Below, one piece after another: positions 1 through 64,000 of a DNA stretch of 64,000 bases. Source of the stretch: an uncultured Dehalococcoidia bacterium (GTDB taxonomy: Bacteria > Chloroflexota > Dehalococcoidia > Lucifugimonadales > UBA3495); contig OY282494.1 of assembly GCA_958296385.1 (NCBI GenBank), forward strand, positions 95,416 to 159,415, written 5' to 3'. Each line of letters begins with the position of its first letter. The first letter of the stretch is position 1. Position numbers and translations under genes: made by a program. The notes under the pieces are model-generated. The model was not told the origin of the DNA. It ran no database searches and worked only from the letters and a program-made list of their open reading frames with translations.

Positions 1-136
1 CGGCGAGGGGCGTTCCCCCATCGGTATGCCCGGCCCCAAGTCGCCCACCGGCAAGCCCACCCTGGGACACAAAACCCGTAACAAGAAAAAGACGTCCAGC
101 CGGTTCATCATCCGGGGCCGTCGCCAGCGTCGCTAG
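1..136 (+). CDS. rplB: 50S ribosomal protein L2, C-terminal end (partial)
   Basis: Only the last 44 codons are present; frame begins at base 2 and ends at TAG 134-136. The tail reads [19 protein letters not shown] followed by a basic end, the typical L2 C-terminus that contacts 23S rRNA near the peptidyl-transferase centre. Position just before rpsS is the conserved S10-operon order. Identification is secure despite truncation by the window edge. Confidence 0.95.
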
Positions 137-173
137 GCATCACCACACCACACCCGTTCAGGCGTCAATTGCT

Positions 174-458
174 ATGTCAAGGTCAGTAAAGAAAGGGCCC
201 TACGTCCACCCCAAGCTGCTCAAAAAGGTCAACGTCGTTCGCGAATCCGGCGAGGCTACGGTCATCCGCACCTGGTCGCGCGACTCGATGATTATGCCGG
301 AAATGGTCGGCCTGAACTTCGGCGTCCACGACGGCCGGCGACACGTTCCGGTGTTCGTTACCGAGAACATGGTGGGCCATCGTCTGGGCGAGTTTGCCCC
401 CACGCGAACCTACCGGGGCCACGTGGCCCGCTCGGAACGCTCCAGTCGGGTGAGGTGA
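174..458 (+). CDS. rpsS: 30S ribosomal protein S19
   Basis: 94 residues, normal length for S19, which sits in the head of the small subunit and pairs with S13. N-terminus [19 protein letters not shown] and the later [16 protein letters not shown] stretch are diagnostic. It lies 37 bp after rplB and 4 bp before rplV, so it is translated from the same polycistronic message. No anomaly seen. Confidence 0.97.
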
Positions 459-462
459 TACC

Positions 463-807
463 ATGCCGGCAGTGAGGGCAATGGCAAAACAGGTGGGCGC
501 CTCTCCCAAGCGCCTCAAACCCATTATGGACGCCGTGCGGGGCATGACCGTCAACGACGCGCTGGACCAGCTCAGCTTGATGACCTCCCCCTGGGCGCGC
601 TCGGTGGCCAAGGTAGTCCAGTCGGCCGCCTCCAACGCCGAGAACAATATGTTCATGGACCGCGACGGCCTGCGCATCACCCGCATATCCGCCGACCAGG
701 CCCGGCCTATCAAGCGATTCCGGGCCCGGGCCCGTGGCCGCATCGGACGGGTTACCCGCCGGTCCAGCCACATCATCATCGAAGTGGACGAGATAGAGGA
801 GCGCTAA
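463..807 (+). CDS. rplV: 50S ribosomal protein L22
   Basis: 114 residues, within the usual L22 range. L22 lines the exit tunnel of the large subunit. The family pattern is clear: SPKRLKPIMDAVRGM near the N-terminus, the SAASNAENN helix in the middle and RPIKRFRARARGR in the C-terminal beta-hairpin that enters the tunnel. Start at ATG 463; an ATG at 481 is an alternative that would remove six residues. It sits 4 bp after rpsS and 2 bp before rpsC. Confidence 0.97.
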   Translation: MPAVRAMAKQVGASPKRLKPIMDAVRGMTVNDALDQLSLMTSPWARSVAKVVQSAASNAENNMFMDRDGLRITRISADQARPIKRFRARARGRIGRVTRRSSHIIIEVDEIEER

Positions 808-809
808 AC

Positions 810-1544
810 ATGGGCCACAAAACCCATCCCTACGGTTTCCGCCTGGGCATCATCAAGGACTGGAAAACCCACTGGTACGCCAACAACGGCGCCCAGTACC
901 GCACCGGCGTCCAGGAAGACCTGTCGCTGCGCAAGGCAATCCACAGCGAATACGCCATGTTCTCCGACGCCGGCATCGCCAAGATTGAGATTGACCGCAC
1001 CGCCCAGGAAACCATCATCAACGTACATTCGGCCCGTCCGGGTATCCTGATTGGCCGCGATGGTGACCGGGTTAAAGGACTGCGTTCCCGTCTGGAAACC
1101 ATGACGCCCGGCCAGCTGCGGCTGAATATCATTGAAATTGAGCAGCCGGAGCTTGACCCGTACCTGGTGGGCCGCAACATCGCCGACCAGCTCAGCCGCC
1201 GCGTTGCCTACCGGCGGGCCATGCGCCAGGCCGCCCTGCGCACCATGCAGGCCGGCGCCGAAGGCGTCAAAATCATCACCAAAGGCCGCATCTCCGGCGC
1301 AGAAATCGCCCGCGTTGAAAAGCTGATGATGGGCCAGGTCCCCCTGCACACCCTGCGCGCCGACATCGACTATGCCCTGGCCGAAGCCCACACCGCGATG
1401 GGCCGCATCGGTATCAAGGTATGGATTTACAAGGGACAAATTATGCCGCCGCCGGCGGAGGAAGACGCTGAAATGGACAGCATCGAGTTCCGGGTTGCCA
1501 GTCAGGATGCCGATGCTGACCTGGTAGCCGAGCTGGAAAACTAG
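810..1544 (+). CDS. rpsC: 30S ribosomal protein S3
   Basis: 244 residues. N-terminal MGHKTHPYGFRLGI is the S3 signature. The KH domain follows with GILIGRDGDRVKGLR as the GxxG loop, then the C-terminal S3 domain (SGAEIARVEKLMMG). S3 forms part of the mRNA entry channel with S4 and S5. The last 30 residues are acidic, an extension beyond the usual basic end and one of several acidic tails in this operon. Starts 2 bp after rplV. Confidence 0.97.
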   Translation: MGHKTHPYGFRLGIIKDWKTHWYANNGAQYRTGVQEDLSLRKAIHSEYAMFSDAGIAKIEIDRTAQETIINVHSARPGILIGRDGDRVKGLRSRLETMTPGQLRLNIIEIEQPELDPYLVGRNIADQLSRRVAYRRAMRQAALRTMQAGAEGVKIITKGRISGAEIARVEKLMMGQVPLHTLRADIDYALAEAHTAMGRIGIKVWIYKGQIMPPPAEEDAEMDSIEFRVASQDADADLVAELEN

Positions 1545-1574
1545 CCCTTTCGCGTCAACAGGGAGACATCCGTT

Positions 1575-2015
1575 ATGCTGCAACCGAAACGCACCAAGTA
1601 CCGCAAGATGGGCCGGGGCAAGCGCCGGGGCGCCGCCTCCACCGGCAGCACCGTCGAGTTCGGCGAAATCGGCCTCAAGGCCATGCGCCCGGAGTGGATA
1701 ACCGCCCGCCAGATTGAATCGGCCCGTATCGCCATCTCCCGCCACCTCCAGCGCGGCGGCCGCACCTGGATTCGGATATTCCCGGACAAGGCCGTATCCA
1801 AGAAACCGGCCGAAGTACGCATGGGCGGCGGCAAGGCGGCCAACGACCACTGGGTGGCCGTCGTCCGGCCCGGACGCATCATGTTTGAGGTCGGCGGCGT
1901 TCCCCTCGACCAGGCCGAACAAGCCCTGCTCCGCGCCGCCCACAAGCTCCCCATCCCCACCAAAGTGGTGTACAAAGACCGCATCACCGCCCAACTGTCG
2001 GGCAACGGGGGCTGA
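1575..2015 (+). CDS. rplP: 50S ribosomal protein L16
   Basis: 146 residues, normal length. [19 protein letters not shown] at the N-terminus and the [19 protein letters not shown] segment are characteristic of L16, which organises the A-site tRNA region of the large subunit. Ends 2 bp before rpmC, consistent with coupled translation. No unusual feature. Confidence 0.97.
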
Positions 2016-2017
2016 CC

Positions 2018-2209
2018 GTGAAGATGTATGAAATCCGCGCGCTCAGCGACGACCAAATCCACGATGAGCTGGAGAAGTCGTACAAAGAGCTGATGAACCT
2101 CCGGTTTCGGGATGCCACCAACCAGCTTACCGACACGAACCAGCCCCGCAAAACCCGCAAGGACATCGCCCGTATGCTGACTTGCCTGCGGGAACGCGAA
2201 CTGCAATAG
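2018..2209 (+). CDS. rpmC: 50S ribosomal protein L29
   Basis: 63 residues, two-helix L29 that sits at the tunnel exit next to L23. It reads from GTG 2018 (VKMYEIRALSDDQI); ATG 2024 is an in-frame alternative two codons later. The central LMNLRFRDATNQL segment matches the conserved LFNLRFQ-type motif of L29. Spacing of 2 bp after rplP supports the GTG start by coupling. Confidence 0.94.
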   Translation: MKMYEIRALSDDQIHDELEKSYKELMNLRFRDATNQLTDTNQPRKTRKDIARMLTCLRERELQ

Positions 2210-2295
2210 GCGCCGGGCCGGTTGCAACCCGGCCCAGTCAGCACGAAACCACACAACACGATACGTCGCAGAATCGGTAACCAGGAATACGCTCG

Positions 2296-2709
2296 ATGGC
2301 AAAAATAATGCGCAAGATTCGGGTCGGCTCAGTAGTCGGCACCCGAATGAACAAAACCGCCGTGGTGGAATTGGTGTGGAAACAGCGCCACCGCGTCTAT
2401 CGCAAGCAGATGCGGCGCGTAACCCGTTTCTACGTGCACGACCCCGACGGCCAGTGCCGCCTCGGCGACACCGTTCGCATCCAGGAAACGCGCCCCATTT
2501 CCCGCACCAAGCACTGGCGCCTGCTGGAAATAATGTCCCGCCGGCAGGTTGCCGACGTCCGCCCCATCGAGCTGGAAAGCGACTCGGTGATTGAATCCGA
2601 CAGCGCTGCCGCCAGCGATACCGCTGACGACGCCGCTCTCGACATGGCCGAATCCGTTGCCGATATGGACGACGGCGCAGCAGACTCCGACGACGACGAG
2701 GAAGCGTAA
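2296..2709 (+). CDS. rpsQ: 30S ribosomal protein S17 with acidic C-terminal extension
   Basis: 137 residues; normal S17 is about 80-90. Residues 1-85 hold the S17 OB fold ([18 protein letters not shown], then [19 protein letters not shown]). Residues from about 90 to 137 are an Asp/Ser/Ala-rich tail of low complexity, strongly acidic. S17 binds 16S rRNA early in assembly, so an acidic tail is presumably surface exposed. The stop codon overlaps the rplN start (TAATG). The tail is seen in sequence; its role is unknown. Confidence 0.95.
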
Positions 2710-3077
2710 TGATTCAGAGTTATACCCGGCTCCACGTCGCCGACAACAGCGGCGCCCGACGGATTCGCCTGATTAACATCCCCGGCTCCAGCCGGCGCAA
2801 GTACGCCTCGGTTGGCGACATCATCGTCTGCACCGTCCGCGAGGCGGTGCCCAACTCGCCGGTGCGCAAAGGCACGGTGGTCAAGGCGGTAATCGTGCGC
2901 CAGGCCGCCCCCCTCCTGCGGCCCGACGGCACCTACATCAGGTTTGACGACAACGCCGCCGTACTCATCAACGACAACCAGCTCCCCCGCGGCACGCGCA
3001 TCTTTGGCCCGGTGGCCCGGGAACTGCGCGACAAGGGCTTTATGCGGATTGTGTCGCTGGCCCCGGAGGTAGTCTGA
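2709..3077 (+). CDS. rplN: 50S ribosomal protein L14
   Basis: 122 residues, the standard L14 length. [19 protein letters not shown] is the L14 signature and [20 protein letters not shown] the conserved C-terminus. L14 forms an intersubunit bridge and binds L19 and h14. The start overlaps the rpsQ stop by one base and the stop overlaps the rplX start by one base, so all three are translationally coupled. Confidence 0.98.
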
Positions 3078-3367
3078 TGGCTAAAAGCAAAATCCGGCGC
3101 GGCGACGACGTAGCCGTCATCGCCGGCAAAGACCGGGGCAAATCCGGACGCGTCCTGTATATGCTGCCCGAAAAAAACCGGGTCGTCGTCGAGGGCGTGA
3201 ACATGATTACCCGCCACATCAAGCCCAGCCCCGGCATCCGCCAGGGCGGCCGCGTCCAGCAGGAAGCATCCATCCACATCTCCAACGTCAAGCTCATCCA
3301 GAGCAACTACACCGAACCCAGCACTCAGTTCCGACAGCGGGACAGCCAGGCCAATCGGGACGGCTAA
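3077..3367 (+). CDS. rplX: 50S ribosomal protein L24
   Basis: 96 residues. The KOW motif region is evident ([20 protein letters not shown]), followed by [14 protein letters not shown] and the [15 protein letters not shown] segment. L24 is an assembly initiator for the large subunit. ATG shares a base with the rplN stop (TGATG). Confidence 0.96.
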
Positions 3368-3372
3368 ACGAC

Positions 3373-4008
3373 ATGACTACTACCCAGCAAGAACAGGGCC
3401 AGGGACGCCGCCGGCGCCGCCAGGATGATGCCGAAACCAACGGCTCCGAACCGGCCGCGCTGCCCCCGCCCAGCATGAAAATCCAGTACCGGGATGAGAT
3501 CGTGCCGGCGATGATGTCGGAGTTCGAGTTCACCAGCCCCATGCGGGTGCCTCGCATCACCAAGATCAATCTCAACATCGGCCTCGGCGAAGCCTTGACC
3601 AACGGGCGGGCCATGGAGAGCGCGGTTCGGGATTTGACCACCATCTCCGGGCAAAAGCCCATGATTACCCGCGCCCGCCGCTCCATCGCCGGTTTCAAGG
3701 TGCGCCAGGGCAACCCCATCGGCACTACGGTAACCCTGCGCGGCGACCGGATGTATTACTTTCTGGAACGCCTGATTATCACCGCGCTGCCCCGCATCAG
3801 GGACTTTCGCGGCATATCCCGGCGCGGTTTCGACGGACGGGGCAACTTCTCCCTGGGGCTGCGCGAGCAGATTGTGTTCCCGGAGATTGACTACAACAGC
3901 ATCGACCGGCTGCGCGGATTGCAGGTTACCATTACGACCAACGCCAGCAACGACGCCGAGGCTACCCGGCTGCTGGAACACTTCGGAATGCCGTTCATCC
4001 GCCAGTAG
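3373..4008 (+). CDS. rplE: 50S ribosomal protein L5 with N-terminal extension
   Basis: 211 residues, about 30 longer than typical L5. Residues 1-34 are a low-complexity extension with a run of arginines ([13 protein letters not shown]) followed by Pro/Ala. The L5 core starts near residue 35 and includes [18 protein letters not shown] and the C-terminal [20 protein letters not shown]5 binds 5S rRNA in the central protuberance. Start at ATG 3373; a methionine about 36 residues in would give the canonical N-terminus, so the extension depends on start choice, although the upstream frame is open and only 5 bp follows rplX. Confidence 0.95.
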
Positions 4009-4031
4009 AGCAAGCGCAGGAGATTACAGTT

Positions 4032-4337
4032 TTGGCCAAGAAATCCTCCATCGTCAAGAACCAACGGCGCCGGCAGACCGTCGCCAAGTACGCCCAGCGG
4101 CGGGCTGCGCTGCTGTCCGAAGCACGCGACCTCTCGCTGCCCATGCGCCAGCGGTTTGAGGCCCGGCAAAAGCTGGCCCTGCTGCCCCACGACGCCAATC
4201 CCAACCGCATCCGCAACCGGGATGGCGCCACCGGACGGCCCCGCGGCTATATCCGCCACTTCGGGCTTTCCCGCATCTCATTCCGGGAGATGGCCCTGGA
4301 GGGCCTGCTGCCCGGCGTCCGCAAGGCCAGCCTGTAA
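4032..4337 (+). CDS. rpsN: 30S ribosomal protein S14, long zinc-free type
   Basis: 101 residues from TTG 4032 (LAKKSSIVKNQRRR). Length and absence of any CxxC pair identify the long, zinc-independent S14 form. The C-terminal RDGATGRPRGYIRHFGLSR is the S14 signature. S14 assembles late into the head of the small subunit. TTG is preceded by AGGAGA at about 4018-4023. Other zinc ribosomal proteins in this operon (S4, L36) keep their cysteines. Confidence 0.95.
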   Translation: MAKKSSIVKNQRRRQTVAKYAQRRAALLSEARDLSLPMRQRFEARQKLALLPHDANPNRIRNRDGATGRPRGYIRHFGLSRISFREMALEGLLPGVRKASL

Positions 4338-4381
4338 CCCCCAGAGCCCTTTGTGTTGGTAAGATAAGGAGCAGCGCCCCA

Positions 4382-4780
4382 ATGCCAGTTAATGACCCCG
4401 TTTCCGATATGCTGACCCGGATTCGCAACGCAATCCAGGCCCGCCACCAGTCCGTGCTGATACCTCAATCCAAGGTCAAGACGGCCATCGCCGACATCCT
4501 CAAATCCCAGGGCTACATCCGGGATTGGGAGCCGGCCCGCGGCCAGAAGTTCCCCACCATGCGGGTTCAGCTGGCCTACCGCGAGGGCGAGCAGAACGCC
4601 ATCCGGGGCCTGAAACGGGTCAGCAAGCCCGGCCTCCGCGTCCACGTGGGCCGTGGCGAAATCCCCCGCGTGTACGGCGGCTTGGGAATCGCCATAATTT
4701 CCACCTCTCAGGGAATAATGACCGGCTACGAAGCCTGGCGCAAAGGCATCGGCGGGGAGATTGTGTGCTATGTCTGGTAA
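4382..4780 (+). CDS. rpsH: 30S ribosomal protein S8
   Basis: 132 residues, standard size. MPVNDPVSDMLTRIRNA at the N-terminus and GLGIAIISTSQGIMTGYEA near the C-terminus are diagnostic. S8 is a primary binder of 16S rRNA. Preceded by AAGGAG at 4365-4370. Its end overlaps the start of rplF. Confidence 0.97.
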   Translation: MPVNDPVSDMLTRIRNAIQARHQSVLIPQSKVKTAIADILKSQGYIRDWEPARGQKFPTMRVQLAYREGEQNAIRGLKRVSKPGLRVHVGRGEIPRVYGGLGIAIISTSQGIMTGYEAWRKGIGGEIVCYVW

Positions 4781-5384
4781 CGAAAACATGGTTAGCGTGG
4801 GCGTGGCCGAGCGGGTTCCCCCCGCCGAGCGCCCCCTGTCCCGCATCGGGCGCCAGCCCATACCCATTCCCGACGGGGTGACCGTCGCAGTCATCTACGG
4901 CGGCGTCACCGTAACCGGCCCGCGCGGTACGGTAATCCAGAAGTACCATCCCGAAGTCAACGTCAAAGTCGCCGACGGCAGCGTCATCGTGGAGCGCTAC
5001 ACCGAGCGCAAGTTCCACCACTCCCTCCACGGCTTGACCCGCTCCCTCATTGCCAACGCCATCATCGGCGTAACCGACGGCTATTCCCGCACCCTGGAGC
5101 TGATGGGCGTGGGCTACCGCGTGCAGCAGAACGGCGAGGGCATCACCCTTAGCGTCGGTTACAGCCACACCGTCGAGGTCTTTCCCGACGACGGCCTGAC
5201 CATGCGGGTGGAGGGCAACAACCGGGTTCACATCAGCGGGGTGGACAAGCAAAAAGTAGGCCAGCTGGCCGCGAAAGTGCGCCGGGTGCGCCCGCCCAAC
5301 CGCTACAAAGAGAAAGGCATCCGCTACCAGGGCGAGGTGCTCCGGCTCAAGCCCGGCAAAGCCGCCGCCCGCCGCGCGGTATAG
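4770..5384 (+). CDS. rplF: 50S ribosomal protein L6
   Basis: 204 residues from ATG 4770, which overlaps the end of rpsH by 11 bp and has GGGGAG at 4754-4759 at good spacing; a GTG at 4761 is too close to that site. The two L6 repeats are visible, with [15 protein letters not shown] early, the [12 protein letters not shown] strand, and the C-terminal [19 protein letters not shown]. About 25 N-terminal residues precede the usual L6 start. Confidence 0.95.
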
Positions 5385-5433
5385 CCGTCCCCATCCTATT
5401 AACCTCCCCAACCGGCTCGAGAGCAGACACCAA

Positions 5434-5793
5434 ATGCCACGCGATAAAGATTCTCGCAAGTTGCGCGTCGTCCGGCACCGGCGCGTGCGCAACAAAGTCA
5501 ACGGCACTCCGGAACGCCCGCGCCTGTGCGTGTTCCGCAGCATCCGGGGCATCTACGCCCAAATCATCGACGACACCCGCGGCCACACCCTGGCCCACGC
5601 ATCCAGCCAGGAACTCCCCGGCGGGGACGGTCAATCCAAAACGGCGGCATCGGTTGCCGTCGGCAAGACGGTAGCAGAGCGCGCAATCGCCGCCGGCGTT
5701 ACGGCGGTGGTGTTCGACCGGGGCGGTTACCGCTTTCACGGTCGCGTCAAAGCGCTGGCCGAAGCCGCCCGTGAAGGAGGGCTTAAGTTCTGA
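5434..5793 (+). CDS. rplR: 50S ribosomal protein L18
   Basis: 119 residues, standard length. [20 protein letters not shown] and the C-terminal [20 protein letters not shown] mark L18, which binds 5S rRNA with L5. Last base of the stop is the first base of the rpsE ATG, so the two are coupled. Confidence 0.97.
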
Positions 5794-6692
5794 TGGTATC
5801 TCCCGCAGCGCGCACCAGAGGCGACAACCGAGGGGAACGCACCGGCGGCGGCGGTGACCGGCGCGGTGGACGCGGCGGCCGTGGCCGCGACCGGGAGCAG
5901 CGCCCCCGCGAAGACACCAGCGGCGGTTTCAGCGAGCGTGTCGTCCACACCCGCCGCATCGCCAAAGTGGTCAAGGGCGGACGCCGCCTCCGGTTCAACG
6001 CGCTGGTCGTCGTTGGCGACGGGCAGGGCCGCGTTGGCGCCGGCATGGGCAAAGCCCTGGCCATTCCCGACGCCGTTCGCAAAGGCACCGCCGTTGCCCG
6101 CCGCAGCACCGTAACCATCCCCATCAAGGGCAGCACCATCCCCCACGAAATCGCCGTTCGCAAGGGCGCCTCCATCGTCATCATCAAACCCGCCCCCCTC
6201 GGCACCGGCATCATCGCCGCCGGCGCCATGCGCGCCATGCTGGAACTCGGCGGCGTGCAGGACGTGGTGGGCAAGTCCCTCGGCTCCCGCAACCCCATCA
6301 ACATCGTCCAGGCCACCCTGGAAGCCCTCCGCCAGCTGCGCGACCCGGTAGCCGAACGCAACGCCCGCCTGGGCCTGGCAACCCCGCCGTCCACCAACGG
6401 AGCCGCCGCCGTCGCCGTTGCAACTGCGCCCGCCGCTGCGCCGCCGGTTGCCGCAGAGCCGGCCCCCGAGACGCCCCCGGACGTCGCCGAGCCAACCGCG
6501 CCCCCCGCAGTGCCTGCGGAGCCGGCCAGCGAACCCGTTGCCGAAACGACTGCCGAAACCGACGCTGATACCCCGGCCGCAGCCGCCCCCGAAATCACTC
6601 CGGCCGATGCCGGCCCCGCGGAATCCCCCGTGGAATCCCCTGCCGAGGCGTCCGCTCCGGAACCGGAAAGCGCCGACGCCGAACCTGCCTGA
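5793..6692 (+). CDS. rpsE: 30S ribosomal protein S5 with long Ala/Pro/Glu tail
   Basis: 299 residues against about 165-200 normally. Residues 1-45 are a Gly/Arg-rich leader. The S5 core spans about 45-190: double-stranded RNA-binding part (RIAKVVKGGRRLRFNALVVV, GRVGAGMGKA), then the C-domain (GTGIIAAGAMRAMLELGG). From about residue 192 to 299 the protein is a low-complexity Ala, Pro and Glu tail. S5 governs decoding fidelity at the mRNA entry. The tail is in frame, ends at a clean stop and precedes rpmD by 24 bp; its function is unknown. Confidence 0.96.
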   Translation: MVSPAARTRGDNRGERTGGGGDRRGGRGGRGRDREQRPREDTSGGFSERVVHTRRIAKVVKGGRRLRFNALVVVGDGQGRVGAGMGKALAIPDAVRKGTAVARRSTVTIPIKGSTIPHEIAVRKGASIVIIKPAPLGTGIIAAGAMRAMLELGGVQDVVGKSLGSRNPINIVQATLEALRQLRDPVAERNARLGLATPPSTNGAAAVAVATAPAAAPPVAAEPAPETPPDVAEPTAPPAVPAEPASEPVAETTAETDADTPAAAAPEITPADAGPAESPVESPAEASAPEPESADAEPA

Positions 6693-6716
6693 CCACCACC
6701 GGATTAGAGAAACACC

Positions 6717-6902
6717 ATGCCTCAAATCAAAATTACCTGGAAGAAAAGCTGCATCGGCCGCCCTTCCTACCAACGCCGCATCGTGCAATCCCTGGGCCTC
6801 AAACGCCTGCACCACTCGGTGGTGCACGAGGACACCCCCACCATCCGGGGCATGGTCAACAAGGTGCACCATCTCATCGCCGTTGAACCCGTCCAGTCCT
6901 GA
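6717..6902 (+). CDS. rpmD: 50S ribosomal protein L30
   Basis: 61 residues, bacterial L30 length. The pattern ITWKKSCIGRPSYQRRIV then LGLKRLHHSVVHEDTP matches L30. It lies between rpsE and rplO, its invariant position in the spc operon. Confidence 0.95.
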   Translation: MPQIKITWKKSCIGRPSYQRRIVQSLGLKRLHHSVVHEDTPTIRGMVNKVHHLIAVEPVQS

Positions 6903-6941
6903 CCCGGATTCGCTAAACCGTTCCTGGAGCCATTTTCTCCC

Positions 6942-7388
6942 ATGATGCAACACGAAATCAGCTCACCCAAAGGCGCGCGCCGGGCGCGGAAACGGGTCGG
7001 TCGCGGCGATTCCGCCGGCGGCGGCAGCTACGCCGGCCGGGGTATGAAAGGGCAGAAATCCCGCTCCGGCAACTCCATTCGCCCCGGATTTGAGGGCGGC
7101 CAACTGCCCCTCATCAAAGGTCTGCCGATGAAGCGCGGCTTCAACAACCGCTACAAAACCTACTACGCCATCATCGACCTGGACACCCTCCGCCAGCGCT
7201 TTGAGCCCGGCGTCCGGGTCACTCCCGAACTGCTGCACCGCCTGGGCATCATCCGCCGCACCCGCCGGCCGGTCAAGGTGGTTGGCGATGGCGAGCTGGA
7301 CTACGGCCTCACGATAGCCGCCCACAAGTTCACGGCCTCCGCCCGGGCCAAGATTGAGGCCGCCGGCGGCACGGTTGAGGAACTCTAA
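6942..7388 (+). CDS. rplO: 50S ribosomal protein L15
   Basis: 148 residues. The glycine-rich N-terminal part (KRVGRGDSAGGGSYAGRGMK, then GQKSRSG and FEGGQLPL) is typical for L15, a late-assembly large-subunit protein. Start at ATG 6942, with ATG 6945 the next codon. Upstream of secY as in most bacteria. Confidence 0.96.
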   Translation: MMQHEISSPKGARRARKRVGRGDSAGGGSYAGRGMKGQKSRSGNSIRPGFEGGQLPLIKGLPMKRGFNNRYKTYYAIIDLDTLRQRFEPGVRVTPELLHRLGIIRRTRRPVKVVGDGELDYGLTIAAHKFTASARAKIEAAGGTVEEL

Positions 7389-7427
7389 GGCCAGCGGCTG
7401 CTCCAACTGCTGAGCCGATAGATAACG

Positions 7428-8759
7428 ATGATACAGTCAGAGGTGCAGGGTGGCGGCCGGTGGCCCCGGCTGATTCAGGCCGCCTTCGACGCGTTCAGTC
7501 TGCCCGACTTGCGGGCCAAGATACTGTTCACGCTGGGGATGCTGGCCCTCTACCGGCTGGTCGCGCACATCCCCATCCCCGGCCTGGACGCCGGCGCGCT
7601 GGAAAACCTGTTCAGCAACAACCAGCTGCTCGGCTTTCTTGACCTGTTCTCCGGCGGCGCCCTGCGCCGTATGAGCATCGTCGCGCTGGGCGTGTTCCCG
7701 TACATCACCGCCTCCATCATCATGCAGCTGCTTACGCCGGTCATTCCCACCCTGCAAAACCTGTCCCGCGAGGGCGAAGCCGGCCGCATCAAAATGAACC
7801 GCATCGTCCATTGGGGCACGGTGCCCATCGCCATCGCGCAGGCGTTCGCCCAACTCGTTCTGCTCCAGCAGGCCAACGTCTTGACCAACGTCGGTTTCAC
7901 CGGCGATGCGCTGCTCCCCACCATCGCCGCCATCGTATCCATGACCGCCGGCACCATGTTCCTGGTCTGGCTTGGCGAACTCATCACCGAGCGCGGCATC
8001 GGCAACGGCATCTCCCTCATCATATTCGCCGGCATCGTAGTCGGATTCCCCGGCCTGCTAACCCAGGGATTTTTGGACCGGGATAACATCATCGGCGTGT
8101 TCTTTTTCGCGCTGATTGGCCTGCTCATCATCGCGCTCATCGTCGTATTCAACGAAGCGCACCGCCGCATCCCGGTACAGTACGGGCGCAGCATATTCCG
8201 GGGCGGGCAGATGTACCGCCAATCGGGGTCATCGTACATCCCCCTGCGCATTAATTCCGCCGGCATGATTCCGCTGATATTCGCGTTCTCCATCGTAATT
8301 CTGCCCGGCACCATCGCCCAATACTTGAGTACCACCGGCGGTTTTCTTGGCAACTTGGCCGGCGATTTGCAGTCGGCCCTCAGCCCCACTGGCCCCATTT
8401 ACTGGATTCTGGCGTTCATCCTGGTCGTAGCGTTCACTTTCTTTTACACGCTGGTAGTATTCCAGCAGCAAAACATCGCCGAGAACTTGCAACGCAACGG
8501 CGGTTTCGTGCTGGGCATCCGCCCCGGCCGCCCCACGCAGGACTACCTCAATCGGGTAATCGTCCGCTTAACTATGGGCGGCGCCCTGTTCCTCGGTTTC
8601 ATCGCCATCGTGCCCTACCTGGCCTCGCTGGTAACCAACGTTGAGGCCATTGCGCTGAGCAGCACCAGCCTGCTGATTATGGTCGGCGTCGGCCTGGACA
8701 CCCTGCGCCAGCTGGAAGCCCAATTGATGATGCGGAACTACGAGGGTTTCCTGCGATGA
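7428..8759 (+). CDS. secY: Preprotein translocase subunit SecY
   Basis: 443 residues, standard SecY length with about ten hydrophobic helices. SecY forms the membrane channel of the Sec translocon. Family motifs include LYRLVAHIPIPGLD near the N-terminus, TERGIGNGISLIIFAGIV in the middle and the cytoplasmic PVQYGRSIFRGGQMYRQSG loop; the C-terminal part has GIRPGRPTQDYLNRVI. Last four bases overlap adk. Location between rplO and adk is the classic arrangement. Confidence 0.98.
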   Translation: MIQSEVQGGGRWPRLIQAAFDAFSLPDLRAKILFTLGMLALYRLVAHIPIPGLDAGALENLFSNNQLLGFLDLFSGGALRRMSIVALGVFPYITASIIMQLLTPVIPTLQNLSREGEAGRIKMNRIVHWGTVPIAIAQAFAQLVLLQQANVLTNVGFTGDALLPTIAAIVSMTAGTMFLVWLGELITERGIGNGISLIIFAGIVVGFPGLLTQGFLDRDNIIGVFFFALIGLLIIALIVVFNEAHRRIPVQYGRSIFRGGQMYRQSGSSYIPLRINSAGMIPLIFAFSIVILPGTIAQYLSTTGGFLGNLAGDLQSALSPTGPIYWILAFILVVAFTFFYTLVVFQQQNIAENLQRNGGFVLGIRPGRPTQDYLNRVIVRLTMGGALFLGFIAIVPYLASLVTNVEAIALSSTSLLIMVGVGLDTLRQLEAQLMMRNYEGFLR

Positions 8760-9469
8760 CCCCTCAAGCGATGACCCATCAAGGATGGAAACTGGTGCTG
8801 TTCGGCCCGCCCGGCGCCGGCAAAGGCACGCAGGCGCAACTGCTCAAAGAGCATTTGCAAGTCGCCCACGTCAGCTCCGGCGACCTGTTCCGGCACCACC
8901 TCTCCAACGGCACCGAGCTTGGCGAGTTGGCCCGCGGCTACATGAATCAGGGCATCCTCGTGCCGGATGACGTAACCATTGGTATGGTGCTCGACCGCAT
9001 TGGCCCCATGTCCCCGGACGAAGGTTTCCTGCTGGACGGATTCCCCCGCAACGTCAAACAGGCCCAAGCCCTGAACGACGCCCTTGCCGAATCCGACCGC
9101 CGCATTGACCGCGTCATCCACATCAAGGTAGCCGATGCGGAACTAATCCGACGGCTCAGCAACCGTTACATCTGCCGCGTCTGCCAGAAACCTTTTGCCG
9201 GCGATGCGGCCACCGGCGCCGTTCCCGCCCGGTGCGATGACTGCCCCGATGGTGGTGACATCTACCAGCGCGCTGATGACACCGCCGCGGCCGTCGCCAA
9301 CCGGATTGCGGTGTACCATCAGGAAACCGCCCCGGTGCTGGACTTTTACCAGGCCCACGGCTTGCTCAGCGACATCGCCGGTGAGGGCCCGGTGGAATCG
9401 GTCAACCAGGCGGCGTTGGCCAGCCTGCAACCCAATCTGGCCAAAGCGTTTCGCCCGGCGGCGTTTTGA
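8756..9469 (+). CDS. adk: Adenylate kinase, zinc-LID type
   Basis: 237 residues. Interconverts ATP plus AMP with two ADP in the cytoplasm. The P-loop GPPGAGKGT is at about residues 17-25; DGFPRNVKQAQAL is the conserved NMP-binding region. The LID domain carries CRVCQKPF and later CDDC, four cysteines expected to bind structural zinc. Start at ATG 8756 overlaps secY by 4 bp; ATG 8771 is an in-frame alternative giving an N-terminus closer to most homologues. Confidence 0.97.
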   Translation: MTPQAMTHQGWKLVLFGPPGAGKGTQAQLLKEHLQVAHVSSGDLFRHHLSNGTELGELARGYMNQGILVPDDVTIGMVLDRIGPMSPDEGFLLDGFPRNVKQAQALNDALAESDRRIDRVIHIKVADAELIRRLSNRYICRVCQKPFAGDAATGAVPARCDDCPDGGDIYQRADDTAAAVANRIAVYHQETAPVLDFYQAHGLLSDIAGEGPVESVNQAALASLQPNLAKAFRPAAF

Positions 9470-9471
9470 GG

Positions 9472-9477
9472 TATAAT
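9472..9477 (+). promoter_or_regulatory. Candidate -10 box before map
   Basis: TATAAT lies 4 bases before the map start codon. A transcript from it would be leaderless or nearly so. No good -35 is seen, so this may be a chance match; GAGG at 9468-9471 could also serve map as a ribosome binding site on the operon message. Confidence 0.35.
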
Positions 9478-9481
9478 CGGA

Positions 9482-10291
9482 ATGGTGAATGAGACCCCCA
9501 AAAGGAAAACGGCGTCCAACTCCCCCTCTGGGTACAGCGGCGGCGTAACTATCAAGTCCCGCCGGGAGATGCAGGCGATGGAGCGCGCCGGCGCCATCGT
9601 CGGCTCAACGCTGTCCCTGCTCAAACATTCGGTTGTGCCGGGCATCACCACCGGCGAACTCAACCGCATCGCCGACAAGAACATCCGGAGCCACGGCGCC
9701 GTGCCTACTTTCCTCGGCTACCAGGGTTTCCCCGCCGCCATCTGCGCCTCGGTCAACGAGGAAATCGTACACGGCATCCCCGGCAAACGGGTTCTCAAAG
9801 AGGGTGACATCATCAAGATGGACGTAGGCGCCACCATCGACGGTTTCATCGGCGATGCCGCCATTTCGGTAGCCGTCGGCGAGATTGACGACGCTGCCCG
9901 CCAGCTGATGGACGCCACCGAGGGCAGCCTCTACGCCGGCATCGCCGCCGCCCAGCCCGGCAACCGCATCGGCGACATCGGCGCGGCCGTGGAAGGCTAC
10001 GCCGCCCCCCTGGGCTACGGCGTGGTGCGCCAGTTCGTCGGCCACGGCGTCGGGCGGTTCCTCCACGAGGACCCGCAGGTTCCCAACTACGGCGAGCCCG
10101 GCAAGGGCATACTACTCCGCCCCGGTATGTGCATCTGCATCGAGCCGATGCTGAACCTGGGCACCCACGACACTCAAATACTCGACGACGACTGGACGGT
10201 TGTAACCGCCGATGGCGCGCTGTCCGCTCATTTTGAACACACGCTGGCAATAACTCGCGAAGGCCCCAAAATCCTAACGATGCACGACTAA
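9482..10291 (+). CDS. map: Methionine aminopeptidase, type I
   Basis: 269 residues. Removes the N-terminal methionine from nascent proteins. The five metal ligands of the pita-bread fold are visible: Asp114 (KMDVGAT), Asp125 (GFIGDAA), His188 ([14 protein letters not shown]), Glu221 (IEPML) and Glu252 (HFEHT). No C-terminal insertion, hence type I. About 20 residues precede the core. It follows adk by 12 bp, as in many spc operons. Confidence 0.97.
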
Positions 10292-10353
10292 ACACCGCTC
10301 ATTCCGCCGCACCGGCCGCCTCAGGCAGCCCCGGCGAAGGCAGGTTACATTTT

Positions 10354-10572
10354 ATGGCCAAGAAAGAAGCAATCGAAGTTGAAGCCCAGGTTACTGAGGC
10401 CCTCCCCAACGGTATGTTCCGGGTGGAGCTCCCCAACGACCACCAGGTGCTGGCCCACGTCTCCGGCAAGATTCGGATGCACTTCATCCGCGTTCTCCCC
10501 GGTGACCGCGTGCTGGTGGAACTCTCCCCCTACGACCTCACCCGGGGTCGCATAACCTATCGGTTCAAGTAG
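10354..10572 (+). CDS. infA: Translation initiation factor IF-1
   Basis: 72 residues, the exact usual size. S1-type OB fold with [40 protein letters not shown] and the C-terminal [15 protein letters not shown], nearly identical to IF-1 consensus. Binds the A site during initiation. Sits before rpmJ as usual. Confidence 0.98.
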
Positions 10573-10593
10573 CCTTGACGTCGGTGAGCACCC

Positions 10594-10707
10594 ATGAAAG
10601 TTTCCGCATCCGTTAAACCGCGCTGCGACCGTTGCCGGGTAATCCGTCGCAAGGGCCGCGTGCGGATTATCTGCATCAACAGCAAGCACGCCCAACGCCA
10701 GGGTTAG
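10594..10707 (+). CDS. rpmJ: 50S ribosomal protein L36, zinc-binding
   Basis: A 37-codon gene from ATG 10594 to TAG 10705-10707. The protein begins [20 protein letters not shown] and ends [12 protein letters not shown]. Cys11, Cys14, Cys27 and His32 form the zinc site of the C+ type L36. It lies between infA and rpsM, the conserved order. Confidence 0.96.
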
Positions 10708-10787
10708 CCGCGACCGCCGCCGCGCGCCGCCGCCATACCCGTTCCCGTCATCCCAGTTCCCGTTACCCCAGTTAAAGGAGCATCCCC

Positions 10788-11180
10788 ATGGTACGTATCG
10801 GCGGAGTTGACATCCCGGACCGCAAGCGGGCCCACGTCGCCCTGCGCAGCATCTACGGTATCGGCCCCACCAAGGCCATCGAAATCGTGAGCAAGGCCAA
10901 CCTGGACACCGATATGCCGCCGCGCATGAACGAGCTTTCCGAGGAGCAGGTTGACCGGATTCGCGTTATCGTTGACCAGGATTACCTTACCGAAGGCGAC
11001 CTGCGCCGGGAGAACAACGAGAACATCCGGCGCCTGATTGACATTGGCAGCTACCGGGGCCTGCGCCACCGGCGCAACCTGCCGGTTCACGGCCAGCGCA
11101 CCCGCACCAACGCCCGCTCCCGCAAAGGCGCCCGCCGCACCGTGGCCGGCCGCGGACGTCGCACCGGCGGCAAGAAGTAA
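10788..11180 (+). CDS. rpsM: 30S ribosomal protein S13
   Basis: 130 residues. VRIGGVDIPDRKRAHVALR and the helix-two-turns-helix IYGIGPTKA mark the N-terminal part; the C-terminal tail GLRHRRNLPVHGQRTRTNAR is basic and reaches the P-site tRNA. ATG 10788 follows AAAGGAG at 10774-10780. Confidence 0.98.
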   Translation: MVRIGGVDIPDRKRAHVALRSIYGIGPTKAIEIVSKANLDTDMPPRMNELSEEQVDRIRVIVDQDYLTEGDLRRENNENIRRLIDIGSYRGLRHRRNLPVHGQRTRTNARSRKGARRTVAGRGRRTGGKK

Positions 11181-11241
11181 CCCCCGCCGGCCCTTTCACT
11201 TTCCAATCTGCTACACGATTGCCCCACCGAGGTAACCGAGA

Positions 11242-11625
11242 ATGCCCAGACCACGCACCCGTCGCCGCGAACGCCGCTCCATTCCCCAGGGGCGCGCTTA
11301 CATCTACTCCACGTTCAACAACACGCTGGTGAGCCTCACCGACCCCGACGGCAACGTCGTCGCCTCCACCAGCGCCGGCACCTCCGGCTTCCGCGGCTCC
11401 CGCAAGGGAACCGCCTTTGCCGCCCAGCGCGCCGCCGAACAAGCCGCCCGCCGGGGCGTTGACATGGGTATGCGCAACATCGACGTCTATATCAAAGGCC
11501 CCGGCTCCGGACGCGAACCGGCCATCCGGGCCCTCCAGGCCGCCGGCCTTAACGTCAACAGCATCCGCGACGTCACCCCCATTCCCCACAACGGCGTGCG
11601 CCCCCCCAAGCGCCGCCGCGTGTAA
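11242..11625 (+). CDS. rpsK: 30S ribosomal protein S11
   Basis: 127 residues. [20 protein letters not shown] and [18 protein letters not shown] are S11 signatures; the C-terminus [18 protein letters not shown] is invariant-like. S11 lines the mRNA path in the platform. Between rpsM and rpsD as expected. Confidence 0.98.
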
Positions 11626-11669
11626 CCCCCACACCACACCAGCCCACACCACCTACGGACTAACTGAAC

Positions 11670-12296
11670 ATGGGTAGATATACCGGACCTTCCTGCCGCC
11701 TCTGTCGCCGGGCCGGGGAGAAACTCTTTCTCAAAGGCGACCGCTGTTTCTCGCCGCGCTGCGCGATTGAACGCCGGCACGTCCCCCCCGGCGGCGCCGG
11801 CAACCGCCGCCGCCGCGTCTCCGACTACGGCGTCCACCTGCGCGAAAAGCAGAAGGCCCGCCAGATGTACGGGGTGATGGAGGGGCAGTTCCGCAAGTAT
11901 ATGTCCGACGCCTTCAACGCTCCGGGCATCTCCGGCAACAACCTCCTCCGCACCCTGGAACGCCGCCTGGACAACGTGGTGTACCTGCTGGGATTCGCCG
12001 ACTCCCGCAAGCAGGCCCGCCAGATGGTCCAGCACGGCCACTTCAACGTCAACGGACGCAAAACCGACATCCCCTCGTTCCTGGTGTCGCCGGGCCAAAC
12101 CGTCGGCTGGACGGAAACGTCCCGCAAACGCGAATTCTTCGCCGACCGCACCAGCGGACTCCCCAAACGCACCCTCCCCAGCTGGATTACCCTGGACTTG
12201 ACTCAAATGGAGGGCAACGTAATATCGCTCCCTCCGGACAACGAGCTGCCGGACACCATCAACTCGCGCCTCATCGTCGAGTACTACTCGAGGTAA
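11670..12296 (+). CDS. rpsD: 30S ribosomal protein S4, zinc-binding type
   Basis: 208 residues. N-terminus has a four-cysteine zinc site (CRLCRRAGEKLFLKGDRC then FSPRC). The S4 RNA-binding domain follows (RLDNVVYLLGFADSRKQARQ, VQHGHFNVNGRKTDIPSFLV). S4 initiates small-subunit assembly and in many bacteria represses the alpha operon; such control here is inference only. Confidence 0.98.
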   Translation: MGRYTGPSCRLCRRAGEKLFLKGDRCFSPRCAIERRHVPPGGAGNRRRRVSDYGVHLREKQKARQMYGVMEGQFRKYMSDAFNAPGISGNNLLRTLERRLDNVVYLLGFADSRKQARQMVQHGHFNVNGRKTDIPSFLVSPGQTVGWTETSRKREFFADRTSGLPKRTLPSWITLDLTQMEGNVISLPPDNELPDTINSRLIVEYYSR

Positions 12297-12304
12297 GCAT
12301 CTGA

Positions 12305-13390
12305 ATGCTGAATACCCAGTTTCCCCCGATGCGGGACCCGGAACCCGAAACGCCGGACCCGGCGATTCGGGTCATCGAAAGCACCGACACCTACGCCAGC
12401 ATTGCCCTGGAGCCGCTGGAACGCGGGTTTGCCACTACGGTGGGCAACCCCCTGCGCCGCCTCCTGCTCAGCTCCATCCAGGGAACCGCCATCACGTGGG
12501 TCAAAATCGAAGACGTCCCCCACGAGTACACCGTCATTCCCGGCGTTAAAGAGGAAGTGATGGACCTCCTGCTGAGCGTCAAGCGCATCAGGATTCACGC
12601 CCTCACCAAGCGCACCGGCAAGATGCGCCTGGACGTCAACGGCGAGGGCCGCGTCTGCGCCGGCGACATATCCACCGCCAGCGACTACCAGATTGTGAAC
12701 CCCGAACTGCACCTGGCCACCCTGGACAACCCCGACGTATCCCTTTCCATCGAGTTCAACGTGGAATCAGGCAAGGGCTACCAGCCGGTTTCCCAGGCCG
12801 ACAGCATGATGGGTCTGCCCGTCGGTGTGCTGCCCGTTGACGCCATCTACAACCCCGTCCGCCGCGTCGAGTACTCGGTGGAGCGGATGATGGTCGGACA
12901 GCAAACCGACTGGGAACGCCTCATCCTCCAGGTCTGGACTGACGGCGCGGTTACTCCGCTGGCCGCCATTCAGGAAGCCTCCGAGAATCTGGTGCAGCAC
13001 TTCTATATGTTCAACCGCCTCAGCCGCCCCCCCGATTCCCTGCTGGACACCACCAACCTTTCGGTGGCCTCGGAAGTCTATCTGATGCCCATCGAGCGGC
13101 TTGACCTGTCCTCCCGCACCCTCAACTGCCTCAAAAGGGCCAAGCTGGATCGGGTAGGCCAGGTGCTGGATTTGACCCACGAGGACTTGCTGGCCATCCG
13201 CAACTTCGGCCAGAAATCCCTGGAGGAACTGCAAGGCAAGCTGGACGAACTCGGCGTCAGCGGCCCCCGCATGAGCGGCGTCACAATGGACACGGCCGAC
13301 GGCGCTGAGCCGTTCACCATCCCCGATGGCCCGCTGGTGTTCGACCCGGACGCCGACGATGACTTTAACGACGAGGATGACGGAGAATAA
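12305..13390 (+). CDS. rpoA: RNA polymerase alpha subunit
   Basis: 361 residues. N-terminal dimerisation domain contains [20 protein letters not shown] and [19 protein letters not shown]-terminal domain (about 250-320) has the helix-hairpin-helix segment with [20 protein letters not shown] and [11 protein letters not shown] that contacts UP elements and activators. The final 20 residues are Asp/Glu rich ([16 protein letters not shown]), another acidic tail. 2 bp before rplQ. Confidence 0.98.
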
Positions 13391-13392
13391 CC

Positions 13393-13746
13393 ATGCCATC
13401 GCACCGCGTCGCCGGCCGCAAGCTAAGCCGGTACAAAGACCAACGCAAAGCGCTGCTGCGGGGACTAACCGTCGACCTCATCCGGCACGAGCGGATTACC
13501 ACCACTTTGGCCAAGGCCAAGGAAACCCGCATAATGGCGGAAAAGCTGATTACCCACGGCAAAAAAGGAACCCTGCATCACCGCCGGGTTGCCCTCCGCC
13601 AGGTGCCCAACAAAGATGCCGTCGCCAAAGTCTTTGACGACCTCGGCCCCCGCTACGCCGAACGCCCCGGCGGCTACACCCGCATCATCAAACTCGGCCC
13701 CCGCCAGGGCGACGGCGCCGACATGGCCGTCATCGAGCTCGTCTAA
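13393..13746 (+). CDS. rplQ: 50S ribosomal protein L17
   Basis: 117 residues, standard. [20 protein letters not shown] and [18 protein letters not shown] are diagnostic. L17 lies near the tunnel exit. Couples to rpoA with a 2 bp gap. Confidence 0.97.
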
Positions 13747-13815
13747 CCACCCCACGACACCGACACCGACACCCACGCCATCCAGTGAGGAATTGCCATT
13801 AGCGAGAATAACAGC

Positions 13816-14640
13816 TTGACATCCGGACGCAGCGACGACGACAACCGCCGGCGCCTTGCCCTGGTAGTAGCCTACGACGGCATCGGCTACGCCGGCTTTC
13901 AGTGGCAGGCCAACGCCCCCACCATACAGGGGGAACTGGAAACCGCCATCCAAAAGCTAACCGGCGAGCCAACCCGCATCCGCGGCGCCAGCCGAACCGA
14001 CGCCGGTGCCCACGCCTGCCGGCAGGTAGTAGATTTCCTAACGGGCAAACCGTACCGCAGCGAAGTCTTTTACCGGGCGCTCAACCATCACCTCCCGGAT
14101 TCCATCCGGGTTCTGCAAGTCGCCGCAGTTCCGTTGGCGTTCCATTCCCGACGCAGCGCAGCCTGGCGCAGCTACCGTTACCGCATCCTGAACCGCGCCA
14201 CGCCATCGCCCCTGCTCCGCCACTCCCACTACTGGACGCCTGCCCATCTGGACTTAACCGCTATCAACCGGGCCGCCAAGCATCTGCTGGGAGTACGCGA
14301 TTTCCGGCAAGTCGCTTTGGGACACCCACCCGACCGGAGCGCCGTGCGACGGGTTCACCACTGGCACGCCCACCGCAACGCCGCCAACGCAAACATCATC
14401 GCCATCGACTGTCAGGCCAACGGATTTCTCAGGCATCAAATAAGACGCATCAACGCCATTCTGCTGGAAATTGCCCAGGGACGACTACCCCCACACGCCA
14501 TCGCCGACGCCCTCGCCGGCCGTCCCACCGGACACCGGCACATTCGCACGCTCCCGGCCCACGGCCTCTGCCTCACCGCCGTTCACTACCCGGAATACCA
14601 CCACTTGCTGAAGGTAACAAACCACGATGAAACGCACTAG
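13816..14640 (+). CDS. truA: tRNA pseudouridine(38-40) synthase TruA
   Basis: 274 residues from TTG 13816. Isomerises uridines 38-40 in the tRNA anticodon arm. Catalytic aspartate lies in GASRTDAGAHACRQV; other TruA segments are YDGIGYAGFQWQ and NGFLRHQIRRI. The start is uncertain: TTG 13816 lacks a clear ribosome binding site, while an in-frame ATT at 13798 sits 7 bases after GTGAGGA (13785-13791) and would add six residues. Overlaps rplM by 14 bp. Confidence 0.93.
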   Translation: MTSGRSDDDNRRRLALVVAYDGIGYAGFQWQANAPTIQGELETAIQKLTGEPTRIRGASRTDAGAHACRQVVDFLTGKPYRSEVFYRALNHHLPDSIRVLQVAAVPLAFHSRRSAAWRSYRYRILNRATPSPLLRHSHYWTPAHLDLTAINRAAKHLLGVRDFRQVALGHPPDRSAVRRVHHWHAHRNAANANIIAIDCQANGFLRHQIRRINAILLEIAQGRLPPHAIADALAGRPTGHRHIRTLPAHGLCLTAVHYPEYHHLLKVTNHDETH

Positions 14641-15058
14641 CACTTACTTCGCCAAAGCCGGCGACCTGCCGGACAACTGGCGCGTCATTGACGCCACCGG
14701 CATCAGCCTCGGCCGGCTTTCCCGGCAAGTTGCCATCGCCCTCCAGGGCAAAGACCGCCCCACCTACACGCCCCACGTCATCAGCGGCGACCACGTCGTC
14801 GTCATCAACGCCGACAAGGTGCGCGTCACCGGCCGCAAGCTGACCCAGAAAATGTACTACCGGCACAGCGGCTACGTCGGCAACCTCAAGTCGTTCCTGA
14901 TGCGGGACCTCATGGAGGAGCGCCCGGAGCGCGTCGTCCGCCTGGCCGTCAAGGGTATGCTGCCCTCCACCAAGCAGGGACGGCAAATGCTCCGACGCCT
15001 CAAGGTGTACGCCGGCGACCGGCACCCCCACGAAGCCCAGGTCGGCCGCGCCGAATAG
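14627..15058 (+). CDS. rplM: 50S ribosomal protein L13
   Basis: 143 residues. STYFAKAGDLPDNWRVIDA and GDHVVVINADKVRVTGRKL match L13, followed by VKGMLPSTKQGRQMLRRLKV. An early-assembly large-subunit protein. Pairs with rpsI as in nearly all bacteria and overlaps the end of truA. Confidence 0.97.
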   Translation: MKRTSTYFAKAGDLPDNWRVIDATGISLGRLSRQVAIALQGKDRPTYTPHVISGDHVVVINADKVRVTGRKLTQKMYYRHSGYVGNLKSFLMRDLMEERPERVVRLAVKGMLPSTKQGRQMLRRLKVYAGDRHPHEAQVGRAE

Positions 15059-15101
15059 CTCAACGTCCAGTTAGTTCCGTCAATACAAAGGCAGGTTACA
15101 A

Positions 15102-15515
15102 ATGGTGGCGCAAACCGAATCACAGCAGCAGTACTTCTACGGCACGGGCAAGCGCAAGTCGGCCATCGCCAAAGTGCGCCTCTACCCCGATGACGGCACC
15201 GCCATCATCGTCAACGGCAAGCCCATGGAGGAATACTTCAACTGGCTCCCCTGGCAGTCCACAATCAAGGAGCCTTTCGTCGTCTCCAACACGGTAGGAC
15301 GATTCCGGGTGATGACGCAGGTCATCGGCGGCGGCGTCAACGCCCAGGCCGAAGCCATCCGGCACGGCATCGCCCGCGCGCTGATAATCTCCGACCCGTC
15401 GCTCAAAGCCGGATTGCGCCGCGCCGGGTTCATCACCCGCGACGCCCGCGTCAAGGAAAGCAAAAAGTACGGCCTGAAACGCGCCCGCCGCGCCCCGCAA
15501 TACACCAAGCGGTAG
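15102..15515 (+). CDS. rpsI: 30S ribosomal protein S9
   Basis: 137 residues. FYGTGKRKSAIAKVRLYPDD and the C-terminal basic end KKYGLKRARRAPQYTKR are S9 signatures; the final Lys-Arg reaches the P-site tRNA. Last gene of the translation operon; a strong terminator follows 28 bp downstream. Confidence 0.98.
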   Translation: MVAQTESQQQYFYGTGKRKSAIAKVRLYPDDGTAIIVNGKPMEEYFNWLPWQSTIKEPFVVSNTVGRFRVMTQVIGGGVNAQAEAIRHGIARALIISDPSLKAGLRRAGFITRDARVKESKKYGLKRARRAPQYTKR

Positions 15516-15543
15516 CCCGCCTGTCCGCGCCGCGTGCTAAATG

Positions 15544-15573
15544 AAAACCCCCCGGTACAGGCCGGGGGGTTTT
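15544..15573. terminator. Intrinsic terminator after rpsI, bidirectional
   Basis: Perfect 12-bp inverted repeat: arm AAAACCCCCCGG (15544-15555), 6-base loop, arm CCGGGGGGTTTT (15562-15573). A-run on one side and T-run on the other suit termination in both directions between the convergent rpsI and ccdA-like genes. Confidence 0.93.
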
Positions 15574-15645
15574 GCGTTGCCTGAATTTGCGTTGCCCGGA
15601 TTTGCGTTGCCTGAATCTACGTTCGCTGGATTTGCGTTGCCTAAA
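15571..15645. repeat. 15-bp tandem repeat, five units
   Basis: Five consecutive 15-base units of the form TTTGCGTTGCCTGAA, the fourth diverged. The first unit starts in the terminator T-run and the last overlaps the ccdA-like stop codon by 5 bases. Phased in threes, so it reads as a repeated pentapeptide in two frames, but no convincing gene uses it. Confidence 0.85.
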
Positions 15646-16570
15646 ACAGGTCGCCCAGCGTCAGCCAGTAAAACACGATGTAGGTTCCCGCAACCACCAT
15701 CAGCCACGCCCCCACAATCCCCACGTAGGGCAGTATCGCCCGCACCCACCGCAGCAGCACCGTCCGCGCCACCGCCATCCCCAGCGTCAGCGCCAGTATC
15801 ACGCTGCCCATCCCCAGCGCGTACAGCACGAACTGCGAGATGGTGTCCAGCCACCCCGATGACAAACCCGCCCCCACGCCCAGCACTGCGAGAAAGAGCG
15901 GCAGCGTGCAGCTCAAAGACGCCAGCCCGTAGCTAACCCCAAAGAGCGCGTAGCCAGGTACGTTCACCTGCCCCGGGTCGCCAATGCGTGCGGCGGCCCG
16001 CTGCGCCAGGCTGGTGTAAATCTTGCCGCCGGACGCCATAAACGCCCCGGCCCCGATGAGCAGCACTCCAACCGCCAGCCCCACGTAGGGCAGCGCCGTA
16101 ACCACAATCGCCTGCGAACCCAGCCCCAGAATCAGCCCCACCACTCCGAACAGAACCACGAAACCGGCGGTCACGGACAGCCCAACCAGCAGCGCCCGCG
16201 CAATCAGCATAATCGGCTGCTGCTTGTCCCGGTCCCGATTCCCGCCGCTCACGTAGAGGCCCAGATAGGCCGGCAGCATCGCAAAACCGCACGGATTAAC
16301 CGCCGACGCCGCGCCAACCGCATAGGCAAACCCCAGCTTGATACCCACGTTGCCGATGCCCGCCCCCGATGTGCCGGACAGCATCTCCACAAACCGATTC
16401 ACGCCGTCAATCCCCTCCGCGTTGCGCAGCCACAGCGCCCCCAGGATGGCGATAGCGTAAGCAACCGCCGCAATTCCGGCGGCAATCGCCACGCTGCGGC
16501 TAACCGGCAGTCGCTCCCAAAACCCGGCCGCCGCCGCCTCGCTATTCTGGACATCGGATGGCGTAGTCAT
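15641..16570 (-). CDS. CcdA/DsbD-type cytochrome c biogenesis membrane protein
   Basis: 309 residues with about eight hydrophobic helices and no thioredoxin domain. CcdA proteins carry electrons across the membrane from cytoplasmic thioredoxin to extracytoplasmic thiols. The two reactive cysteines of the family appear in NPCGFAMLPAYLGL (about residue 93) and LASLSCTLPLFLAVLG (about 218). An extra N-terminal helix precedes the core. GAGAGG lies just before the ATG. Partner proteins (ResA, cytochromes) are not in the window. It could equally serve general disulfide reduction. Confidence 0.85.
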   Translation of the reverse strand: MTTPSDVQNSEAAAAGFWERLPVSRSVAIAAGIAAVAYAIAILGALWLRNAEGIDGVNRFVEMLSGTSGAGIGNVGIKLGFAYAVGAASAVNPCGFAMLPAYLGLYVSGGNRDRDKQQPIMLIARALLVGLSVTAGFVVLFGVVGLILGLGSQAIVVTALPYVGLAVGVLLIGAGAFMASGGKIYTSLAQRAAARIGDPGQVNVPGYALFGVSYGLASLSCTLPLFLAVLGVGAGLSSGWLDTISQFVLYALGMGSVILALTLGMAVARTVLLRWVRAILPYVGIVGAWLMVVAGTYIVFYWLTLGDLF

Positions 16571-16640
16571 AATTACCTCTCAGCCGGTTGCCGGGCCGAA
16601 TTGCCGGGTTCCCGAGCCACTGACCAATGTATGCTGCTGA

Positions 16641-16646
16641 ATTATA
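16641..16646 (-). promoter_or_regulatory. Candidate -10 box for the ccdA-like gene
   Basis: TATAAT on the minus strand, 70 bases before the start codon. A clear -35 is not visible. Just outside it, 16657-16700 holds two copies of a 22-base direct repeat (CGCAGTTTCGGATTG core). Confidence 0.45.
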
Positions 16647-16693
16647 CGCCGCCAACGCAGTTTCGGATTGCTTACGCCGCAGTTTCGGATTGA

Positions 16694-17032
16694 TTACGCG
16701 TTACGCACCACCACCGTGTTCACCACCCGGTCGGACAGCGAACGGTGCTCCGCATCATCAACCAGCATCAGCACGGCGTCAGCAATGAAGCCGATTGCTC
16801 CAAAGGCGTGCGCTATAAACTTGACGATTTCACGCGCGAAAGTCAGCCCCCAGCCGGCCCCGCTGCCATCCCGCCGCACGGCCCGAATCCCCAGCAGCTG
16901 CTTGCCGGGAGTTTGCCCCCTGCCTAGCACGATTAGCCACCAGATGATGTACCCGATGACCAGGGTAAGAATAATGAGCAAAGCATCGAGCAAAAAAGCG
17001 CAAAGCCGGCGCACCGGGGTTGCTGGTTCCAT
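16694..17032 (-). CDS. RDD family membrane protein
   Basis: 112 residues. RDD signature residues are present: Arg and Asp in the first helix (RRLCAFLLDALLIIL) and the GRGQTPGKQLLGIRAVRRDG loop. Two or three membrane helices, second near residue 20-35. RDD proteins are small integral membrane proteins, some linked to ion transport; function here is not known. It follows the phosphohexomutase gene by 12 bp on the same strand, so they are probably cotranscribed. Confidence 0.8.
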   Translation of the reverse strand: MEPATPVRRLCAFLLDALLIILTLVIGYIIWWLIVLGRGQTPGKQLLGIRAVRRDGSGAGWGLTFAREIVKFIAHAFGAIGFIADAVLMLVDDAEHRSLSDRVVNTVVVRNA

Positions 17033-17044
17033 AATCGCCCTCCC

Positions 17045-18457
17045 TCAAACGTCCAGGTGTCCCTGCACTGCGTCCAGCAGTCGGGTCACGTTGTCGCCGC
17101 TGTCCGCCTCGCAGTAAATCCGCAGCAGCGGCTCGGTGCCGGAGAAACGCGCCGCCACCCACCCGGCATCCAGCATCCACCGCCGCCCGTCAATGTCATC
17201 GCTGCCCACGATTGGCATACCGGCCAAACTCGTCAACGGTTCCCCCGTCAAGCGGCCCATAATGTCATCCCGCCGTGCCGCGTCAAAACGAATATCCCGA
17301 CGCCGGTAATGATGCTCACCGACTTTATCAAACAGATGCGCCACCATGCCGGATGCCGCCCGCCCGCTTTTCGCCATATATTCCAGCAGATACAGCCCGC
17401 TCAGGATGCCATCCCGTTCGGGAATATGCCCCCGAAAGGCGTAGCCGCCGCTCTCCTCGCCTCCCAGCAGCGCATCGCCGGCGATAAACTCCGCCCCGAT
17501 GTGTTTGAACCCCACCGGCAGCTCGGCGATTGGCACGCCGTACTCAGCGGCCAGCTTATTCAACATAACCGATGCGGTAACCCCCTTGACCAGCGCCCCC
17601 CGGTCGCCCCGTTCCAGCAGGTAAAGCGCCAGCAGCGAGAACACCTCCAGCGTACTGATAAACCGCCCCTGCTCGTCCACCAGCCCGATGCGGTCCGCGT
17701 CCCCGTCCAGCGCCAGCCCCACCGACGCCCCGCCGGCCGGAACACGCCGGCACAGCTCGGACAGGTTTGGCCCGATTGGTTCCGGCTGCGCCATACCGGG
17801 AAAAGCCGGGTTAACCTCGCCCCGCAGTTCGCCGACGACGGTTTTGCCGCCCCCAATCAGCTGCGCGACATAACCGGCCCCGGCCCCGTGCATCGCGTCA
17901 ACTATTACGTCCAGCCCGGCCCCGCGTATGGCGTGCAGGTCTATTAGCCCGGCGATTGACTCCCGATAAGCCGGCGCCGGGTCTATATCTGTAATCAGGC
18001 TAGCGGAACGCGCCGCGTCCGGCGCCGTCCGTCGTGGCGGCCCTGCCGAATCTATGCACAGCTCCAGGATGTCGGTAGCGCTCTGGCTTGCGCTGCCGCC
18101 CTCTGCCGACTTAAACTTAAAACCGTTCCAGCTGGCCGGATTATGGCTGGCCGTAATAACAACTCCACCGGCGGCCCGCCGGCGCACCACCTCGTGGCTG
18201 ACCACCGGCGTCGGCGTCGGCTGCTCGCACAGATACACCCCGATGCCGTTGCCCGCCAGCACGCCGGCCACCGTTTCGGCAAACTCCCGCGAGGCAAAAC
18301 GCGTATCAAACCCCACCACCACCCCGTCCCCGGCGGTGTTCTGAATCCGGAGATAATCCACCAGCCCCTGCGCGCACCGCGCCACGTTAGCAAACGTAAA
18401 GTCGTCGGCAATAACCCCGCGCCAACCATCGGTGCCAAATTTGATTGCCCCCGCCAT
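17045..18457 (-). CDS. Phosphoglucomutase/phosphomannomutase
   Basis: 470 residues from ATG 18457. Interconverts hexose 1- and 6-phosphates. All four family motifs are present: phosphoserine loop TASHNP, metal site LDGDADRIGL, sugar-binding GGEESGGYAF and phosphate-binding RFSGTEPLLRIYCE. The upstream in-frame GTG-side extension (to 18484) is rejected because ATG 18457 begins the conserved AIKFGTDGWRG and lies 6 bases after a TATAAT. Sugar specificity cannot be read from sequence alone. Confidence 0.92.
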   Translation of the reverse strand: MAGAIKFGTDGWRGVIADDFTFANVARCAQGLVDYLRIQNTAGDGVVVGFDTRFASREFAETVAGVLAGNGIGVYLCEQPTPTPVVSHEVVRRRAAGGVVITASHNPASWNGFKFKSAEGGSASQSATDILELCIDSAGPPRRTAPDAARSASLITDIDPAPAYRESIAGLIDLHAIRGAGLDVIVDAMHGAGAGYVAQLIGGGKTVVGELRGEVNPAFPGMAQPEPIGPNLSELCRRVPAGGASVGLALDGDADRIGLVDEQGRFISTLEVFSLLALYLLERGDRGALVKGVTASVMLNKLAAEYGVPIAELPVGFKHIGAEFIAGDALLGGEESGGYAFRGHIPERDGILSGLYLLEYMAKSGRAASGMVAHLFDKVGEHHYRRRDIRFDAARRDDIMGRLTGEPLTSLAGMPIVGSDDIDGRRWMLDAGWVAARFSGTEPLLRIYCEADSGDNVTRLLDAVQGHLDV

Positions 18458-18463
18458 TGCGGA

Positions 18464-18492
18464 ATTATACACCCGCCATCCCACCCGGTCTA
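18464..18492 (-). promoter_or_regulatory. Promoter for phosphohexomutase, probably leaderless
   Basis: Minus strand: TAGACC (18487-18492), 17-base spacer, TATAAT (18464-18469), then only 6 bases to the ATG at 18457. Transcription would begin at or next to the start codon. Confidence 0.6.
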
Positions 18493-18517
18493 TCGTGCCA
18501 ACGCCGCAGCAGCCCCC

Positions 18518-19048
18518 TTACCCCCAAACACACAACGAGGGGGTCTGGGGGAAATCATTTCCCCCAGCGTCACCCCCCAAATCCCAAAATCAGCGACACT
18601 CCCCCTATTGCCAAACGGCACACCCGTTCGCCATAATACATCCATCGGGCAATCAACCAACCCCCGGCCTCCAGCCGTTCCCGGCCAGGAACGTCCCCTG
18701 GGGAACCGGAGCACCACACCGCTAGCACCATCGTCGGAGATTCAAGTCAAAAACGGCCAGTCAGCAAAATCGCAATCGGCAAGGGTAGTCCCGACCCCGC
18801 TTTCACGGCGCGGGCTGCCTCCGCAGGGTATCGAGCTTCAGCCCGCGTGCTGCCTCTCATTAGGGCAGGACACGTAAAATGAAGGTCCAAAATAGTTGCG
18901 TACCCACCTCCGGCCGTAGGGCTGACAACGACTTGAATCTCCGACACCAAACCAAACCAACCGAACCCACCGCCCGATACCGATAGCCCGATACCAGCCA
19001 ACCGCAAACTCGCTCCCACAGGATGAACGATTATGACTTGACCCAAAC
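18518..19048 (+). repeat. Intergenic repeat family, copy A (full length)
   Basis: About 530 bp filling the gap between the phosphohexomutase start and metK. Parts in order: a palindrome at 18546-18566 (arms TGGGGGAAAT and ATTTCCCCCA around one base); a linker; a core at 18733-18945 bounded by the perfect 16-base inverted repeat GTCGGAGATTCAAGTC; and an outer part rich in ACCAAACC and CCGCCCGATA blocks. A stretch of nearly 70 bases (from CTCCGCAGGGTATCGAGC through CACGTAAAATGAAGGTCC) is identical to copy D. No convincing gene. Confidence 0.88.
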
Positions 19049-19120
19049 CCCCCTGAATAGATAAGAGCCGGCGCCGGCGTTTACGCCGGCCCGGCTCGTA
19101 GCGTAGCCTTGCTGGTAGTT

Positions 19121-20362
19121 CTAGTTGCCGGTAGCCGTGGCCATCGCCCCGGCCGACTGCTTCAGCGCGTCGGCTTTGTCGGTGCGTTCCCAGGGCAAGT
19201 CCAGGTCGTTGCGCCCGAAGTGGCCGTAAGCGGCCGTCTTGCCGTAGATTGGCCGGCGCATATTCAGGTCTTCGATGATTGCGCCGGGCCGCAAGTCAAA
19301 GTGCTCCAGCACCAGCTCCTCGATGCGCTCGTTGGGCAGGTGGTTCGTGTCAAAGGTCTCCACCGATACGGAGATTGGCTCCGCAACCCCGATGGCGTAG
19401 GAAACGATAACCTCCACCCGGTCCGCCAGCCCGGCCGCAACCAGATTCTTTGCCACGTAGCGCGCCGCGTAAGCCCCGGAACGGTCAACTTTCGTCGGGT
19501 CTTTCCCGGAGAACGCTCCGCCCCCGTGCCGGGCAATCCCGCCGTAGGTGTCAACCAGAATCTTGCGCCCGGTCAGCCCCGTGTCCCCCTGCGGCCCGCC
19601 CACGACGAACCACCCGCTGGGGTTCACGTAGTATTTCGTCTCATCGTCCAGCAGGTGCGCCGGCACTATCGGAATGATGACGTTCTCGATAATGTCCCGG
19701 CGAATCCGCTCCGTAAATGCCGCCCGGTCCGCCTGGTCTTCGTGCTGCGTGCTGATTACCACGGCATCCACACGATGCGGCTGCCCGTAGCGATACTCCA
19801 CGGTAACCTGCGATTTGCCGTCCGGCCCCAGGTAAGGCAGCGTGCCATCCTTCCGCACCGCCGACAGCCGCTCCACCAGCCGGTGCGACAGGTCAACCGT
19901 CAGCGGCATCAGCCCGTCGGTTTCGTTGCAGGCAAACCCCACCATCATTCCCTGATCGCCCGCGCCGGTGGCCCGCCGGGCGTCCGCCGCCCCGTCGCCC
20001 CGGTGCTCCAGCGAAACCGATACGCCGCTGCTGATGTCCGGCGACTGCCGGCTCACGTGGGCAATCACGCCGCAGGACGTGCCGTCAATACCGTACTTCA
20101 CGTCGGTGTACCCGATTTCCTGCATCACCCGCCGGGCAATGTCGTCAAAGTTCAGCTCCGACGCGGTGGTTATCTCGCCGGTCACCATCACCAGATTTTT
20201 CGTAGCCACCGTTTCGCAGGCCACCCGGCTCATCGGGTCGCCGCCCAGCGCGGCATCCAGCACCGCATCGGAAATCTGGTCACACAGCTTGTCGGGGTGC
20301 CCTTCGGTTACCGACTCGGACGTGAGCAGGTACTTGGGCGATGTCATAAACTGGATTGGCAT
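19121..20362 (-). CDS. metK: S-adenosylmethionine synthetase
   Basis: 413 residues. Makes SAM from ATP and methionine. Motifs: [18 protein letters not shown] near the N-terminus, [16 protein letters not shown], and [20 protein letters not shown] in the phosphate-binding loop. GGAGG lies about 9 bases before ATG 20362; an internal ATG five codons on is less well placed. Last gene of the minus-strand SAM block, downstream of ahcY, with repeat copy A after its stop. Confidence 0.97.
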
Positions 20363-20482
20363 TGATTAATTCCTCCGTGATTTTGTTACCGCTTGAGTTG
20401 GGCCGTTTCCGGGAATGTCATCCAGGCATTACGGCCCGGAACTACGGCGGAGCGTGCAACGCTCAACGCTTTGGAACGCTTT

Positions 20483-21877
<1,395 letters not shown>

Positions 21878-22237
21878 TTAGGCGTCATCGCCATACGACG
21901 TAGGGTTGCCGGCGGCAATCCAGGACGGCGTGCCGTCGTCCACGTTGTACAGCATCTCCGCGTCGTACCCCATCGCCGCCGCCAGCTCACACGCCAGCCC
22001 GCTGCGCACGCCGGCAGCGCAGATGAACAGCAGCTTTTTGTCGTCGGGCACTTCGTCCATCCGACCGGCCAGGTCATCCACGTTGATGTGGATTGCGCCG
22101 GCCGCGTGTCCGGTCACCCATTCGTCATCCCGCCGCACGTCAATAACCACCGTGCCGTCGGGGTCGTCCGTCAGGATTTGCAAAGCTTCGGGGGAATCAA
22201 CCCGGTAGTAAGGTTCACCGGGGTTCTGTCGTGGCAT
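21878..22237 (-). CDS. Rhodanese-like domain protein
   Basis: 119 residues, a single rhodanese domain. The active loop is CAAGVRSG, with the catalytic cysteine at about residue 73; VVIDVRRDDEWVTGHAAGAI is the conserved entry segment. Such proteins carry persulfide sulfur. It lies 23 bp after mtnP and 123 bp before ahcY on the same strand, so a role in sulfur handling around methionine salvage is plausible but inferred. Confidence 0.88.
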   Translation of the reverse strand: MPRQNPGEPYYRVDSPEALQILTDDPDGTVVIDVRRDDEWVTGHAAGAIHINVDDLAGRMDEVPDDKKLLFICAAGVRSGLACELAAAMGYDAEMLYNVDDGTPSWIAAGNPTSYGDDA

Positions 22238-22260
22238 ATTTGGCCTCCTTTGGTTTCCGC

Positions 22261-23133
22261 TCAGTCCAGATACTTGCCGGCGATGGGATTAAGCCGCCGG
22301 CGCGCTTCGTCGGATATATGACTTCGGTTAGTGATGATGGCGTTGGCCAGCGCCGAATGGCACGCGCACTCCCCCAATTCCGCCAGCGTCGGCACGATGT
22401 GGCGCAGGATGATGCGGCTGTTCGCTACGTTGGCGATGAGATTCTCCACCACCATATCCACCGTTACGGCGTCGTGGTCCGGATGCCAGCAGTCGTAGTC
22501 GGTAACCCACGCCATCGTGCCGTAGCACATCTCCGCCTCCCGCGCCAGCTTGGCCTCCGGCAGCGCGGTCATCCCAATCAGGTCGCCGCCCCAGGCGCGG
22601 TACATCTCCGATTCGGCCTTCGTGGAGAACGCCGGCCCCTCCATCACCACCAGCGTACCCCCGCTGTGCGTCGGTATCCCCTGCCCGTCGCCGCCCTCGG
22701 CGATGACCTTGCTCACGCCGGCGCAGAACGGCTCGGCAAAGCTGATGTGCGCTACTACGCCGCCATCAAAAAAGGTGCTGTCCCGAAACCGCGTCCGGTC
22801 GATCAGCTGGTCGGGAACCACCAGATGCTGCGGCGCAAAGCGCGCCTGCAAACTGCCCACCGCGCTCACCGACACAATCCGCCTGATGCCCAGCGTTTTC
22901 AGAGCGTAAATGTTGGCCCGGAACGGCAGCTCGGTAGGGCTGACCCGATGCCCCAGGCCGTGCCGGGGCAAAAACGCCACCGGCACCCCCAGCAAATCGC
23001 CAACCGTAATGTAGTCGCTAGGCTTGCCGTAAGGCGTGTCAATATCCAGCACCGCCGACTCAGTGAACCCCTGTATCTCGTACAGGCCGCTGCCGCCGAT
23101 AATGGCTATATCCGCTTGAGGATGGTAAGGCAT
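22261..23133 (-). CDS. mtnP: 5'-methylthioadenosine phosphorylase
   Basis: 290 residues. Cleaves methylthioadenosine to adenine and methylthioribose-1-phosphate, the substrate of MtnA encoded upstream. Family segments: ADIAIIGGSGLYEI, FLPRHGLGHRVSPTELPFRA, SVSAVGSL, and VVMEGPAFSTKAESEMYRAW. The catalytic-site Asp appears in WVTDYDCWHPDHDAVTVD. Sequence is typical of the MTAP rather than the purine nucleoside phosphorylase branch, supported by mtnA in the same block. Confidence 0.94.
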   Translation of the reverse strand: MPYHPQADIAIIGGSGLYEIQGFTESAVLDIDTPYGKPSDYITVGDLLGVPVAFLPRHGLGHRVSPTELPFRANIYALKTLGIRRIVSVSAVGSLQARFAPQHLVVPDQLIDRTRFRDSTFFDGGVVAHISFAEPFCAGVSKVIAEGGDGQGIPTHSGGTLVVMEGPAFSTKAESEMYRAWGGDLIGMTALPEAKLAREAEMCYGTMAWVTDYDCWHPDHDAVTVDMVVENLIANVANSRIILRHIVPTLAELGECACHSALANAIITNRSHISDEARRRLNPIAGKYLD

Positions 23134-23190
23134 TGAGTTAAAAGTCCTTTTTTAAGTGATAGACCGGATGGGATTTTGCCGGGAATCGCG

Positions 23191-23817
23191 TCACCCCGGC
23201 CAGATGATACCGGCGATGGCGCCAAGCCAGAGCAGTACGCCGATGATGATAAGCACAATTTCGCCCTTGCCGAAACGGGCGGATTGGCTCAGCCGGCTGT
23301 CCACGTCAGCCCAATAACGGTTCAGGTTTGACTGCATCCGGCAGAGAATACCGATGGTAACGATCAGGCTGATGATGCTGATAACAACGCCGGCCAGAAC
23401 CATCCCGCTGCTGTCCGAGCTGGGATCCCGCATACCGCCGCCGATGAGTAGCGCCACCGTGTTGATGACCACGATAGTAGTCAGCGTCCCCAGATTCAGA
23501 CTGTCGGCAACGCCCCGCTCCTGCATCAGCCCCTTGTAGTGCCGGATGTGCGCGTGATAGCGAAAGAACGCGTAAATCGGCACAAATTGCGTCAGCGCGT
23601 GCCAGACCGGGTAGTGCCTTTCGCCGGTTTCCGCGCGCTGTTCCGCCGTGTGATCCCGGTACTGTTTCCAGGTACGGTACATCCAATAGAACCAGTACAG
23701 GCCCATACTCACGACGGACAGCAGGATGATGCGGGTCGTCGAAATATAAGCGCCGCCGGCCAAATCGCCGGTGTGCGGGTTCTCCGCCCCGTAGCCGTCG
23801 GGTTGCCAGGTTGCCAT
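23191..23817 (-). CDS. Membrane protein of unknown function (DUF4234-like)
   Basis: 208 residues from ATG 23817, preceded by GAGG at suitable spacing; a GTG at 23838 is less likely. Four hydrophobic stretches: about 28-45, 110-130, 140-160 and 185-205. The motif GLYWFYWMYRTWKQYRDHT followed by a Pro/Trp/His-rich segment recalls DUF4234-type proteins. Lies between the arylsulfotransferase-like gene (18 bp) and mtnP (57 bp). Function not known. Confidence 0.7.
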   Translation of the reverse strand: MATWQPDGYGAENPHTGDLAGGAYISTTRIILLSVVSMGLYWFYWMYRTWKQYRDHTAEQRAETGERHYPVWHALTQFVPIYAFFRYHAHIRHYKGLMQERGVADSLNLGTLTTIVVINTVALLIGGGMRDPSSDSSGMVLAGVVISIISLIVTIGILCRMQSNLNRYWADVDSRLSQSARFGKGEIVLIIIGVLLWLGAIAGIIWPG

Positions 23818-23834
23818 CGGATTGCCTCTTTCTA

Positions 23835-25022
23835 TCACCGCAGCTGCGGTATCGCGTCAGGCAGGTAATGGGTTGAGCGGAACACGCTGTTAACAACGTA
23901 ACCTTGCTCATTCGGCGCAAAGTGCGGGTTCACGTACTCCCAAACCACCGCCCCGTCCGGCGTAACCTGAAAGATGCGCCCAAAATGCCCCTCGGTAATC
24001 AGCGTGTTCCCGTTGGGCAGCCGCCGCGCGCCGGAGATGTAGGCGCTGAAAAAGTTGAAAGGCGGGTTATCCCGGTACTGCCAGACGATTTCGCCGCTGG
24101 CCGGGTTCACCTCAATAACGCGGGAATGGGGCAGCGGTTCGTTCCGGCTGTGCGACCCGTTGTCGTAAATCAGCACGTTCCCGTTGTCCAGCAGCGACGG
24201 GTCATGCTGCTGCGCCAGCACGTCATCCCCCAGTTTCCAAACGATTTCGCCGCTGGCCTGGTCAATAATTCCCACCGTTGAGATATTGCGAAAGCTGAAC
24301 ATAACCCGCCCGCCGGGCAGCGGAACGACGGTGTTGCCGTGGCTCCATTCATCCCGCCGGTCATTAAAGGTAATGATGTCGGTGGCCGTATCCAAATGTT
24401 CCGCCGCGCGCCACTCCCAGATGCGGTTGCCGTCGGCGTCAATCTCAACCAGCACGTCGCTCCACATACCGGAATCGCTGCCGCCCGAATCGCTGCCCCC
24501 GGAACTGCTGCCCCCGGAACTGCTGATATTGGATCGCCCCCCCTGCACCCGGGCCGCCTGCGCGTCGTCCATCCGCTCCACCGTCATATACAGGCAGCCC
24601 CCCGATTCGGTGCGCCGCGCGTCGTGATGGTGGTAAGCGTCGCGATGCTCCCAAAGGATGTTGCCGTGCCAGTCAGCCTCCAGCATCACGCCGCCCTTGA
24701 ACCGCTTGAACCCCTCAAAAATCTCCCACGCGCCGTCATCTCTAACCTTGCCGCCGTAAAACAGGTTGCCGTTGGGCAGCAGATACCCGTAAAGGCCCGG
24801 CGGGTAAGGCATCTGCCAAGTGTGGGCCACGTCGCCGTTGCCGTCCAGCAGATAAACTTCGCCATCGCCGGACATCGGGGCAAACAGCGTATAGCCGGGG
24901 CAGGCCCGCTCCGGGTCGCAAGCGGTAAGCCCAACGCGCCCCATCCGCCGCCGCGTTTGGGCGTCAATAGATTGGGCGTCAATAGATTGACCGTCAATAG
25001 CAGTGTTCGTCATAGCGTTCAC
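23835..25022 (-). CDS. Arylsulfotransferase (ASST)-like beta-propeller protein
   Basis: 395 residues. Repeated segments GxxVWEYxxP, GEIVWKLGDD, GEIVWQYRDN and LPNGNxLxxE are typical of the arylsulfotransferase family beta-propeller (PF05935/PF14269). Catalytic-type histidines occur in HHHDARR and DEWSHGNTVVPLPGG. The N-terminus has a repeated SIDAQ element, and residues 165-185 are a Gly/Ser spacer. No signal peptide is visible, unlike periplasmic ASST. Its place in the SAM block, 24 bp after mtnA, is unexplained. Substrate unknown. Confidence 0.75.
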   Translation of the reverse strand: MNAMTNTAIDGQSIDAQSIDAQTRRRMGRVGLTACDPERACPGYTLFAPMSGDGEVYLLDGNGDVAHTWQMPYPPGLYGYLLPNGNLFYGGKVRDDGAWEIFEGFKRFKGGVMLEADWHGNILWEHRDAYHHHDARRTESGGCLYMTVERMDDAQAARVQGGRSNISSSGGSSSGGSDSGGSDSGMWSDVLVEIDADGNRIWEWRAAEHLDTATDIITFNDRRDEWSHGNTVVPLPGGRVMFSFRNISTVGIIDQASGEIVWKLGDDVLAQQHDPSLLDNGNVLIYDNGSHSRNEPLPHSRVIEVNPASGEIVWQYRDNPPFNFFSAYISGARRLPNGNTLITEGHFGRIFQVTPDGAVVWEYVNPHFAPNEQGYVVNSVFRSTHYLPDAIPQLR

Positions 25023-25045
25023 TCGTCACCGGAGCGGCGGCCGGT

Positions 25046-26113
25046 TCAGGCCGCGTCCACGGCCCGCCGCAGTGATTCAGCGTAAGGCGGCCGGCACACC
25101 GCCGCCTCAGTGACGATGCCGGTAATGTAGCGATTGGGGGTTACGTCAAAAGCGGGATTGTAAGCCGCCGTGCCGTCCGGAGCGGTCGGCGCGCTGCCGT
25201 AGGTCGTTACCTCGTGCGCCGGCCGTTCCTCTATCTTGATTCCGGCGCCGTCGGCAAGCGACAGGTCAACGGTGCTGGTGGGTGCGGCGATGTAAAAAGG
25301 AATACCGTTCTCGTTGGCCAGCACCGCCAGCGCGTAGGTGCCGATTTTGTTCGCCGTGTCCCCGTTGGCGGCAATCCGGTCAGCCCCGGTAATGACGCAC
25401 GACACGTCCCCGTTGAGCATCATCATCCCGGCGGCGGAGTCGGCGATCAGCGTCGCCGGTATCCCCAGCTGCTGAAACTCCCACGACGTAAGCCGCGCGC
25501 CTTGCAGCCACGGGCGCGTTTCGGTATTGAACACCCGGAACCGCCCGCCGGCCTCCCAGCCGGCCCGTATGACGCCCAGCGCAGTGCCAAAAGCCGACGT
25601 TGCCAGCGCGCCGGTGTTGCAATGCGTCAACACCCCCTGCCCATCGGCCGGCATCAAAGCGCGCCCCTGCTCCCCGATGCGCCGGTTGATAGCCTCATCC
25701 TCCTGCTGGATACGCTGCGCCTCGGCCTCCAGCGCCGGCAGGATGCTGCCCGGGTCCGGTTCAGCCTCCGCCACCCGCAGCATCCGCCGCACCGCCCAAC
25801 CCAGATTGACCGCCGTAGGACGAGCGGCGGCGATGTACTCCCCGGCCTGCCGCAAAGAACCGATAAACTGGTCCCGTTCCCGCGATTGCAGCTCTGCCGC
25901 CGCCAGCGCCATAGCGTAGCCGGCAGTGACGCCAATGGCCGGCGCCCCCCGCACGCGCATCTCGGTAATAGCATCGGCGGCAACGCGGTAATCGGTAATG
26001 CTGACCGTAACCTGCTCGTGGGGCAAGCGCGTTTGGTCCAGCAGCTCCAGCCGCCAGCCCGTCCAGCGGATCGGGCGTATTTCGTTCGTATTAGTGGGGC
26101 GCATTTCGTTCAT
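25046..26113 (-). CDS. mtnA: Methylthioribose-1-phosphate isomerase
   Basis: 355 residues. Converts methylthioribose-1-phosphate to methylthioribulose-1-phosphate in methionine salvage. Catalytic cysteine in LTHCNTGALAT and aspartate in ITGADRIAANGDTANKIGTY; substrate loop MRVRGAPAIGVTAGYAMALA and ETRPWLQGARLTSWE are typical. First gene after the SAM-I riboswitch. The later salvage enzymes (mtnB, mtnC, mtnD) are not in the window, so the pathway may be completed elsewhere or be a shortened version. Confidence 0.95.
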   Translation of the reverse strand: MNEMRPTNTNEIRPIRWTGWRLELLDQTRLPHEQVTVSITDYRVAADAITEMRVRGAPAIGVTAGYAMALAAAELQSRERDQFIGSLRQAGEYIAAARPTAVNLGWAVRRMLRVAEAEPDPGSILPALEAEAQRIQQEDEAINRRIGEQGRALMPADGQGVLTHCNTGALATSAFGTALGVIRAGWEAGGRFRVFNTETRPWLQGARLTSWEFQQLGIPATLIADSAAGMMMLNGDVSCVITGADRIAANGDTANKIGTYALAVLANENGIPFYIAAPTSTVDLSLADGAGIKIEERPAHEVTTYGSAPTAPDGTAAYNPAFDVTPNRYITGIVTEAAVCRPPYAESLRRAVDAA

Positions 26114-26213
26114 AATCGGCAGCGTGTTCGCAAAAGGTCAGTGTTCAATGATGGCGCGGATTCCGGCCCGCGCCGGTTCCGGATGCGCGCACCGGCGGGT
26201 TTCCGAAACGGGC

Positions 26214-26245
26214 AAAAATAAAGGCTCACCAAAACAGGGAGAGCC
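26214..26245 (-). terminator. Riboswitch-controlled intrinsic terminator
   Basis: Minus strand: GGCTCTCC and GGTGAGCC form a stem with one mismatch (26223-26245), followed by TTTATTTTT. It lies 17 bases after the riboswitch P1 and about 100 bases before mtnA, the expected place for a SAM-dependent off switch. Confidence 0.85.
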
Positions 26246-26261
26246 CAGCAAGACAATCCTC

Positions 26262-26405
26262 CCCTCATCTTTCGTCGCACTGCAACAAGCGTATCGCAAC
26301 GCATCGCACGGCAACGACGCCGGATTTAGCACCTGATTCCACCGGGAAAGCAGAATTGGTTGCCAGGCTTCACAGGGCCGGTCCCTCCGCCTGTCTGAAT
26401 AAGGG
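26262..26405 (-). promoter_or_regulatory. SAM-I riboswitch (S box) upstream of mtnA
   Basis: Minus strand reads P1 CCCTTATT, then CAGACAGGCGGAGGGACCGG and CCCTGTGAAGCCTGGCAACC, the nearly invariant S-box core, then GGTGCTAAATCC and AAAGATGAGGG closing P1. All conserved blocks of SAM-I occur in canonical order: kink-turn region, pseudoknot partner and P3/P4 junction. SAM binding is known to favour the downstream terminator. It would therefore shut off mtnA and probably the following SAM-cycle genes when SAM is abundant. Confidence 0.95.
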
Positions 26406-26564
26406 TTCCAGAATGTATCCAATTTTTAACGATTTCCATCCTACCCGCACCAACCCAATATGTCAAGACAGCCACCCGCCGCACGATTCCGTAACCCCAC
26501 ATCTCCCCACCGTCATTCTGCACTGCGCCCAGAATCCCGACGCCGTAGTAGTGCCCTTGCCCCA

Positions 26565-27095
26565 AGGATACGCAGGGGGTCTGGGGGAAATCATTTCCCC
26601 CAGCGGCCCTCCCCAAATCCCCAAAATCAGCGACCCCAACCTCTTGCAACCGCACATCGGTTCGTGTAAGATACATCTATCGGGCAAATCAACCAACCAA
26701 TCCCCGCCTCAGCTGTTCTCCACCGAGAGCGTCCCCTGAGGCACCGGGGCCTACACACTATCACAACACCGCATCAAACGTCGCCGGAGATTCCAGTCAC
26801 CACGGCCACCCCCGTCAGCATCCAAACCGCAATCGGCCAGGCCGACCCATCGACGCATCCACGGCGTGGGCGGTACTCCGCAGGGTATCGAGCTTCAGCC
26901 CGCGCGCTGTCCCCCCAAAGGACAGGACACGTAAAATGAAGGTCCGTAATAGTTGCGTAAAAACCTTCCGGCCGTAAGGGCTGACACCGACTGGAATCTC
27001 CGACAACAACCACCAAACCAACCAAACAACCCAACCCAAACCCACCGCCCGATAGCCAATCGCCCGATTACCACACCCGCCCGATACCAGCTAAC
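26565..27095 (+). repeat. Intergenic repeat family, copy B
   Basis: About 530 bp in the same orientation as copy A. Palindrome at 26582-26602. Core bounded by CGGAGATTCCAGTC (26785-26798) and GACTGGAATCTCCG (26989-27002). Relative to copies A, C and D one base differs in the left arm and the complementary base differs in the right arm, so the inverted repeat is preserved. Contains the shared GGTATCGAGCTTCAGCCCGC and CACGTAAAATGAAGGTCC blocks. Confidence 0.88.
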
Positions 27096-27137
27096 CACAA
27101 AACCCGCTCCCCAAAGATGCGCCGCGCCCTCGCGATT

Positions 27138-27197
27138 CGGCGCTGCGCTCAGGATGACCGATGATGCAATGACCAAACGACCCAAAACGGAACGCTA
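27138..27197. repeat. Solo end of the 49.5-kb inverted-repeat element
   Basis: Contains GCGCTGCGCTCAGGATGAC followed by CCCAAAACGGAACGCTACC, matching the right end of the element at 49483-49699 (GCGCTCAGAATGAC and CCTAAAACGAAACGCTACC). No left arm nearby. The remaining bases between copy B and the next gene (27198-27456) show no gene. Confidence 0.65.
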
Positions 27198-27225
27198 CCA
27201 CCCGCCGCCAACTCCCACCCGCTCA

Positions 27226-27255
27226 TTGACACGGTTTTACATCCGGGCCTAGGAT
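27226..27255 (+). promoter_or_regulatory. Candidate promoter upstream of 27457 gene
   Basis: TTGACA (27226-27231), 18-base spacer, TAGGAT (27250-27255). About 200 bases before the gene start. A TACAAT at 27364-27369 without a clear -35 is an alternative. Confidence 0.4.
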
Positions 27256-27456
27256 GGCATCGGCGGGGCGACTAGGCCATTTGACGAGGCCAACCTATTC
27301 ACCCGCGCCCTCCAACACCCTGCTCTACGAAACCGAGCAACCCACATAGCAACCACTACCCGGTACAATTGAGGCCGTAGCGCAACAAAGACCTGTGACG
27401 CGGCGAACCGGCCGCAGGCCAGCTAATCCACTACGAAACCATAGAGGGCACAAACG

Positions 27457-28395
27457 ATGTCAATCACTCAGCAGATACAAACGATAAAGCGCGGGCTGTT
27501 CACGGACGAATATAGCCCGCTTGAAATGCGCCAAATCCTTGACAATGGAACACAATCCGTCATCCACTGGGGCAGAATCCGCCCCGCTGTAATGGCGCTC
27601 GGAGAGATGCCGTGGTACGAGTTGGACGCCAATTGGCAGTTCTTCCTTAACGAAGAGCGCTACCCCATCGGGCGTACCATGGACCTCAGGCCCGACGAGG
27701 TAGGCACTTTTCAAAGCTTGGTGAGGAACTTGGTCAATGCGACACGTGAGCCCATGCGAATTCTCACGTCGGTTCACCCTGAAGAATTTTCCTATTACGA
27801 CGTTTCAGTCGTCATAGATTCAACGGAACTCGAAGTCCTGGAAAAAGCGATTTACCACGTGCGTCACACTGCTGAACTCGCGGCCATTGACGACGCCGTT
27901 ACGGTTTCCTCGCTACAACCCGGATCCCTCGAGATAGTTCTCACGGCCGGCAAAGTCACCATGATGGCCATCAATCTGATGATTCTCCTTGCCAGGGCTT
28001 TGAAAAACCCTCAGATACACGATGATGTACGTCGCTTGGTAAAACTCCAAAAACTCACCGGCAACGATGCAGACGAGGATGCAGCGCTAGCCACCGTAAT
28101 AGAGGATACGCAGGAATCATTCTGGGAATCGGCTACCGAGCTATTAGAAAACGTTACACGCGAGAACAACGTGAACTTCCCGGAAGCCAAAAACAAAATC
28201 AACCTGGCCGCCAAAGAAATCTACGAGAACGCCGCGGGCCTTTCAGCAAACTGGAAACTACCGCCAGCGGTAATTGACGGATTTCCCAATGGGCTCAATG
28301 CTACCCTCTACGGCAGCCCGGAGGAAATCGGGCGAGTGCTAAAAGAGCTTGCCGCGCCGCCTTCGGCACAAGACGACACCTCAACCGACTGCTGA
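27457..28395 (+). CDS. Protein of unknown function (312 aa)
   Basis: Not recognised. Start ATG 27457 has GAGGG at good spacing. No signal peptide. Residues 110-160 look like alternating beta strands and helix (YYDVSVVIDSTELEVLEKAI), followed by SSLQPGSLEIVLTAG and a hydrophobic stretch near 167-182 (MMAINLMILLARALK). The C-terminal third is helical and acidic. A GSLEI strand followed by a hydrophobic helix occurs in some accessory domains of conflict-system proteins, but that is a weak resemblance. Codon use is visibly less GC-biased than in neighbours, and it is flanked by repeats and a decayed gene, suggesting an acquired segment. Confidence 0.7.
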   Translation: MSITQQIQTIKRGLFTDEYSPLEMRQILDNGTQSVIHWGRIRPAVMALGEMPWYELDANWQFFLNEERYPIGRTMDLRPDEVGTFQSLVRNLVNATREPMRILTSVHPEEFSYYDVSVVIDSTELEVLEKAIYHVRHTAELAAIDDAVTVSSLQPGSLEIVLTAGKVTMMAINLMILLARALKNPQIHDDVRRLVKLQKLTGNDADEDAALATVIEDTQESFWESATELLENVTRENNVNFPEAKNKINLAAKEIYENAAGLSANWKLPPAVIDGFPNGLNATLYGSPEEIGRVLKELAAPPSAQDDTSTDC

Positions 28396-28426
28396 TAACT
28401 ACGGACAGCCCGCGAGTCGCCCCGCA

Positions 28427-28714
28427 ATGCCCTTAACCGATCTAAACCTGCGCCGGACTTACGACCCCGACATCTGCCCCGACCCGGTAGGCTAGTTTTA
28501 CTCGCCGGCGCTGGCCGATTACATAGCCTGCGGCTGAAACTCCACGATTCCAAACTGCGCGAAATGCGGGGCTGCCTGTCAGAGCTGGAATCCGATAGTG
28601 ATGGAACTTTTCGGGCAGCGCAATCAGGAATGGTTCCAAATCCTCCGTAACTGCCCAAAGGGATCATGTTGCGGGCATGACGGATTGAGAATACTCAGCA
28701 TTAGCCCGGTTTGA
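28427..28714 (+). pseudogene. Decayed reading frame (helicase/PLD-type N-terminus?)
   Basis: From ATG 28427 one frame reads MPLTDLNLRRTYDPDICPDP, then in-frame stops at 28493 (TAG) and 28535 (TGA), and continues as protein-like sequence (FYSPALADYIACG, then a cysteine-rich part and QNQEWFQILRN-type sequence) to TGA 28712. The opening recalls N-termini of phospholipase-D-like helicase-associated proteins (LRRxYDxxxDPVxDFYxPAL), from memory only. The rest of 28396-28795 shows nothing else but the pncB promoter. Confidence 0.4.
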
Positions 28715-28739
28715 CACCATTGCCGGCCAGTCGGATAAT
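28711..28739 (+). promoter_or_regulatory. Promoter for pncB
   Basis: TTGACA (28711-28716), 17-base spacer, GATAAT (28734-28739). Consensus -35, optimal spacing and 5/6 match at -10. Predicted start near 28746, giving a 50-base leader before ATG 28796. Confidence 0.75.
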
Positions 28740-28795
28740 GCGGACACCGCACCGTTCAGTCTGCGCCCGACGCGGCCCGGTGTCTCCCCTAACGT

Positions 28796-30193
28796 ATGCC
28801 TATGGTTGCCGATATTCCAACCCCCAGCCTGCCCATTCCCGCCGGCGACAGCGGTTTGTTCACCGACCTTTACGAGCTGACCATGGGGCAGTCGTATTTC
28901 GCTGAGGGAATGCTGGAGCGAGAGGCTGCGTTCAGCCTGTTTATGCGCGGCTACCCGCCCCACCGGGGCTACATGGTAGCCGCCGGCATTGACGACGCCC
29001 TGGATTGTCTGGCCGCCTTGTCGTTTGACGCCGACAGTATCAACTACCTGCGTTCCACCGGCATATTCACGCCCGACTTTCTGGATTACCTCAGTGCGTT
29101 CCGGTTTGCCGGCAGCGTGCGCGCCGTGCCGGAGGGCGCCCTGTTTTTCGCCGACGAGCCCATCATGGAAATCACCGGCTCCATCATTGAAACGCAGCTG
29201 GCCGAAACCATCGTCATCAACCAGGTGCAGTACCAAAGCCTGCTGGCCACCAAGTCGGCCCGCTGCGTGCAGGCCGCCGGCGGGCGCGCCATCGCCGATT
29301 TCGCATCCCGCCGCACCCACGGCTCCGAGGCCGGACTGCGGATGGCCCGCGCGTCTTACATCGCCGGTTTCGCCGCCACCAGCAACGTCCTGGCCGCCCG
29401 CCGCTACGGTATCCCGCCGGCCGGCACCATGGCCCACTCCTACATCACCGGCTTTGCCAGCGAAGCCGACGCTTTCCGCGCCTACGCCCGTATGTTCCCC
29501 CAGCGCAGCATCTTTCTGCTGGACACCTACGACACGCTGGCGGCGGCCCACACCGCAGCGGATGTCGCCCGTGAAATGGAATCCGACAGTGCAAGACTGA
29601 CGGCAGTAAGGCTGGACTCCGGCGACCTGGACGCCCTGAGCCGGCAAGTCCGCGAGGTGCTGGACGATGCCGGTCTGGATTACGTGCGAATACTGGTCAG
29701 CGGCGGCCTTGACGAGTACGAAATTGAGCGGCTGGTAACCAACGGCGCCCCGGTCGATATGTTCGGCGTAGGCACCCGCGTTGGCGTTTCCGGCGATGCG
29801 CCCTGGTGCGATATGGTCTATAAGATGGTGCGCTACGACGGCCAGCCGGTGATGAAACTGAGCGACGGCAAGCAATCCCTCCCCGGCGCCAAGCAGGTCT
29901 TTCGCCAGCACGACCCGTCCGGCATCATGTCCGGCGACGTAATCGCCCTGGCCAACGAAACCGATGGCAAGGGCCAACCCCTGCTTGCCGACGCCATGCG
30001 CAACGGCGCGCGCACCGCAACACGCGAGCCGGTTGACGCCGCCCGCCAGCGCGCCGCCGCCGGCCTGTCCGCTCTCGGCCCAGACTACCGCCGCCTGCGC
30101 CAACCGACCGAGTATCCGGTGACGCTGAGCCCCGGCCTCACCCAGTTAACCGAGCAGGTGCGCCACCGCATCAGTTCCGCACATCAAGCCTGA
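28796..30193 (+). CDS. pncB: Nicotinate phosphoribosyltransferase
   Basis: 465 residues. Makes nicotinate mononucleotide from nicotinate and PRPP in NAD salvage. Clear family segments: FTDLYELTMGQSYF near the N-terminus, FASRRTHGSEAGLRMARASY around the phosphorylated-histidine region, TMAHSYITGF, and AVRLDSGDLDALSRQVRE with the conserved RLDSGD. Length suits the bacterial long form. An ATG at 28802 is an alternative start. It has its own promoter and is followed 44 bp later by the ETF gene, but no functional link between the two is evident. Confidence 0.95.
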   Translation: MPMVADIPTPSLPIPAGDSGLFTDLYELTMGQSYFAEGMLEREAAFSLFMRGYPPHRGYMVAAGIDDALDCLAALSFDADSINYLRSTGIFTPDFLDYLSAFRFAGSVRAVPEGALFFADEPIMEITGSIIETQLAETIVINQVQYQSLLATKSARCVQAAGGRAIADFASRRTHGSEAGLRMARASYIAGFAATSNVLAARRYGIPPAGTMAHSYITGFASEADAFRAYARMFPQRSIFLLDTYDTLAAAHTAADVAREMESDSARLTAVRLDSGDLDALSRQVREVLDDAGLDYVRILVSGGLDEYEIERLVTNGAPVDMFGVGTRVGVSGDAPWCDMVYKMVRYDGQPVMKLSDGKQSLPGAKQVFRQHDPSGIMSGDVIALANETDGKGQPLLADAMRNGARTATREPVDAARQRAAAGLSALGPDYRRLRQPTEYPVTLSPGLTQLTEQVRHRISSAHQA

Positions 30194-30237
30194 ATACCGG
30201 CGCCAGCCTCTAACCGGCTCATAAGGAGCGTTTCGGG

Positions 30238-32085
30238 ATGAAAATTGCCGTCTGCGTAAAGTACGTCCCCGTTGTTTCCCGTATCCAGTTCGACTACGAG
30301 AACAAGGTAATCCAGCGGGAGGGCGTGCCGTCGGAGATAAACCCCTTTGACCTGCTGGGCGTCAACCTGGCCGTCGATTTAAAAGCCGGTGCCGATGACA
30401 CCGTACTGGCCCTGTCCATGGGCCCGCCCAACGCCGCCGAGGGCTTAACCCAATGCTACGCCCTCGGGGTTGACCGGAGTATTCTGCTGTCCGACCGTGC
30501 GTTGGCCGGCAGCGACACGCTGGCCACGGCGCAGGCGTTAGCCCTGGCCCTGGAACGCGAACAGCCCGACCTAATCATCTGCGGACGCAACAGCAGCGAC
30601 GCCGAAACGGGCCAAGTCGGGCCGGAGCTTGCCGAACTGATGGCCCTGCCCCACGTCAGCAACGTCCGCAAACTGGACGTCAACCGCCCCGCCAACCGCA
30701 TCACCGCCGAACGCGTCACCGACGAGGGCTATCAGATTATAGAATGTCCGCTGCCCGCCGTAATTTGCGTCACCGAGGGCGCCGGCGCGGAACGCTATCC
30801 GGGCCGGGAGGAAATGACCGCAGCGGAAAGCAAAACGGTTGAAACTCTAACCTGCGCCGACCTTACCGATGACCTGTCCCTTTTCGGACTGGCCGGCTCG
30901 CCCACGTGGGTTGAGGACATCCGCTTGATTGAACCCGACCGTCTGGCAGTAGTGTTCCGTGATGAAACCCCGGAGGACGCCGCCCGCCAGGTCGCCGAAC
31001 TGCTCCGCGCCCGTTTAGTCAACCTCGCCGCCAGCGCCGCCGACGCCGCCCCCAACACCACGCTGCCCCACTACGCCGGCGGCGCCCGCAGCATCTGGGT
31101 AGTCGCCGAACTAACCGACGGCGCCGTGCGCCACGTTACGCTGGAAATGCTGGGCAAAGCCCGCGAGTTGACGCCCCAGACGCAAAGCGAAGTAGCAGCC
31201 GTAGCAATCTGCAACGGCGCCCCCACCCCTGACGTAATCGCACAGCTGGCGCAAGGCGGTGCCGACCGGGTGCTGACGCTGGACACCGCCGGTCTTGGCC
31301 TGCTGTGCGGGCGCGGCGTAGCCGACAGCCTGGCCGACGCGATTGCCGAACAACAACCCTACGCCGTACTATTCGCCGCCACCGCCGACGGGCGCGACCT
31401 GGCCGCCCGCATCGCCGCCCGCCAACGCCTCGGCCTAACCGGCGACGCCATCGACCTGGAAATCAACGAGCAGGGACAGCTGGTGCAGCTAAAACCGGCG
31501 CTGGGCGGCAACGTAGTAGCCCCCATCCTGTCCAAAACCCTGCCCAACCTGGCAACCCTGCGCCCCGGCGTCCTAACCCCGGCAACCCCGGAACCGGAGG
31601 CCACCCCCATCAATGTAGAGGCAATCCCGCCAACCGCGCGCAACGGCGCCGATGCAACCCTGCTCAGCGAACACACCGCCGCGGAACACGGCGCCCTGGA
31701 GCTAACCGCAGCGGAGGTAGTAGTCGGCCTGGGAATGGGCATCGGAGAGGATGGTCTGTCCACAGCACGACAATGGGCAGCCGCCATCGGCGCGCCCATC
31801 GCCACCACGCGCAACGTAGTGCATTCCGGCTGGCTGCCCCACCACATTCAGGTAGGCATCAGCGGCCGCACCATCGCCCCCCAAGTGTACTTGGCCATAG
31901 GCATCAGAGGCGCCTTCAACCACACCGTAGGCATCCAGAAAGCCGCCACAATACTAGCCATCAACCGCAACCACCGCGCCGCCATATTCCGCGCCGCCGA
32001 TTACGGAATTGTAGGCGATTGGAACGAATACCTGCCCGCGCTGATTGAAGCCATCAAGCCGGTACTGGCAGAACACGGCCTCTAA
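30238..32085 (+). CDS. Electron transfer flavoprotein, fused beta-alpha chains
   Basis: 615 residues in one frame. Residues 1 to about 255 are EtfB (MKIAVCVKYVPVVS, the DLLGVNLAVDLK segment and ICGRNSSDAETGQVGPELAE). From about 285 is EtfA (SIWVVAELTDGAVRHVTLEMLGKA), ending in the FAD-binding motif with VYLAIGIRGAFNHTVGIQKA and FRAADYGIVGDWNEYLPAL. Normally two separate subunits transfer electrons from acyl-CoA dehydrogenases to the quinone pool. The linker is uninterrupted, with no internal stop or frameshift. Two acyl-CoA dehydrogenases encoded at 35.3-37.7 kb are natural electron donors. ATAAGGAG precedes ATG 30238. Confidence 0.93.
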   Translation: MKIAVCVKYVPVVSRIQFDYENKVIQREGVPSEINPFDLLGVNLAVDLKAGADDTVLALSMGPPNAAEGLTQCYALGVDRSILLSDRALAGSDTLATAQALALALEREQPDLIICGRNSSDAETGQVGPELAELMALPHVSNVRKLDVNRPANRITAERVTDEGYQIIECPLPAVICVTEGAGAERYPGREEMTAAESKTVETLTCADLTDDLSLFGLAGSPTWVEDIRLIEPDRLAVVFRDETPEDAARQVAELLRARLVNLAASAADAAPNTTLPHYAGGARSIWVVAELTDGAVRHVTLEMLGKARELTPQTQSEVAAVAICNGAPTPDVIAQLAQGGADRVLTLDTAGLGLLCGRGVADSLADAIAEQQPYAVLFAATADGRDLAARIAARQRLGLTGDAIDLEINEQGQLVQLKPALGGNVVAPILSKTLPNLATLRPGVLTPATPEPEATPINVEAIPPTARNGADATLLSEHTAAEHGALELTAAEVVVGLGMGIGEDGLSTARQWAAAIGAPIATTRNVVHSGWLPHHIQVGISGRTIAPQVYLAIGIRGAFNHTVGIQKAATILAINRNHRAAIFRAADYGIVGDWNEYLPALIEAIKPVLAEHGL

Positions 32086-32183
32086 TCGAATCCACGCGCG
32101 CGGATGGGCAACCGGCGCCGGCGCCTGAACTGGACAGCACGATAGAACCGCACTGCTTTTGCTCACTAGGAAAGGTGAACGAA

Positions 32184-32608
32184 ATGATGACCACGGAAAA
32201 GCTGCCTGATGCCGTGCGTCCGCGCTGGGACCTCTTTTTCGCAGAGGCGCGCCGGAATACTTACCGCTACGGGCTCAACCTTTCGGATATAAACGCCCTC
32301 GCCAATGGCAAGGCTTCAATATCGTCCGCAATGGACAGCGCCCCGGTTTCGTCTGAAAAGAGCCTTAACCCGGAAGCTGCGATAATCCGACTACCGGCGG
32401 CCAAGACCCGCAACGAATTTCTCCGGGGGAGAAAGGGCGCCGTAATGGAAGCGGCGCAAACCGGCGCCCCGTTAGCGCGCTGTTCGCCGCGGGCGCCAGC
32501 AAAGGGGATGTAAATTGGCTGGCCCGGCATGGGTGGATTGTCATTATTAACCCGGACGGAACAAAATGGCAGCCGCCAACCTACCGCCCCCGCAGAGCAA
32601 ATTCGTAG
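32184..32608 (+). pseudogene. Unknown small gene with a one-base frameshift
   Basis: Start ATG 32184 follows AGGAAAGG. The first frame reads to about 32468 (NEFLRGRKGAVMEAAQTGAP) and alone would end at 32513. From the C-run at 32467-32470 the -1 frame continues as protein-like sequence (VSALFAAGASKGDVNWLARH, then GWIVIINPDGTKWQPPTYR) to TAG 32606-32608. One missing C in the tract would explain it. Restored, the product is about 141 residues, family not recognised. Could be a real pseudogene, an assembly error or, least likely, programmed frameshifting. Confidence 0.6.
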
Positions 32609-32709
32609 CTCTTACCTCCGCCCGACGATGCCCCCGGCGGATTTCTGTTACCCTCGTCGCCTTTCCTCCGGTAGGGCAACATCTTGGGCGTGGTGGCGCG
32701 GGTGGTCAT
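32581..32709 (-). pseudogene. Truncated fourth Uma2 gene (5' end only)
   Basis: ATG 32709 begins MTTRATTPKMLPYR, identical to the start of the three intact Uma2 copies for 13 residues, at the same 12-base distance after the preceding copy's stop and with the same GGAGG. Homology then stops; an unrelated frame runs to a stop at 32581-32583. A deletion removed the rest of the copy and joined it to the tail of the frameshifted gene. Confidence 0.8.
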
Positions 32710-32721
32710 TGATGGCCTCCG

Positions 32722-33504
32722 TTATTCCGATTGGCGGTACAGCCGCTCCCGCAGCCGTGCGATTTCAGCCTCGGCAGCCAAACGCTCGGCCCTTTCGGCG
32801 TCCCACCTTGCTTCGGCGGCTTGCTGGGCAGCCTCGGCAGTCTGCCGGGCAGCCCGTTCCTGCCGCCAGTTTTCGTGGTAGGTTGCCGTTGCCGGGTCGT
32901 ACAGCCGGGGCCAGCCGTCGTCCCAGCACAAGCTCAGCCCCAAAACCGCGCTGTACCCTTTCAGTACGCCGTCCGGTTCGGTAGTCAAATCTATAGATTG
33001 GTAAGCGCCGTTGACCAGCCGGCCGCCCCACAGCCGTTCTTGGTAGTAGCGGCCGCCGGGGTCAAAGCGCCAGTATTCGGGAATGCCGATGCGGGCGTAG
33101 ATGTCGGGCTTGCGGCGAATGTCCACTTGGGCGGTGCTTTCCGAGGCCACTTCCAGGGCGAAATCCGGCGGCTTGCCGACTTCCCAGGGCAGGTACAGTT
33201 TGCGGGGGCGGATGGCGCGGGCGTCAACGCCGAAAGCGAGGTAGATGTCCGGCGAAACGCGGACGTTCAAGTTGGCGTGGTCATAGCAGATAAACGTTTG
33301 GTCATCCAAAAACACATCAGGCCGGCGGTCGAAATCAGTGAACGCGACGGCGAACAGGCCGGTTAGTTCTCGTATTTCACGACTTTGTTCCATCTGGTCC
33401 GGCGGTAGCTCCTTTACGTCAGGGGCAAATTCCAGGCAGGCGTAGTCAATCTCACCTTGCCGCTGGTAAGGCAGCATCTTGGGCGTGGTGGCGCGGGTGG
33501 TCAT
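32722..33504 (-). CDS. Uma2 family nuclease-like protein, copy 1
   Basis: 260 residues. Uma2 (DUF820) proteins have a PD-(D/E)XK-like fold. Likely active-site residues: Asp86 in RVSPDIYLAFG, Glu118 in FALEVASEST and Lys132 in RRKPDIYARIGIPEYWRFDP. Residues 205-260 are an Ala/Glu/Arg-rich coiled coil (AEARWDAERAERLAAEAEIA). DNA substrate and role are unknown; the family is common in cyanobacteria and Chloroflexota. Third in transcription order of a tandem set with 12-bp gaps. GGAGG precedes ATG 33504. Confidence 0.88.
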   Translation of the reverse strand: MTTRATTPKMLPYQRQGEIDYACLEFAPDVKELPPDQMEQSREIRELTGLFAVAFTDFDRRPDVFLDDQTFICYDHANLNVRVSPDIYLAFGVDARAIRPRKLYLPWEVGKPPDFALEVASESTAQVDIRRKPDIYARIGIPEYWRFDPGGRYYQERLWGGRLVNGAYQSIDLTTEPDGVLKGYSAVLGLSLCWDDGWPRLYDPATATYHENWRQERAARQTAEAAQQAAEARWDAERAERLAAEAEIARLRERLYRQSE

Positions 33505-33516
33505 TGATGGCCTCCG

Positions 33517-34320
33517 TTATTCCGATTGGCGGTGCAGTTGCTCCCGCAGCCGTGTGATTTCGGCCTCAGCAGCCAGACGCTCGGCCCTTTCGGCGTCCCA
33601 CCCGGCCCGGGCTGCATCCCGCTCCGCCAAGACGTTATCCCGCTGCGATTCGGCGGTTTGCCGGGCGGCGCGTTCCTGCCGCCAGTTCTCATAGTAGGTT
33701 CCCGTTGCCGGGTCGTACAGCCGGGGCCAGCCATCGTCCCAGCACAGGCTCAGCCCCAGAACTACGCTGTACCCTTTCAGTACGCCGTCCGGTTCGGTAG
33801 TCAAATCTATAGATTGGTAAGCTCCATTGACCAGCCGGCCGCCCCACAGCCGTTCTTGGTAGTAGCGACCGCCGGGGTCAAAGCGCCAGTATTCGGAGAT
33901 GCCGATGTAGGCGTAGATGTTGGGCTTGCGGCGGATGTCCACCTGGGCGGTGCTTTCGGAGGCCACTTCCAAGGCGAAATCCGGCGGCTTGCCGACTTCC
34001 CAGGGCAGGTACAGCTTGCGGGGGCGGATGGCGCGGGCGTCCACACCGAAAGCTAGGTAGATGTCCGGCGATACCCGGACGTTCAAGTTGGCGGGGTCGT
34101 AACAGATAAACGTTTGGTCATCCAAAAACACGTCAGGCCTGCGGTCGAAATCGGTGAAGGCGGCCGCGAACAGTCCGGCTATTTCTCGTATTTCACGACT
34201 TTGTTCCATCTGGTCGGGCGGTAGCTCCTTTACGTCGGGGGCAAATTCCAGGCTGGCATAATCAATCTCGCCTTGCCGCTGGTAGGGCAGCATCTTGGGC
34301 GTGGTGGCGCGGGTGGTCAT
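33517..34320 (-). CDS. Uma2 family nuclease-like protein, copy 2
   Basis: 267 residues, nearly identical to copies 1 and 3 through the catalytic domain, with the same Asp/Glu/Lys set (SPDIYLAFG, LEVASEST, RRKPNIYAYIG). Differs mainly in the coiled-coil tail, where an extra block around QRDNVLAERDAARAGWDA lengthens it relative to copy 3. High nucleotide identity among copies points to recent duplication or gene conversion. Cotranscribed with its neighbours. Confidence 0.88.
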   Translation of the reverse strand: MTTRATTPKMLPYQRQGEIDYASLEFAPDVKELPPDQMEQSREIREIAGLFAAAFTDFDRRPDVFLDDQTFICYDPANLNVRVSPDIYLAFGVDARAIRPRKLYLPWEVGKPPDFALEVASESTAQVDIRRKPNIYAYIGISEYWRFDPGGRYYQERLWGGRLVNGAYQSIDLTTEPDGVLKGYSVVLGLSLCWDDGWPRLYDPATGTYYENWRQERAARQTAESQRDNVLAERDAARAGWDAERAERLAAEAEITRLREQLHRQSE

Positions 34321-34332
34321 TGATGGCCTCCG

Positions 34333-35094
34333 TTATTCCGATTGGCGGTGCAGTTGCTCCCGCAGCCGGGCGATTTCGGCTTCGGCAGCCAGACGCTCGG
34401 CCCTTTCCGCATCCCGCTGCGATTCGGCGGTTTGGCGGGCAGCCCGTTCCTGCCGCCAGTTCTCATGGTAGGTTCCCGTTGCCGGGTCGTACAGCCGGGG
34501 CCAGCCGTCGTCCCAGCACAGGCTCAATCCTAGAACCGCGCTGTACCCTTTCAGTACGCCGTCCGGTTCGGTGGTCAAATCGATGGACTGGTAAGCTCCA
34601 TTGACCAGCCGGCCGCCCCACAGCCGTTCCCGGTAGTAGCGACCGCCGGGGTCAAAGCGCCAGTATTCGGGGATGCCGATGCGGGCGTAGATGTCGGGCT
34701 TGCGGCGGATGTCCACTTGGGCGGTGCTTTCGGAGGCCACTTCCAGGGCGAAATCCGGCGGCTTGCCGACTTCCCAGGGCAGGTACAGTTTGCGGGGGCG
34801 GATGGCGCGGGCGTCGACTCCGAAGGCCAGGTAGATGTCGGGCGACACGCGGACGTTCAAGTTGCCGGGGTCGTAGCAGATAAACGTTTGGTCGTCCAAA
34901 AACACATCAGGCCGGCGGCCGAAGTCGGTGAACGCGGCGGCGAGCAGGGCGGCTATTTCTCGTATTTCACGACTTTGTTCCATCTGGTCCGGCGGCAGCT
35001 CCTTTACGTCAGGGGCAAAATCCAGGCGGGCGTAGTCAATTTCGCCTTGCCGCTGGTAGGGCAGCATCTTGGGCGTGGTGGCGCGGGTGGTCAT
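34333..35094 (-). CDS. Uma2 family nuclease-like protein, copy 3 (promoter-proximal)
   Basis: 253 residues from ATG 35094, the start equivalent to the other copies and preceded by GGAGG; an upstream GTG-side start at 35115 is not supported. Same catalytic set as copies 1 and 2 (SPDIYLAFG, LEVASEST, RRKPDIYARIG). It has the shortest coiled-coil tail, so the tails differ by insertion or loss of a repeat block while the nuclease domain is kept nearly constant. First gene after an extended -10 promoter, divergent from the acyl-CoA dehydrogenase gene. Confidence 0.87.
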   Translation of the reverse strand: MTTRATTPKMLPYQRQGEIDYARLDFAPDVKELPPDQMEQSREIREIAALLAAAFTDFGRRPDVFLDDQTFICYDPGNLNVRVSPDIYLAFGVDARAIRPRKLYLPWEVGKPPDFALEVASESTAQVDIRRKPDIYARIGIPEYWRFDPGGRYYRERLWGGRLVNGAYQSIDLTTEPDGVLKGYSAVLGLSLCWDDGWPRLYDPATGTYHENWRQERAARQTAESQRDAERAERLAAEAEIARLREQLHRQSE

Positions 35095-35139
35095 CTTGGC
35101 CTCCGGGCAGCGCACGGTTGCGGCGGCTATTGTGTTGCG

Positions 35140-35148
35140 ATTGTATCA
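35140..35148 (-). promoter_or_regulatory. Extended -10 promoter for the Uma2 operon
   Basis: Minus strand TGATACAAT, i.e. TGn plus TACAAT, 45 bases before ATG 35094. No good -35, as is usual for extended -10 promoters. Confidence 0.5.
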
Positions 35149-35211
35149 CCGGCGGGGCAAAGGCGGGTTACGCCCAATATGCTCATGTACGAATCTTGGC
35201 CGGGTTTCGGA

Positions 35212-35240
35212 ATGACACCGGCCCGGCTACCCGCTATAAT
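35212..35240 (+). promoter_or_regulatory. Promoter for the first acyl-CoA dehydrogenase
   Basis: ATGACA (35212-35217), 17-base spacer, TATAAT (35235-35240). Predicted start near 35247, 40 bases before ATG 35287. Confidence 0.75.
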
Positions 35241-35286
35241 TACCGCCAGTTTCGTACCCGACACGACATTGAGAGGCCGCGTTGCT

Positions 35287-36489
35287 ATGGAATTTGCATT
35301 TACTCTTGAACAGGAAGCCTTGCGCTCCGAAGTGCAGCAGTTTATTGCTGAGAACGTAACCGATGAGATTCTGGCCGAGCTGGAGGATACGGGCATCCGA
35401 CGGCGCGGCCCCAGGACGCGCGAGATGTACCACAAGATTGCCGAACGGGGCTGGATTGGTATGTCCTGGCCCAGGGAGTACGGCGGTCAGGACGGCAGTC
35501 GTATTGACCAGTACATCGTTGAGGAGGAGTTCGCCCGCATCGGCATCACGGTGGGCGGCGCCGGTTCCGGGGGGCCGGCTATCCTGGCGGCGGGCACCGA
35601 GGAGCAGAAGGAGGAGTTCATTCCGGGTATCATCCGGGGCGAGATTTCCTTTGCGCTGGGCTTTACCGAACCGCAGGCCGGCGCCGACCTGGCCGGGCTG
35701 CAATGCCGGGCGGTGCGGGATGGCGACGAGTACGTCATCAACGGTCAGAAGATGTACACCACCGCCGCGCATTACGCCACGCACATTTACCTGATGGCGC
35801 GCACCGACCCTGATGCGCCACGCCACCGGGGTATCAGCATCTTTCTGATTCCAATGGACACGCCGGGCATTACGGTGCGCCCGCTGTGGACTATCCAGAA
35901 CAACCCGCCGGCGCCGCTGGGCACTACTTACGGGGACGGGCGCACCAACGAAACGTTCTTTGAGAACGTGCGCGTTCCGGCCTCGTGTATGCTGGGCGAA
36001 GAGAACCAGGGCTGGTACGTTGGCGCAATGGGCCTGAACCTGGACCGGGTGGGCGCATCGCGTTATCTCATCTCAATTCAGCGCGATGAGGACATCGTGA
36101 ATTGGGTCAAGGAGAACGACATTGAGGGCTACGGGATGCGCGCAGACCCTACCGTGCGCGACCGGCTGGCCGATATGTGGATTGAGGGCCAGGTGTGCCG
36201 CCTGATGACGCTGCGCAGTATGTCCATCGTGGAATCCGATGGCACCTTTACCTACGAAGGTTCCGCCGAGAAGGTGTTTGCCCCGGAGCACGGCGTCCGG
36301 ACTACGGAAACCATCGCGCAGATTCTGGGGCCTTACGGCCAGCTGCTCAACGGTTCCGAGGACGCCATCGCGGACGGGGTGTTTGCCCACAACCTGATGG
36401 GCGCTTTCCAGAGCGGCATCAATCACGGCAGCGTACAGGTGATGCGCGATCAGGTGGCCCGTCGCGGGCTGGGAATGCCGCGCGTCTGA
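35287..36489 (+). CDS. Acyl-CoA dehydrogenase family protein
   Basis: 400 residues. FAD-dependent alpha,beta-dehydrogenation of an acyl-CoA. N-terminal helical domain, then SFALGFTEPQAGADLAGLQC (flavin and substrate contact), YVINGQKMYTTAAHYATHIY in the beta domain and a C-terminal helical domain with LLNGSEDAIADGVFAHNLMG. The flank GWIGMSWPREYGG is typical. Start at ATG 35287 after GAGAGG; the open frame extends upstream to 34717 but that part is antisense to Uma2. Substrate unknown. Pairs with the next gene; ACAD pairs often form heteromeric enzymes. Confidence 0.92.
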   Translation: MEFAFTLEQEALRSEVQQFIAENVTDEILAELEDTGIRRRGPRTREMYHKIAERGWIGMSWPREYGGQDGSRIDQYIVEEEFARIGITVGGAGSGGPAILAAGTEEQKEEFIPGIIRGEISFALGFTEPQAGADLAGLQCRAVRDGDEYVINGQKMYTTAAHYATHIYLMARTDPDAPRHRGISIFLIPMDTPGITVRPLWTIQNNPPAPLGTTYGDGRTNETFFENVRVPASCMLGEENQGWYVGAMGLNLDRVGASRYLISIQRDEDIVNWVKENDIEGYGMRADPTVRDRLADMWIEGQVCRLMTLRSMSIVESDGTFTYEGSAEKVFAPEHGVRTTETIAQILGPYGQLLNGSEDAIADGVFAHNLMGAFQSGINHGSVQVMRDQVARRGLGMPRV

Positions 36490-36497
36490 TTGGATTG

Positions 36498-36521
36498 GAG
36501 CCGGTACAATTGCGCCGGCTC
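36498..36521. terminator. Hairpin between the two acyl-CoA dehydrogenase genes
   Basis: GAGCCGG and CCGGCTC, 7 bp with a 10-base loop, 9 bases after the stop. No T-run, so it may attenuate or stabilise the message rather than terminate. The loop contains TACAAT, a possible weak -10. Confidence 0.45.
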
Positions 36522-36571
36522 TCGCCACTCCACACGATAATTTGCCCTAATCTCACCCCCGCCGAGGCACG

Positions 36572-37747
36572 ATGAACGTACTTCCCGCTGAAGAAGAATT
36601 GATGGTAAAGAACGCCGCCCGGGAGTTTCTGGATGCGGAATGCCCGCCCAGCCTGGCCCGCGCGGTGGAGCAGGATGAACGGGGCTACTCCCTGGAACTT
36701 TGGGAGAAGATGGCCTCGCTGGGCTGGTTCGGGATTTCGCTGCCCGAGGCTTACGGCGGCGGCGGTTTGCCGGTCACTTATCTGGGCTTGATTATTGAGG
36801 AATGCGGACGGGCCATTGCGCCGGTGCCCATTCACAGCACGGCTACGGCATCGCTGGCGGTGGCCCGGTTCGGGTCATCCGAACAGCAGGCGGACATTCT
36901 GCCTCGGGTGGCACGCGGCGAGCTGATAATGACTTGGGCGGTGCAGGAACAAGACCCCAGGCTGCGGGCCGACGCCATCCGGTGTCGCGGCGAAGTGGAC
37001 GGCGACCATCTGGTCATTACCGGCATCAAGCACTTTGTGGACAATTTCTCGGCTGCCGAGTTGATGGTCATGGCAGTCCGCACCGCCGCTCCCGGCGCCG
37101 ACAACGCGGGCGTTACTCTGGCCATCGTTCCGACCAACGCCGCCGGGATTTCGGAAACCCGCCTGACTACTCTGGCGAAAGACTCGCAAAGCAAGCTGGA
37201 GCTGGACGGCGTGCGCGTGCCGCTGGGCAACGTCATCGGAGAGGTGAACCAGGGCTGGCCGGCCACTCAATCCATGCTGGATACCGGCACGGCGCTGCTG
37301 TGCGCGCAGATTGTCGGTGCGGCCCGCAAGGATGCTGAGATGGCTATTGAGTACGCCAAGAATCGCGTCGCCTTTGGCCGCCCCATCGCCGGTTTCCAGT
37401 CGATCCAGCACCTCTGCGCCGACATGGTAGTTTGGTGCGACGGCGCGCAGTTGCTTACCTACGAGGCACTGTGGAAAATTGACGAGGGTTTGCCCTATGC
37501 GGTGGAAGTGTCGCAGGCCAAAGCGTTCACCAATGACAAGTGCCAGGCTACGGTGCGCTCGTCGCAGCAGATACACGGCGGCATCGGGTTTATGATGGAG
37601 TTTGACCTCCATTTGTGGTATCGCCGGGTGACGGCTTGGACGATGCGGATGGGGACCAGCTTTGAACACCGGGCCCGGGTGGCTGGCGCGCTGCTGGACC
37701 AGCCCGGCAAAGTGCGTCTGGGGATGAACCTCGAGCCCGTATCCTGA
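36572..37747 (+). CDS. Acyl-CoA dehydrogenase family protein, second subunit-like
   Basis: 391 residues. Acyl-CoA dehydrogenase fold: LGWFGISLPEAYGGGGLPVT in the N-domain, and a C-terminal domain with ARKDAEMAIEYAKNRVAFGR, PIAGFQSIQHLCADM and HGGIGFMMEFDLHLWYRR. The mid-region flavin motif is weak (TWAVQEQDPRLRADA replaces the usual TEPxAGSD), so this may be the non-canonical partner of a two-subunit enzyme with the preceding gene. It lies 82 bp downstream on the same strand. Electrons would go to the fused ETF. Confidence 0.9.
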   Translation: MNVLPAEEELMVKNAAREFLDAECPPSLARAVEQDERGYSLELWEKMASLGWFGISLPEAYGGGGLPVTYLGLIIEECGRAIAPVPIHSTATASLAVARFGSSEQQADILPRVARGELIMTWAVQEQDPRLRADAIRCRGEVDGDHLVITGIKHFVDNFSAAELMVMAVRTAAPGADNAGVTLAIVPTNAAGISETRLTTLAKDSQSKLELDGVRVPLGNVIGEVNQGWPATQSMLDTGTALLCAQIVGAARKDAEMAIEYAKNRVAFGRPIAGFQSIQHLCADMVVWCDGAQLLTYEALWKIDEGLPYAVEVSQAKAFTNDKCQATVRSSQQIHGGIGFMMEFDLHLWYRRVTAWTMRMGTSFEHRARVAGALLDQPGKVRLGMNLEPVS

Positions 37748-37804
37748 TACGGCCCAAGCAACTATTGCAGCAACCAGAGCCTGACCTGACCAGGAGTCAA
37801 GACA

Positions 37805-38005
37805 ATGCCCGTCGATCCCGTTTGCAAAACCGAAATCAATGAGGACAGCGCCCGCACCACTACCGGCCAGACGATGCACGGCGCCAACGAAGTGGATCCT
37901 ACCGCCGGCACCCGCAGTTTTTACAACGGCGAGTGGTACTATTTTTGCAGCCTGGGATGCCGCACCAAGTTTCTGGCGGCGCCCAACACCTATATTGAAA
38001 GCTAG
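37805..38005 (+). CDS. YHS domain protein
   Basis: 66 residues. YHS domains are small folds with conserved cysteines near metal-transport and oxygenase proteins. Visible pattern: DPVCKTEI at the N-terminus and FYNGEWYYFCSLGCRTKFLA at the C-terminus, with three cysteines. An insertion of about 20 residues between the two halves makes it longer than the minimal domain. GAGTC-type weak ribosome site; 57 bp after the dehydrogenase. Role probably metal or cofactor binding, unproven. Confidence 0.82.
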   Translation: MPVDPVCKTEINEDSARTTTGQTMHGANEVDPTAGTRSFYNGEWYYFCSLGCRTKFLAAPNTYIES

Positions 38006-38083
38006 GCGCCGGGCAAGCCGGCCGCCGCAGACGGTTCCGGCGGCGGCCGCTGCTGCGCCGTTTGCACGCAGAGGAGGGACATT

Positions 38084-39166
38084 ATGCACGTTGGTCTGGT
38101 GATGGAATGTGATTACCGGGAGGGCCGGACGCAGGACGAGGCGTTTGCCGAAGCCTTTACGGTGGCGCAGTTGGCCGACGAGGCCGGTATTGACGGCGTG
38201 TGGCTGGCCGAGCGGCACTTCGCCGCGCCGCGCACGCCCACGGACCCGGGCGGCGCCGGTATTCCCTCGGTGTCGTCGGTTCCTTTGCTGATGGCCGGCA
38301 TCATTGCGGCGCGCACGGAGCGGGTGCGCGTGGGCACGGGCGTCAGCGTGCTGCCGCTGTCCCATCCCATCCGGCTGGCTGAGGAAGCGGCGACGGTGGA
38401 CAACATCTCCCGGGGCCGTTTGGATTTCGGCATCGGGCGCAGCAGCTTTCCCCGTTCTTATCACGGCTATGACGTGCCTTACGACGAAAGCCGGGAGCGT
38501 TTTGCGGAGGCGCTGGACATCATACTGAAGGCGTGGAACAACTACCGTTTTGACCATCACGGCCATTATTACAATATGGATGACGTGGTGGTTACGCCGC
38601 GCCCGTACCAGCAGCCGCACCCGCCCATCCGCATCGCGGCCAACTCCGTTGACACTTTCCGCATCGTGGGCGAGCTGGGCTTTCCGCTGGTTACCGGCGT
38701 GCGGGGGCAGGGCATATCGCAGGTGGAGCGCAACCTGGAGCTGTACCGGGCCGCCGCCAGTGAGAGCGGCCACGACGGGGATGACGTGTACATCCGGATG
38801 CCGATTTACGTATCCGACAGTATGGAGCAGGTGCGGGAGGATACGGAGGAAAGCACGATGCGTTCTTTCCGTCGCACCGCCGACACCTACATCAGGACGG
38901 TTGAGGCGGAGGGCGAGAACGCCAGCGCCGAACGTCGCCAGCGCGCCGAGCAGCTGCTCAACACTACCTACGACGACCTGCTGGCCGACCGGGTTGCCTA
39001 CGGTTCGCCGCAGGAAGTGGCCGACCGGCTCAGCGGAATCCGCGACCGGCTTGGGGTTACCGGCTTTATCATGGAGCCCAACCTGGGCGGCACGATTCCG
39101 GCGGACAAGGTGCAAAAGTCCATCCGTATGTACGCGGAGGAAGTCGGCCCGGCGTTGCGGGGGTAA
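38084..39166 (+). CDS. LLM class flavin-dependent oxidoreductase
   Basis: 360 residues, luciferase-like (beta/alpha)8 barrel using FMN or F420. Family pattern: AQLADEAGIDGVWLAERHF, then ARTERVRVGTGVSVLPLSHP, AEEAATVDNISRGRLDFGIG and the C-terminal substrate-binding part. GAGGAGGGAC precedes ATG 38084. The residue set near the N-terminus (EGRTQDEAF, AERHF) resembles bacterial luciferase alpha-like monooxygenases more than F420 reductases. Substrate unknown. Confidence 0.9.
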   Translation: MHVGLVMECDYREGRTQDEAFAEAFTVAQLADEAGIDGVWLAERHFAAPRTPTDPGGAGIPSVSSVPLLMAGIIAARTERVRVGTGVSVLPLSHPIRLAEEAATVDNISRGRLDFGIGRSSFPRSYHGYDVPYDESRERFAEALDIILKAWNNYRFDHHGHYYNMDDVVVTPRPYQQPHPPIRIAANSVDTFRIVGELGFPLVTGVRGQGISQVERNLELYRAAASESGHDGDDVYIRMPIYVSDSMEQVREDTEESTMRSFRRTADTYIRTVEAEGENASAERRQRAEQLLNTTYDDLLADRVAYGSPQEVADRLSGIRDRLGVTGFIMEPNLGGTIPADKVQKSIRMYAEEVGPALRG

Positions 39167-39171
39167 GCAGT

Positions 39172-39206
39172 CTGCCGGACGGATAGAATCTCCATCCGTC
39201 CGGCAG
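39172..39206. terminator. Bidirectional hairpin between convergent genes
   Basis: Perfect 13-bp inverted repeat, CTGCCGGACGGAT (39172-39184) and ATCCGTCCGGCAG (39194-39206), 9-base loop. No T-run on either side, but the position between converging stops suggests transcript ending. Confidence 0.7.
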
Positions 39207-39224
39207 TTGCCCGGCTGCGGGTGA

Positions 39225-39644
39225 TTACTGGATGTTCATGGCGTTCAGGCCCACGCGGGAAAGGTCCTCGTCAGCCTGCCCGCTGGGGTAGCCACCGACG
39301 CCGATGCCGCCCAGGATTACGCCGTCCTGCATGATGACCAGCCCGCCCTGGCCGTGGGTGAAACGGGGGTCGCCCAGGTCGGCGATGCCGCGCCCCTGCT
39401 CGGCAAGCCGGGCGGCGTGGGCGCCGGAATCCTGGCCCATAACGGCGGACGTGTACGCCTTGCGCAGCGCATGGCGGCGGCTGAAAATCCGCAGGTTGTC
39501 CATCGTAAGATAGGCAACCAGTTCGCCGCCGGCGTCCACGATGGCCATGGCCACCGGAGCGTTGGGCGTTTCGTTGGCCTTGGCCAGCATAGCATCCATC
39601 GCCGCCGTAACCTGTTCAGTAGAAAGCACGGGTTTCGCTGCCAT
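39225..39644 (-). CDS. GlcG/HbpS family heme-binding protein
   Basis: 139 residues from ATG 39644, which has AGGAGG at ideal distance; the frame upstream to 39698 is not needed. Family pattern: VTAAMDAMLAKANE, VAMAIVDAGGELVAYLTMDN, the AYTSAVMGQDS helix and the C-terminal GGIGVGGYPSGQADEDLSR. HbpS/GlcG proteins bind heme or small ligands. Convergent with the LLM gene. Confidence 0.87.
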   Translation of the reverse strand: MAAKPVLSTEQVTAAMDAMLAKANETPNAPVAMAIVDAGGELVAYLTMDNLRIFSRRHALRKAYTSAVMGQDSGAHAARLAEQGRGIADLGDPRFTHGQGGLVIMQDGVILGGIGVGGYPSGQADEDLSRVGLNAMNIQ

Positions 39645-39765
39645 AATTTCGCCTCCTGCGTGAGTTCGGTGTCGTAAATCCGGTGTCAAACGCTGCAACG
39701 CGCCGATGATACCATGCCGGGCGCAGCGGCCAGGATGGTATGGGGGAGGCGGCGGTTCGTTCCGG

Positions 39766-40302
39766 GTGGTTTGGTCAAGTCATGATAAGTCATCCTGTGG
39801 GAATGGGTTTGCGGTTGGATGGTATCGGGCTATCGGTATCGGGCGGTGGGTTTGGTTGGTTTGATGTTGTTGTCGGAGATTCAAGTCGTTGTCAGCCCTA
39901 CGGCCGGAGGTGGGTACGCAACTATTTTGGACCTTCATTTTACGTGTCCTACCTTTTTAGGGGCTGCACGCGGGCTGAAGCTCGATACCCAGCGGAGGCA
40001 GCCCACGCCGTGTAAGCGGGGATGGGACTACCCTTGCCGATTGCGATTTTTGCTGACTGGCCGTTTTGACTTGAATCTCCGACGATGGTTGATGCGGTGT
40101 CCCCGATTCCCAGGTGCGCCCTCTATATGAGAAACGGCTGGTAGCGGGGTTGGTTGATTTGCCCGATGGATGTATCTTACACGAACGGGTGTACCGTTTG
40201 GCAATAGGGGGGGTGTCGCTGATTTTGGGGATTTGGGGGGTGACGCTGGGGGAAATGATTTCCCCCAGACCCCCTCGTTGTGTGTTTGGGGGGAAGGGGG
40301 TG
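39766..40302 (-). repeat. Intergenic repeat family, copy C (inverted)
   Basis: Full-length copy in opposite orientation to A, B and D. Core bounded by GTCGGAGATTCAAGTC (39872-39887) and GACTTGAATCTCCGAC (40068-40083). Palindrome at 40247-40267. Outer end includes GTCAAGTCATGATAAGTCAT, matching the far end of copy A. It fills the gap between the GlcG-like gene and the PHA operon; a one-base shift in its longest open frame relative to A, B and D argues against coding. Confidence 0.88.
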
Positions 40303-40359
40303 GCTGGTGGGGGTGATTGGATCATCGGAAACGGAACACGGTCTGCAGGGATGGCCCGA

Positions 40360-40396
40360 TTGCGCATTTTGCGGATATGTGGTATATGTACATATA
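40360..40396 (+). promoter_or_regulatory. PHA operon promoter with PadR-type operator
   Basis: TATATGTACATATA (40383-40396) is a perfect 14-bp palindrome with the ATGT...ACAT half-sites of PadR operators; its last base is the A of the phaQ start codon. TTGCGC (40360-40365), 17 bases, TATATG (40383-40388) gives a promoter whose -10 lies inside the operator. Transcription would start at about the ATG, so the message is probably leaderless and self-repressed. Confidence 0.7.
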
Positions 40397-40887
40397 TGAC
40401 GGCATCGGACTCAAACGGCGGCCGGCGGCTGCCCAAGAATTTTCTTACCCCCTGGGTGCTGCTCGTGCTAAAGCAGTGGAGCCTGCACGGCTATCTGGTG
40501 ATGCAGCAGCTCAACAGCATGGGGTTTGCGGAGGTTGACCATCCGACTTTGTACCGGGAACTGCGGCGGTTGGAGAGCTTGGGCTATCTGTCGTCCGAGT
40601 GGCAAACCGACGGCAGCGGCCCGGCCAAGCGGGTGTACACGATTACCGACGCCGGCGAGGAGATGCTGCTGGGGTGGACGGAGGTCGTGTCGGGCTACCA
40701 GCGGATGATTAACGGCTTTTTTGACTTGTACGCTCAGACATTCGGAGCGACGCCGTCTAACGGGGTTCCTTTTAACGAGGCTCCGTCTGATGACGCTCCG
40801 TGCAACGAAACGACTGCCGGAGCTGCCGAGCCGGACGGACCGGCGGCGGAACATTCCGGCACGAAACCGGACAACAGCGGAGGATAG
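40396..40887 (+). CDS. phaQ: PadR family regulator of the PHA operon (PhaQ-like)
   Basis: 163 residues from ATG 40396. PadR winged helix: RRLPKNFLTPWVLLVLKQW, SLHGYLVMQQLNSMGF, HPTLYRELRRLESLGYL and the wing with AKRVYTITDAGEEML. PhaQ is the PadR-type repressor that senses polyhydroxybutyrate in Bacillus. The C-terminal 50 residues are a low-complexity tail. An upstream in-frame ATG (40351) is less likely. It lies 4 bp before the phasin-like gene. The palindrome over its start suggests autoregulation. Confidence 0.85.
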   Translation: MTASDSNGGRRLPKNFLTPWVLLVLKQWSLHGYLVMQQLNSMGFAEVDHPTLYRELRRLESLGYLSSEWQTDGSGPAKRVYTITDAGEEMLLGWTEVVSGYQRMINGFFDLYAQTFGATPSNGVPFNEAPSDDAPCNETTAGAAEPDGPAAEHSGTKPDNSGG

Positions 40888-40891
40888 GAAC

Positions 40892-41395
40892 GTGGCAAGC
40901 ACTATTATTGAAAGCGCGCAGGACGTGGCCAAGGCTTACGGGCGGCTGACGTCGGACGGTATGGCGGCCCTGACCGCGTGGCAGGAACAGGCGGTTTGCG
41001 CCGCGCAAACGTTCTCGCAGGCGGCGCGGGTGGAGCTGGACGCGGCCGGCAAGGCGATGCAGGGCGCAACGGATTACGCCCGTGCGCGCAACGCCAAAAT
41101 GTCGGAACTGGCGAACTCGCTGGCTAGCGCGCCGGCTTCCGGGGACGAATCCGGCAGCGCCGGGGCCAGCGCAAAGGCAGCCGAGATAATCGACGGCGAC
41201 GCCGAATTTATCCGTTCGTGGAGCGAATACGCGCTTGACCTGGAGCGGCGCCGGCTGGAGCTGGTTGGCGAAACGCTGCCGTCCAACGCCGCCGCGGTCA
41301 AGGCCGGCCAGGCAGTCGTCAAAAGCGCGTTTGACTACGGCGCGGCCGTCGCTCAATGGTCGGCGGCGCTGGCCGGAACCGCCAAATCCGGTTAG
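40892..41395 (+). CDS. Phasin-like granule protein
   Basis: 167 residues from GTG 40892, preceded by AGGATAGGA. All-helical, Ala-rich, with no cleavable signal. Segments ESAQDVAKAYGRLTSDGMAA and AEFIRSWSEYALDLERRRLE resemble phasins, which coat PHA granules. There is a Gly/Ser/Ala spacer around 83-100. Assignment rests on composition, size and its place between the PhaQ-like and PhaC genes more than on strong sequence motifs. Confidence 0.7.
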   Translation: MASTIIESAQDVAKAYGRLTSDGMAALTAWQEQAVCAAQTFSQAARVELDAAGKAMQGATDYARARNAKMSELANSLASAPASGDESGSAGASAKAAEIIDGDAEFIRSWSEYALDLERRRLELVGETLPSNAAAVKAGQAVVKSAFDYGAAVAQWSAALAGTAKSG

Positions 41396-41470
41396 CCGCC
41401 CGGCACTCTATCGCACCATCCCCAACGTCAAAGCGCTCTATCCGAAAGGCGCAATACCGGAGGATTTGCC

Positions 41471-42547
41471 GTGGTTAGCTCAGCCGAGTTTATGTCCCAA
41501 GTTCAGCAGGACGCGCTGAAATCAATGCAGCGCGCGCAGGCGATGGTAGATTCGTTCGTGACCAACCCGGCCGACCCGCCCATCGGGGTTACGCCTTACG
41601 AAGTCATCTGGAAACGGGGCAAAACCCGGCTGCTGCGGTACGGGTCGGCGGAAACGGCCCGCTACCCGCTGCCCTATCTGATTGTGCCGTGGCTGGGCAT
41701 CAGCCGCCCCTACGTGCTGGATTTGCTGCCCGGCAACAGCATGATTGAGTACCTGGCGCAGCACGGCCACGACGTTTATTTGCTGGATTGGGGCGAGATT
41801 GCGGAGGAGGACAAAGACCTGGGGTTTGAGGAGGCGGTTTTCAAGATTTTGCCCCGCGCCATCGACCGCGCTATGGAGGCGTCGGGGGCGCAGGAGATTA
41901 CGCTCAACGGCCTTTGCCTGGGCGGGACGCTCAGCGCCTGCTACCTGGCCCTGAACCCGGATGGGCCGGTGCGGAACTTCGTTGCGGTGGTGGCGCCCAT
42001 CAACTTTGACGAGGGCGGTATGTTCCGGGTTTGGCTGGACGAGAAATACTTTCCGGCCGACTTGATTGTCCAGCGGTACGGCGGGCTGCCGGCCAGCCTG
42101 ATGGGGGCGGGTTTCAAGATGCTGCGGCCCACGCTGGAGGCCCAGGCGTTATCCGCGCTGTGGGCCAACGTTGACCGCCCCGGGTACGTGGACAGTTTCA
42201 AGGCGATGAGCAAGTGGGCCAACGACTTCATCGGGATGCCGGGCCGGTTCTTTGGGCAGCTGTCCCGGGAAATGTACGGCCAGAACCGGCTGCTGTCCGG
42301 CGAGTTCACGCTGAACGGCCGGACGGTTGACCTGAAACGCATCGCGCAGCCCCTGCTGGTAGCGGCGGCCAGCCAGGATTACATCGTGCCGGCGCCGGCG
42401 GCCCGCAGTCTCATCGACGCCGTATCCAGCGCCGACAAAGAGTTTGTCGAGCTGCCCGGCGGCCATATATCAGTGTTCTCCGGGCGACAGGCGCATCAAA
42501 CGCTGTGGCCCAAAATTGACGAATGGGTTTCGGCCCGCTCTGCCTGA
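41471..42547 (+). CDS. phaC: Polyhydroxyalkanoate synthase, class III PhaC subunit
   Basis: 358 residues from GTG 41471 with GGAGG upstream. Polymerises (R)-3-hydroxyacyl-CoA. Alpha/beta hydrolase with lipase-like box GLCLGG: catalytic Cys149, Asp303 (SQDYIVPAP) and His332 (PGGHISVFSG), positions that match the well-known class III enzyme of Allochromatium vinosum (Cys149, Asp302, His331) almost exactly. HDVYLLDWGE is the conserved Asp-Trp segment. Short length and the separate downstream subunit make it class III or IV. Confidence 0.95.
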   Translation: MVSSAEFMSQVQQDALKSMQRAQAMVDSFVTNPADPPIGVTPYEVIWKRGKTRLLRYGSAETARYPLPYLIVPWLGISRPYVLDLLPGNSMIEYLAQHGHDVYLLDWGEIAEEDKDLGFEEAVFKILPRAIDRAMEASGAQEITLNGLCLGGTLSACYLALNPDGPVRNFVAVVAPINFDEGGMFRVWLDEKYFPADLIVQRYGGLPASLMGAGFKMLRPTLEAQALSALWANVDRPGYVDSFKAMSKWANDFIGMPGRFFGQLSREMYGQNRLLSGEFTLNGRTVDLKRIAQPLLVAAASQDYIVPAPAARSLIDAVSSADKEFVELPGGHISVFSGRQAHQTLWPKIDEWVSARSA

Positions 42548-42576
42548 CGCATCAAGCCCTGAGGGAGGAACCACCA

Positions 42577-43239
42577 ATGACGACATCCGGCTCTACGACC
42601 AACCCCTTTGAGCTGTGGCAGGAGATGCTCCGGAAATCCAGCGAGGCGTGGTCGCAGACGGCCGCCGGTTTCGCCGGGCCGCCGCCGTTTGGGGCGTATC
42701 CGTTCGGCTCATTCCCCTTTGGAGCCGGTGCGGGTGTGGGCGCCAACCCTTTTGCGCCGCCCTTTGCCGCTGCGGATATGCAGCAGACGTGGCAGGCTTT
42801 CTTTAATGCCTGGAGCGAGCAGACGGGCAAGGCCATGTCCGACGCGCCCGGCCCGCAGACGATGCAGGATGCCCAGCGGCAATGGACGCAGCAGCTGGAG
42901 GCGATGGCGGCCACTTTCGCGGAGACGATGAGCACCGAGGATTTCTCCCGGATGCTGGGCAAGTATCTGGAGCAAACTCTGGTCTGGCAAGAGCGGATGG
43001 CGCAGCAGGCCAACCCGCAGATTGACGCCGCTTTGCGCGCGTATAACCTGCCCTCACGCAGCCAGATTGACCGGCTCTTTGGCCGCATCATCGGCATTGA
43101 GGAACGGCTGGAAGACCTGGAGGATGAACTCCGCAAGGTGCGGACGGAACTCGCCAGCGCGCGCCGGACGCCGGCAACCCGCGCCCGGACGCCGCGCAGC
43201 GCCAGCCCGGAAACCGCCGGGGAAAACGACCCGGCTTAA
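42577..43239 (+). CDS. phaE: PHA synthase accessory subunit, PhaE/PhaR-like
   Basis: 220 residues from ATG 42577 after GGGAGGAA. N-terminal helix FELWQEMLRKSSEAWSQ, then a Phe/Gly/Pro-rich low-complexity part (residues 28-65) and a helical region ending in NLPSRSQIDRLFGRIIGIEE and a heptad-like coiled coil, the typical PhaE C-terminus. The subunit is needed for activity of class III synthases. Final 40 residues are basic then acidic. Separated from phaC by 29 bp. Confidence 0.82.
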   Translation: MTTSGSTTNPFELWQEMLRKSSEAWSQTAAGFAGPPPFGAYPFGSFPFGAGAGVGANPFAPPFAAADMQQTWQAFFNAWSEQTGKAMSDAPGPQTMQDAQRQWTQQLEAMAATFAETMSTEDFSRMLGKYLEQTLVWQERMAQQANPQIDAALRAYNLPSRSQIDRLFGRIIGIEERLEDLEDELRKVRTELASARRTPATRARTPRSASPETAGENDPA

Positions 43240-43254
43240 GCCCGAACGCACCGG

Positions 43255-44370
43255 CTACGGAATCACCCTGCGGAAGTAATCCAGCGCGTTGCCGCCGCTG
43301 ATTTTGAGCACGTCCTCATCTGAGTAGCCCCGTCGGATCAGGCCGCGCACGATGTTCTGGCCGTCGGCGGGGGATTCCAGGCCGTTGAGGTAGGGCGCGG
43401 GCAACTGGCCGGGGCCATCCCGTCCCATCATCACCCGGTGAAAGGCCACGTGGTCGCCAATGGTGGTGTCGGTGCCAATGCCAACGTGGTGCACGCCAAC
43501 CAGCCGCACCATATAATCGTAGTGGTCCAGCACGCACTCAATGTCCTGTTCGGGGTCGTCGCTCAACGAATTCGGCACGGCGGTAACGCAAATCAGACCG
43601 CCCTTGCCAGCGCAGGCGATAAGTTCGGCATCCTGCCGGGTGCGCCCGTTGGGGCGCAGCGCATAGGCGGCGTTGTGGCTGAACACGGTGGGCGCCTGCG
43701 AGAACTCGATGGCGTCCAGCGCGGTAGGCATTGACGCGTGGGATAGGTCAACGGCCATACCCAAGTCGTTCATCCGGCGTACCACTGCGATGCCGAAGTT
43801 GCTCAGGCCGCCGGGGTTGCGTTCGTTGAGGCCGTCGCCGATGAAGTTTTTGCGATTATAAGTGATGCCAGCCAGCCGCACGCCCATACCAAAGAGAGCG
43901 TCAACCCGCTCGATGCGGTTGCCGATGGCCAGATGCTCCAGCGTGGGCATAAAGCCGACCTTGCCCTGCTGCCGGGCGGCCACGATGTCGTCGGCGCTGC
44001 CGACTTTCACTACGTCGTGCCGGCCGGCGACGTCGGCCAGCATCCCGCCCACCTCGGCGGCCAAGTCCTCGTACTCGACGAATGACATATCGGGCGTGCT
44101 TTTGAGGCCGCTGAACACGTTGGCGGTGGTAACGGCGGCCCAACCGCCGGCGGCGGCGGCCTGGTAGCCCCACTGGTAGCGGTTGGTGCGGAGGTAGTCA
44201 ATAAACTGCGCCATTGACTCCGGCATCACGAAAGGGTGCTGGTGAACGTCCACCATCACAGCGGCGTCCATGATGCGTTGGAACCGCACTTCCGCGGCGG
44301 CGTCCAGCGGCACGGTTGCCGAAGGAACGCGGTTGACTTGGCGGGCCAGCGGGATGCCGTGAGTATCCAT
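43255..44370 (-). CDS. Membrane dipeptidase (peptidase M19) family protein
   Basis: 371 residues. TIM-barrel zinc dipeptidase family. Metal ligands suggested by DVHQHP near residue 42, Glu in MPTLEHLAIGN (about 144), DLSHAS and FSHNAAYALRPNGR, plus GIGTDTTIGD near the C-terminus. The first motif is HQH rather than the usual DGHND, so ligand geometry may differ. Convergent with the PHA operon (15 bp). Substrate unknown; no signal peptide. Confidence 0.88.
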   Translation of the reverse strand: MDTHGIPLARQVNRVPSATVPLDAAAEVRFQRIMDAAVMVDVHQHPFVMPESMAQFIDYLRTNRYQWGYQAAAAGGWAAVTTANVFSGLKSTPDMSFVEYEDLAAEVGGMLADVAGRHDVVKVGSADDIVAARQQGKVGFMPTLEHLAIGNRIERVDALFGMGVRLAGITYNRKNFIGDGLNERNPGGLSNFGIAVVRRMNDLGMAVDLSHASMPTALDAIEFSQAPTVFSHNAAYALRPNGRTRQDAELIACAGKGGLICVTAVPNSLSDDPEQDIECVLDHYDYMVRLVGVHHVGIGTDTTIGDHVAFHRVMMGRDGPGQLPAPYLNGLESPADGQNIVRGLIRRGYSDEDVLKISGGNALDYFRRVIP

Positions 44371-44439
44371 AAGATTGACCGCACATCACATCGTGGGGGG
44401 GCGTCCGCCAATGGCGCATGGAATTGGCGGTAAGAAAGG

Positions 44440-44515
44440 TGGTGGAGCTGGCGGGAATCGAACCCGCTACCTCTTCAATGCCATTGAAGCGCTCTCCCAA
44501 ATGAGCTACAGCCCC
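44440..44515 (-). tRNA. tRNA-Ala (anticodon GGC), CCA encoded
   Basis: 76 nt on the minus strand. Acceptor GGGGCTG pairs with CAGCTCC and includes the G3:U70 wobble that marks alanine tRNAs. Anticodon arm CTTCA-ATGGCAT-TGAAG gives anticodon GGC. T arm contains GGTTCGATTCC. Discriminator A is followed by genomic CCA. Confidence 0.97.
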
Positions 44516-44553
44516 ACTGCGGCTCCGGCGGCGCAGCGCCCCGGAGGAACACT

Positions 44554-44583
44554 ATTCTAGCAGGCCGGCACAACCCCCCGCAA
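44554..44583 (-). promoter_or_regulatory. Promoter for tRNA-Ala
   Basis: Minus strand TTGCGG (44578-44583), 18-base spacer, TAGAAT (44554-44559), about 38 bases before the tRNA 5' end. Confidence 0.55.
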
Positions 44584-44615
44584 CCGCTTGATTGCCGCCG
44601 GCGAAATCGGTACGC

Positions 44616-45056
44616 TCACTCGCGGGATGGCAGGGTGAGCAGGGCGGTGCCGATGATGTAGGGGCGATCCGGCACCGGGCCGGTCATGGTGATGTCGCAC
44701 TGCACCTGGTTCAGGCCGTCTTGCTGGCTGGTGTCGCTAATCTGAAACGCGACGTGCAACGGCTGGTTGTGCGGCACCGAGCCGCGGAACACCAGGTCAA
44801 GGTCGGACACCACGCCGGGGCCGGCCCAGTCGGTGAGGGCGCGGGACACCAGGGCCATGCTCATAATGCCCGGCACGATGGGGGCGTCCAGCCCCACCCT
44901 TTCCGCCTCGGCCTGGTCGGTAAAGCGGTTGGGGTGCGGGTTGCCCCACAGGGAGCAGAAGTCAATCACCTGCTCATCGGTTACCGAGAGGATGATAGGG
45001 CCAATCTCGTCGCCGAGTTCGGTGTCCTCAAAGTACAGTTTGGCGGTTGCTGGCAT
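44616..45056 (-). CDS. MaoC-like hot-dog hydratase
   Basis: 146 residues from ATG 45056. Hot-dog fold with MaoC pattern: LYFEDTELGDEIGPI at the N-terminus, NPHPNRFTDQAEAERVGLDA carrying the catalytic-type Asp/His region, then IVPGIMSMALVSRALTDW. Such proteins hydrate trans-2-enoyl-CoA, sometimes (R)-specifically. It lies 7 bp after a second hot-dog gene; the two probably form one heteromeric hydratase. Could in principle feed (R)-hydroxyacyl-CoA to PHA synthesis, which is inference. Confidence 0.85.
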   Translation of the reverse strand: MPATAKLYFEDTELGDEIGPIILSVTDEQVIDFCSLWGNPHPNRFTDQAEAERVGLDAPIVPGIMSMALVSRALTDWAGPGVVSDLDLVFRGSVPHNQPLHVAFQISDTSQQDGLNQVQCDITMTGPVPDRPYIIGTALLTLPSRE

Positions 45057-45063
45057 TGCGACA

Positions 45064-45516
45064 TCACTCCCGAACGACCTGAGAGCGCTGCACTTCGGCG
45101 ACCACCGTGCCGTCCTGATTGCGGAAAGTGGTTTCCCAAACGACGTGCACCATAGTGCCGGAGCGCCCGGTTTTGGTATAGACGTCCTTGAGATGCGATG
45201 ATGCGGTGAGCCGGTCGCCGGCGACGACGGGCGCGCGGGGTTCCACGCGCTGGCCGCCGTGAAACTGGCGCCGCCCAAACTGCAACTTGATGTCGGGCAG
45301 CTCGCCGCGCTCAAAGAGGGCGCACATCGTGGGCGGAGCGACGACATTGCCGTAGCCGGCGGCGCGGGCGGCGTCCGCGTCGGTAAAGATGGGATTGTCC
45401 TCGCCCACGCTGCGGGTGTAGGTGGCGATAATCTCCGGCGTAACGTCAAACGGGCCGGACTCGTGCTCCACGCCGTAGAGGGAATGGTCGTATTCGTAGT
45501 CAATTGCAGTGGGCAT
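45064..45516 (-). CDS. FAS1-like/MaoC N-terminal-type dehydratase subunit
   Basis: 150 residues from ATG 45516, which has TTGGAG upstream; the TTG at 45531 is less likely. Contains SVGEDNPIFTDADAARAAGY and VVAPPTMCALFERGE, typical of the MaoC N-terminal dehydratase group, then QRVEPRAPVVAGDRLTAS. Cotranscribed with the following MaoC gene. Substrate unknown; paired split hydratases of this kind act on hydroxyacyl-CoA thioesters. Confidence 0.85.
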   Translation of the reverse strand: MPTAIDYEYDHSLYGVEHESGPFDVTPEIIATYTRSVGEDNPIFTDADAARAAGYGNVVAPPTMCALFERGELPDIKLQFGRRQFHGGQRVEPRAPVVAGDRLTASSHLKDVYTKTGRSGTMVHVVWETTFRNQDGTVVAEVQRSQVVRE

Positions 45517-45552
45517 CAGGGTAATCTCCAACAGGCCGCTTCAGCGGACGGT

Positions 45553-46215
45553 TCAGCTGACGGGAGCGGCGGCGGTTTCGGCGATGGGCACCGGGCGGAA
45601 CTGGCCGGACATTAGAGCCTCAACCAGCTGTTCGCTGGTGGCGATGTTGGCCTTGAACTCGGTTACGACGCGCCCGATGTGGCTGGCCAGGTGAGCATCG
45701 CTGCCGCCGGTGCCCAGGTAGCCGGTGCGCTGGCAAAGCTCGTCGGCGCGCTCGTTCTCCTCAGGCTTGCTGCCGCCGTTCACCCGCTCAACGATGGACA
45801 CGTCGTCAAACCGTTCGCCCAGGGCCATGTACTCGACCAAGCCGATACCAAAGCGGCCGGGATGCGCGGGAACGACAAAGCCGCCATGATGTCGCGCGGC
45901 CTTAATCAGCTCCCGCCCGTCCATCTTGACGTCGCCGAAATCAACGTCGCGGGCCAGGCCGGGGGTGATGTTATAGACCAGCATATGGCCAAAGCAGGTA
46001 TCCAGCTCAGCGCCCTTAAGCACAATCACGCCGTACTGCTCCGCCAGCTGCGAATAGTCAACGTCAAAATCGTACTGCCGATGCTCGGTAAGCACGATGC
46101 CGTCAACGGTAAAACCCCGCTTGCGCAGCACGTTAATCCACTTCAAATACTGCTCAACGGTAGCGCGCGAATCGTCCGACGCAACGGAATGAGAATGCAA
46201 GTCAAGGTAAGTCAA
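45553..46215 (-). CDS. PHP domain metal-dependent phosphoesterase
   Basis: 220 residues, a stand-alone PHP domain. Metal-binding motifs in order: DLHSHSVASDD, LTEHRQYDFD, GAELDTCFGH, PAHPGRFG and GGSDAHLASHIG. Related proteins hydrolyse phosphodiesters such as RNase AM or nucleotide substrates; the exact reaction cannot be inferred. Follows nothing on its strand upstream except repeat copy D. Confidence 0.9.
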   Translation of the reverse strand: MTYLDLHSHSVASDDSRATVEQYLKWINVLRKRGFTVDGIVLTEHRQYDFDVDYSQLAEQYGVIVLKGAELDTCFGHMLVYNITPGLARDVDFGDVKMDGRELIKAARHHGGFVVPAHPGRFGIGLVEYMALGERFDDVSIVERVNGGSKPEENERADELCQRTGYLGTGGSDAHLASHIGRVVTEFKANIATSEQLVEALMSGQFRPVPIAETAAAPVS

Positions 46216-46365
46216 AGAGCCGGCCTCCGGGGACGCAAAATGGCGATTGCCGCCAGCAGTTGATTATATGGCGCAGCGGGCCGGGATGCAACCGGGGGGG
46301 CGATGCCTGCGAAATTCCACGGGAGAATTTCGAGTGACACCTGCCCATTGTCAACCGCACTTCCA

Positions 46366-46787
46366 TTCTGCATAATAGCCATATCGGGCATCTCAACCAA
46401 CCGATCCCCGCCTCCAGCCGTTCTCAGTACGAGGCATCCCTGGAGCGCGGGGCCATCACACCACACCGCTAGCACAACCACCGGAGATTCAAGTCACCAC
46501 GGCCACCCCGTCAGCATCCAAATCGCAATCGGCCAGGCCGTCTATCCCTGCTTCCACAGCGCGGACGGTACTCCGCAGGGTATCGAGCTTCAGCCCGCGT
46601 GCTGCCTCTCATTAGGGCAGGACACGTAAAATGAAGGTCCGTAATAGTTGCGTAAAAACCTTCCGGCCGTAAGGGCTGACAACGACTTGAATCTCCGGCA
46701 ACCACCACCAAGCTGACCGACATTAAACCAAACCGAACCCACCGCCCGATAGCCCGGTACGAATACCCGCCCGATAGGAGCAACTTT
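46366..46787 (+). repeat. Intergenic repeat family, copy D (left end missing)
   Basis: Same orientation as A and B but lacking the palindrome module. Core bounded by CGGAGATTCAAGTC (46482-46495) and GACTTGAATCTCCG (46684-46697). Shares with copy A an uninterrupted identical stretch of nearly 70 bases ending at GAAGGTCC. Occupies most of the gap between the PHP gene and the CoA-transferase. Confidence 0.88.
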
Positions 46788-46817
46788 GCCAGACAAATCC
46801 CGCCGGGCCCGCCCGGC

Positions 46818-46846
46818 TTGCCGATTACCCCGCGCCGGCGTAAAAT
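46818..46846 (+). promoter_or_regulatory. Promoter for the CoA-transferase at 46928
   Basis: TTGCCG (46818-46823), 17-base spacer, TAAAAT (46841-46846). Just outside repeat copy D, predicted start near 46853. Confidence 0.6.
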
Positions 46847-46927
46847 GGCGCAACTCACTGTCCCCCGGAGCCCGGCATACCGGCAGCTCCGGCCGTCACC
46901 AAAACCTGGCATTTAGGAGAACCGCTC

Positions 46928-48142
46928 ATGGCAGAAGCGAAAGGCCCTCTGGATGGAATACGCGTCATCGACCTGGGACGACACCAGGCCGGTCCCCGTT
47001 GCGCGCAAGTGCTGGCCCGTTTGGGCGCAGAAGTTATCAAAGTCGAGCGGTTGGGCGGCGAGGAAACCCGCTACCACGCCCCCTGGGTGCGTAAGCAGTC
47101 CGCCTATTGGGTGCAGTACAACAGCGGCAAAAAGAGCCTCAGCATCGACCTCCGCAAGGAATCCGGCAAAGAAGTCCTCCGCAAGCTCGTCAAGGTTTCC
47201 GACGTTCTTTTGCAGAACTTCCGCCCCGGCACCATCGATACCATGGGCTTCGGCTACGACGTCCTTTACGAGCTGAACCCTCGCATCATCATGGTCAACG
47301 TATCCGCCTACGGCCAGTTCGGCCCCTACCGCGAGCAGATTGGCTACGACCCCATCGGGCAAACCATGTCCGGCATCGCCATGGTTACCGGCGAGGAGGG
47401 AATGCCTCCGATTCGCGCCGGCGTGCCTATCATTGACCGCACCACTGCCCTGCACGCCGCCATCGGCACCCTGGCCGCCCTCCACGAGCGCGAGTCCTCC
47501 GGCGTCGGGCAGACCATTGACGCCTGCCTTGCCGACACCGGCTACAGCTACACCGAAATCCCCATCACCGCCTACCACGGCGCCGGCATCGAGCCCCGGC
47601 GCGGCGAGTCGGCGGCCCCCCCGTCCGGCACCTACCCTTGCGCCGACGGCTGGGTTCTCATCTCGGCCGGCGACCAGCATCACTGGCACCGCGTCTGCAA
47701 CGCCCTCGGCAAGCCGGAGTGGTTGGAGGATCCCCGTTTCACCACCCGCCACGAGCGCGGCGCCAACGGCGAAACCGTCAACCAGGCCATGCGCGACCTG
47801 ATGGCCAACATGACCATGAAAGAGGCCATCGCCCACTTCACCCACCACGACGTAGTGGCCGCCCCGGTCAACACCATCGCCCAGGCCGCCTCCGACCCCC
47901 ATCCCTGGGAGCGCCGCGCGATGGTTGAAGTCCCCGACTTTCTGGCCGGTTCCATCGCCGTCTCCGGCGATTTCTGGCACTTCAGCCGCACCCCCGCCGT
48001 CGTCGGCTCCACCCCGCAAGTCGGTGAGCACAACGAGGACGTCCTGACCGGCATCCTCGACTACACCGAGGCCGAGGTCCAGCAGCTTTACGAGGACAAC
48101 GTAATCGGCACCTTCCACCACTACGACGAAATCCCCGGCTAA
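46928..48142 (+). CDS. CaiB/BaiF (type III) CoA-transferase
   Basis: 404 residues. Transfers CoA between acids. N-terminal LDGIRVIDLGRHQAGPRCAQ and ARLGAEVIKVER, then NYNSGKKSLSIDLRKE-like segment, LLQNFRPGTIDTMGFGYDVL and IIDRTTALHAAIGTLAALHE, where the Asp corresponds to the catalytic residue of formyl-CoA transferase. Full length. Good ribosome site (TTTAGGAGA) before ATG 46928. Donor and acceptor unknown. Confidence 0.92.
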   Translation: MAEAKGPLDGIRVIDLGRHQAGPRCAQVLARLGAEVIKVERLGGEETRYHAPWVRKQSAYWVQYNSGKKSLSIDLRKESGKEVLRKLVKVSDVLLQNFRPGTIDTMGFGYDVLYELNPRIIMVNVSAYGQFGPYREQIGYDPIGQTMSGIAMVTGEEGMPPIRAGVPIIDRTTALHAAIGTLAALHERESSGVGQTIDACLADTGYSYTEIPITAYHGAGIEPRRGESAAPPSGTYPCADGWVLISAGDQHHWHRVCNALGKPEWLEDPRFTTRHERGANGETVNQAMRDLMANMTMKEAIAHFTHHDVVAAPVNTIAQAASDPHPWERRAMVEVPDFLAGSIAVSGDFWHFSRTPAVVGSTPQVGEHNEDVLTGILDYTEAEVQQLYEDNVIGTFHHYDEIPG

Positions 48143-48165
48143 TCGCCAAACGCACAACGCCAAAG

Positions 48166-48191
48166 CAGGGGTGAGATTTGCCTCACCCCTG
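48166..48191. terminator. Bidirectional terminator between CoA-transferase genes
   Basis: CAGGGGTGAG (48166-48175), loop ATTTGC, CTCACCCCTG (48182-48191), followed by TTTTGCTT on the plus side. Lies between convergent stops. Confidence 0.88.
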
Positions 48192-48214
48192 TTTTGCTTA
48201 ACGCTGACCCGGCG

Positions 48215-49459
48215 CTACGCCGCCCCCTCTGCCTCCAGCCCCGCCAGCTGCTCCGGCGTCAACCCGCCCAGCGAGCATAGTATCTCGGCGTTGTGCTGCC
48301 CCAGCGTTGGCGGCGTGCCGGCGTCCGGTTGGCGGCAGGCGGTGAGCCGGACGGGTGTTGCCAGCGTGCGGAACTCCCCGCCCAGCGTGTCGGCAACATC
48401 AACGAACATCCCCCGCGCCTGCAACTGCGGGCAGTCGGCCAGGTCGGCGATGCTTTGCGCCACGCCCATCGAGAACCCCAGCTCCGTCAGCCGCCCGGCC
48501 ACCTCCCACTTGGGCCGCTGCACCGACCATGTTTCAATGGCCGGTATCATCTCGTCAAAGACAAAATCGGCATCGGGAAACTGCTCCAGATAGCGCGCGT
48601 CCTGCTCCGGCAATTCCGCAAGACCCACCAGTTCCCAGAGCGCGGCCAGCCGCTGCCGACTGCGCACCCCGGCCATCACCACGTAGCCGTCGGACGCCCG
48701 CAGCGCCAGCCCCGCCCCCAGCGAGGCCGCCCGCGTGCGCCCCGGCATCACCCCGGTAGCCTGGTAAGCGTTCATATTGCTGATGACGTGCGACGCCATG
48801 CACTCGTACATCGCAACGTCCACGTGCTGCCCAACCCCGGTTTGCCGCCGCGTTTCCAGCGCCAGCACGATGCCCAGCGCCGCCCAAACGCCCGGCACCG
48901 AGTCGCCAATGTTGTCGCCTACCGCCTGCGGCGGCCCTCCGGGCGCCCCGGTAATCGCCATCCAGCCCGACATCGCCTGAATCGCCAGATTGTTGGCCGG
49001 CCAGTCCGAATACGGCCCCCGCGCGCCGTCCCCATAGCCCGTTATCTCCGCATAAATCAGACCCGGATTGACCTCCCCCAGCCGTTCGTAACCCAGCCCC
49101 AATCGGCGAAACGCCCCCGGCCCCCAGTTGTCCAGCAGCACGTCCGAGTTGGCAACCAGATTCTCAAACGCCGATTTGCCAACCGGATTCCGCAAATCCA
49201 GCGTTACGCTTTTCTTGTTGCGATTCACCCCCAAAAACCGGCTGCTGACCTGCCCGCCATCGCCGTCCGCATCGCCCAGAAACGGCCCCCGCCCCCGGGC
49301 CAAATCCCCGCTGCCCGGACGTTCAATCTTGATAACCTCCGCCCCCATATCGGCCAGTATCAGCGAGCAAAACGGCCCCGCCACAATATGCGTAGCATCC
49401 AGCACCCGGATACCCTCCAGCGGCAGCGGCAAACCGGCGTTATCGGCATCATTAACCAT
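48215..49459 (-). CDS. CaiB/BaiF (type III) CoA-transferase, second gene
   Basis: 414 residues. PLEGIRVLDATHIVAGPFCS, ADMGAEVIKIERPGSGDLAR, NRNKKSVTLDLRNP and LLDNWGPGAFRRLGLGYERL are family segments; GDSVPGVWAALGIVLALETR carries the Asp at the catalytic position. Only moderately similar to the gene at 46928, so not a recent duplicate. Convergent with it. Substrate unknown. Confidence 0.92.
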   Translation of the reverse strand: MVNDADNAGLPLPLEGIRVLDATHIVAGPFCSLILADMGAEVIKIERPGSGDLARGRGPFLGDADGDGGQVSSRFLGVNRNKKSVTLDLRNPVGKSAFENLVANSDVLLDNWGPGAFRRLGLGYERLGEVNPGLIYAEITGYGDGARGPYSDWPANNLAIQAMSGWMAITGAPGGPPQAVGDNIGDSVPGVWAALGIVLALETRRQTGVGQHVDVAMYECMASHVISNMNAYQATGVMPGRTRAASLGAGLALRASDGYVVMAGVRSRQRLAALWELVGLAELPEQDARYLEQFPDADFVFDEMIPAIETWSVQRPKWEVAGRLTELGFSMGVAQSIADLADCPQLQARGMFVDVADTLGGEFRTLATPVRLTACRQPDAGTPPTLGQHNAEILCSLGGLTPEQLAGLEAEGAA

Positions 49460-49482
49460 CTGTCAAACCCTCCAAGATGCTA

Positions 49483-49699
49483 GGTAGCGTTCCATTTTAG
49501 GTGGTTTAGTTTCCCTAATGTCATTCTGAGCGCCCTTTCCCCCAATGTCATTCTGAGCGCAGCGAAGAATCTCGACAGCGTAGCAACGGCGTTGCCCCCA
49601 AAGTGTGCCCTACGTCATCGAGATTCTTCGCTGCGCTCAGAATGACATTAGGAATGGCCGGCGGTGGGCTGATTAAACCACCTAAAACGAAACGCTACC
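49483..49699. mobile_element. MITE-like element with 26-bp terminal inverted repeats
   Basis: 217 bp. Ends GGTAGCGTTCCATTTTAGGT... (49483-49508) and its near-perfect complement (49674-49699), 24 of 26 bases matching. Inside, a second inverted pair contains GTCATTCTGAGCGCAGCGAA and its complement, the kind of GCGCTCAGAATGAC repeat widespread in bacterial intergenic DNA. No coding capacity. A related right end lies at 27138-27197. Confidence 0.8.
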
Positions 49700-49704
49700 A
49701 GACG

Positions 49705-50457
49705 CTATCCGACGTACTCCGCCAGCGAGCGCAGCGCGGCGCGGCTGCCCCGGCGCATCGGTACAAAGTGGCTGAAGCAAATCGTATCAAAGTCCAGCTC
49801 CGTCATTTTAAGAATCGATTGCCGGGCCGTGTCCATATCGTCGGTGAAATAGCGGGATGGCAGCGTCAAGCGGTTGCCCCGCCGTTGCAGCGCATCGCCA
49901 ACGATGAGTATTCCGTCGTCGGGAAAGTGCAGGCTGATGCTGCCCGGCGTGTGGCCCGGCGTGTGCACCACCCGCGCCCCGTTCAGCAGCGGCAGCGCAT
50001 CCCCATCCCGCAGCGGCTCCACCCGCCCGATGGCCGGCGGACGCATTGCCCGCACCAGCGGCGCCAGCAGCGCCCGCAGCCACCACTGCTGCGCCGGATT
50101 CGGCATCGGGTAATCCGGTTCCTGCCGCAGATACGACACGTCCAGATGAAACGCCCCTACGTCCGCATCGGTAGCCCGCTGCAACCCGGCCATACCGCCG
50201 ACGTGGTCCAGATGATAATGCGTGGCAATCAGCCGCCGCACCGCATCCGGCCCGTACCCCTGCCGGCGCAAAAAGTTGAGCAGACGACCGCTGCTGATAC
50301 GCCACCCGCCGTCAATCAGCGCCACGCCGCCATCCGATTCGGACGACGACATCGCCACGATAAACACGCTGGTGGTGAGCAAAGAGCGCTGGTACAAGCC
50401 GGGGATAATCTCGCCGACTTCAACGCGGGGGCCCGGAATACGCGGGTAACGGAGCAA
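49705..50457 (-). CDS. MBL-fold metallo-hydrolase
   Basis: 250 residues. Beta-lactamase-like zinc fold with THYHLDHVGG (HxHxDH motif, about residue 78), a GDALQ metal site (about 183), HTPGHTPGSISLHF and C-terminal FSHFV. General thioester or ester hydrolase type; substrate not predictable. Next on the strand after the acyl-CoA ligase (23 bp), so it may be part of the same operon as the B12 mutase subunit. Confidence 0.88.
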   Translation of the reverse strand: MLRYPRIPGPRVEVGEIIPGLYQRSLLTTSVFIVAMSSSESDGGVALIDGGWRISSGRLLNFLRRQGYGPDAVRRLIATHYHLDHVGGMAGLQRATDADVGAFHLDVSYLRQEPDYPMPNPAQQWWLRALLAPLVRAMRPPAIGRVEPLRDGDALPLLNGARVVHTPGHTPGSISLHFPDDGILIVGDALQRRGNRLTLPSRYFTDDMDTARQSILKMTELDFDTICFSHFVPMRRGSRAALRSLAEYVG

Positions 50458-50480
50458 GGGTTCCGTCCCATCCGACAGGA

Positions 50481-51902
50481 CTACCGCAGGTCAATGACCC
50501 GTCGGGCCTTGAACTGCGTCCGCTCAAACTCTCCCTCCGTCCGCAGCTCCACCGACACCCCGATGCCCAAGGCCCGGCGCAGCGCAGCGGCTACCTCATC
50601 GCGCAGTCCCTCCAAACCGGCCGGCCCCGCCTCGCCGGCCGACGCCCAAACCGTTGCGGACACCTCGGTTTGCACCGTCAGCCGGTCCAGATAGCCGCGT
50701 TCCTGCTCCACCACCAGCCGGAACTCACCGCCAAAATCATCCCGCGCCCGCAGCACGTCCTCAATCCGGGATGGAAACACGTTCTGCCCCCGGATAATCA
50801 GCATATCGTCGGCCCGCCCGTAGATTCCCCACGGCAGCGTCGGATAGGTGCGCCCGCAGGGGCAGTCCACCATCTCCCAGCGGGCAATATCCCCCGACCA
50901 GTAGCGTATCATCGGCTGCGATTCCCGCTCCAGGTGCGTGTACACCGGAACCCCCTCGCCGCCCAGCGGCACCGGCGCGTGGCGGTCGGCATCCACCAGT
51001 TCCGTGTACACAATGTCCTGCCACAGGTGCATCCCCCGCGCCAGGTGGCGGCAGCCGCCGTTGCTCATCCAGGGCGTCATCTCCGCCATACTGCCCTGGT
51101 CAACCACCTGGCAGCCGTAAGCATCGGCGATGGCCTGGCGCGTCGCCGGCACGCTGGCGCCGGGTTCGCCGCTGAAAAACATCAGACGAAATGCGAAATC
51201 GGAGCGTGGGTCAACGCCCATTTCCCGCGCGGTTTCGGCAAGATAAAGCGCATAAGACGGCGTAGCGTAGAGGGCAGTAGGCTGTACCATCTGAGCCCAC
51301 TCCACCGCGCGCTCCGTCTGTCCGGGGACGCCGGCCCCGAACGGAAAGCAGGTCGCTCCGAGACGCTCGGCGCCCACCAAAGCCCCCCAGCTGCCCACGT
51401 AAAGACTGAACACCGCAGCCACCATAACGGTATCGTGAGGACGCACGCCAGCCGCCCACAAGATGCGCGCGTGGGCCTCGCCGATACGTTCCCAATCGCA
51501 CCGGCTGATGCCAAAGACGGTAGGACGCCCGGTAGTGCCGGACGTGCCATGCACCCGGTAGATTTGCTCCGGCGGCACGCACAAAAACCGACCGTAAGGA
51601 GGATAATCCTCCTGCTCCTGACGCACGTGTTCTTTGGTTAATACAGGCAGCCGGGCAAACTCCTCCAAACTGCCAATGTTGGCCGGGTCAACACCGGCAT
51701 CCCGCCAGAACTCCCGATAAAACCCGCTGCGCTCCCAGGCATAACGAACCTGCCCCCGCAGCTTGTCCAGAATGACGCCATCCCGTTCCGCCGGCGGCAT
51801 AGTTTCCAGCCGGAAATCCCAATGCTCAGCATCAGGATGCGGAACATAAGACGGGTCATACTGCGGCGGCCAGTAATGCGATGCCCCCGATGTCTGCGCC
51901 AT
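50481..51902 (-). CDS. Acyl-CoA ligase, phenylacetate-CoA ligase (PaaK) type
   Basis: 473 residues from ATG 51902. Adenylate-forming ligase. AMP motifs: YRVHGTSGTTGRPTVFGISR (P-loop), MVAAVFSLYVG region, then YWSGDIARWEMVDCPCGRTY and RADDMLIIRGQNVFPSRIED of the C-terminal hinge. PaaK-family members also activate 2-hydroxyisobutyrate in organisms using the B12 mutase route. The gene starts 11 bp after the B12-binding mutase subunit on the same strand, which suggests it makes the CoA ester for that mutase. Substrate assignment is inference. Confidence 0.88.
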   Translation of the reverse strand: MAQTSGASHYWPPQYDPSYVPHPDAEHWDFRLETMPPAERDGVILDKLRGQVRYAWERSGFYREFWRDAGVDPANIGSLEEFARLPVLTKEHVRQEQEDYPPYGRFLCVPPEQIYRVHGTSGTTGRPTVFGISRCDWERIGEAHARILWAAGVRPHDTVMVAAVFSLYVGSWGALVGAERLGATCFPFGAGVPGQTERAVEWAQMVQPTALYATPSYALYLAETAREMGVDPRSDFAFRLMFFSGEPGASVPATRQAIADAYGCQVVDQGSMAEMTPWMSNGGCRHLARGMHLWQDIVYTELVDADRHAPVPLGGEGVPVYTHLERESQPMIRYWSGDIARWEMVDCPCGRTYPTLPWGIYGRADDMLIIRGQNVFPSRIEDVLRARDDFGGEFRLVVEQERGYLDRLTVQTEVSATVWASAGEAGPAGLEGLRDEVAAALRRALGIGVSVELRTEGEFERTQFKARRVIDLR

Positions 51903-51913
51903 ATCCTGCCCCC

Positions 51914-52405
51914 TCACTCCGCCCTACTATCCGGCCCGTTCTCTCGATGCGAGATAACCGGGCCATGTCCCCCATCGCCAAGGGCCGTGCGGATAAAATC
52001 CACCATCTGCCCGGTAAAACTGCCCACCGGAAACACCCCATCCACGCCCATAGCCCGCAGCGAATCCACGTCAGCATCAGGGATAGTGCCGCCAACCAGC
52101 AGCATCACGTCACCAACACCATCCCCCTCGCCGCGCAGACCGTGCCGCCGCAAAGCATCAGTCAACCGGGGAATCAACCGCAAATGCGCCCCGGAAAGAA
52201 TACTAATCCCCACCACGTCCACGTCCTCCTGAGCCGCCGCCGCCGCAACCTGGTCAGCAGTAACCCGCATCCCCAGATAAACCACCTCCATCCCCGCATC
52301 CCGCAGCGCCCGCGCAATAACCTTAACCCCCCGGTCATGCCCATCCAAACCAAGCTTGGCCAGGAGGATGCGGGGGGGAGGGGTGCCAGTGTGAGGATTA
52401 GTCAT
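51914..52405 (-). CDS. hcmB: B12-binding small subunit of acyl-CoA mutase (HcmB-like)
   Basis: 163 residues from ATG 52405. Cobalamin-binding fold: [20 protein letters not shown] contains DxHxxG with the cobalt-ligand histidine, then VVGISILSGAHLRLIPRL and VMLLVGGTIPD. It is a stand-alone domain as in 2-hydroxyisobutyryl- and isobutyryl-CoA mutases. Its large subunit is encoded 8 kb away at 60093. The last 20 residues are extra. A near-identical copy of the first 40 codons lies at 62799. Symbol is given by analogy with the large-subunit signature. Confidence 0.85.
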   Translation of the reverse strand: MTNPHTGTPPPRILLAKLGLDGHDRGVKVIARALRDAGMEVVYLGMRVTADQVAAAAAQEDVDVVGISILSGAHLRLIPRLTDALRRHGLRGEGDGVGDVMLLVGGTIPDADVDSLRAMGVDGVFPVGSFTGQMVDFIRTALGDGGHGPVISHRENGPDSRAE

Positions 52406-52818
52406 TATCGTTATCGCCGGAGCCTGCTGTACATGGCAACAGCATAACAGCCCAGATCCGATTTGTGTATGATGCGCTGAGTTCAACGCCGGTTCACAAA
52501 AAAACGCCGGGCGTCTAGCGCGTACATTAGCCGGCTCAACGCTGGACGCCGGTTCCAAAACGTTTCGGATGGCAAAGCTCCAATCAAGCCTTGCCGTTTT
52601 CTTTCGATTGGCTTGCGGTTGCCAGTATCGCTGCTGTCTGGCAGAATGGGTACTTGCGATTGCTTGTTTTGCTGACTTGGATCGAGAGTAATCCGAAGGC
52701 GTGCCGGATGGGAGTTGTTCGGCGGCGTGGAACGGGCTCCGATTTTAGCTTTTCCTGAACTGAACAATTTGAACGGGCGCCTCAACCGGATGCGCCCCAG
52801 CTACGGAGGTACTGCCCC
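52406..52818. other. Intergenic region between divergent hcmB and thrC
   Basis: 413 bp without a supported gene. Contains several weak inverted pieces (for example GCCAG...CTGGC near 52620-52645) and GGAGGT just before thrC. I see no recognisable riboswitch. Promoters for both genes presumably lie here but none matches consensus well. Confidence 0.5.
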
Positions 52819-54108
52819 GTGTCGTTTGTCAAAGGATTGAAGTGCCGGGAGTGCGGCCGGGAGTACCCGGGCGAGCCCCTTAACGTTTGCGATTTCTGCT
52901 TCGGGCCGCTGGAAGTCATCTACGATTACGTTACCATCTCCGAGGTAATCAGCCACCAGCGCATCAGCGACGGCCCCATCAGCATCTGGCGCTACCAGGA
53001 CTTGCTGCCGGCGTCGGCTGATGATCCGGTTGACATCATGGCCGGCTATACGCCTTTGCTGAAGGCCAGGAACCTGGGCAAGCGGTTGGGGCTCAACAAC
53101 CTGTACATCAAGAACGACAGCGTGAATCCCTCGTTCTCGTTCAAGGATCGGGTGGTATCGGTGGCGGCTACCAAAGCCGTTGAGTTTGGCTACGACACGC
53201 TGGCCTGCGCCAGCACCGGCAATCTGGCTTGCAGCGTCGCCGCCCACGCCGCCCGCGCCGGCATTGACGCCGTGGTGTTCATACCCGCTGATTTGGAACG
53301 GGGCAAGGTCATTGGCGCGGCGGTGTACAACCCTACGCTGGTGGCGGTGGAGGGCACTTACGATGAGGTGAACCGCCTGTGCAGCGAGGTTAGCGACAAC
53401 TACCACTGGGCGTTCGTCAACATCAATATGCGGCCTTACTACGCCGAGGGCAGCAAGACTTTGGGCTACGAGGTGGCCGAGCAGCTGGGCTGGCGGGTGC
53501 CCGACCACGTGGTGGTGCCGTCGGCGTCCGGGGCGATGTTCACGAAAATCTGGAAGGGTTTCAACGAACTGGCTTGCCTGGGGATGCTGGACGGGGTGGC
53601 GCCGCTGCCTTTTGGGGCTGACCAAAACACGGTGCATCATCCGGCGGTAACTACCCGGATGCACATGGCGCAGGCCACCGGGTGCAGTCCCATCGTAACC
53701 GCCTGGGAGAACCATCAGAATCAGATTCGCCCGGTTCGCCCGGACAGCATCGCCAAGTCGCTGGCCATCGGCAATCCGGCGGACGGCATTTATGCCTTGC
53801 GCGTCATCCGCGAATCCGATGGCAGCGGGTACGCGGTGCCGGAGCATCAGGTGGTGGACGGCATCAAGCTGCTGGCTGAAACCGAGGGCATATTCACCGA
53901 AACGGCCGGCGGCGTCACCATTTCTACGCTGAAATATCTGGCCGAATCCGGCGCCATCGGCCCCGACGAATTGACGGTGGCTTACGTTACCGGCAATGGC
54001 CTCAAGACGCAGGAGGCGGTGGAAGAAGTGGTTGACCCCATGCTAATCAAGCCGATGATGGGTTCTTTTGAGGCGGCGCTGGAACGGCGGGTGGCGGCCC
54101 GGGCCTAG
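52819..54108 (+). CDS. thrC: Threonine synthase-like PLP enzyme
   Basis: 429 residues from GTG 52819 after GGAGGT. Fold type II PLP enzyme. N-terminal zinc-ribbon-like CRECG and CDFC pair, then NDSVNPSFSFKDRVVSVAA with the PLP lysine, and ASTGNLACSVAAHAARAG phosphate loop. Length and the zinc ribbon favour the archaeal/Chloroflexota threonine synthase. A MoaD-type sulfur carrier and NIL protein follow directly, so a role resembling CysM (thiocarboxylate-dependent cysteine formation) is an alternative. Confidence 0.88.
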   Translation: MSFVKGLKCRECGREYPGEPLNVCDFCFGPLEVIYDYVTISEVISHQRISDGPISIWRYQDLLPASADDPVDIMAGYTPLLKARNLGKRLGLNNLYIKNDSVNPSFSFKDRVVSVAATKAVEFGYDTLACASTGNLACSVAAHAARAGIDAVVFIPADLERGKVIGAAVYNPTLVAVEGTYDEVNRLCSEVSDNYHWAFVNINMRPYYAEGSKTLGYEVAEQLGWRVPDHVVVPSASGAMFTKIWKGFNELACLGMLDGVAPLPFGADQNTVHHPAVTTRMHMAQATGCSPIVTAWENHQNQIRPVRPDSIAKSLAIGNPADGIYALRVIRESDGSGYAVPEHQVVDGIKLLAETEGIFTETAGGVTISTLKYLAESGAIGPDELTVAYVTGNGLKTQEAVEEVVDPMLIKPMMGSFEAALERRVAARA

Positions 54109-54157
54109 CCGTTTCGGATTCCAGCAAGGCATCGGGTTGGCAGCGCGGGGCGAAAAT

Positions 54158-54400
54158 ATGGCCAGACAAAGGGTAAGGTTCACATTCTCCGGCGATATGA
54201 TACGTGAGCCGGTAATCTATCGCCTGGGCAAGAATTTTGACGTGGTTACCAACATTCGCCGCGCCGACGTGCGCGCTGACGTGGGCTGGGTAGTGCTGGA
54301 ACTGGACGGCAGCGATGCCGATATTCAGCGCGGCCTGGACTGGGTTGGCTCAACCGGCGTGCGGGTGGACCCGGTCGCGGGCGACGTAATTGAGGGCTGA
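54158..54400 (+). CDS. NIL domain protein
   Basis: 80 residues from ATG 54158. NIL fold (ferredoxin-like) as in the C-terminus of MetN and in homocysteine-forming sulfur relay proteins: RFTFSGDMIREPVIYRLGKN, FDVVTNIRRADVRADVGWVV and GVRVDPV. No iron-sulfur cysteines, unlike NIL-ferredoxin fusions. Lies between thrC and the sulfur-carrier gene, pointing to sulfur amino acid synthesis. Confidence 0.88.
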   Translation: MARQRVRFTFSGDMIREPVIYRLGKNFDVVTNIRRADVRADVGWVVLELDGSDADIQRGLDWVGSTGVRVDPVAGDVIEG

Positions 54401-54474
54401 CATACCGGAGGGCCGGGCGCCAAGCGTCCGCACCGCCGGCTTTGACGGACGGAACAACAGGAGGAATACCCCCG

Positions 54475-54753
54475 ATGGGCGTAATGGTTCGCATTCCCAC
54501 ACCCCTGCGGCGCATGACCGGCGGGGCCGACAAGGTTGAGCTGGACGTGGCCGACTTGTCCCAGATGATCGACCGGCTGGAGTCTGACTACCCCGGGTTC
54601 AAAGAGCGGCTGCTGGACGAGGAAGGCGAGCTGCGCTACTTCGTCAACATCTACGTCAACGGTGAGGACATCCGCTTTGACCAGGGCCTGAACACGGCCA
54701 TCAAGTCGGGCGACGAAATCAGCATCGTGCCGGCAGTAGCCGGCGGCGGCTAA
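54475..54753 (+). CDS. MoaD/ThiS-type sulfur carrier protein
   Basis: 92 residues from ATG 54475 after CAGGAGGAA. Ubiquitin-like beta-grasp: VMVRIPTPLRRMTGGADKVE, then YPGFKERLLDEEGELRYFVN and NGEDIRFDQGL; C-terminus ends VAGGG, a Gly-Gly tail for thiocarboxylation (with one extra Gly). Resembles CysO-type carriers. No partner adenylyltransferase or JAMM protease is in the window. Confidence 0.9.
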   Translation: MGVMVRIPTPLRRMTGGADKVELDVADLSQMIDRLESDYPGFKERLLDEEGELRYFVNIYVNGEDIRFDQGLNTAIKSGDEISIVPAVAGGG

Positions 54754-54759
54754 CCGCCC

Positions 54760-55401
54760 ATGGCAACGCCGCCAGCCGGCCTGTCCCGCCGCCAGATTGA
54801 CCGCCTGGGAGACCGCCTGCGGGCTGGCGTCACCCTCGAAGACCGGGACATCCTGGATACCTACCGGGATGCGTTCTTTGGGGTACTGCTGCTGGTCACA
54901 TTCGACTTGGGCCGGCTCGGCATTGGGGAATCGGATGGCGGCCGGGTGAAACGCCCGGAATCCGTGATTGCCAAGTTGCAGCGCGATTCACGTATCCGGC
55001 TGTCCCGGATGCAGGATATTGCCGGCTGCCGGCTGGTGGCGAATGATAAAGCCGAGCAGGATGAGATTTACGCCCGGCTGCAAGAGGATTTTGACATCTA
55101 CCGGGCCTACGACATCCGGGAATCGCCCCACAGCGGTTATCGCGCCGTCCATGTCGTGGTTAGACGCGATGACAAGTTCGTTGAGGTACAGGTCAGGACG
55201 CGCAATCAGCGGAGATGGGCTATTCTGTCGGAGCAGGCTACGGCTTACGATTCAGCCGTCAAGTATGGCGGCGGCGACACCGCCATCCGGCAGGCGTTGG
55301 ATGCGCTATCCGATTCTTTGTGGGCTTATGACCTGGCCGGCGAAACGCCGCCGCCCGACGTGGCTGATGCGGTAGAGGCGCTTATCGCCCGGATGCGCTA
55401 G
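54760..55401 (+). CDS. Small RelA/SpoT synthetase-domain protein
   Basis: 213 residues from ATG 54760, 6 bp after the sulfur carrier. Only the synthetase domain is present: RPESVIAKLQRDSRIRLSRM, QDIAGCRLVAND, HSGYRAVHVVV and FVEVQVRTRNQRRWAILSEQ. No hydrolase or TGS domain, so it is a small alarmone synthetase type, which makes (p)ppGpp or related pyrophosphates; some act as toxins on tRNA. It begins with an extended N-terminal helix. A 110-residue gene follows with its own promoter. Confidence 0.87.
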   Translation: MATPPAGLSRRQIDRLGDRLRAGVTLEDRDILDTYRDAFFGVLLLVTFDLGRLGIGESDGGRVKRPESVIAKLQRDSRIRLSRMQDIAGCRLVANDKAEQDEIYARLQEDFDIYRAYDIRESPHSGYRAVHVVVRRDDKFVEVQVRTRNQRRWAILSEQATAYDSAVKYGGGDTAIRQALDALSDSLWAYDLAGETPPPDVADAVEALIARMR

Positions 55402-55409
55402 TCATTTGC

Positions 55410-55437
55410 TACCACACTGCTGCGCCTGTGGTACACT
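55410..55437 (+). promoter_or_regulatory. Extended -10 promoter overlapping an inverted repeat
   Basis: TGGTACACT (55429-55437), a TGn plus TACACT box, overlaps the inverted repeat TACCACA (55410-55416) and TGTGGTA (55427-55433). The palindrome could be an operator. It lies after the RelA/SpoT stop and 46 bases before ATG 55483. Confidence 0.5.
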
Positions 55438-55482
55438 GGCGGCAGTAGCACTGTAAAATCACGCCCAGAGGGGGGCGCTGCT

Positions 55483-55815
55483 ATGGATATGATGAAGAAG
55501 TGGTTCCTCGTTGAATACGACCGCCACGAACGCAAGCTTTGCAAGATTACCGAGTATGCCGAGCCGGAGCAACGCGCGGCGGCTTGGAGCCGACTGCAAG
55601 AGCTGGAACTGGAGCAATTCCCGGAATTGCAGCGTTTCACCAAAACCGGCATTCCGCTCCGTATGGAATACGTGCTGCTGCTGGCGGATTCGGTGGATAC
55701 GCTCCGCATCACTCACGGCAACTACTTTGACGGGCCTGACCTTACTGACGACGAAATTACGGCGATAGTCCGGCGCAATCGGGAACGCCGGCTGGCTGAG
55801 GTTGTTGCTGACTGA
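55483..55815 (+). CDS. Hypothetical protein next to the RelA/SpoT gene
   Basis: 110 residues. Not recognised. N-terminal WFLVEYDRHERKLCKITEYA beta-strand-like segment, a central helix (RAAAWSRLQELELEQFPELQ), then MEYVLLLADSVDTLRITHGN and an acidic/basic C-terminal helix. GAGGGGGG precedes the ATG. No membrane segment. Position after a small alarmone synthetase suggests an antitoxin-like partner, but opposite or unrelated roles are possible. Confidence 0.65.
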   Translation: MDMMKKWFLVEYDRHERKLCKITEYAEPEQRAAAWSRLQELELEQFPELQRFTKTGIPLRMEYVLLLADSVDTLRITHGNYFDGPDLTDDEITAIVRRNRERRLAEVVAD

Positions 55816-55847
55816 CCGGCTTTCCGCGTCCCCAACCGGCGCAACCC

Positions 55848-55871
55848 GCCCGGCAAGCCGATTTGCCGGGC
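55848..55871 (+). terminator. Intrinsic terminator-like hairpin
   Basis: GCCCGGCAA (55848-55856), 6-base loop, TTGCCGGGC (55863-55871), then GTTTGACTTT. Perfect 9-bp stem, T-rich tail. Ends the unit before the LLM gene. Confidence 0.75.
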
Positions 55872-55900
55872 GTTTGACTTTAACCGGCGGCCCGTCCGGT

Positions 55901-55909
55901 TGATATACT
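55901..55909 (+). promoter_or_regulatory. Extended -10 promoter for the LLM gene at 55965
   Basis: TGATATACT: TGn followed by TATACT. Leader of about 50 bases. No -35 at 17 bases. Confidence 0.5.
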
Positions 55910-55964
55910 GCACCCGTCATCTTGACGCTCATCCATCTAGACGCTCATCACGGAGGTATTTCCG

Positions 55965-57014
55965 ATGTCTGACCAGATTCGTATATCCATGCGCGTGCCG
56001 GGCACTTCGCCGATGCCGGAGTTGCTGGAGATGATTCGGCAGGTGGAGGCGGCCGGTTTTGACGGGGCCGGTATCCTGGACAGCCAGATGATTTGCCGGG
56101 ATACTTTTGTGACGATGGGCCTGGCGGCCGGCGCTACCAGCACGCTGCGCCTGTTTCCGGCGGTAACCAACCCCTTCGGGCGCATCCCGTCCGTGCTGGC
56201 CGGCGCCGCGCAAACCGTTGCCGAGATCGCGCCGGGGCGCACCAAGTTCATCATCGGCACCGGCTACACTTCGGCCAGCACCATCGGCCGGCGCCCGGCC
56301 ACCCTGCGCCAGATGCGCCGCTGCATCACCGAGGTCAAGGCACTGCTGGCCGGCGATACGGTGGATTACAACGGGATGTCCAACCGGCTGGACTTTGCCG
56401 GCAGCGACGGCGGCCACGGCGTGCCGGTGCTGATGGCGGCGTCGGGGCCGCGCTCGCTGGAACTGGCCGGCGAGGTGGCCGACGGCGCGCTGGCGCTGGT
56501 GGGCTACACCCCCGGCATCGTGGGCAAGGCGCTGGAGCATCTGGAGATTGGCGCCAAACGCAGCGGCCGCACGCTGGACGACCTGGACATCGTGTTTGCC
56601 GTCCGCACCTGCGTGGCCGACTCCAACGACGAGGCGCGCCGGCTGGCCCGCCCGGTGGCCGTCCATTGGGGACTGCTGTGGGGCGGCCCCAACTGGCTGC
56701 CCTACTCGGACATCGCCATGCCCGACTACGAAATCCCGCAGGCGGTGCGCGACGTGTATCCCGACCTGGGCCACGCCCCCAACTGGGAGGAGGCCATCGA
56801 ACTAACCCAATTCGTCAGCGACGACATAAACACCCAACTCTGCGACGCCCTGGGCCTAATCGGCACGGCAGAACACTGCACGCAGCGAATCCGCGAGATG
56901 GCGCAGCACGGCGTGAACCAACTATACTTGATGCCCTGCCTAACCTTTGCGCCGCCACACGCCGAAGTGCGCGCGTTTGGAGAGCGGATAATACCGGCGC
57001 TGGCGGGCGCGTAA
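55965..57014 (+). CDS. LLM class flavin/F420-dependent oxidoreductase
   Basis: 349 residues. Luciferase-like barrel: ELLEMIRQVEAAGFDGAGIL, TLRLFPAVTNPFGRIPSVLA, FIIGTGYTSASTIGRRPATL and DGGHGVPVLMAASGPRSLEL. The N-terminus and the PGRTKFIIGTG element are closer to F420-dependent reductases (methylene-tetrahydromethanopterin reductase-like) than the 38084 gene. GAGGTATTTCC precedes ATG 55965. Substrate unknown. It stands alone between its own promoter and the next one. Confidence 0.88.
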   Translation: MSDQIRISMRVPGTSPMPELLEMIRQVEAAGFDGAGILDSQMICRDTFVTMGLAAGATSTLRLFPAVTNPFGRIPSVLAGAAQTVAEIAPGRTKFIIGTGYTSASTIGRRPATLRQMRRCITEVKALLAGDTVDYNGMSNRLDFAGSDGGHGVPVLMAASGPRSLELAGEVADGALALVGYTPGIVGKALEHLEIGAKRSGRTLDDLDIVFAVRTCVADSNDEARRLARPVAVHWGLLWGGPNWLPYSDIAMPDYEIPQAVRDVYPDLGHAPNWEEAIELTQFVSDDINTQLCDALGLIGTAEHCTQRIREMAQHGVNQLYLMPCLTFAPPHAEVRAFGERIIPALAGA

Positions 57015-57046
57015 CCGCCACCCGCAACCAGTCCACTTCCGGGCGA

Positions 57047-57055
57047 TGCTATAAT
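57047..57055 (+). promoter_or_regulatory. Extended -10 promoter for the HigA-like gene
   Basis: TGCTATAAT: TGn plus consensus TATAAT, 23 bases before ATG 57079. Confidence 0.6.
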
Positions 57056-57078
57056 TGCAACCATTCAGAGGTACGACT

Positions 57079-57450
57079 ATGGCTGAAATTGCTCAGGTTC
57101 GGACGGAAGCGGATTATGATGCGGCACTGGCGCGCATCTCAGAGTTGTTGGGGGCTGAACCCTACAGCCCCGAAGACGAGGAACTCGACCGGCTATCCAC
57201 TCTGGTGGAAAGCTACGAAACCGAGCATTATCCGATGGGAAGTCCTACACCTAGCGGACTCCTCGAGTTCTTGATTGACCAGCAAATCGTATCGCGAGAG
57301 CAGGCGCTATCCCTGGCCGGCGGCAAAGCCGGCCTTGACGCCATGCTAGCGGGCCAGCAAGCGATTACGCCGGATTTGGCGCAATTGCTGTACGAGAAGA
57401 CGGGTATTTTCTTAAGGCCACCCCTACACGGCTTTGCAACTACACCCTAA
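57079..57450 (+). CDS. HigA-like antitoxin/transcription regulator
   Basis: 123 residues from ATG 57079 (GAGGTACG upstream). Resembles HigA: VRTEADYDAALARISELLGA, LDRLSTLVESYETEHYPM, then GLLEFLIDQQIVSREQAL and a helix-turn-helix with GGKAGLDAMLAGQQAI and LAQLLYEKTGI. No adjacent HigB toxin is seen, so the antitoxin is an orphan or acts with a different partner; the downstream 91-residue protein is one candidate. First gene of a cluster with a restriction-modification pair. Confidence 0.8.
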   Translation: MAEIAQVRTEADYDAALARISELLGAEPYSPEDEELDRLSTLVESYETEHYPMGSPTPSGLLEFLIDQQIVSREQALSLAGGKAGLDAMLAGQQAITPDLAQLLYEKTGIFLRPPLHGFATTP

Positions 57451-57561
57451 AGCGAAGAAATTTACCGAATCCATCCCTCAGAATTGCAACGGGACAGATT
57501 TGGCTTTACACTACCGTATGTACTTGCAGCTCCCTAGGGGCCGCCAAATGGAGGCCGCATA

Positions 57562-57837
57562 ATGCTACCGCACATCATGATTTATACCCTCGCATATCAA
57601 CAGGAAGGCGGAATCGTTGAAAATTTTCTGGGCAGCGACGTGTTCAGAAACCATTACAAGGATGACGATTGGCCGTGGATGGTTACGCCGATAAGCTCGG
57701 AACAGTTCATGGATCTTATTGACGCGTACACAGGGGAAAATCAGCTCAGCGAAGACGAACGAGGCGAACTGGTTGCTTGGCTCAACGGTCTTGGATCAAA
57801 CGGAAGTATGCTCATAGGGATAGCTGACCGCGAGTGA
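57562..57837 (+). CDS. Hypothetical protein (91 aa)
   Basis: Not recognised. Starts at ATG 57562. Residues IVENFLGSDVFRNHYKDDDW, then an acidic middle (TGENQLSEDERGELVAWLNG) with helix-like character. Rich in aromatic residues near the N-terminus. No HigB signature. It lies 111 bp after the HigA-like gene and 21 bp before the nuclease-like gene, in a segment of lower GC than its surroundings. Confidence 0.55.
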   Translation: MLPHIMIYTLAYQQEGGIVENFLGSDVFRNHYKDDDWPWMVTPISSEQFMDLIDAYTGENQLSEDERGELVAWLNGLGSNGSMLIGIADRE

Positions 57838-57858
57838 TTATCACCCATTGGAGGCAAT

Positions 57859-58506
57859 ATGGTTACAGATGATGCGGTAGCGAACTACGCACCTCACCGG
57901 GATATTTACCGGAGGTTACGCGACGGGCTAACGAATTCCCCTGATGTGTTGGACGAGATGCTCCGTGCGCTTGGCCTGCTGATTAGCGAGTACGACACCA
58001 GCATACGGGAGAATCGTTTTATCGCTGGGGGCGCTACTGAGCGCATACTGGCGACTACGATGCGCTGCGTGGGGATTGCCGGCGCACGGGCCCGGGGATT
58101 GGATTTGGCCGATGAGGACATCGTGGTGGATGGCCACCAAATATCCGTTAAGGCGTCTTTTACGGGCGGCCGGCAATCTATCCGTCTAATCAACACGCTG
58201 GGCGATTCTAGTGCGGTTTGGCGGGCGGCTACGATTTTCGTGTTAGCCAACCGGGGCATTGGATATGCTGACCCGGATTTGTTACCCGGTGTGGCGAGGG
58301 CGAGTCGGGATGCGGTGATTTTGCCACGCCCGCCACTGGACGCTTTGCACGACGAGCAACCGGAATGGCTATTCAAGTGTGCTGTGCCAGCGAAAGCGCA
58401 GGATGTTTCGCAACGGCGTGCTGCCAGCGAAGCGGTAGCTACGGAAATCCTGCAACGGACGACCGCAGGACGAGCGATGTTCCCGAATTTACGCGGGTCG
58501 CTCTAA
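57859..58506 (+). CDS. Putative type II restriction endonuclease
   Basis: 215 residues from ATG 57859 after GGAGG. Family not certain. A PD-(D/E)XK-like core fits: Glu61 (GGATERILATT), Asp87/Asp91 and Lys98 in EDIVVDGHQISVKASFTGG, with the usual strand-then-lysine layout. The strongest evidence is context: it converges with a methyltransferase and their ends overlap by 18 bp, a common restriction-modification layout. Recognition sequence unknown. Confidence 0.72.
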   Translation: MVTDDAVANYAPHRDIYRRLRDGLTNSPDVLDEMLRALGLLISEYDTSIRENRFIAGGATERILATTMRCVGIAGARARGLDLADEDIVVDGHQISVKASFTGGRQSIRLINTLGDSSAVWRAATIFVLANRGIGYADPDLLPGVARASRDAVILPRPPLDALHDEQPEWLFKCAVPAKAQDVSQRRAASEAVATEILQRTTAGRAMFPNLRGSL

Positions 58507-59451
58507 CAACCGGCGTTCGCTGGTTTTTTCGTAGCTACCGTCGCCGTTACGCCGATATTTTATAGTTTTGACGGTTGACTGGTCGAGAGGGATTTTCTTG
58601 AACGATGCAATCAATTGCCCTTCCCGTAGCTTTAGCGGTTCCTCAATGCGTGATTGGGCGTGGTTAACGTATTCCGGCCTGGTGTCATAACCGACAGCGT
58701 TACGGCCTAATGCTACGGCGACTTTGGTGGTTTGCCCGGAGCCAACAAACGGGTCTAGGACGGTGTCGCCCCGATAGGAATACATACCGATAAGGCGGTA
58801 AGGGATTTCCTCGGGGAATGGGCAGGGGTGGTCTATCGACCGGGGCGGCACCGGGGCGATGTGCCAGATGTTGTTGGCGGTGTCCATCTTGAAAACGTCG
58901 TCAATCGCGAAACGGCTGGCCTCCCGGTTGCCGTTGGCCTGGCGGTAAATCTTTTCGCCGGGCTTGCGGAACAGCAGGATGTACTCGGTCATTATGTTGG
59001 GGTAGAAATAGCCGGGGTAAGGCTTTTGGATTGCGGAACCGGCCCGCTTGACGCCGGCGGTGGTTTTGTGCCAGATGATGTCCTGGTGAAACTCCCAGCC
59101 TACCTTCGCCATTCGGACGGTCAAATCGAAAGGCACCGGGACATGGCGACCGTCCATTAGCACTGTGCCGATGACGACAGCGCAAAAGCCGCCGGGCTTG
59201 GTGACGCGGTGAACCTCAGCGAAAATCCGGGCCAGTAGGTCCAGATATTCGTCATAGTCGCCGAACCCTTCGCTGTATTGGCGGGTGCGATACCATGCGT
59301 TGCCATCGCCATTAGCGTGTACGTCGTAGTCAATGGCGTTCCAGTACGGCGGCGAGGTCACGGTCAGCGCAACGGAATCTGCTGGCAGCTCCGTCATCCA
59401 CTCGCTGCTGTGGCAGTGAAATTGGGGGGTATGGGCTTGTGTAGTGTTCAT
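58489..59451 (-). CDS. Site-specific DNA methyltransferase, N4-cytosine/N6-adenine, beta class
   Basis: 320 residues. Motif IV TSPPYWNAIDYD is at residues 32-43 and motif I DPFVGSGQTTKVAVALGRN near 225, the beta-class order. SPPY more often belongs to N4-cytosine enzymes, so modification of cytosine is likely but adenine is possible. Motif spacing contains GFCAVVIGTVLMDGRHVPVP. It converges with the putative nuclease and follows a small accessory gene on its own strand. Confidence 0.93.
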   Translation of the reverse strand: MNTTQAHTPQFHCHSSEWMTELPADSVALTVTSPPYWNAIDYDVHANGDGNAWYRTRQYSEGFGDYDEYLDLLARIFAEVHRVTKPGGFCAVVIGTVLMDGRHVPVPFDLTVRMAKVGWEFHQDIIWHKTTAGVKRAGSAIQKPYPGYFYPNIMTEYILLFRKPGEKIYRQANGNREASRFAIDDVFKMDTANNIWHIAPVPPRSIDHPCPFPEEIPYRLIGMYSYRGDTVLDPFVGSGQTTKVAVALGRNAVGYDTRPEYVNHAQSRIEEPLKLREGQLIASFKKIPLDQSTVKTIKYRRNGDGSYEKTSERRLLERPA

Positions 59452-59459
59452 TATTCAGG

Positions 59460-59897
59460 TTAGCCAGGGTGCTTGTCGCTTTGAGCCTGCCGGTCTCTGC
59501 CGGATTCGACCGTAATGATTTCAACGATAGCGCCCATAACTCGACGCAGAGCGTCTATAAAATCGTCGGCGTCGGTCTCCAGCCTGTCAGAACCCATATC
59601 GCAGAGTTTGATGTTGCGCGCAGCCCGCAAACGGTAGGCGTAGTGTACCTTCGTCCACAGCAAAAGCTGAGCCACGTCAAGGGTCATCTCGTCCTCAATT
59701 CTGTGCCGGCCCATCTGACGGGCCGTTTCGCCGCCATCCGTAAGGACCGGGCCGTAGAACGTGTCAACGATATGGAGGTTTATGGGGCTGCCGTTCGGGT
59801 AGGTCATTTGCGTGTAAAGGATGTGGTTTCCGGTTTCCTCGTCGTACACGATTTCGGATTCGGGGGCAGGCTGGGTGTTGCTCTTTTTGCGTGGCAT
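59460..59897 (-). CDS. Accessory protein beside methyltransferase (DUF1828-like)
   Basis: 145 residues from ATG 59897, preceded by AAGGAG; upstream frame discarded. Segments IVYDEETGNHILYTQMTYPN and FYGPVLTDGGETARQMGRH recall the DUF1828 pattern. Helical C-terminal half. It ends 8 bp before the methyltransferase start, so it is the first gene of a two-gene unit. Function unknown; its position suggests control or help of the restriction-modification system. Confidence 0.65.
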   Translation of the reverse strand: MPRKKSNTQPAPESEIVYDEETGNHILYTQMTYPNGSPINLHIVDTFYGPVLTDGGETARQMGRHRIEDEMTLDVAQLLLWTKVHYAYRLRAARNIKLCDMGSDRLETDADDFIDALRRVMGAIVEIITVESGRDRQAQSDKHPG

Positions 59898-59933
59898 GGC
59901 TTGACTTCTCCTTGCATCAATGATTTGCCAACC

Positions 59934-59962
59934 ACAATAGCACAAAAGTTCCGCATATGCAA
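59934..59962 (-). promoter_or_regulatory. Promoter for accessory gene and methyltransferase
   Basis: Minus strand TTGCAT (59957-59962), 17-base spacer, TATTGT (59934-59939), the latter preceded by TGC as in an extended -10. About 37 bases before ATG 59897. Confidence 0.5.
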
Positions 59963-60092
59963 ATCCTGCCATCCTAGCGGGAAGTATGCTAACTTACGGG
60001 CCATCGCAGTTGCTAGCATTTCTTATCAAAATTCACCCAATCTAGCTCGGTGTGATTACGATGCCTGACATCTTTGCTACAGGACGAAACCT

Positions 60093-61718
60093 ATGAGCAG
60101 CAATGACAACCCCCACACCCTATCCGGCCTCCCCATCTCCCCCCTGTACTCCCCGTCGCAACTGGCGGCGGCCGGTTTTGACGCTGCATCCGATTTGGGC
60201 AGCCCCGGAGAGTTTCCTTTTACGCGGGGCGCTTATCCGACTATGTATCGGGGGCGGCTTTGGACGCGGCGGCAGATTGCGGGGTTTGGGACTGCTCAGG
60301 CTACTAATGAGCGCTACCGTTTTTTGCTGGCCCACGGCCAGACCGGGTTGAGCACCGACTTTGACCATCCGACGCTGACCGGCTACGACTCTGACCACGA
60401 GCTGGCCGAGGGCGAGGTGGGGCGGCTGGGCGTGGCTATTGATACCGCCGCCGATATGGGAGAGCTGTTTGACGGCATCCCGCTGGACCAGGCCAGCGTA
60501 TCGCTGACGATTAATCATCCGGCCATCGTCCTGCTGGGGATGTTTCTGCACACTGCCGAACGGCGCGGCACGCCCTGGCCGGCTTTGCGCGGCACCGTGC
60601 AGAACGACTCGCTCAAGGAGTTTCACGGCCAGAAAACCTTTGCGCTGCCGCCCGGCCCGGCCCTCAAGCTCACCACCGACGTGGTGGAGTTTTGCGCGCA
60701 GCACGTCCCCAACTGGTACACCATTTCCATCAGCGGCTACCACACCCGCGAGGCCGGTTCGGACGCCGTGCAGGAGTTGGCTTTCACCATCGCGCAGGGT
60801 ATGGCCTACGTGGAGTCGGCGCAGCGCCGGGGGCTGCCGGTGGATGCTTTTGCGTCCCGGCTGTCCCACTTTTTCGGCGTGCATAACGATTTCTTTGAGG
60901 AGATTGCCAAGTTCCGGGCCGCCCGCCGGATGTGGGCCCGGGTTATGCGCGACCGCTATGGCGCCACCCGCCCCGAATCCATGCGGATGCGGTTTCACAC
61001 GCAAACCCTCGGCTCAACGCTGGTGCGGCAAGACCCGCTGAACAACATCCTGCGCGGCGGGTTGCAGGCGCTGGCCGCCGTGCTGGGCGGCACGCAGTCG
61101 CTGCACGTCAGCGGCTACGACGAGGCTTACGACATTCCATCGGAAGAGGCCATGCGCATCTCGCTGGCCACGCAAATGATTCTGGCCAACGAGTCGGGGG
61201 TCGCCGCCACGCCGGACCCGCTGGGCGGTTCGGCATACCTGGAAACGCTGACCAACGGGCTGGAAGAGGCGGCGCTGGCCTACATCGCCCGCATCGACGA
61301 GATGGGCAACGGCAGTATGCTGGACGGGATGCTGGAGGCGGTGGGCAACGGCTACATTGAGAGCGAGATTGCCCAAGCGTCGTATCGCTACCAGCAGCGG
61401 GTGGAATCGGGCAGCTACACCATCGTAGGCGTCAACGACGAATACAGCAGCCAAGCCGCCACCGCCAATTCTCTGGAGCTGTTCGAGTTTGACCAATCCG
61501 AAGAAGACCGCCAAATCGCCCGCCTGAACCAAGTCCGCAGCACACGCAGCGAAACCGCAGCCGCCGCCGCCCTGCGCCAAATCGTCAAAGCAGCCCGCAA
61601 CGACGCCAACCTGCTGCCCGCCGTAATTCCCGCCGCAGCCGCCGGCGTAACCGAAGGCGAGATAATGGGAGCGCTGCGGGACGAATGGGGCGAATACGTG
61701 GACCCGGGGGTGTTTTAA
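60093..61718 (+). CDS. hcmA: 2-Hydroxyisobutyryl-CoA mutase-like large subunit
   Basis: 541 residues from ATG 60093; no B12 domain, so the small subunit is separate. TIM-barrel acyl-CoA mutase: FTRGAYPTMYRGRLWTRRQI, TGLSTDFDHPTLTGYDSDHE and NWYTISISGYHTREAGSDA are family segments. At the positions of methylmalonyl-CoA mutase Tyr89, Ala116 and Arg207 it has Ile62, Asp89 and Gln180, all at the same offset of 27. These equal Ile90, Asp117 and Gln208 of the 2-hydroxyisobutyryl-CoA mutase HcmA. Loss of the arginine argues against a carboxylated substrate. Expected reaction: 2-hydroxyisobutyryl-CoA to 3-hydroxybutyryl-CoA. Confidence 0.87.
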   Translation: MSSNDNPHTLSGLPISPLYSPSQLAAAGFDAASDLGSPGEFPFTRGAYPTMYRGRLWTRRQIAGFGTAQATNERYRFLLAHGQTGLSTDFDHPTLTGYDSDHELAEGEVGRLGVAIDTAADMGELFDGIPLDQASVSLTINHPAIVLLGMFLHTAERRGTPWPALRGTVQNDSLKEFHGQKTFALPPGPALKLTTDVVEFCAQHVPNWYTISISGYHTREAGSDAVQELAFTIAQGMAYVESAQRRGLPVDAFASRLSHFFGVHNDFFEEIAKFRAARRMWARVMRDRYGATRPESMRMRFHTQTLGSTLVRQDPLNNILRGGLQALAAVLGGTQSLHVSGYDEAYDIPSEEAMRISLATQMILANESGVAATPDPLGGSAYLETLTNGLEEAALAYIARIDEMGNGSMLDGMLEAVGNGYIESEIAQASYRYQQRVESGSYTIVGVNDEYSSQAATANSLELFEFDQSEEDRQIARLNQVRSTRSETAAAAALRQIVKAARNDANLLPAVIPAAAAGVTEGEIMGALRDEWGEYVDPGVF

Positions 61719-61765
61719 GAGGGGACTGGTGAATGGTATGATTGATCCAATCCAGGATGATTGTA

Positions 61766-62458
61766 ATGACGAACGCTGTATTTGATTCGCAAAATCTTGC
61801 GCCGCACCTTGTAATGGCCCGGAGGCTAACCCGATTGGTCAAGTTGCAGGCCAGTAATTCGGCCCTGTGCGAGTGCCGGAACGATGCCGGCATACTCGGG
61901 GATGGCTTTGCATCGGTTAAAGCAGTGTTGCCGATTACACGCTTTGATACGGTTGACGATGTTGAGCGCATTGCCAACCTTTTGGAACTGGCACCCGGAG
62001 ATGGGCCAGCGAATGTACGCGACGAGATGCCCGGCATTTTTTATGAACTGGCGTTGAACGCGGTGCAACACGCACAATCGGGTATGGGATGCTATGCTGT
62101 TGCCATGTACGGTACAGACGTTAGCCAAGGCATTGTATATGCGGTTGGCGTTGCCGATTGTGGCATTGGTATTCCGGCGTCTTTGCGGGGAAACCCGGAT
62201 TTTGCAGCTATCGCCAACGATGCCGAAGTCATCGTTCATGCTACGGAACTGCACGTTACCGGAACCGGCGAAGTGGAGCGCGGCTTGGGGCTGGACCATG
62301 TTATGGGCGTGATGCAAAGTTTCGGTGGGAATTGCGTTATCATTGCCGGGGGCGGGTATATGAACGTAACAAACGGTAGCGAGATTGCGAAGGGTACGCT
62401 GGATTACGTTCCTGGCACTGTGGTTGTGGCCACAATACACGTTCCGGCTGGGGGGTAA
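61766..62458 (+). CDS. GHKL-type ATPase protein paired with STAS-like protein
   Basis: 230 residues from ATG 61766 after AGGA; upstream TTG/ATG starts are weaker. C-terminal half is a Bergerat-fold ATPase: N box IFYELALNAVQHAQSGMGCY, G1 box VADCGIGIP and a later glycine-rich segment (ERGLGLDHVMGVMQSFGGN). No phosphoacceptor histidine domain. Similar stand-alone ATPases lie next to DUF4325 STAS-like proteins in many genomes, as here (5 bp). Role unknown, possibly regulation or defence. Confidence 0.8.
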   Translation: MTNAVFDSQNLAPHLVMARRLTRLVKLQASNSALCECRNDAGILGDGFASVKAVLPITRFDTVDDVERIANLLELAPGDGPANVRDEMPGIFYELALNAVQHAQSGMGCYAVAMYGTDVSQGIVYAVGVADCGIGIPASLRGNPDFAAIANDAEVIVHATELHVTGTGEVERGLGLDHVMGVMQSFGGNCVIIAGGGYMNVTNGSEIAKGTLDYVPGTVVVATIHVPAGG

Positions 62459-62463
62459 GAATT

Positions 62464-62799
62464 ATGGCGACTGTTGCGTTGTCAAACCTGTCGGGTAAAT
62501 CCGTACTTATAACGCGGCCGGCGGCGCGTGATGTAGCGCCGGCGATGCAGGCGGCGTCTCGTGATGGGACGATAACGCTGGATACATCCGGCATCTTGAG
62601 GATTGGGGTTTCGTTTTTTGACGAGGCGTTGCTGGTTTTCCAGGACATCATATCGGAGACGGGCAATGATGACTTGCGGCTGGTTTATCGCAAGGCTCCG
62701 ACGATGCAGTCTTTGAAAAGGCTAGCGCATAATCGAGGTTTTGCGCTCTTTGAAACCCCCTCCGGCGAATGGGTTATATCCCGCTCTGGATTACGATAA
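62464..62799 (+). CDS. STAS-like DUF4325 protein
   Basis: 111 residues. The pattern [20 protein letters not shown] and the C-terminal [13 protein letters not shown] match the STAS-like DUF4325 family, in which the strand-helix core resembles anti-sigma antagonists. It follows the ATPase gene by 5 bp and its stop overlaps the ATG of the next frame (TAATG at 62797). The pair is presumably one two-protein module; its partner target is unknown. Confidence 0.8.
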
Positions 62800-62920
62800 T
62801 GACTACCCCTCATTCTGACACCCCTCCCCCCCGCATCCTCCTGGCCAAGCTTGGTTTGGATGGGCATGACCGGGGGGTTAAGGTTATTGCGCGGGCGCTG
62901 CGGGATGCGGGTATGGCGGT
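62799..62920 (+). pseudogene. Truncated second copy of the B12-binding subunit
   Basis: ATG 62799 starts [20 protein letters not shown], continuing through [20 protein letters not shown] and then diverging at about 62915. From 62820 to 62912 the DNA is almost identical to the intact gene at 51914-52405. Homology ends before the rest of the cobalamin fold, so the fragment cannot bind B12. The open frame continues without a stop into the alcohol dehydrogenase gene. Confidence 0.85.
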
Positions 62921-63008
62921 ATTGTTTGGGGTGTTTTACAATGGCGGCGATTTACTTTTGGCGTGGTGGTCGTTGGGTTGCTGCGCTTGCTTTGAGGAGG
63001 GGTTCGTT

Positions 63009-64000
63009 TTGAAGGTTAAAGCTGCTGTTTTGTGGGAAGTGGGCCAGCCTTTGGATATTTGCGAGGTTGACCTGGATGAGCCTAAGGCCGGGGAGGTGCT
63101 GGTGAAGGTTGGCTCGGCGGGCATTTGCCGCAGCGACCGGCACTTTATGCACGGCGACGCGCCCATCGCTATCCCGGTGGTGCTGGGGCACGAGGGCGCC
63201 GGGACGGTGGTGCAGACCGGGCCGGGCGTCACGCTGGCCGAGGAGGGTGACCGGGTTATCCTGTCATTCGTGCCGGCTTGCGGACGCTGCCGCTCCTGTC
63301 TGGAGGGTCATAGCAATCTGTGCGACCTGCACGGGGCTACCGGGGCGAATATGCTGGACGGCACGACGCGGCTGCACGCCGACGGCACCGACATTCATCA
63401 TATGGGCAAGGTGGCCTGCTTTGCCGAGTACGCGGTGATTCCCGAGACGGGCGTGGTTCCCGTCGGCAACGACTTGCCGCTGGACAAGGCGGCGATGATT
63501 GGCTGCTCGGTGACTACCGGCGTGGGCGCGGCGCTGTACAGCGCGGAGATTAAGGCCGGCAGCACGGTGGCCGTCATCGGATGCGGCGGCGTGGGCCTGA
63601 ACGTCATCATGGGTGCGGCGCTGGCCAACGCCGGGCAGATTATCGCGGTGGACATCCGGGAGGCGCAGCTGGAGTTTGCGATGCGGTTTGGCGCGACGCA
63701 CATGGTCAACGCCGCAGACCAGGATCCGGTGCGGCAGGTTCGGGAGCTGACCGGCGGCCGGGGCGCGGATTACACCTTTGAGGTCTTTGGCAGCGGCGAT
63801 ACCACCAAAGCGGCCTACGATATGGCGGCCAAGCGGGGCATCGTAACCGTCGTGGGCATTGCTCCCTGGGGACAGGAAGCCGCCATCAACGCAGTGGATT
63901 TGGTGCGGAACGAGAAGACTTTGCGCGGGTCGTACTACGGCTCGGCGCGCTCGCGCACCGATATGCCGGTGATGGTTGACCTGTACCAGTCGGGCAAGCT
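63009..64000 (+). CDS. Zinc-dependent alcohol dehydrogenase (MDR), partial
   Basis: Starts at TTG 63009, with GAGGAGGGG at 62994-63002; the frame is open to the window end. Medium-chain dehydrogenase: catalytic zinc ligands in GICRSDRHF and [10 protein letters not shown], structural four-cysteine lobe [15 protein letters not shown], then cofactor fold [20 protein letters not shown]. Class III (formaldehyde/alcohol) like. The same frame is open upstream to ATG 62799, so a 70-residue N-terminal extension from the B12 fragment is formally possible but unlikely. 3' end lies outside. Confidence 0.9.

Follow-up and report, generated by a model that had tools for sequence, protein, structure and literature searches.

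The locus analyzed here raises the question of whether one SAM-I riboswitch in front of mtnA controls a whole block of seven genes, down to metK, and of what such a block would do with methylthioadenosine (MTA). The window, that is, the whole stretch of 64,000 nucleotides that was analyzed, belongs to a Dehalococcoidia (Chloroflexota) genome assembled as a single contig of 3,298,084 bases (99.95% complete, contamination 4.77). A sequence-only reading of the window had placed a complete S-box with its terminator at 26216-26405, before mtnA, and had proposed a covariance-model search for SAM-I. This search bore out the assignment, as RF00162 matched over its full length, scoring 71.5 bits where the gathering threshold is 44.4 (E 9.8e-15), and the same aptamer was the sole SAM-I match of the 3.3-Mb genome. 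Because the aptamer runs from 26405 to 26262 and the terminator hairpin, which is followed by a T-rich tail, from 26246 to 26222, the span given earlier corresponds to aptamer plus terminator on the minus strand (Table 1). The leader shares with SAM-I riboswitches (RF00162) the full-length aptamer, the position before SAM-metabolism genes and the terminator 3′ of the aptamer that is expected of a SAM-I expression platform. It differs from them in having an aptamer with a long insertion close to its 3′ end, in being present as a single copy in the genome, and in heading metK, ahcY and MTA salvage genes together with a rhodanese gene.

Table 1. Features of the leader and of the gene block. Positions refer to the window unless a locus is named.
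Feature	Position	Strand	Evidence or remark
Sigma-70-type promoter TTGACA-17-TAGGAT	26438..26466	-	Promoter scan; ends 32 nt before aptamer
SAM-I (S-box) riboswitch aptamer	26262..26405	-	RF00162 match, model 1-108; long insertion near 3′ end
Intrinsic terminator	26213..26246	-	Hairpin 26246-26222, T-rich tail 26221-26213
mtnA, methylthioribose-1-phosphate isomerase	25046..26113	-	TIGR00512, 421 bits, cut-off 279
Arylsulfotransferase-like beta-propeller protein	23835..25010	-	PF05935, 77 bits; GTG start at 25022 possible too
DUF4234-like membrane protein	23191..23817	-	PF14018, 24.2 bits, slightly below cut-off of 25.3
mtnP, methylthioadenosine phosphorylase	22261..23133	-	TIGR01694, 312 bits, cut-off 275
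Single-domain rhodanese, FICAAGVRS loop	21878..22237	-	PF00581
ahcY, S-adenosylhomocysteine hydrolase	20483..21754	-	TIGR00936, 616 bits
metK, methionine adenosyltransferase	19121..20362	-	TIGR01034, 551 bits
Strong hairpin with weak T tail after metK	19064..19101	-	Stem 19092-19065; -31.5 kcal/mol
PfkB-like kinase	L082 2366-3340 after aptamer (G040)		Also G036, G044, G058, G049, G057, L232, L230 (last two: translations read)
S-box-less leaders upstream of mtnA	L251, L253 (G025, G035); L250, L252 (G024, G034)		

By analogy with its class, the leader would bind SAM and switch expression off. We propose that the riboswitch attenuates one transcript, on which mtnA, the genes for the arylsulfotransferase-like and membrane proteins (neither of them constant among the relatives), mtnP, the rhodanese gene, ahcY and metK follow one another on the same strand. 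When SAM is plentiful, the aptamer would fold, the terminator would form and the operon would be off; under SAM shortage, RNA polymerase would read through, and MetK, AhcY, MtnP and MtnA would be made. An attenuator of the SAM-I type acting on the entire mtnA-to-metK operon is the best explanation that we can offer for the locus, and we consider it highly probable; the cleavage of methylthioribulose-1-phosphate discussed below is a weaker part of it. Such an arrangement would place SAM synthesis, recycling of S-adenosylhomocysteine (SAH) and disposal of MTA under one SAM-sensing attenuator, recurrent across an order of Chloroflexota.

To compare the locus with its relatives, we used a sample of 60 genomes (our own and 59 relatives), 39 of which had a SAM-I match; the search filters may have missed weaker ones. 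The resulting 39 loci, namely the window and 38 relatives, were scored for gene presence at a blast score of at least 60 bits. A promoter with at least 9 of 12 matching positions was found no more than 90 nt before the aptamer in 39/39 loci, compared with 10/780 random 90-nt control stretches from the same loci. A terminator 3′ of the aptamer was likewise reported in 39/39 loci by a first scan, run without a control, in which the hairpins of G014, G017 and G029 were not simply an obvious stem of the GCTTCTC/GAGAAGC type. A second, controlled scan recovered the terminator in 38/39 loci, missing that of G008, against 66/780 controls. An antiterminator duplex of -6 kcal/mol or lower was present in 29 of the 34 loci that the script could parse (our own locus was among the five left unparsed), and at the median locus 34/100 shuffles gave an equally good one. 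The leader of the window itself was no more stable than its shuffles (z -0.73).

Much of the gene content behind the leader was conserved in these loci. The mtnA gene was present in 38 of the 39 S-box loci and mtnP and the rhodanese gene in all 39, while ahcY and metK were found in every locus whose contig reached so far (35/35 and 34/34, four and five contigs, respectively, ending earlier). The arylsulfotransferase-like gene occurred in 18/39 loci and a homologue of the membrane protein in 8/39. The arrangement goes beyond chance, since 38 other genomes share this leader and this gene order. The same gene block lies on OY282456.1, from an uncultured Dehalococcoidia bacterium, whose MtnA is 86% identical to that of the window. 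Among the 21 genomes of the sample without SAM-I, mtnA was present in 14, and the rhodanese gene was part of the block in 10 of the 13 that were examined, G026 being left out. In G058, the SAM-I leader precedes a 142-residue N-terminal remnant of MtnA (L087, 92-520 after the aptamer), which is directly followed by mtnP, and no mtnA match was detected elsewhere in that genome.

Rhodanese appears as a constant partner of MTA phosphorylase in this Chloroflexota order, and at least 97% of the 39 rows of its alignment have the loop cysteine (FIC..GvRS). The arylsulfotransferase-like protein is less regular. Its predicted model, of moderate confidence (mean pLDDT, 68.5), was closest to the sulfotransferase Cpz4 (9kf4; E 5e-13), and the family score of its sequence (PF05935, 77 bits), combined with this propeller fold match, leads us to assign it to the ASST family. 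The histidine of the TEGHFGR motif seen in the window is replaced by glutamine or methionine in many of the 18 arylsulfotransferase-like homologues.

Two enzymes of the block predict how MTA would be handled, as MtnP and MtnA together would convert it into adenine and methylthioribulose-1-phosphate. AhcY would turn SAH into homocysteine, which could be remethylated by MetH, and MetK would make SAM; outside the block, the genome encodes a metH B12 domain. The sequence-only reading had noted that the salvage enzymes acting after MtnA were missing from the block, suggested that the route was shortened or scattered, and proposed a search of the genome for the missing genes or alternatives to them. 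No match to acireductone dioxygenase (MtnD, PF03079) was found at E ≤ 0.001 in any of the congeneric genomes searched (G000-G013, 14 in all with our own). This search gave weak matches in 10/60 genomes, two of them over the cut-off (G043 and G046) and none in this genus; of 14 control genomes, five were positive, including B. subtilis. A RuBisCO-like protein (PF00016) was found in 0/60 genomes. The genome of the window encodes one class II aldolase, which scored 84 bits against the mtnB family TIGR03328 (cut-off, 137) and reached no curated cut-off among the 25 families listed out of 29. The proposed genome search therefore yielded no mtnD and no mtnB above its cut-off, and one class II aldolase. 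The idea that mtnD and an mtnB scoring above its cut-off are scattered through the genome is rejected on these results, and the suggestion of a shortened or scattered route fits them. Judged by gene content, classical MTA salvage is incomplete here.

Among solved structures, the aldolase was closest to 6btd (DrdA), with 118 bits, followed by L-fuculose phosphate aldolase, with 105 bits, FucA-type enzymes being hard to separate by sequence. The entry 6btd is cited in a paper on 5-deoxyribose salvage, where the substrate of DrdA is given as 5-deoxyribulose-1-phosphate (PMC6079011). An MtnP-type DHAP shunt, serving both the MTA and the 5′-deoxyadenosine routes, is described in another (PMC10986504). 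The genome's own aldolase suggests a shunt of this kind. Because the classical lower salvage is missing and one DrdA-like aldolase is present, the DHAP shunt is the likeliest route: methylthioribulose-1-phosphate would be cleaved by an unlinked class II aldolase resembling DrdA/Ald2, and would not pass through acireductone. Like the described shunt (MtnP or MtnN/MtnK, MtnA, Ald2/DrdA), the predicted one has MtnP and MtnA, both above their cut-offs (TIGR01694 and TIGR00512), lacks the classical lower pathway and has one candidate aldolase resembling DrdA in the genome (PMC6079011, PMC10986504). It differs in that the aldolase gene is not clustered with mtnA. This gene lies about 166 kb from the block (C1:287287-287829; L129 9195-9857), with no mtn gene beside it and among squalene/hopanoid-type genes, with a nucleoside hydrolase-like gene nearby (names read from translations).

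The same evidence bears on what MtnP and MtnA are for. Their substrates could be MTA and, no less, the 5′-deoxyadenosine formed by radical SAM enzymes, in which case the pair would dispose of deoxynucleosides in general and would not salvage methionine. The lack of acireductone dioxygenase matches in the genus and of RuBisCO-like matches in the 60 genomes agrees with this proposal, as do the resemblance of the aldolase to DrdA, an enzyme active on 5-deoxyribulose-1-phosphate (PMC6079011), and the description of the shunt for both substrates (PMC10986504). However, the sequences do not reveal substrate preference, the aldolase gene is not linked to the block, and small aldolases of high score are patchy outside the genus; we regard the proposal as possible but rather unlikely. 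It is also conceivable that the product of MtnA is a dead end, methylthioribulose-1-phosphate being dephosphorylated and exported and adenine recovery being the sole gain. The block and its surroundings contain no lower-pathway gene, and some S-box relatives have no class II aldolase match, for example G016 (89% complete). Against this, a class II aldolase of similar score is present in 13 of the 14 genomes of the genus, our own included, and the single exception, G008, is 86% complete, which makes a dead end unlikely.

Whether all seven genes share the leader depends on what lies between them. The sequence-only reading had seen no clear promoters between the genes; this held for the gaps, where our own scan detected none, but a promoter-like 9/12 match was present at 23273-23246, inside the membrane-protein gene and about 110 nt before mtnP. 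Promoter- and terminator-like matches at the locus of the window were, overall, not clearly more common than in shuffles. Across the relatives, with gene starts taken from the longest reading frames, promoter-like sites within 110 nt before the gene were found in 0/18 loci for the arylsulfotransferase-like gene, 5/39 for mtnP, 3/39 for the rhodanese gene, 1/35 for ahcY and 1/34 for metK. Since the value for mtnP exceeds the control rate (10/780) and the window has its own 9/12 match, a minor internal promoter before mtnP is possible. The terminator scan of the gaps covered those from mtnP to metK. Within the first 160 nt, terminators were absent from the mtnP-rhodanese (0/39), rhodanese-ahcY (0/35) and ahcY-metK (0/34) gaps. 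Genes overlap or almost touch in compact relatives, as in G038, where the gaps before mtnP, the rhodanese gene, ahcY and metK are -41, 9, 22 and -44 nt. After metK, the controlled scan detected a terminator in 10/34 loci, and the hairpin at this position in the window is likely to be the end of the operon.

These data also allow us to weigh a different view, in which the riboswitch governs chiefly mtnA and its near neighbours, and mtnP, ahcY or metK are expressed mostly from weak or atypical promoters of their own. The sites before mtnP speak for it, and so do the gaps in our own genome, 123 nt before ahcY and 120 nt before metK, with their stable folds; as two gaps are about 120 nt long, a diverged internal promoter may be hidden there. 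The rhodanese-ahcY gap also contains an inverted repeat, CGTCATTCCCGC...GCGGGAAT (window 21836-21847 and around), which has four matches in the window with no more than one mismatch, against 0.7 expected. A further argument comes from an Anaerolinea locus, in which a SAM-I/IV riboswitch (L154 14757-14870) stands directly before metK, with mtnA, mtnP, a PfkB-like gene and ahcY just upstream, so that metK can be switched separately within the phylum. By contrast, the near absence of promoter-like sites before ahcY and metK, when every one of the 39 loci has a promoter before the aptamer, the lack of terminators in the three gaps tested, and the short or overlapping gaps of compact relatives all argue against separate promoters, which we consider quite improbable. 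A single putative operon from leader to metK, and with it the earlier suggestion of one switch for the whole block, is supported by the comparison of these loci, that is, by the promoter at the head, the scarcity of internal promoters, the three tested gaps free of terminators and the conserved order. The promoter-like sites before mtnP are its weak point.

In Bacillus subtilis, the MTA recycling genes are controlled by S-boxes, and a SAM-I leader precedes mtnA as it does here. The locus of the window differs from the B. subtilis system in having mtnP in place of a nucleosidase and a kinase, and in that the operon includes ahcY and metK and contains no genes of the mtnB/mtnD type. More broadly, SAM-I was matched in 210 of 301 sampled Chloroflexota genomes, and we inspected 20 further loci. 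In three of these, from the same class (G178, G321 and G341), SAM-I precedes mtnA, mtnP, ahcY and metK. In G338 and in one locus of G144, which belong to other classes, it precedes mtnA, a PfkB-like gene (translation read), ahcY and metK, and no match to mtnP or rhodanese was found at either locus. The metK gene directly follows the switch in 4 of the 20 (G224, G232, G128 and G093), and 11 of the 20 had no match to the proteins of the window. As SAM-I and the gene arrangement are also found in relatives of the class and in other classes, the arrangement is probably old, and the operon of the window is probably a member of it with additions of its own. Various Chloroflexi genes have been placed under SAM riboswitches, those of the window being unnamed in the part of that source on which we draw (PMC3766115).

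Some relatives have a PfkB-like kinase, the closest solved relative of which is the PfkB-family kinase 3kd6. Its gene lies between the rhodanese gene and ahcY in 4/39 S-box loci (among them that of the kinase used as query), all in other families of the order; across other families and classes, it stands before ahcY, with the rhodanese gene (or mtnA) on its other side. Among genomes without an S-box it was found in G049 and G057, between mtnP and ahcY in G046, and as a weak match in G054. Our guess is that the kinase, standing beside AhcY, might clear adenosine.

The switch itself is ordinary, and the parts worth following are the conserved rhodanese and a set of leaders that lack the aptamer. 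In two genera, g12 (G024 and G034) and g13 (G025 and G035), a promoter (by eye) and a terminator hairpin lie upstream of mtnA and the rest of the block, with no RF00162 match. The two g13 leaders agree in 68 of 83 aligned columns and the surrounding sequence looks less alike. With each genus represented by two sequences, these leaders may be either new sensors or decayed ones. The leaders of G024 and G025 had no Rfam match at gathering scores; at E ≤ 10, that of G035 returned nothing and that of G034 four sub-threshold matches. G023 does not belong to this group, as it has a partial S-box (by eye) cut by the end of the contig. Relatives forming a new riboswitch class were sought with a two-sequence model (R1) in 393 genomes of the class and rejected: the three weak matches all fell inside reading frames (of 779, 99 and 169 residues), and none was visibly linked to SAM genes. 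Together with the eroded mtnA of G058, these loci form a natural series: one kind of terminator occurs with the aptamer, without it, or with an eroded first gene. Such a series should be useful for the study of riboswitch loss.

The rhodanese and the aptamer-less leaders could be joined in a bolder reading. The operon would then be a so far undescribed route for recycling the by-products of SAM, with the rhodanese, joined in some genera by the arylsulfotransferase-like protein, acting on the sulfur of MTA or homocysteine; in g12 and g13, a short leader would have replaced the SAM-I aptamer in place, on the same promoter-terminator scaffold. We hold this combination to be very doubtful. Our literature search, outside which lay RegPrecise and subscription papers, so that a prior description is possible, found no paper joining rhodanese, methylthioadenosine phosphorylase and operon, and nothing on Dehalococcoidia with SAM riboswitch; for SAR202 with methylthioadenosine it returned only a seawater metabolite study, judged by its title. 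Attenuation of the whole operon by an ordinary SAM-I leader remains our preferred account of the locus.

Two other features of the window were recorded. On both sides, the operon is flanked by an intergenic repeat about 450-520 nt long (window 18538-18993 and 26574-27068), which is dispersed and occurs again at 39823-40275. The genome contains at least 40 long copies, the query included (40 of 117 candidates scored), the others being 82-94% identical; searches of sister species yielded only short pieces, most of them near repeat positions 330-395 (no more than 18 candidates scored per genome). The notion that the operon travels on a mobile segment bounded by these repeats is rejected, because at least 40 long copies, among the 40 of 117 candidates scored, are spread across the genome and because the operon is conserved in relatives with short repeat pieces or none found among the at most 18 candidates scored per genome. 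Elsewhere, at 32722-35115 on the minus strand, the window contains a tandem array of three closely similar genes (260-267 residues), whose products resemble Uma2-type (DUF820) proteins.
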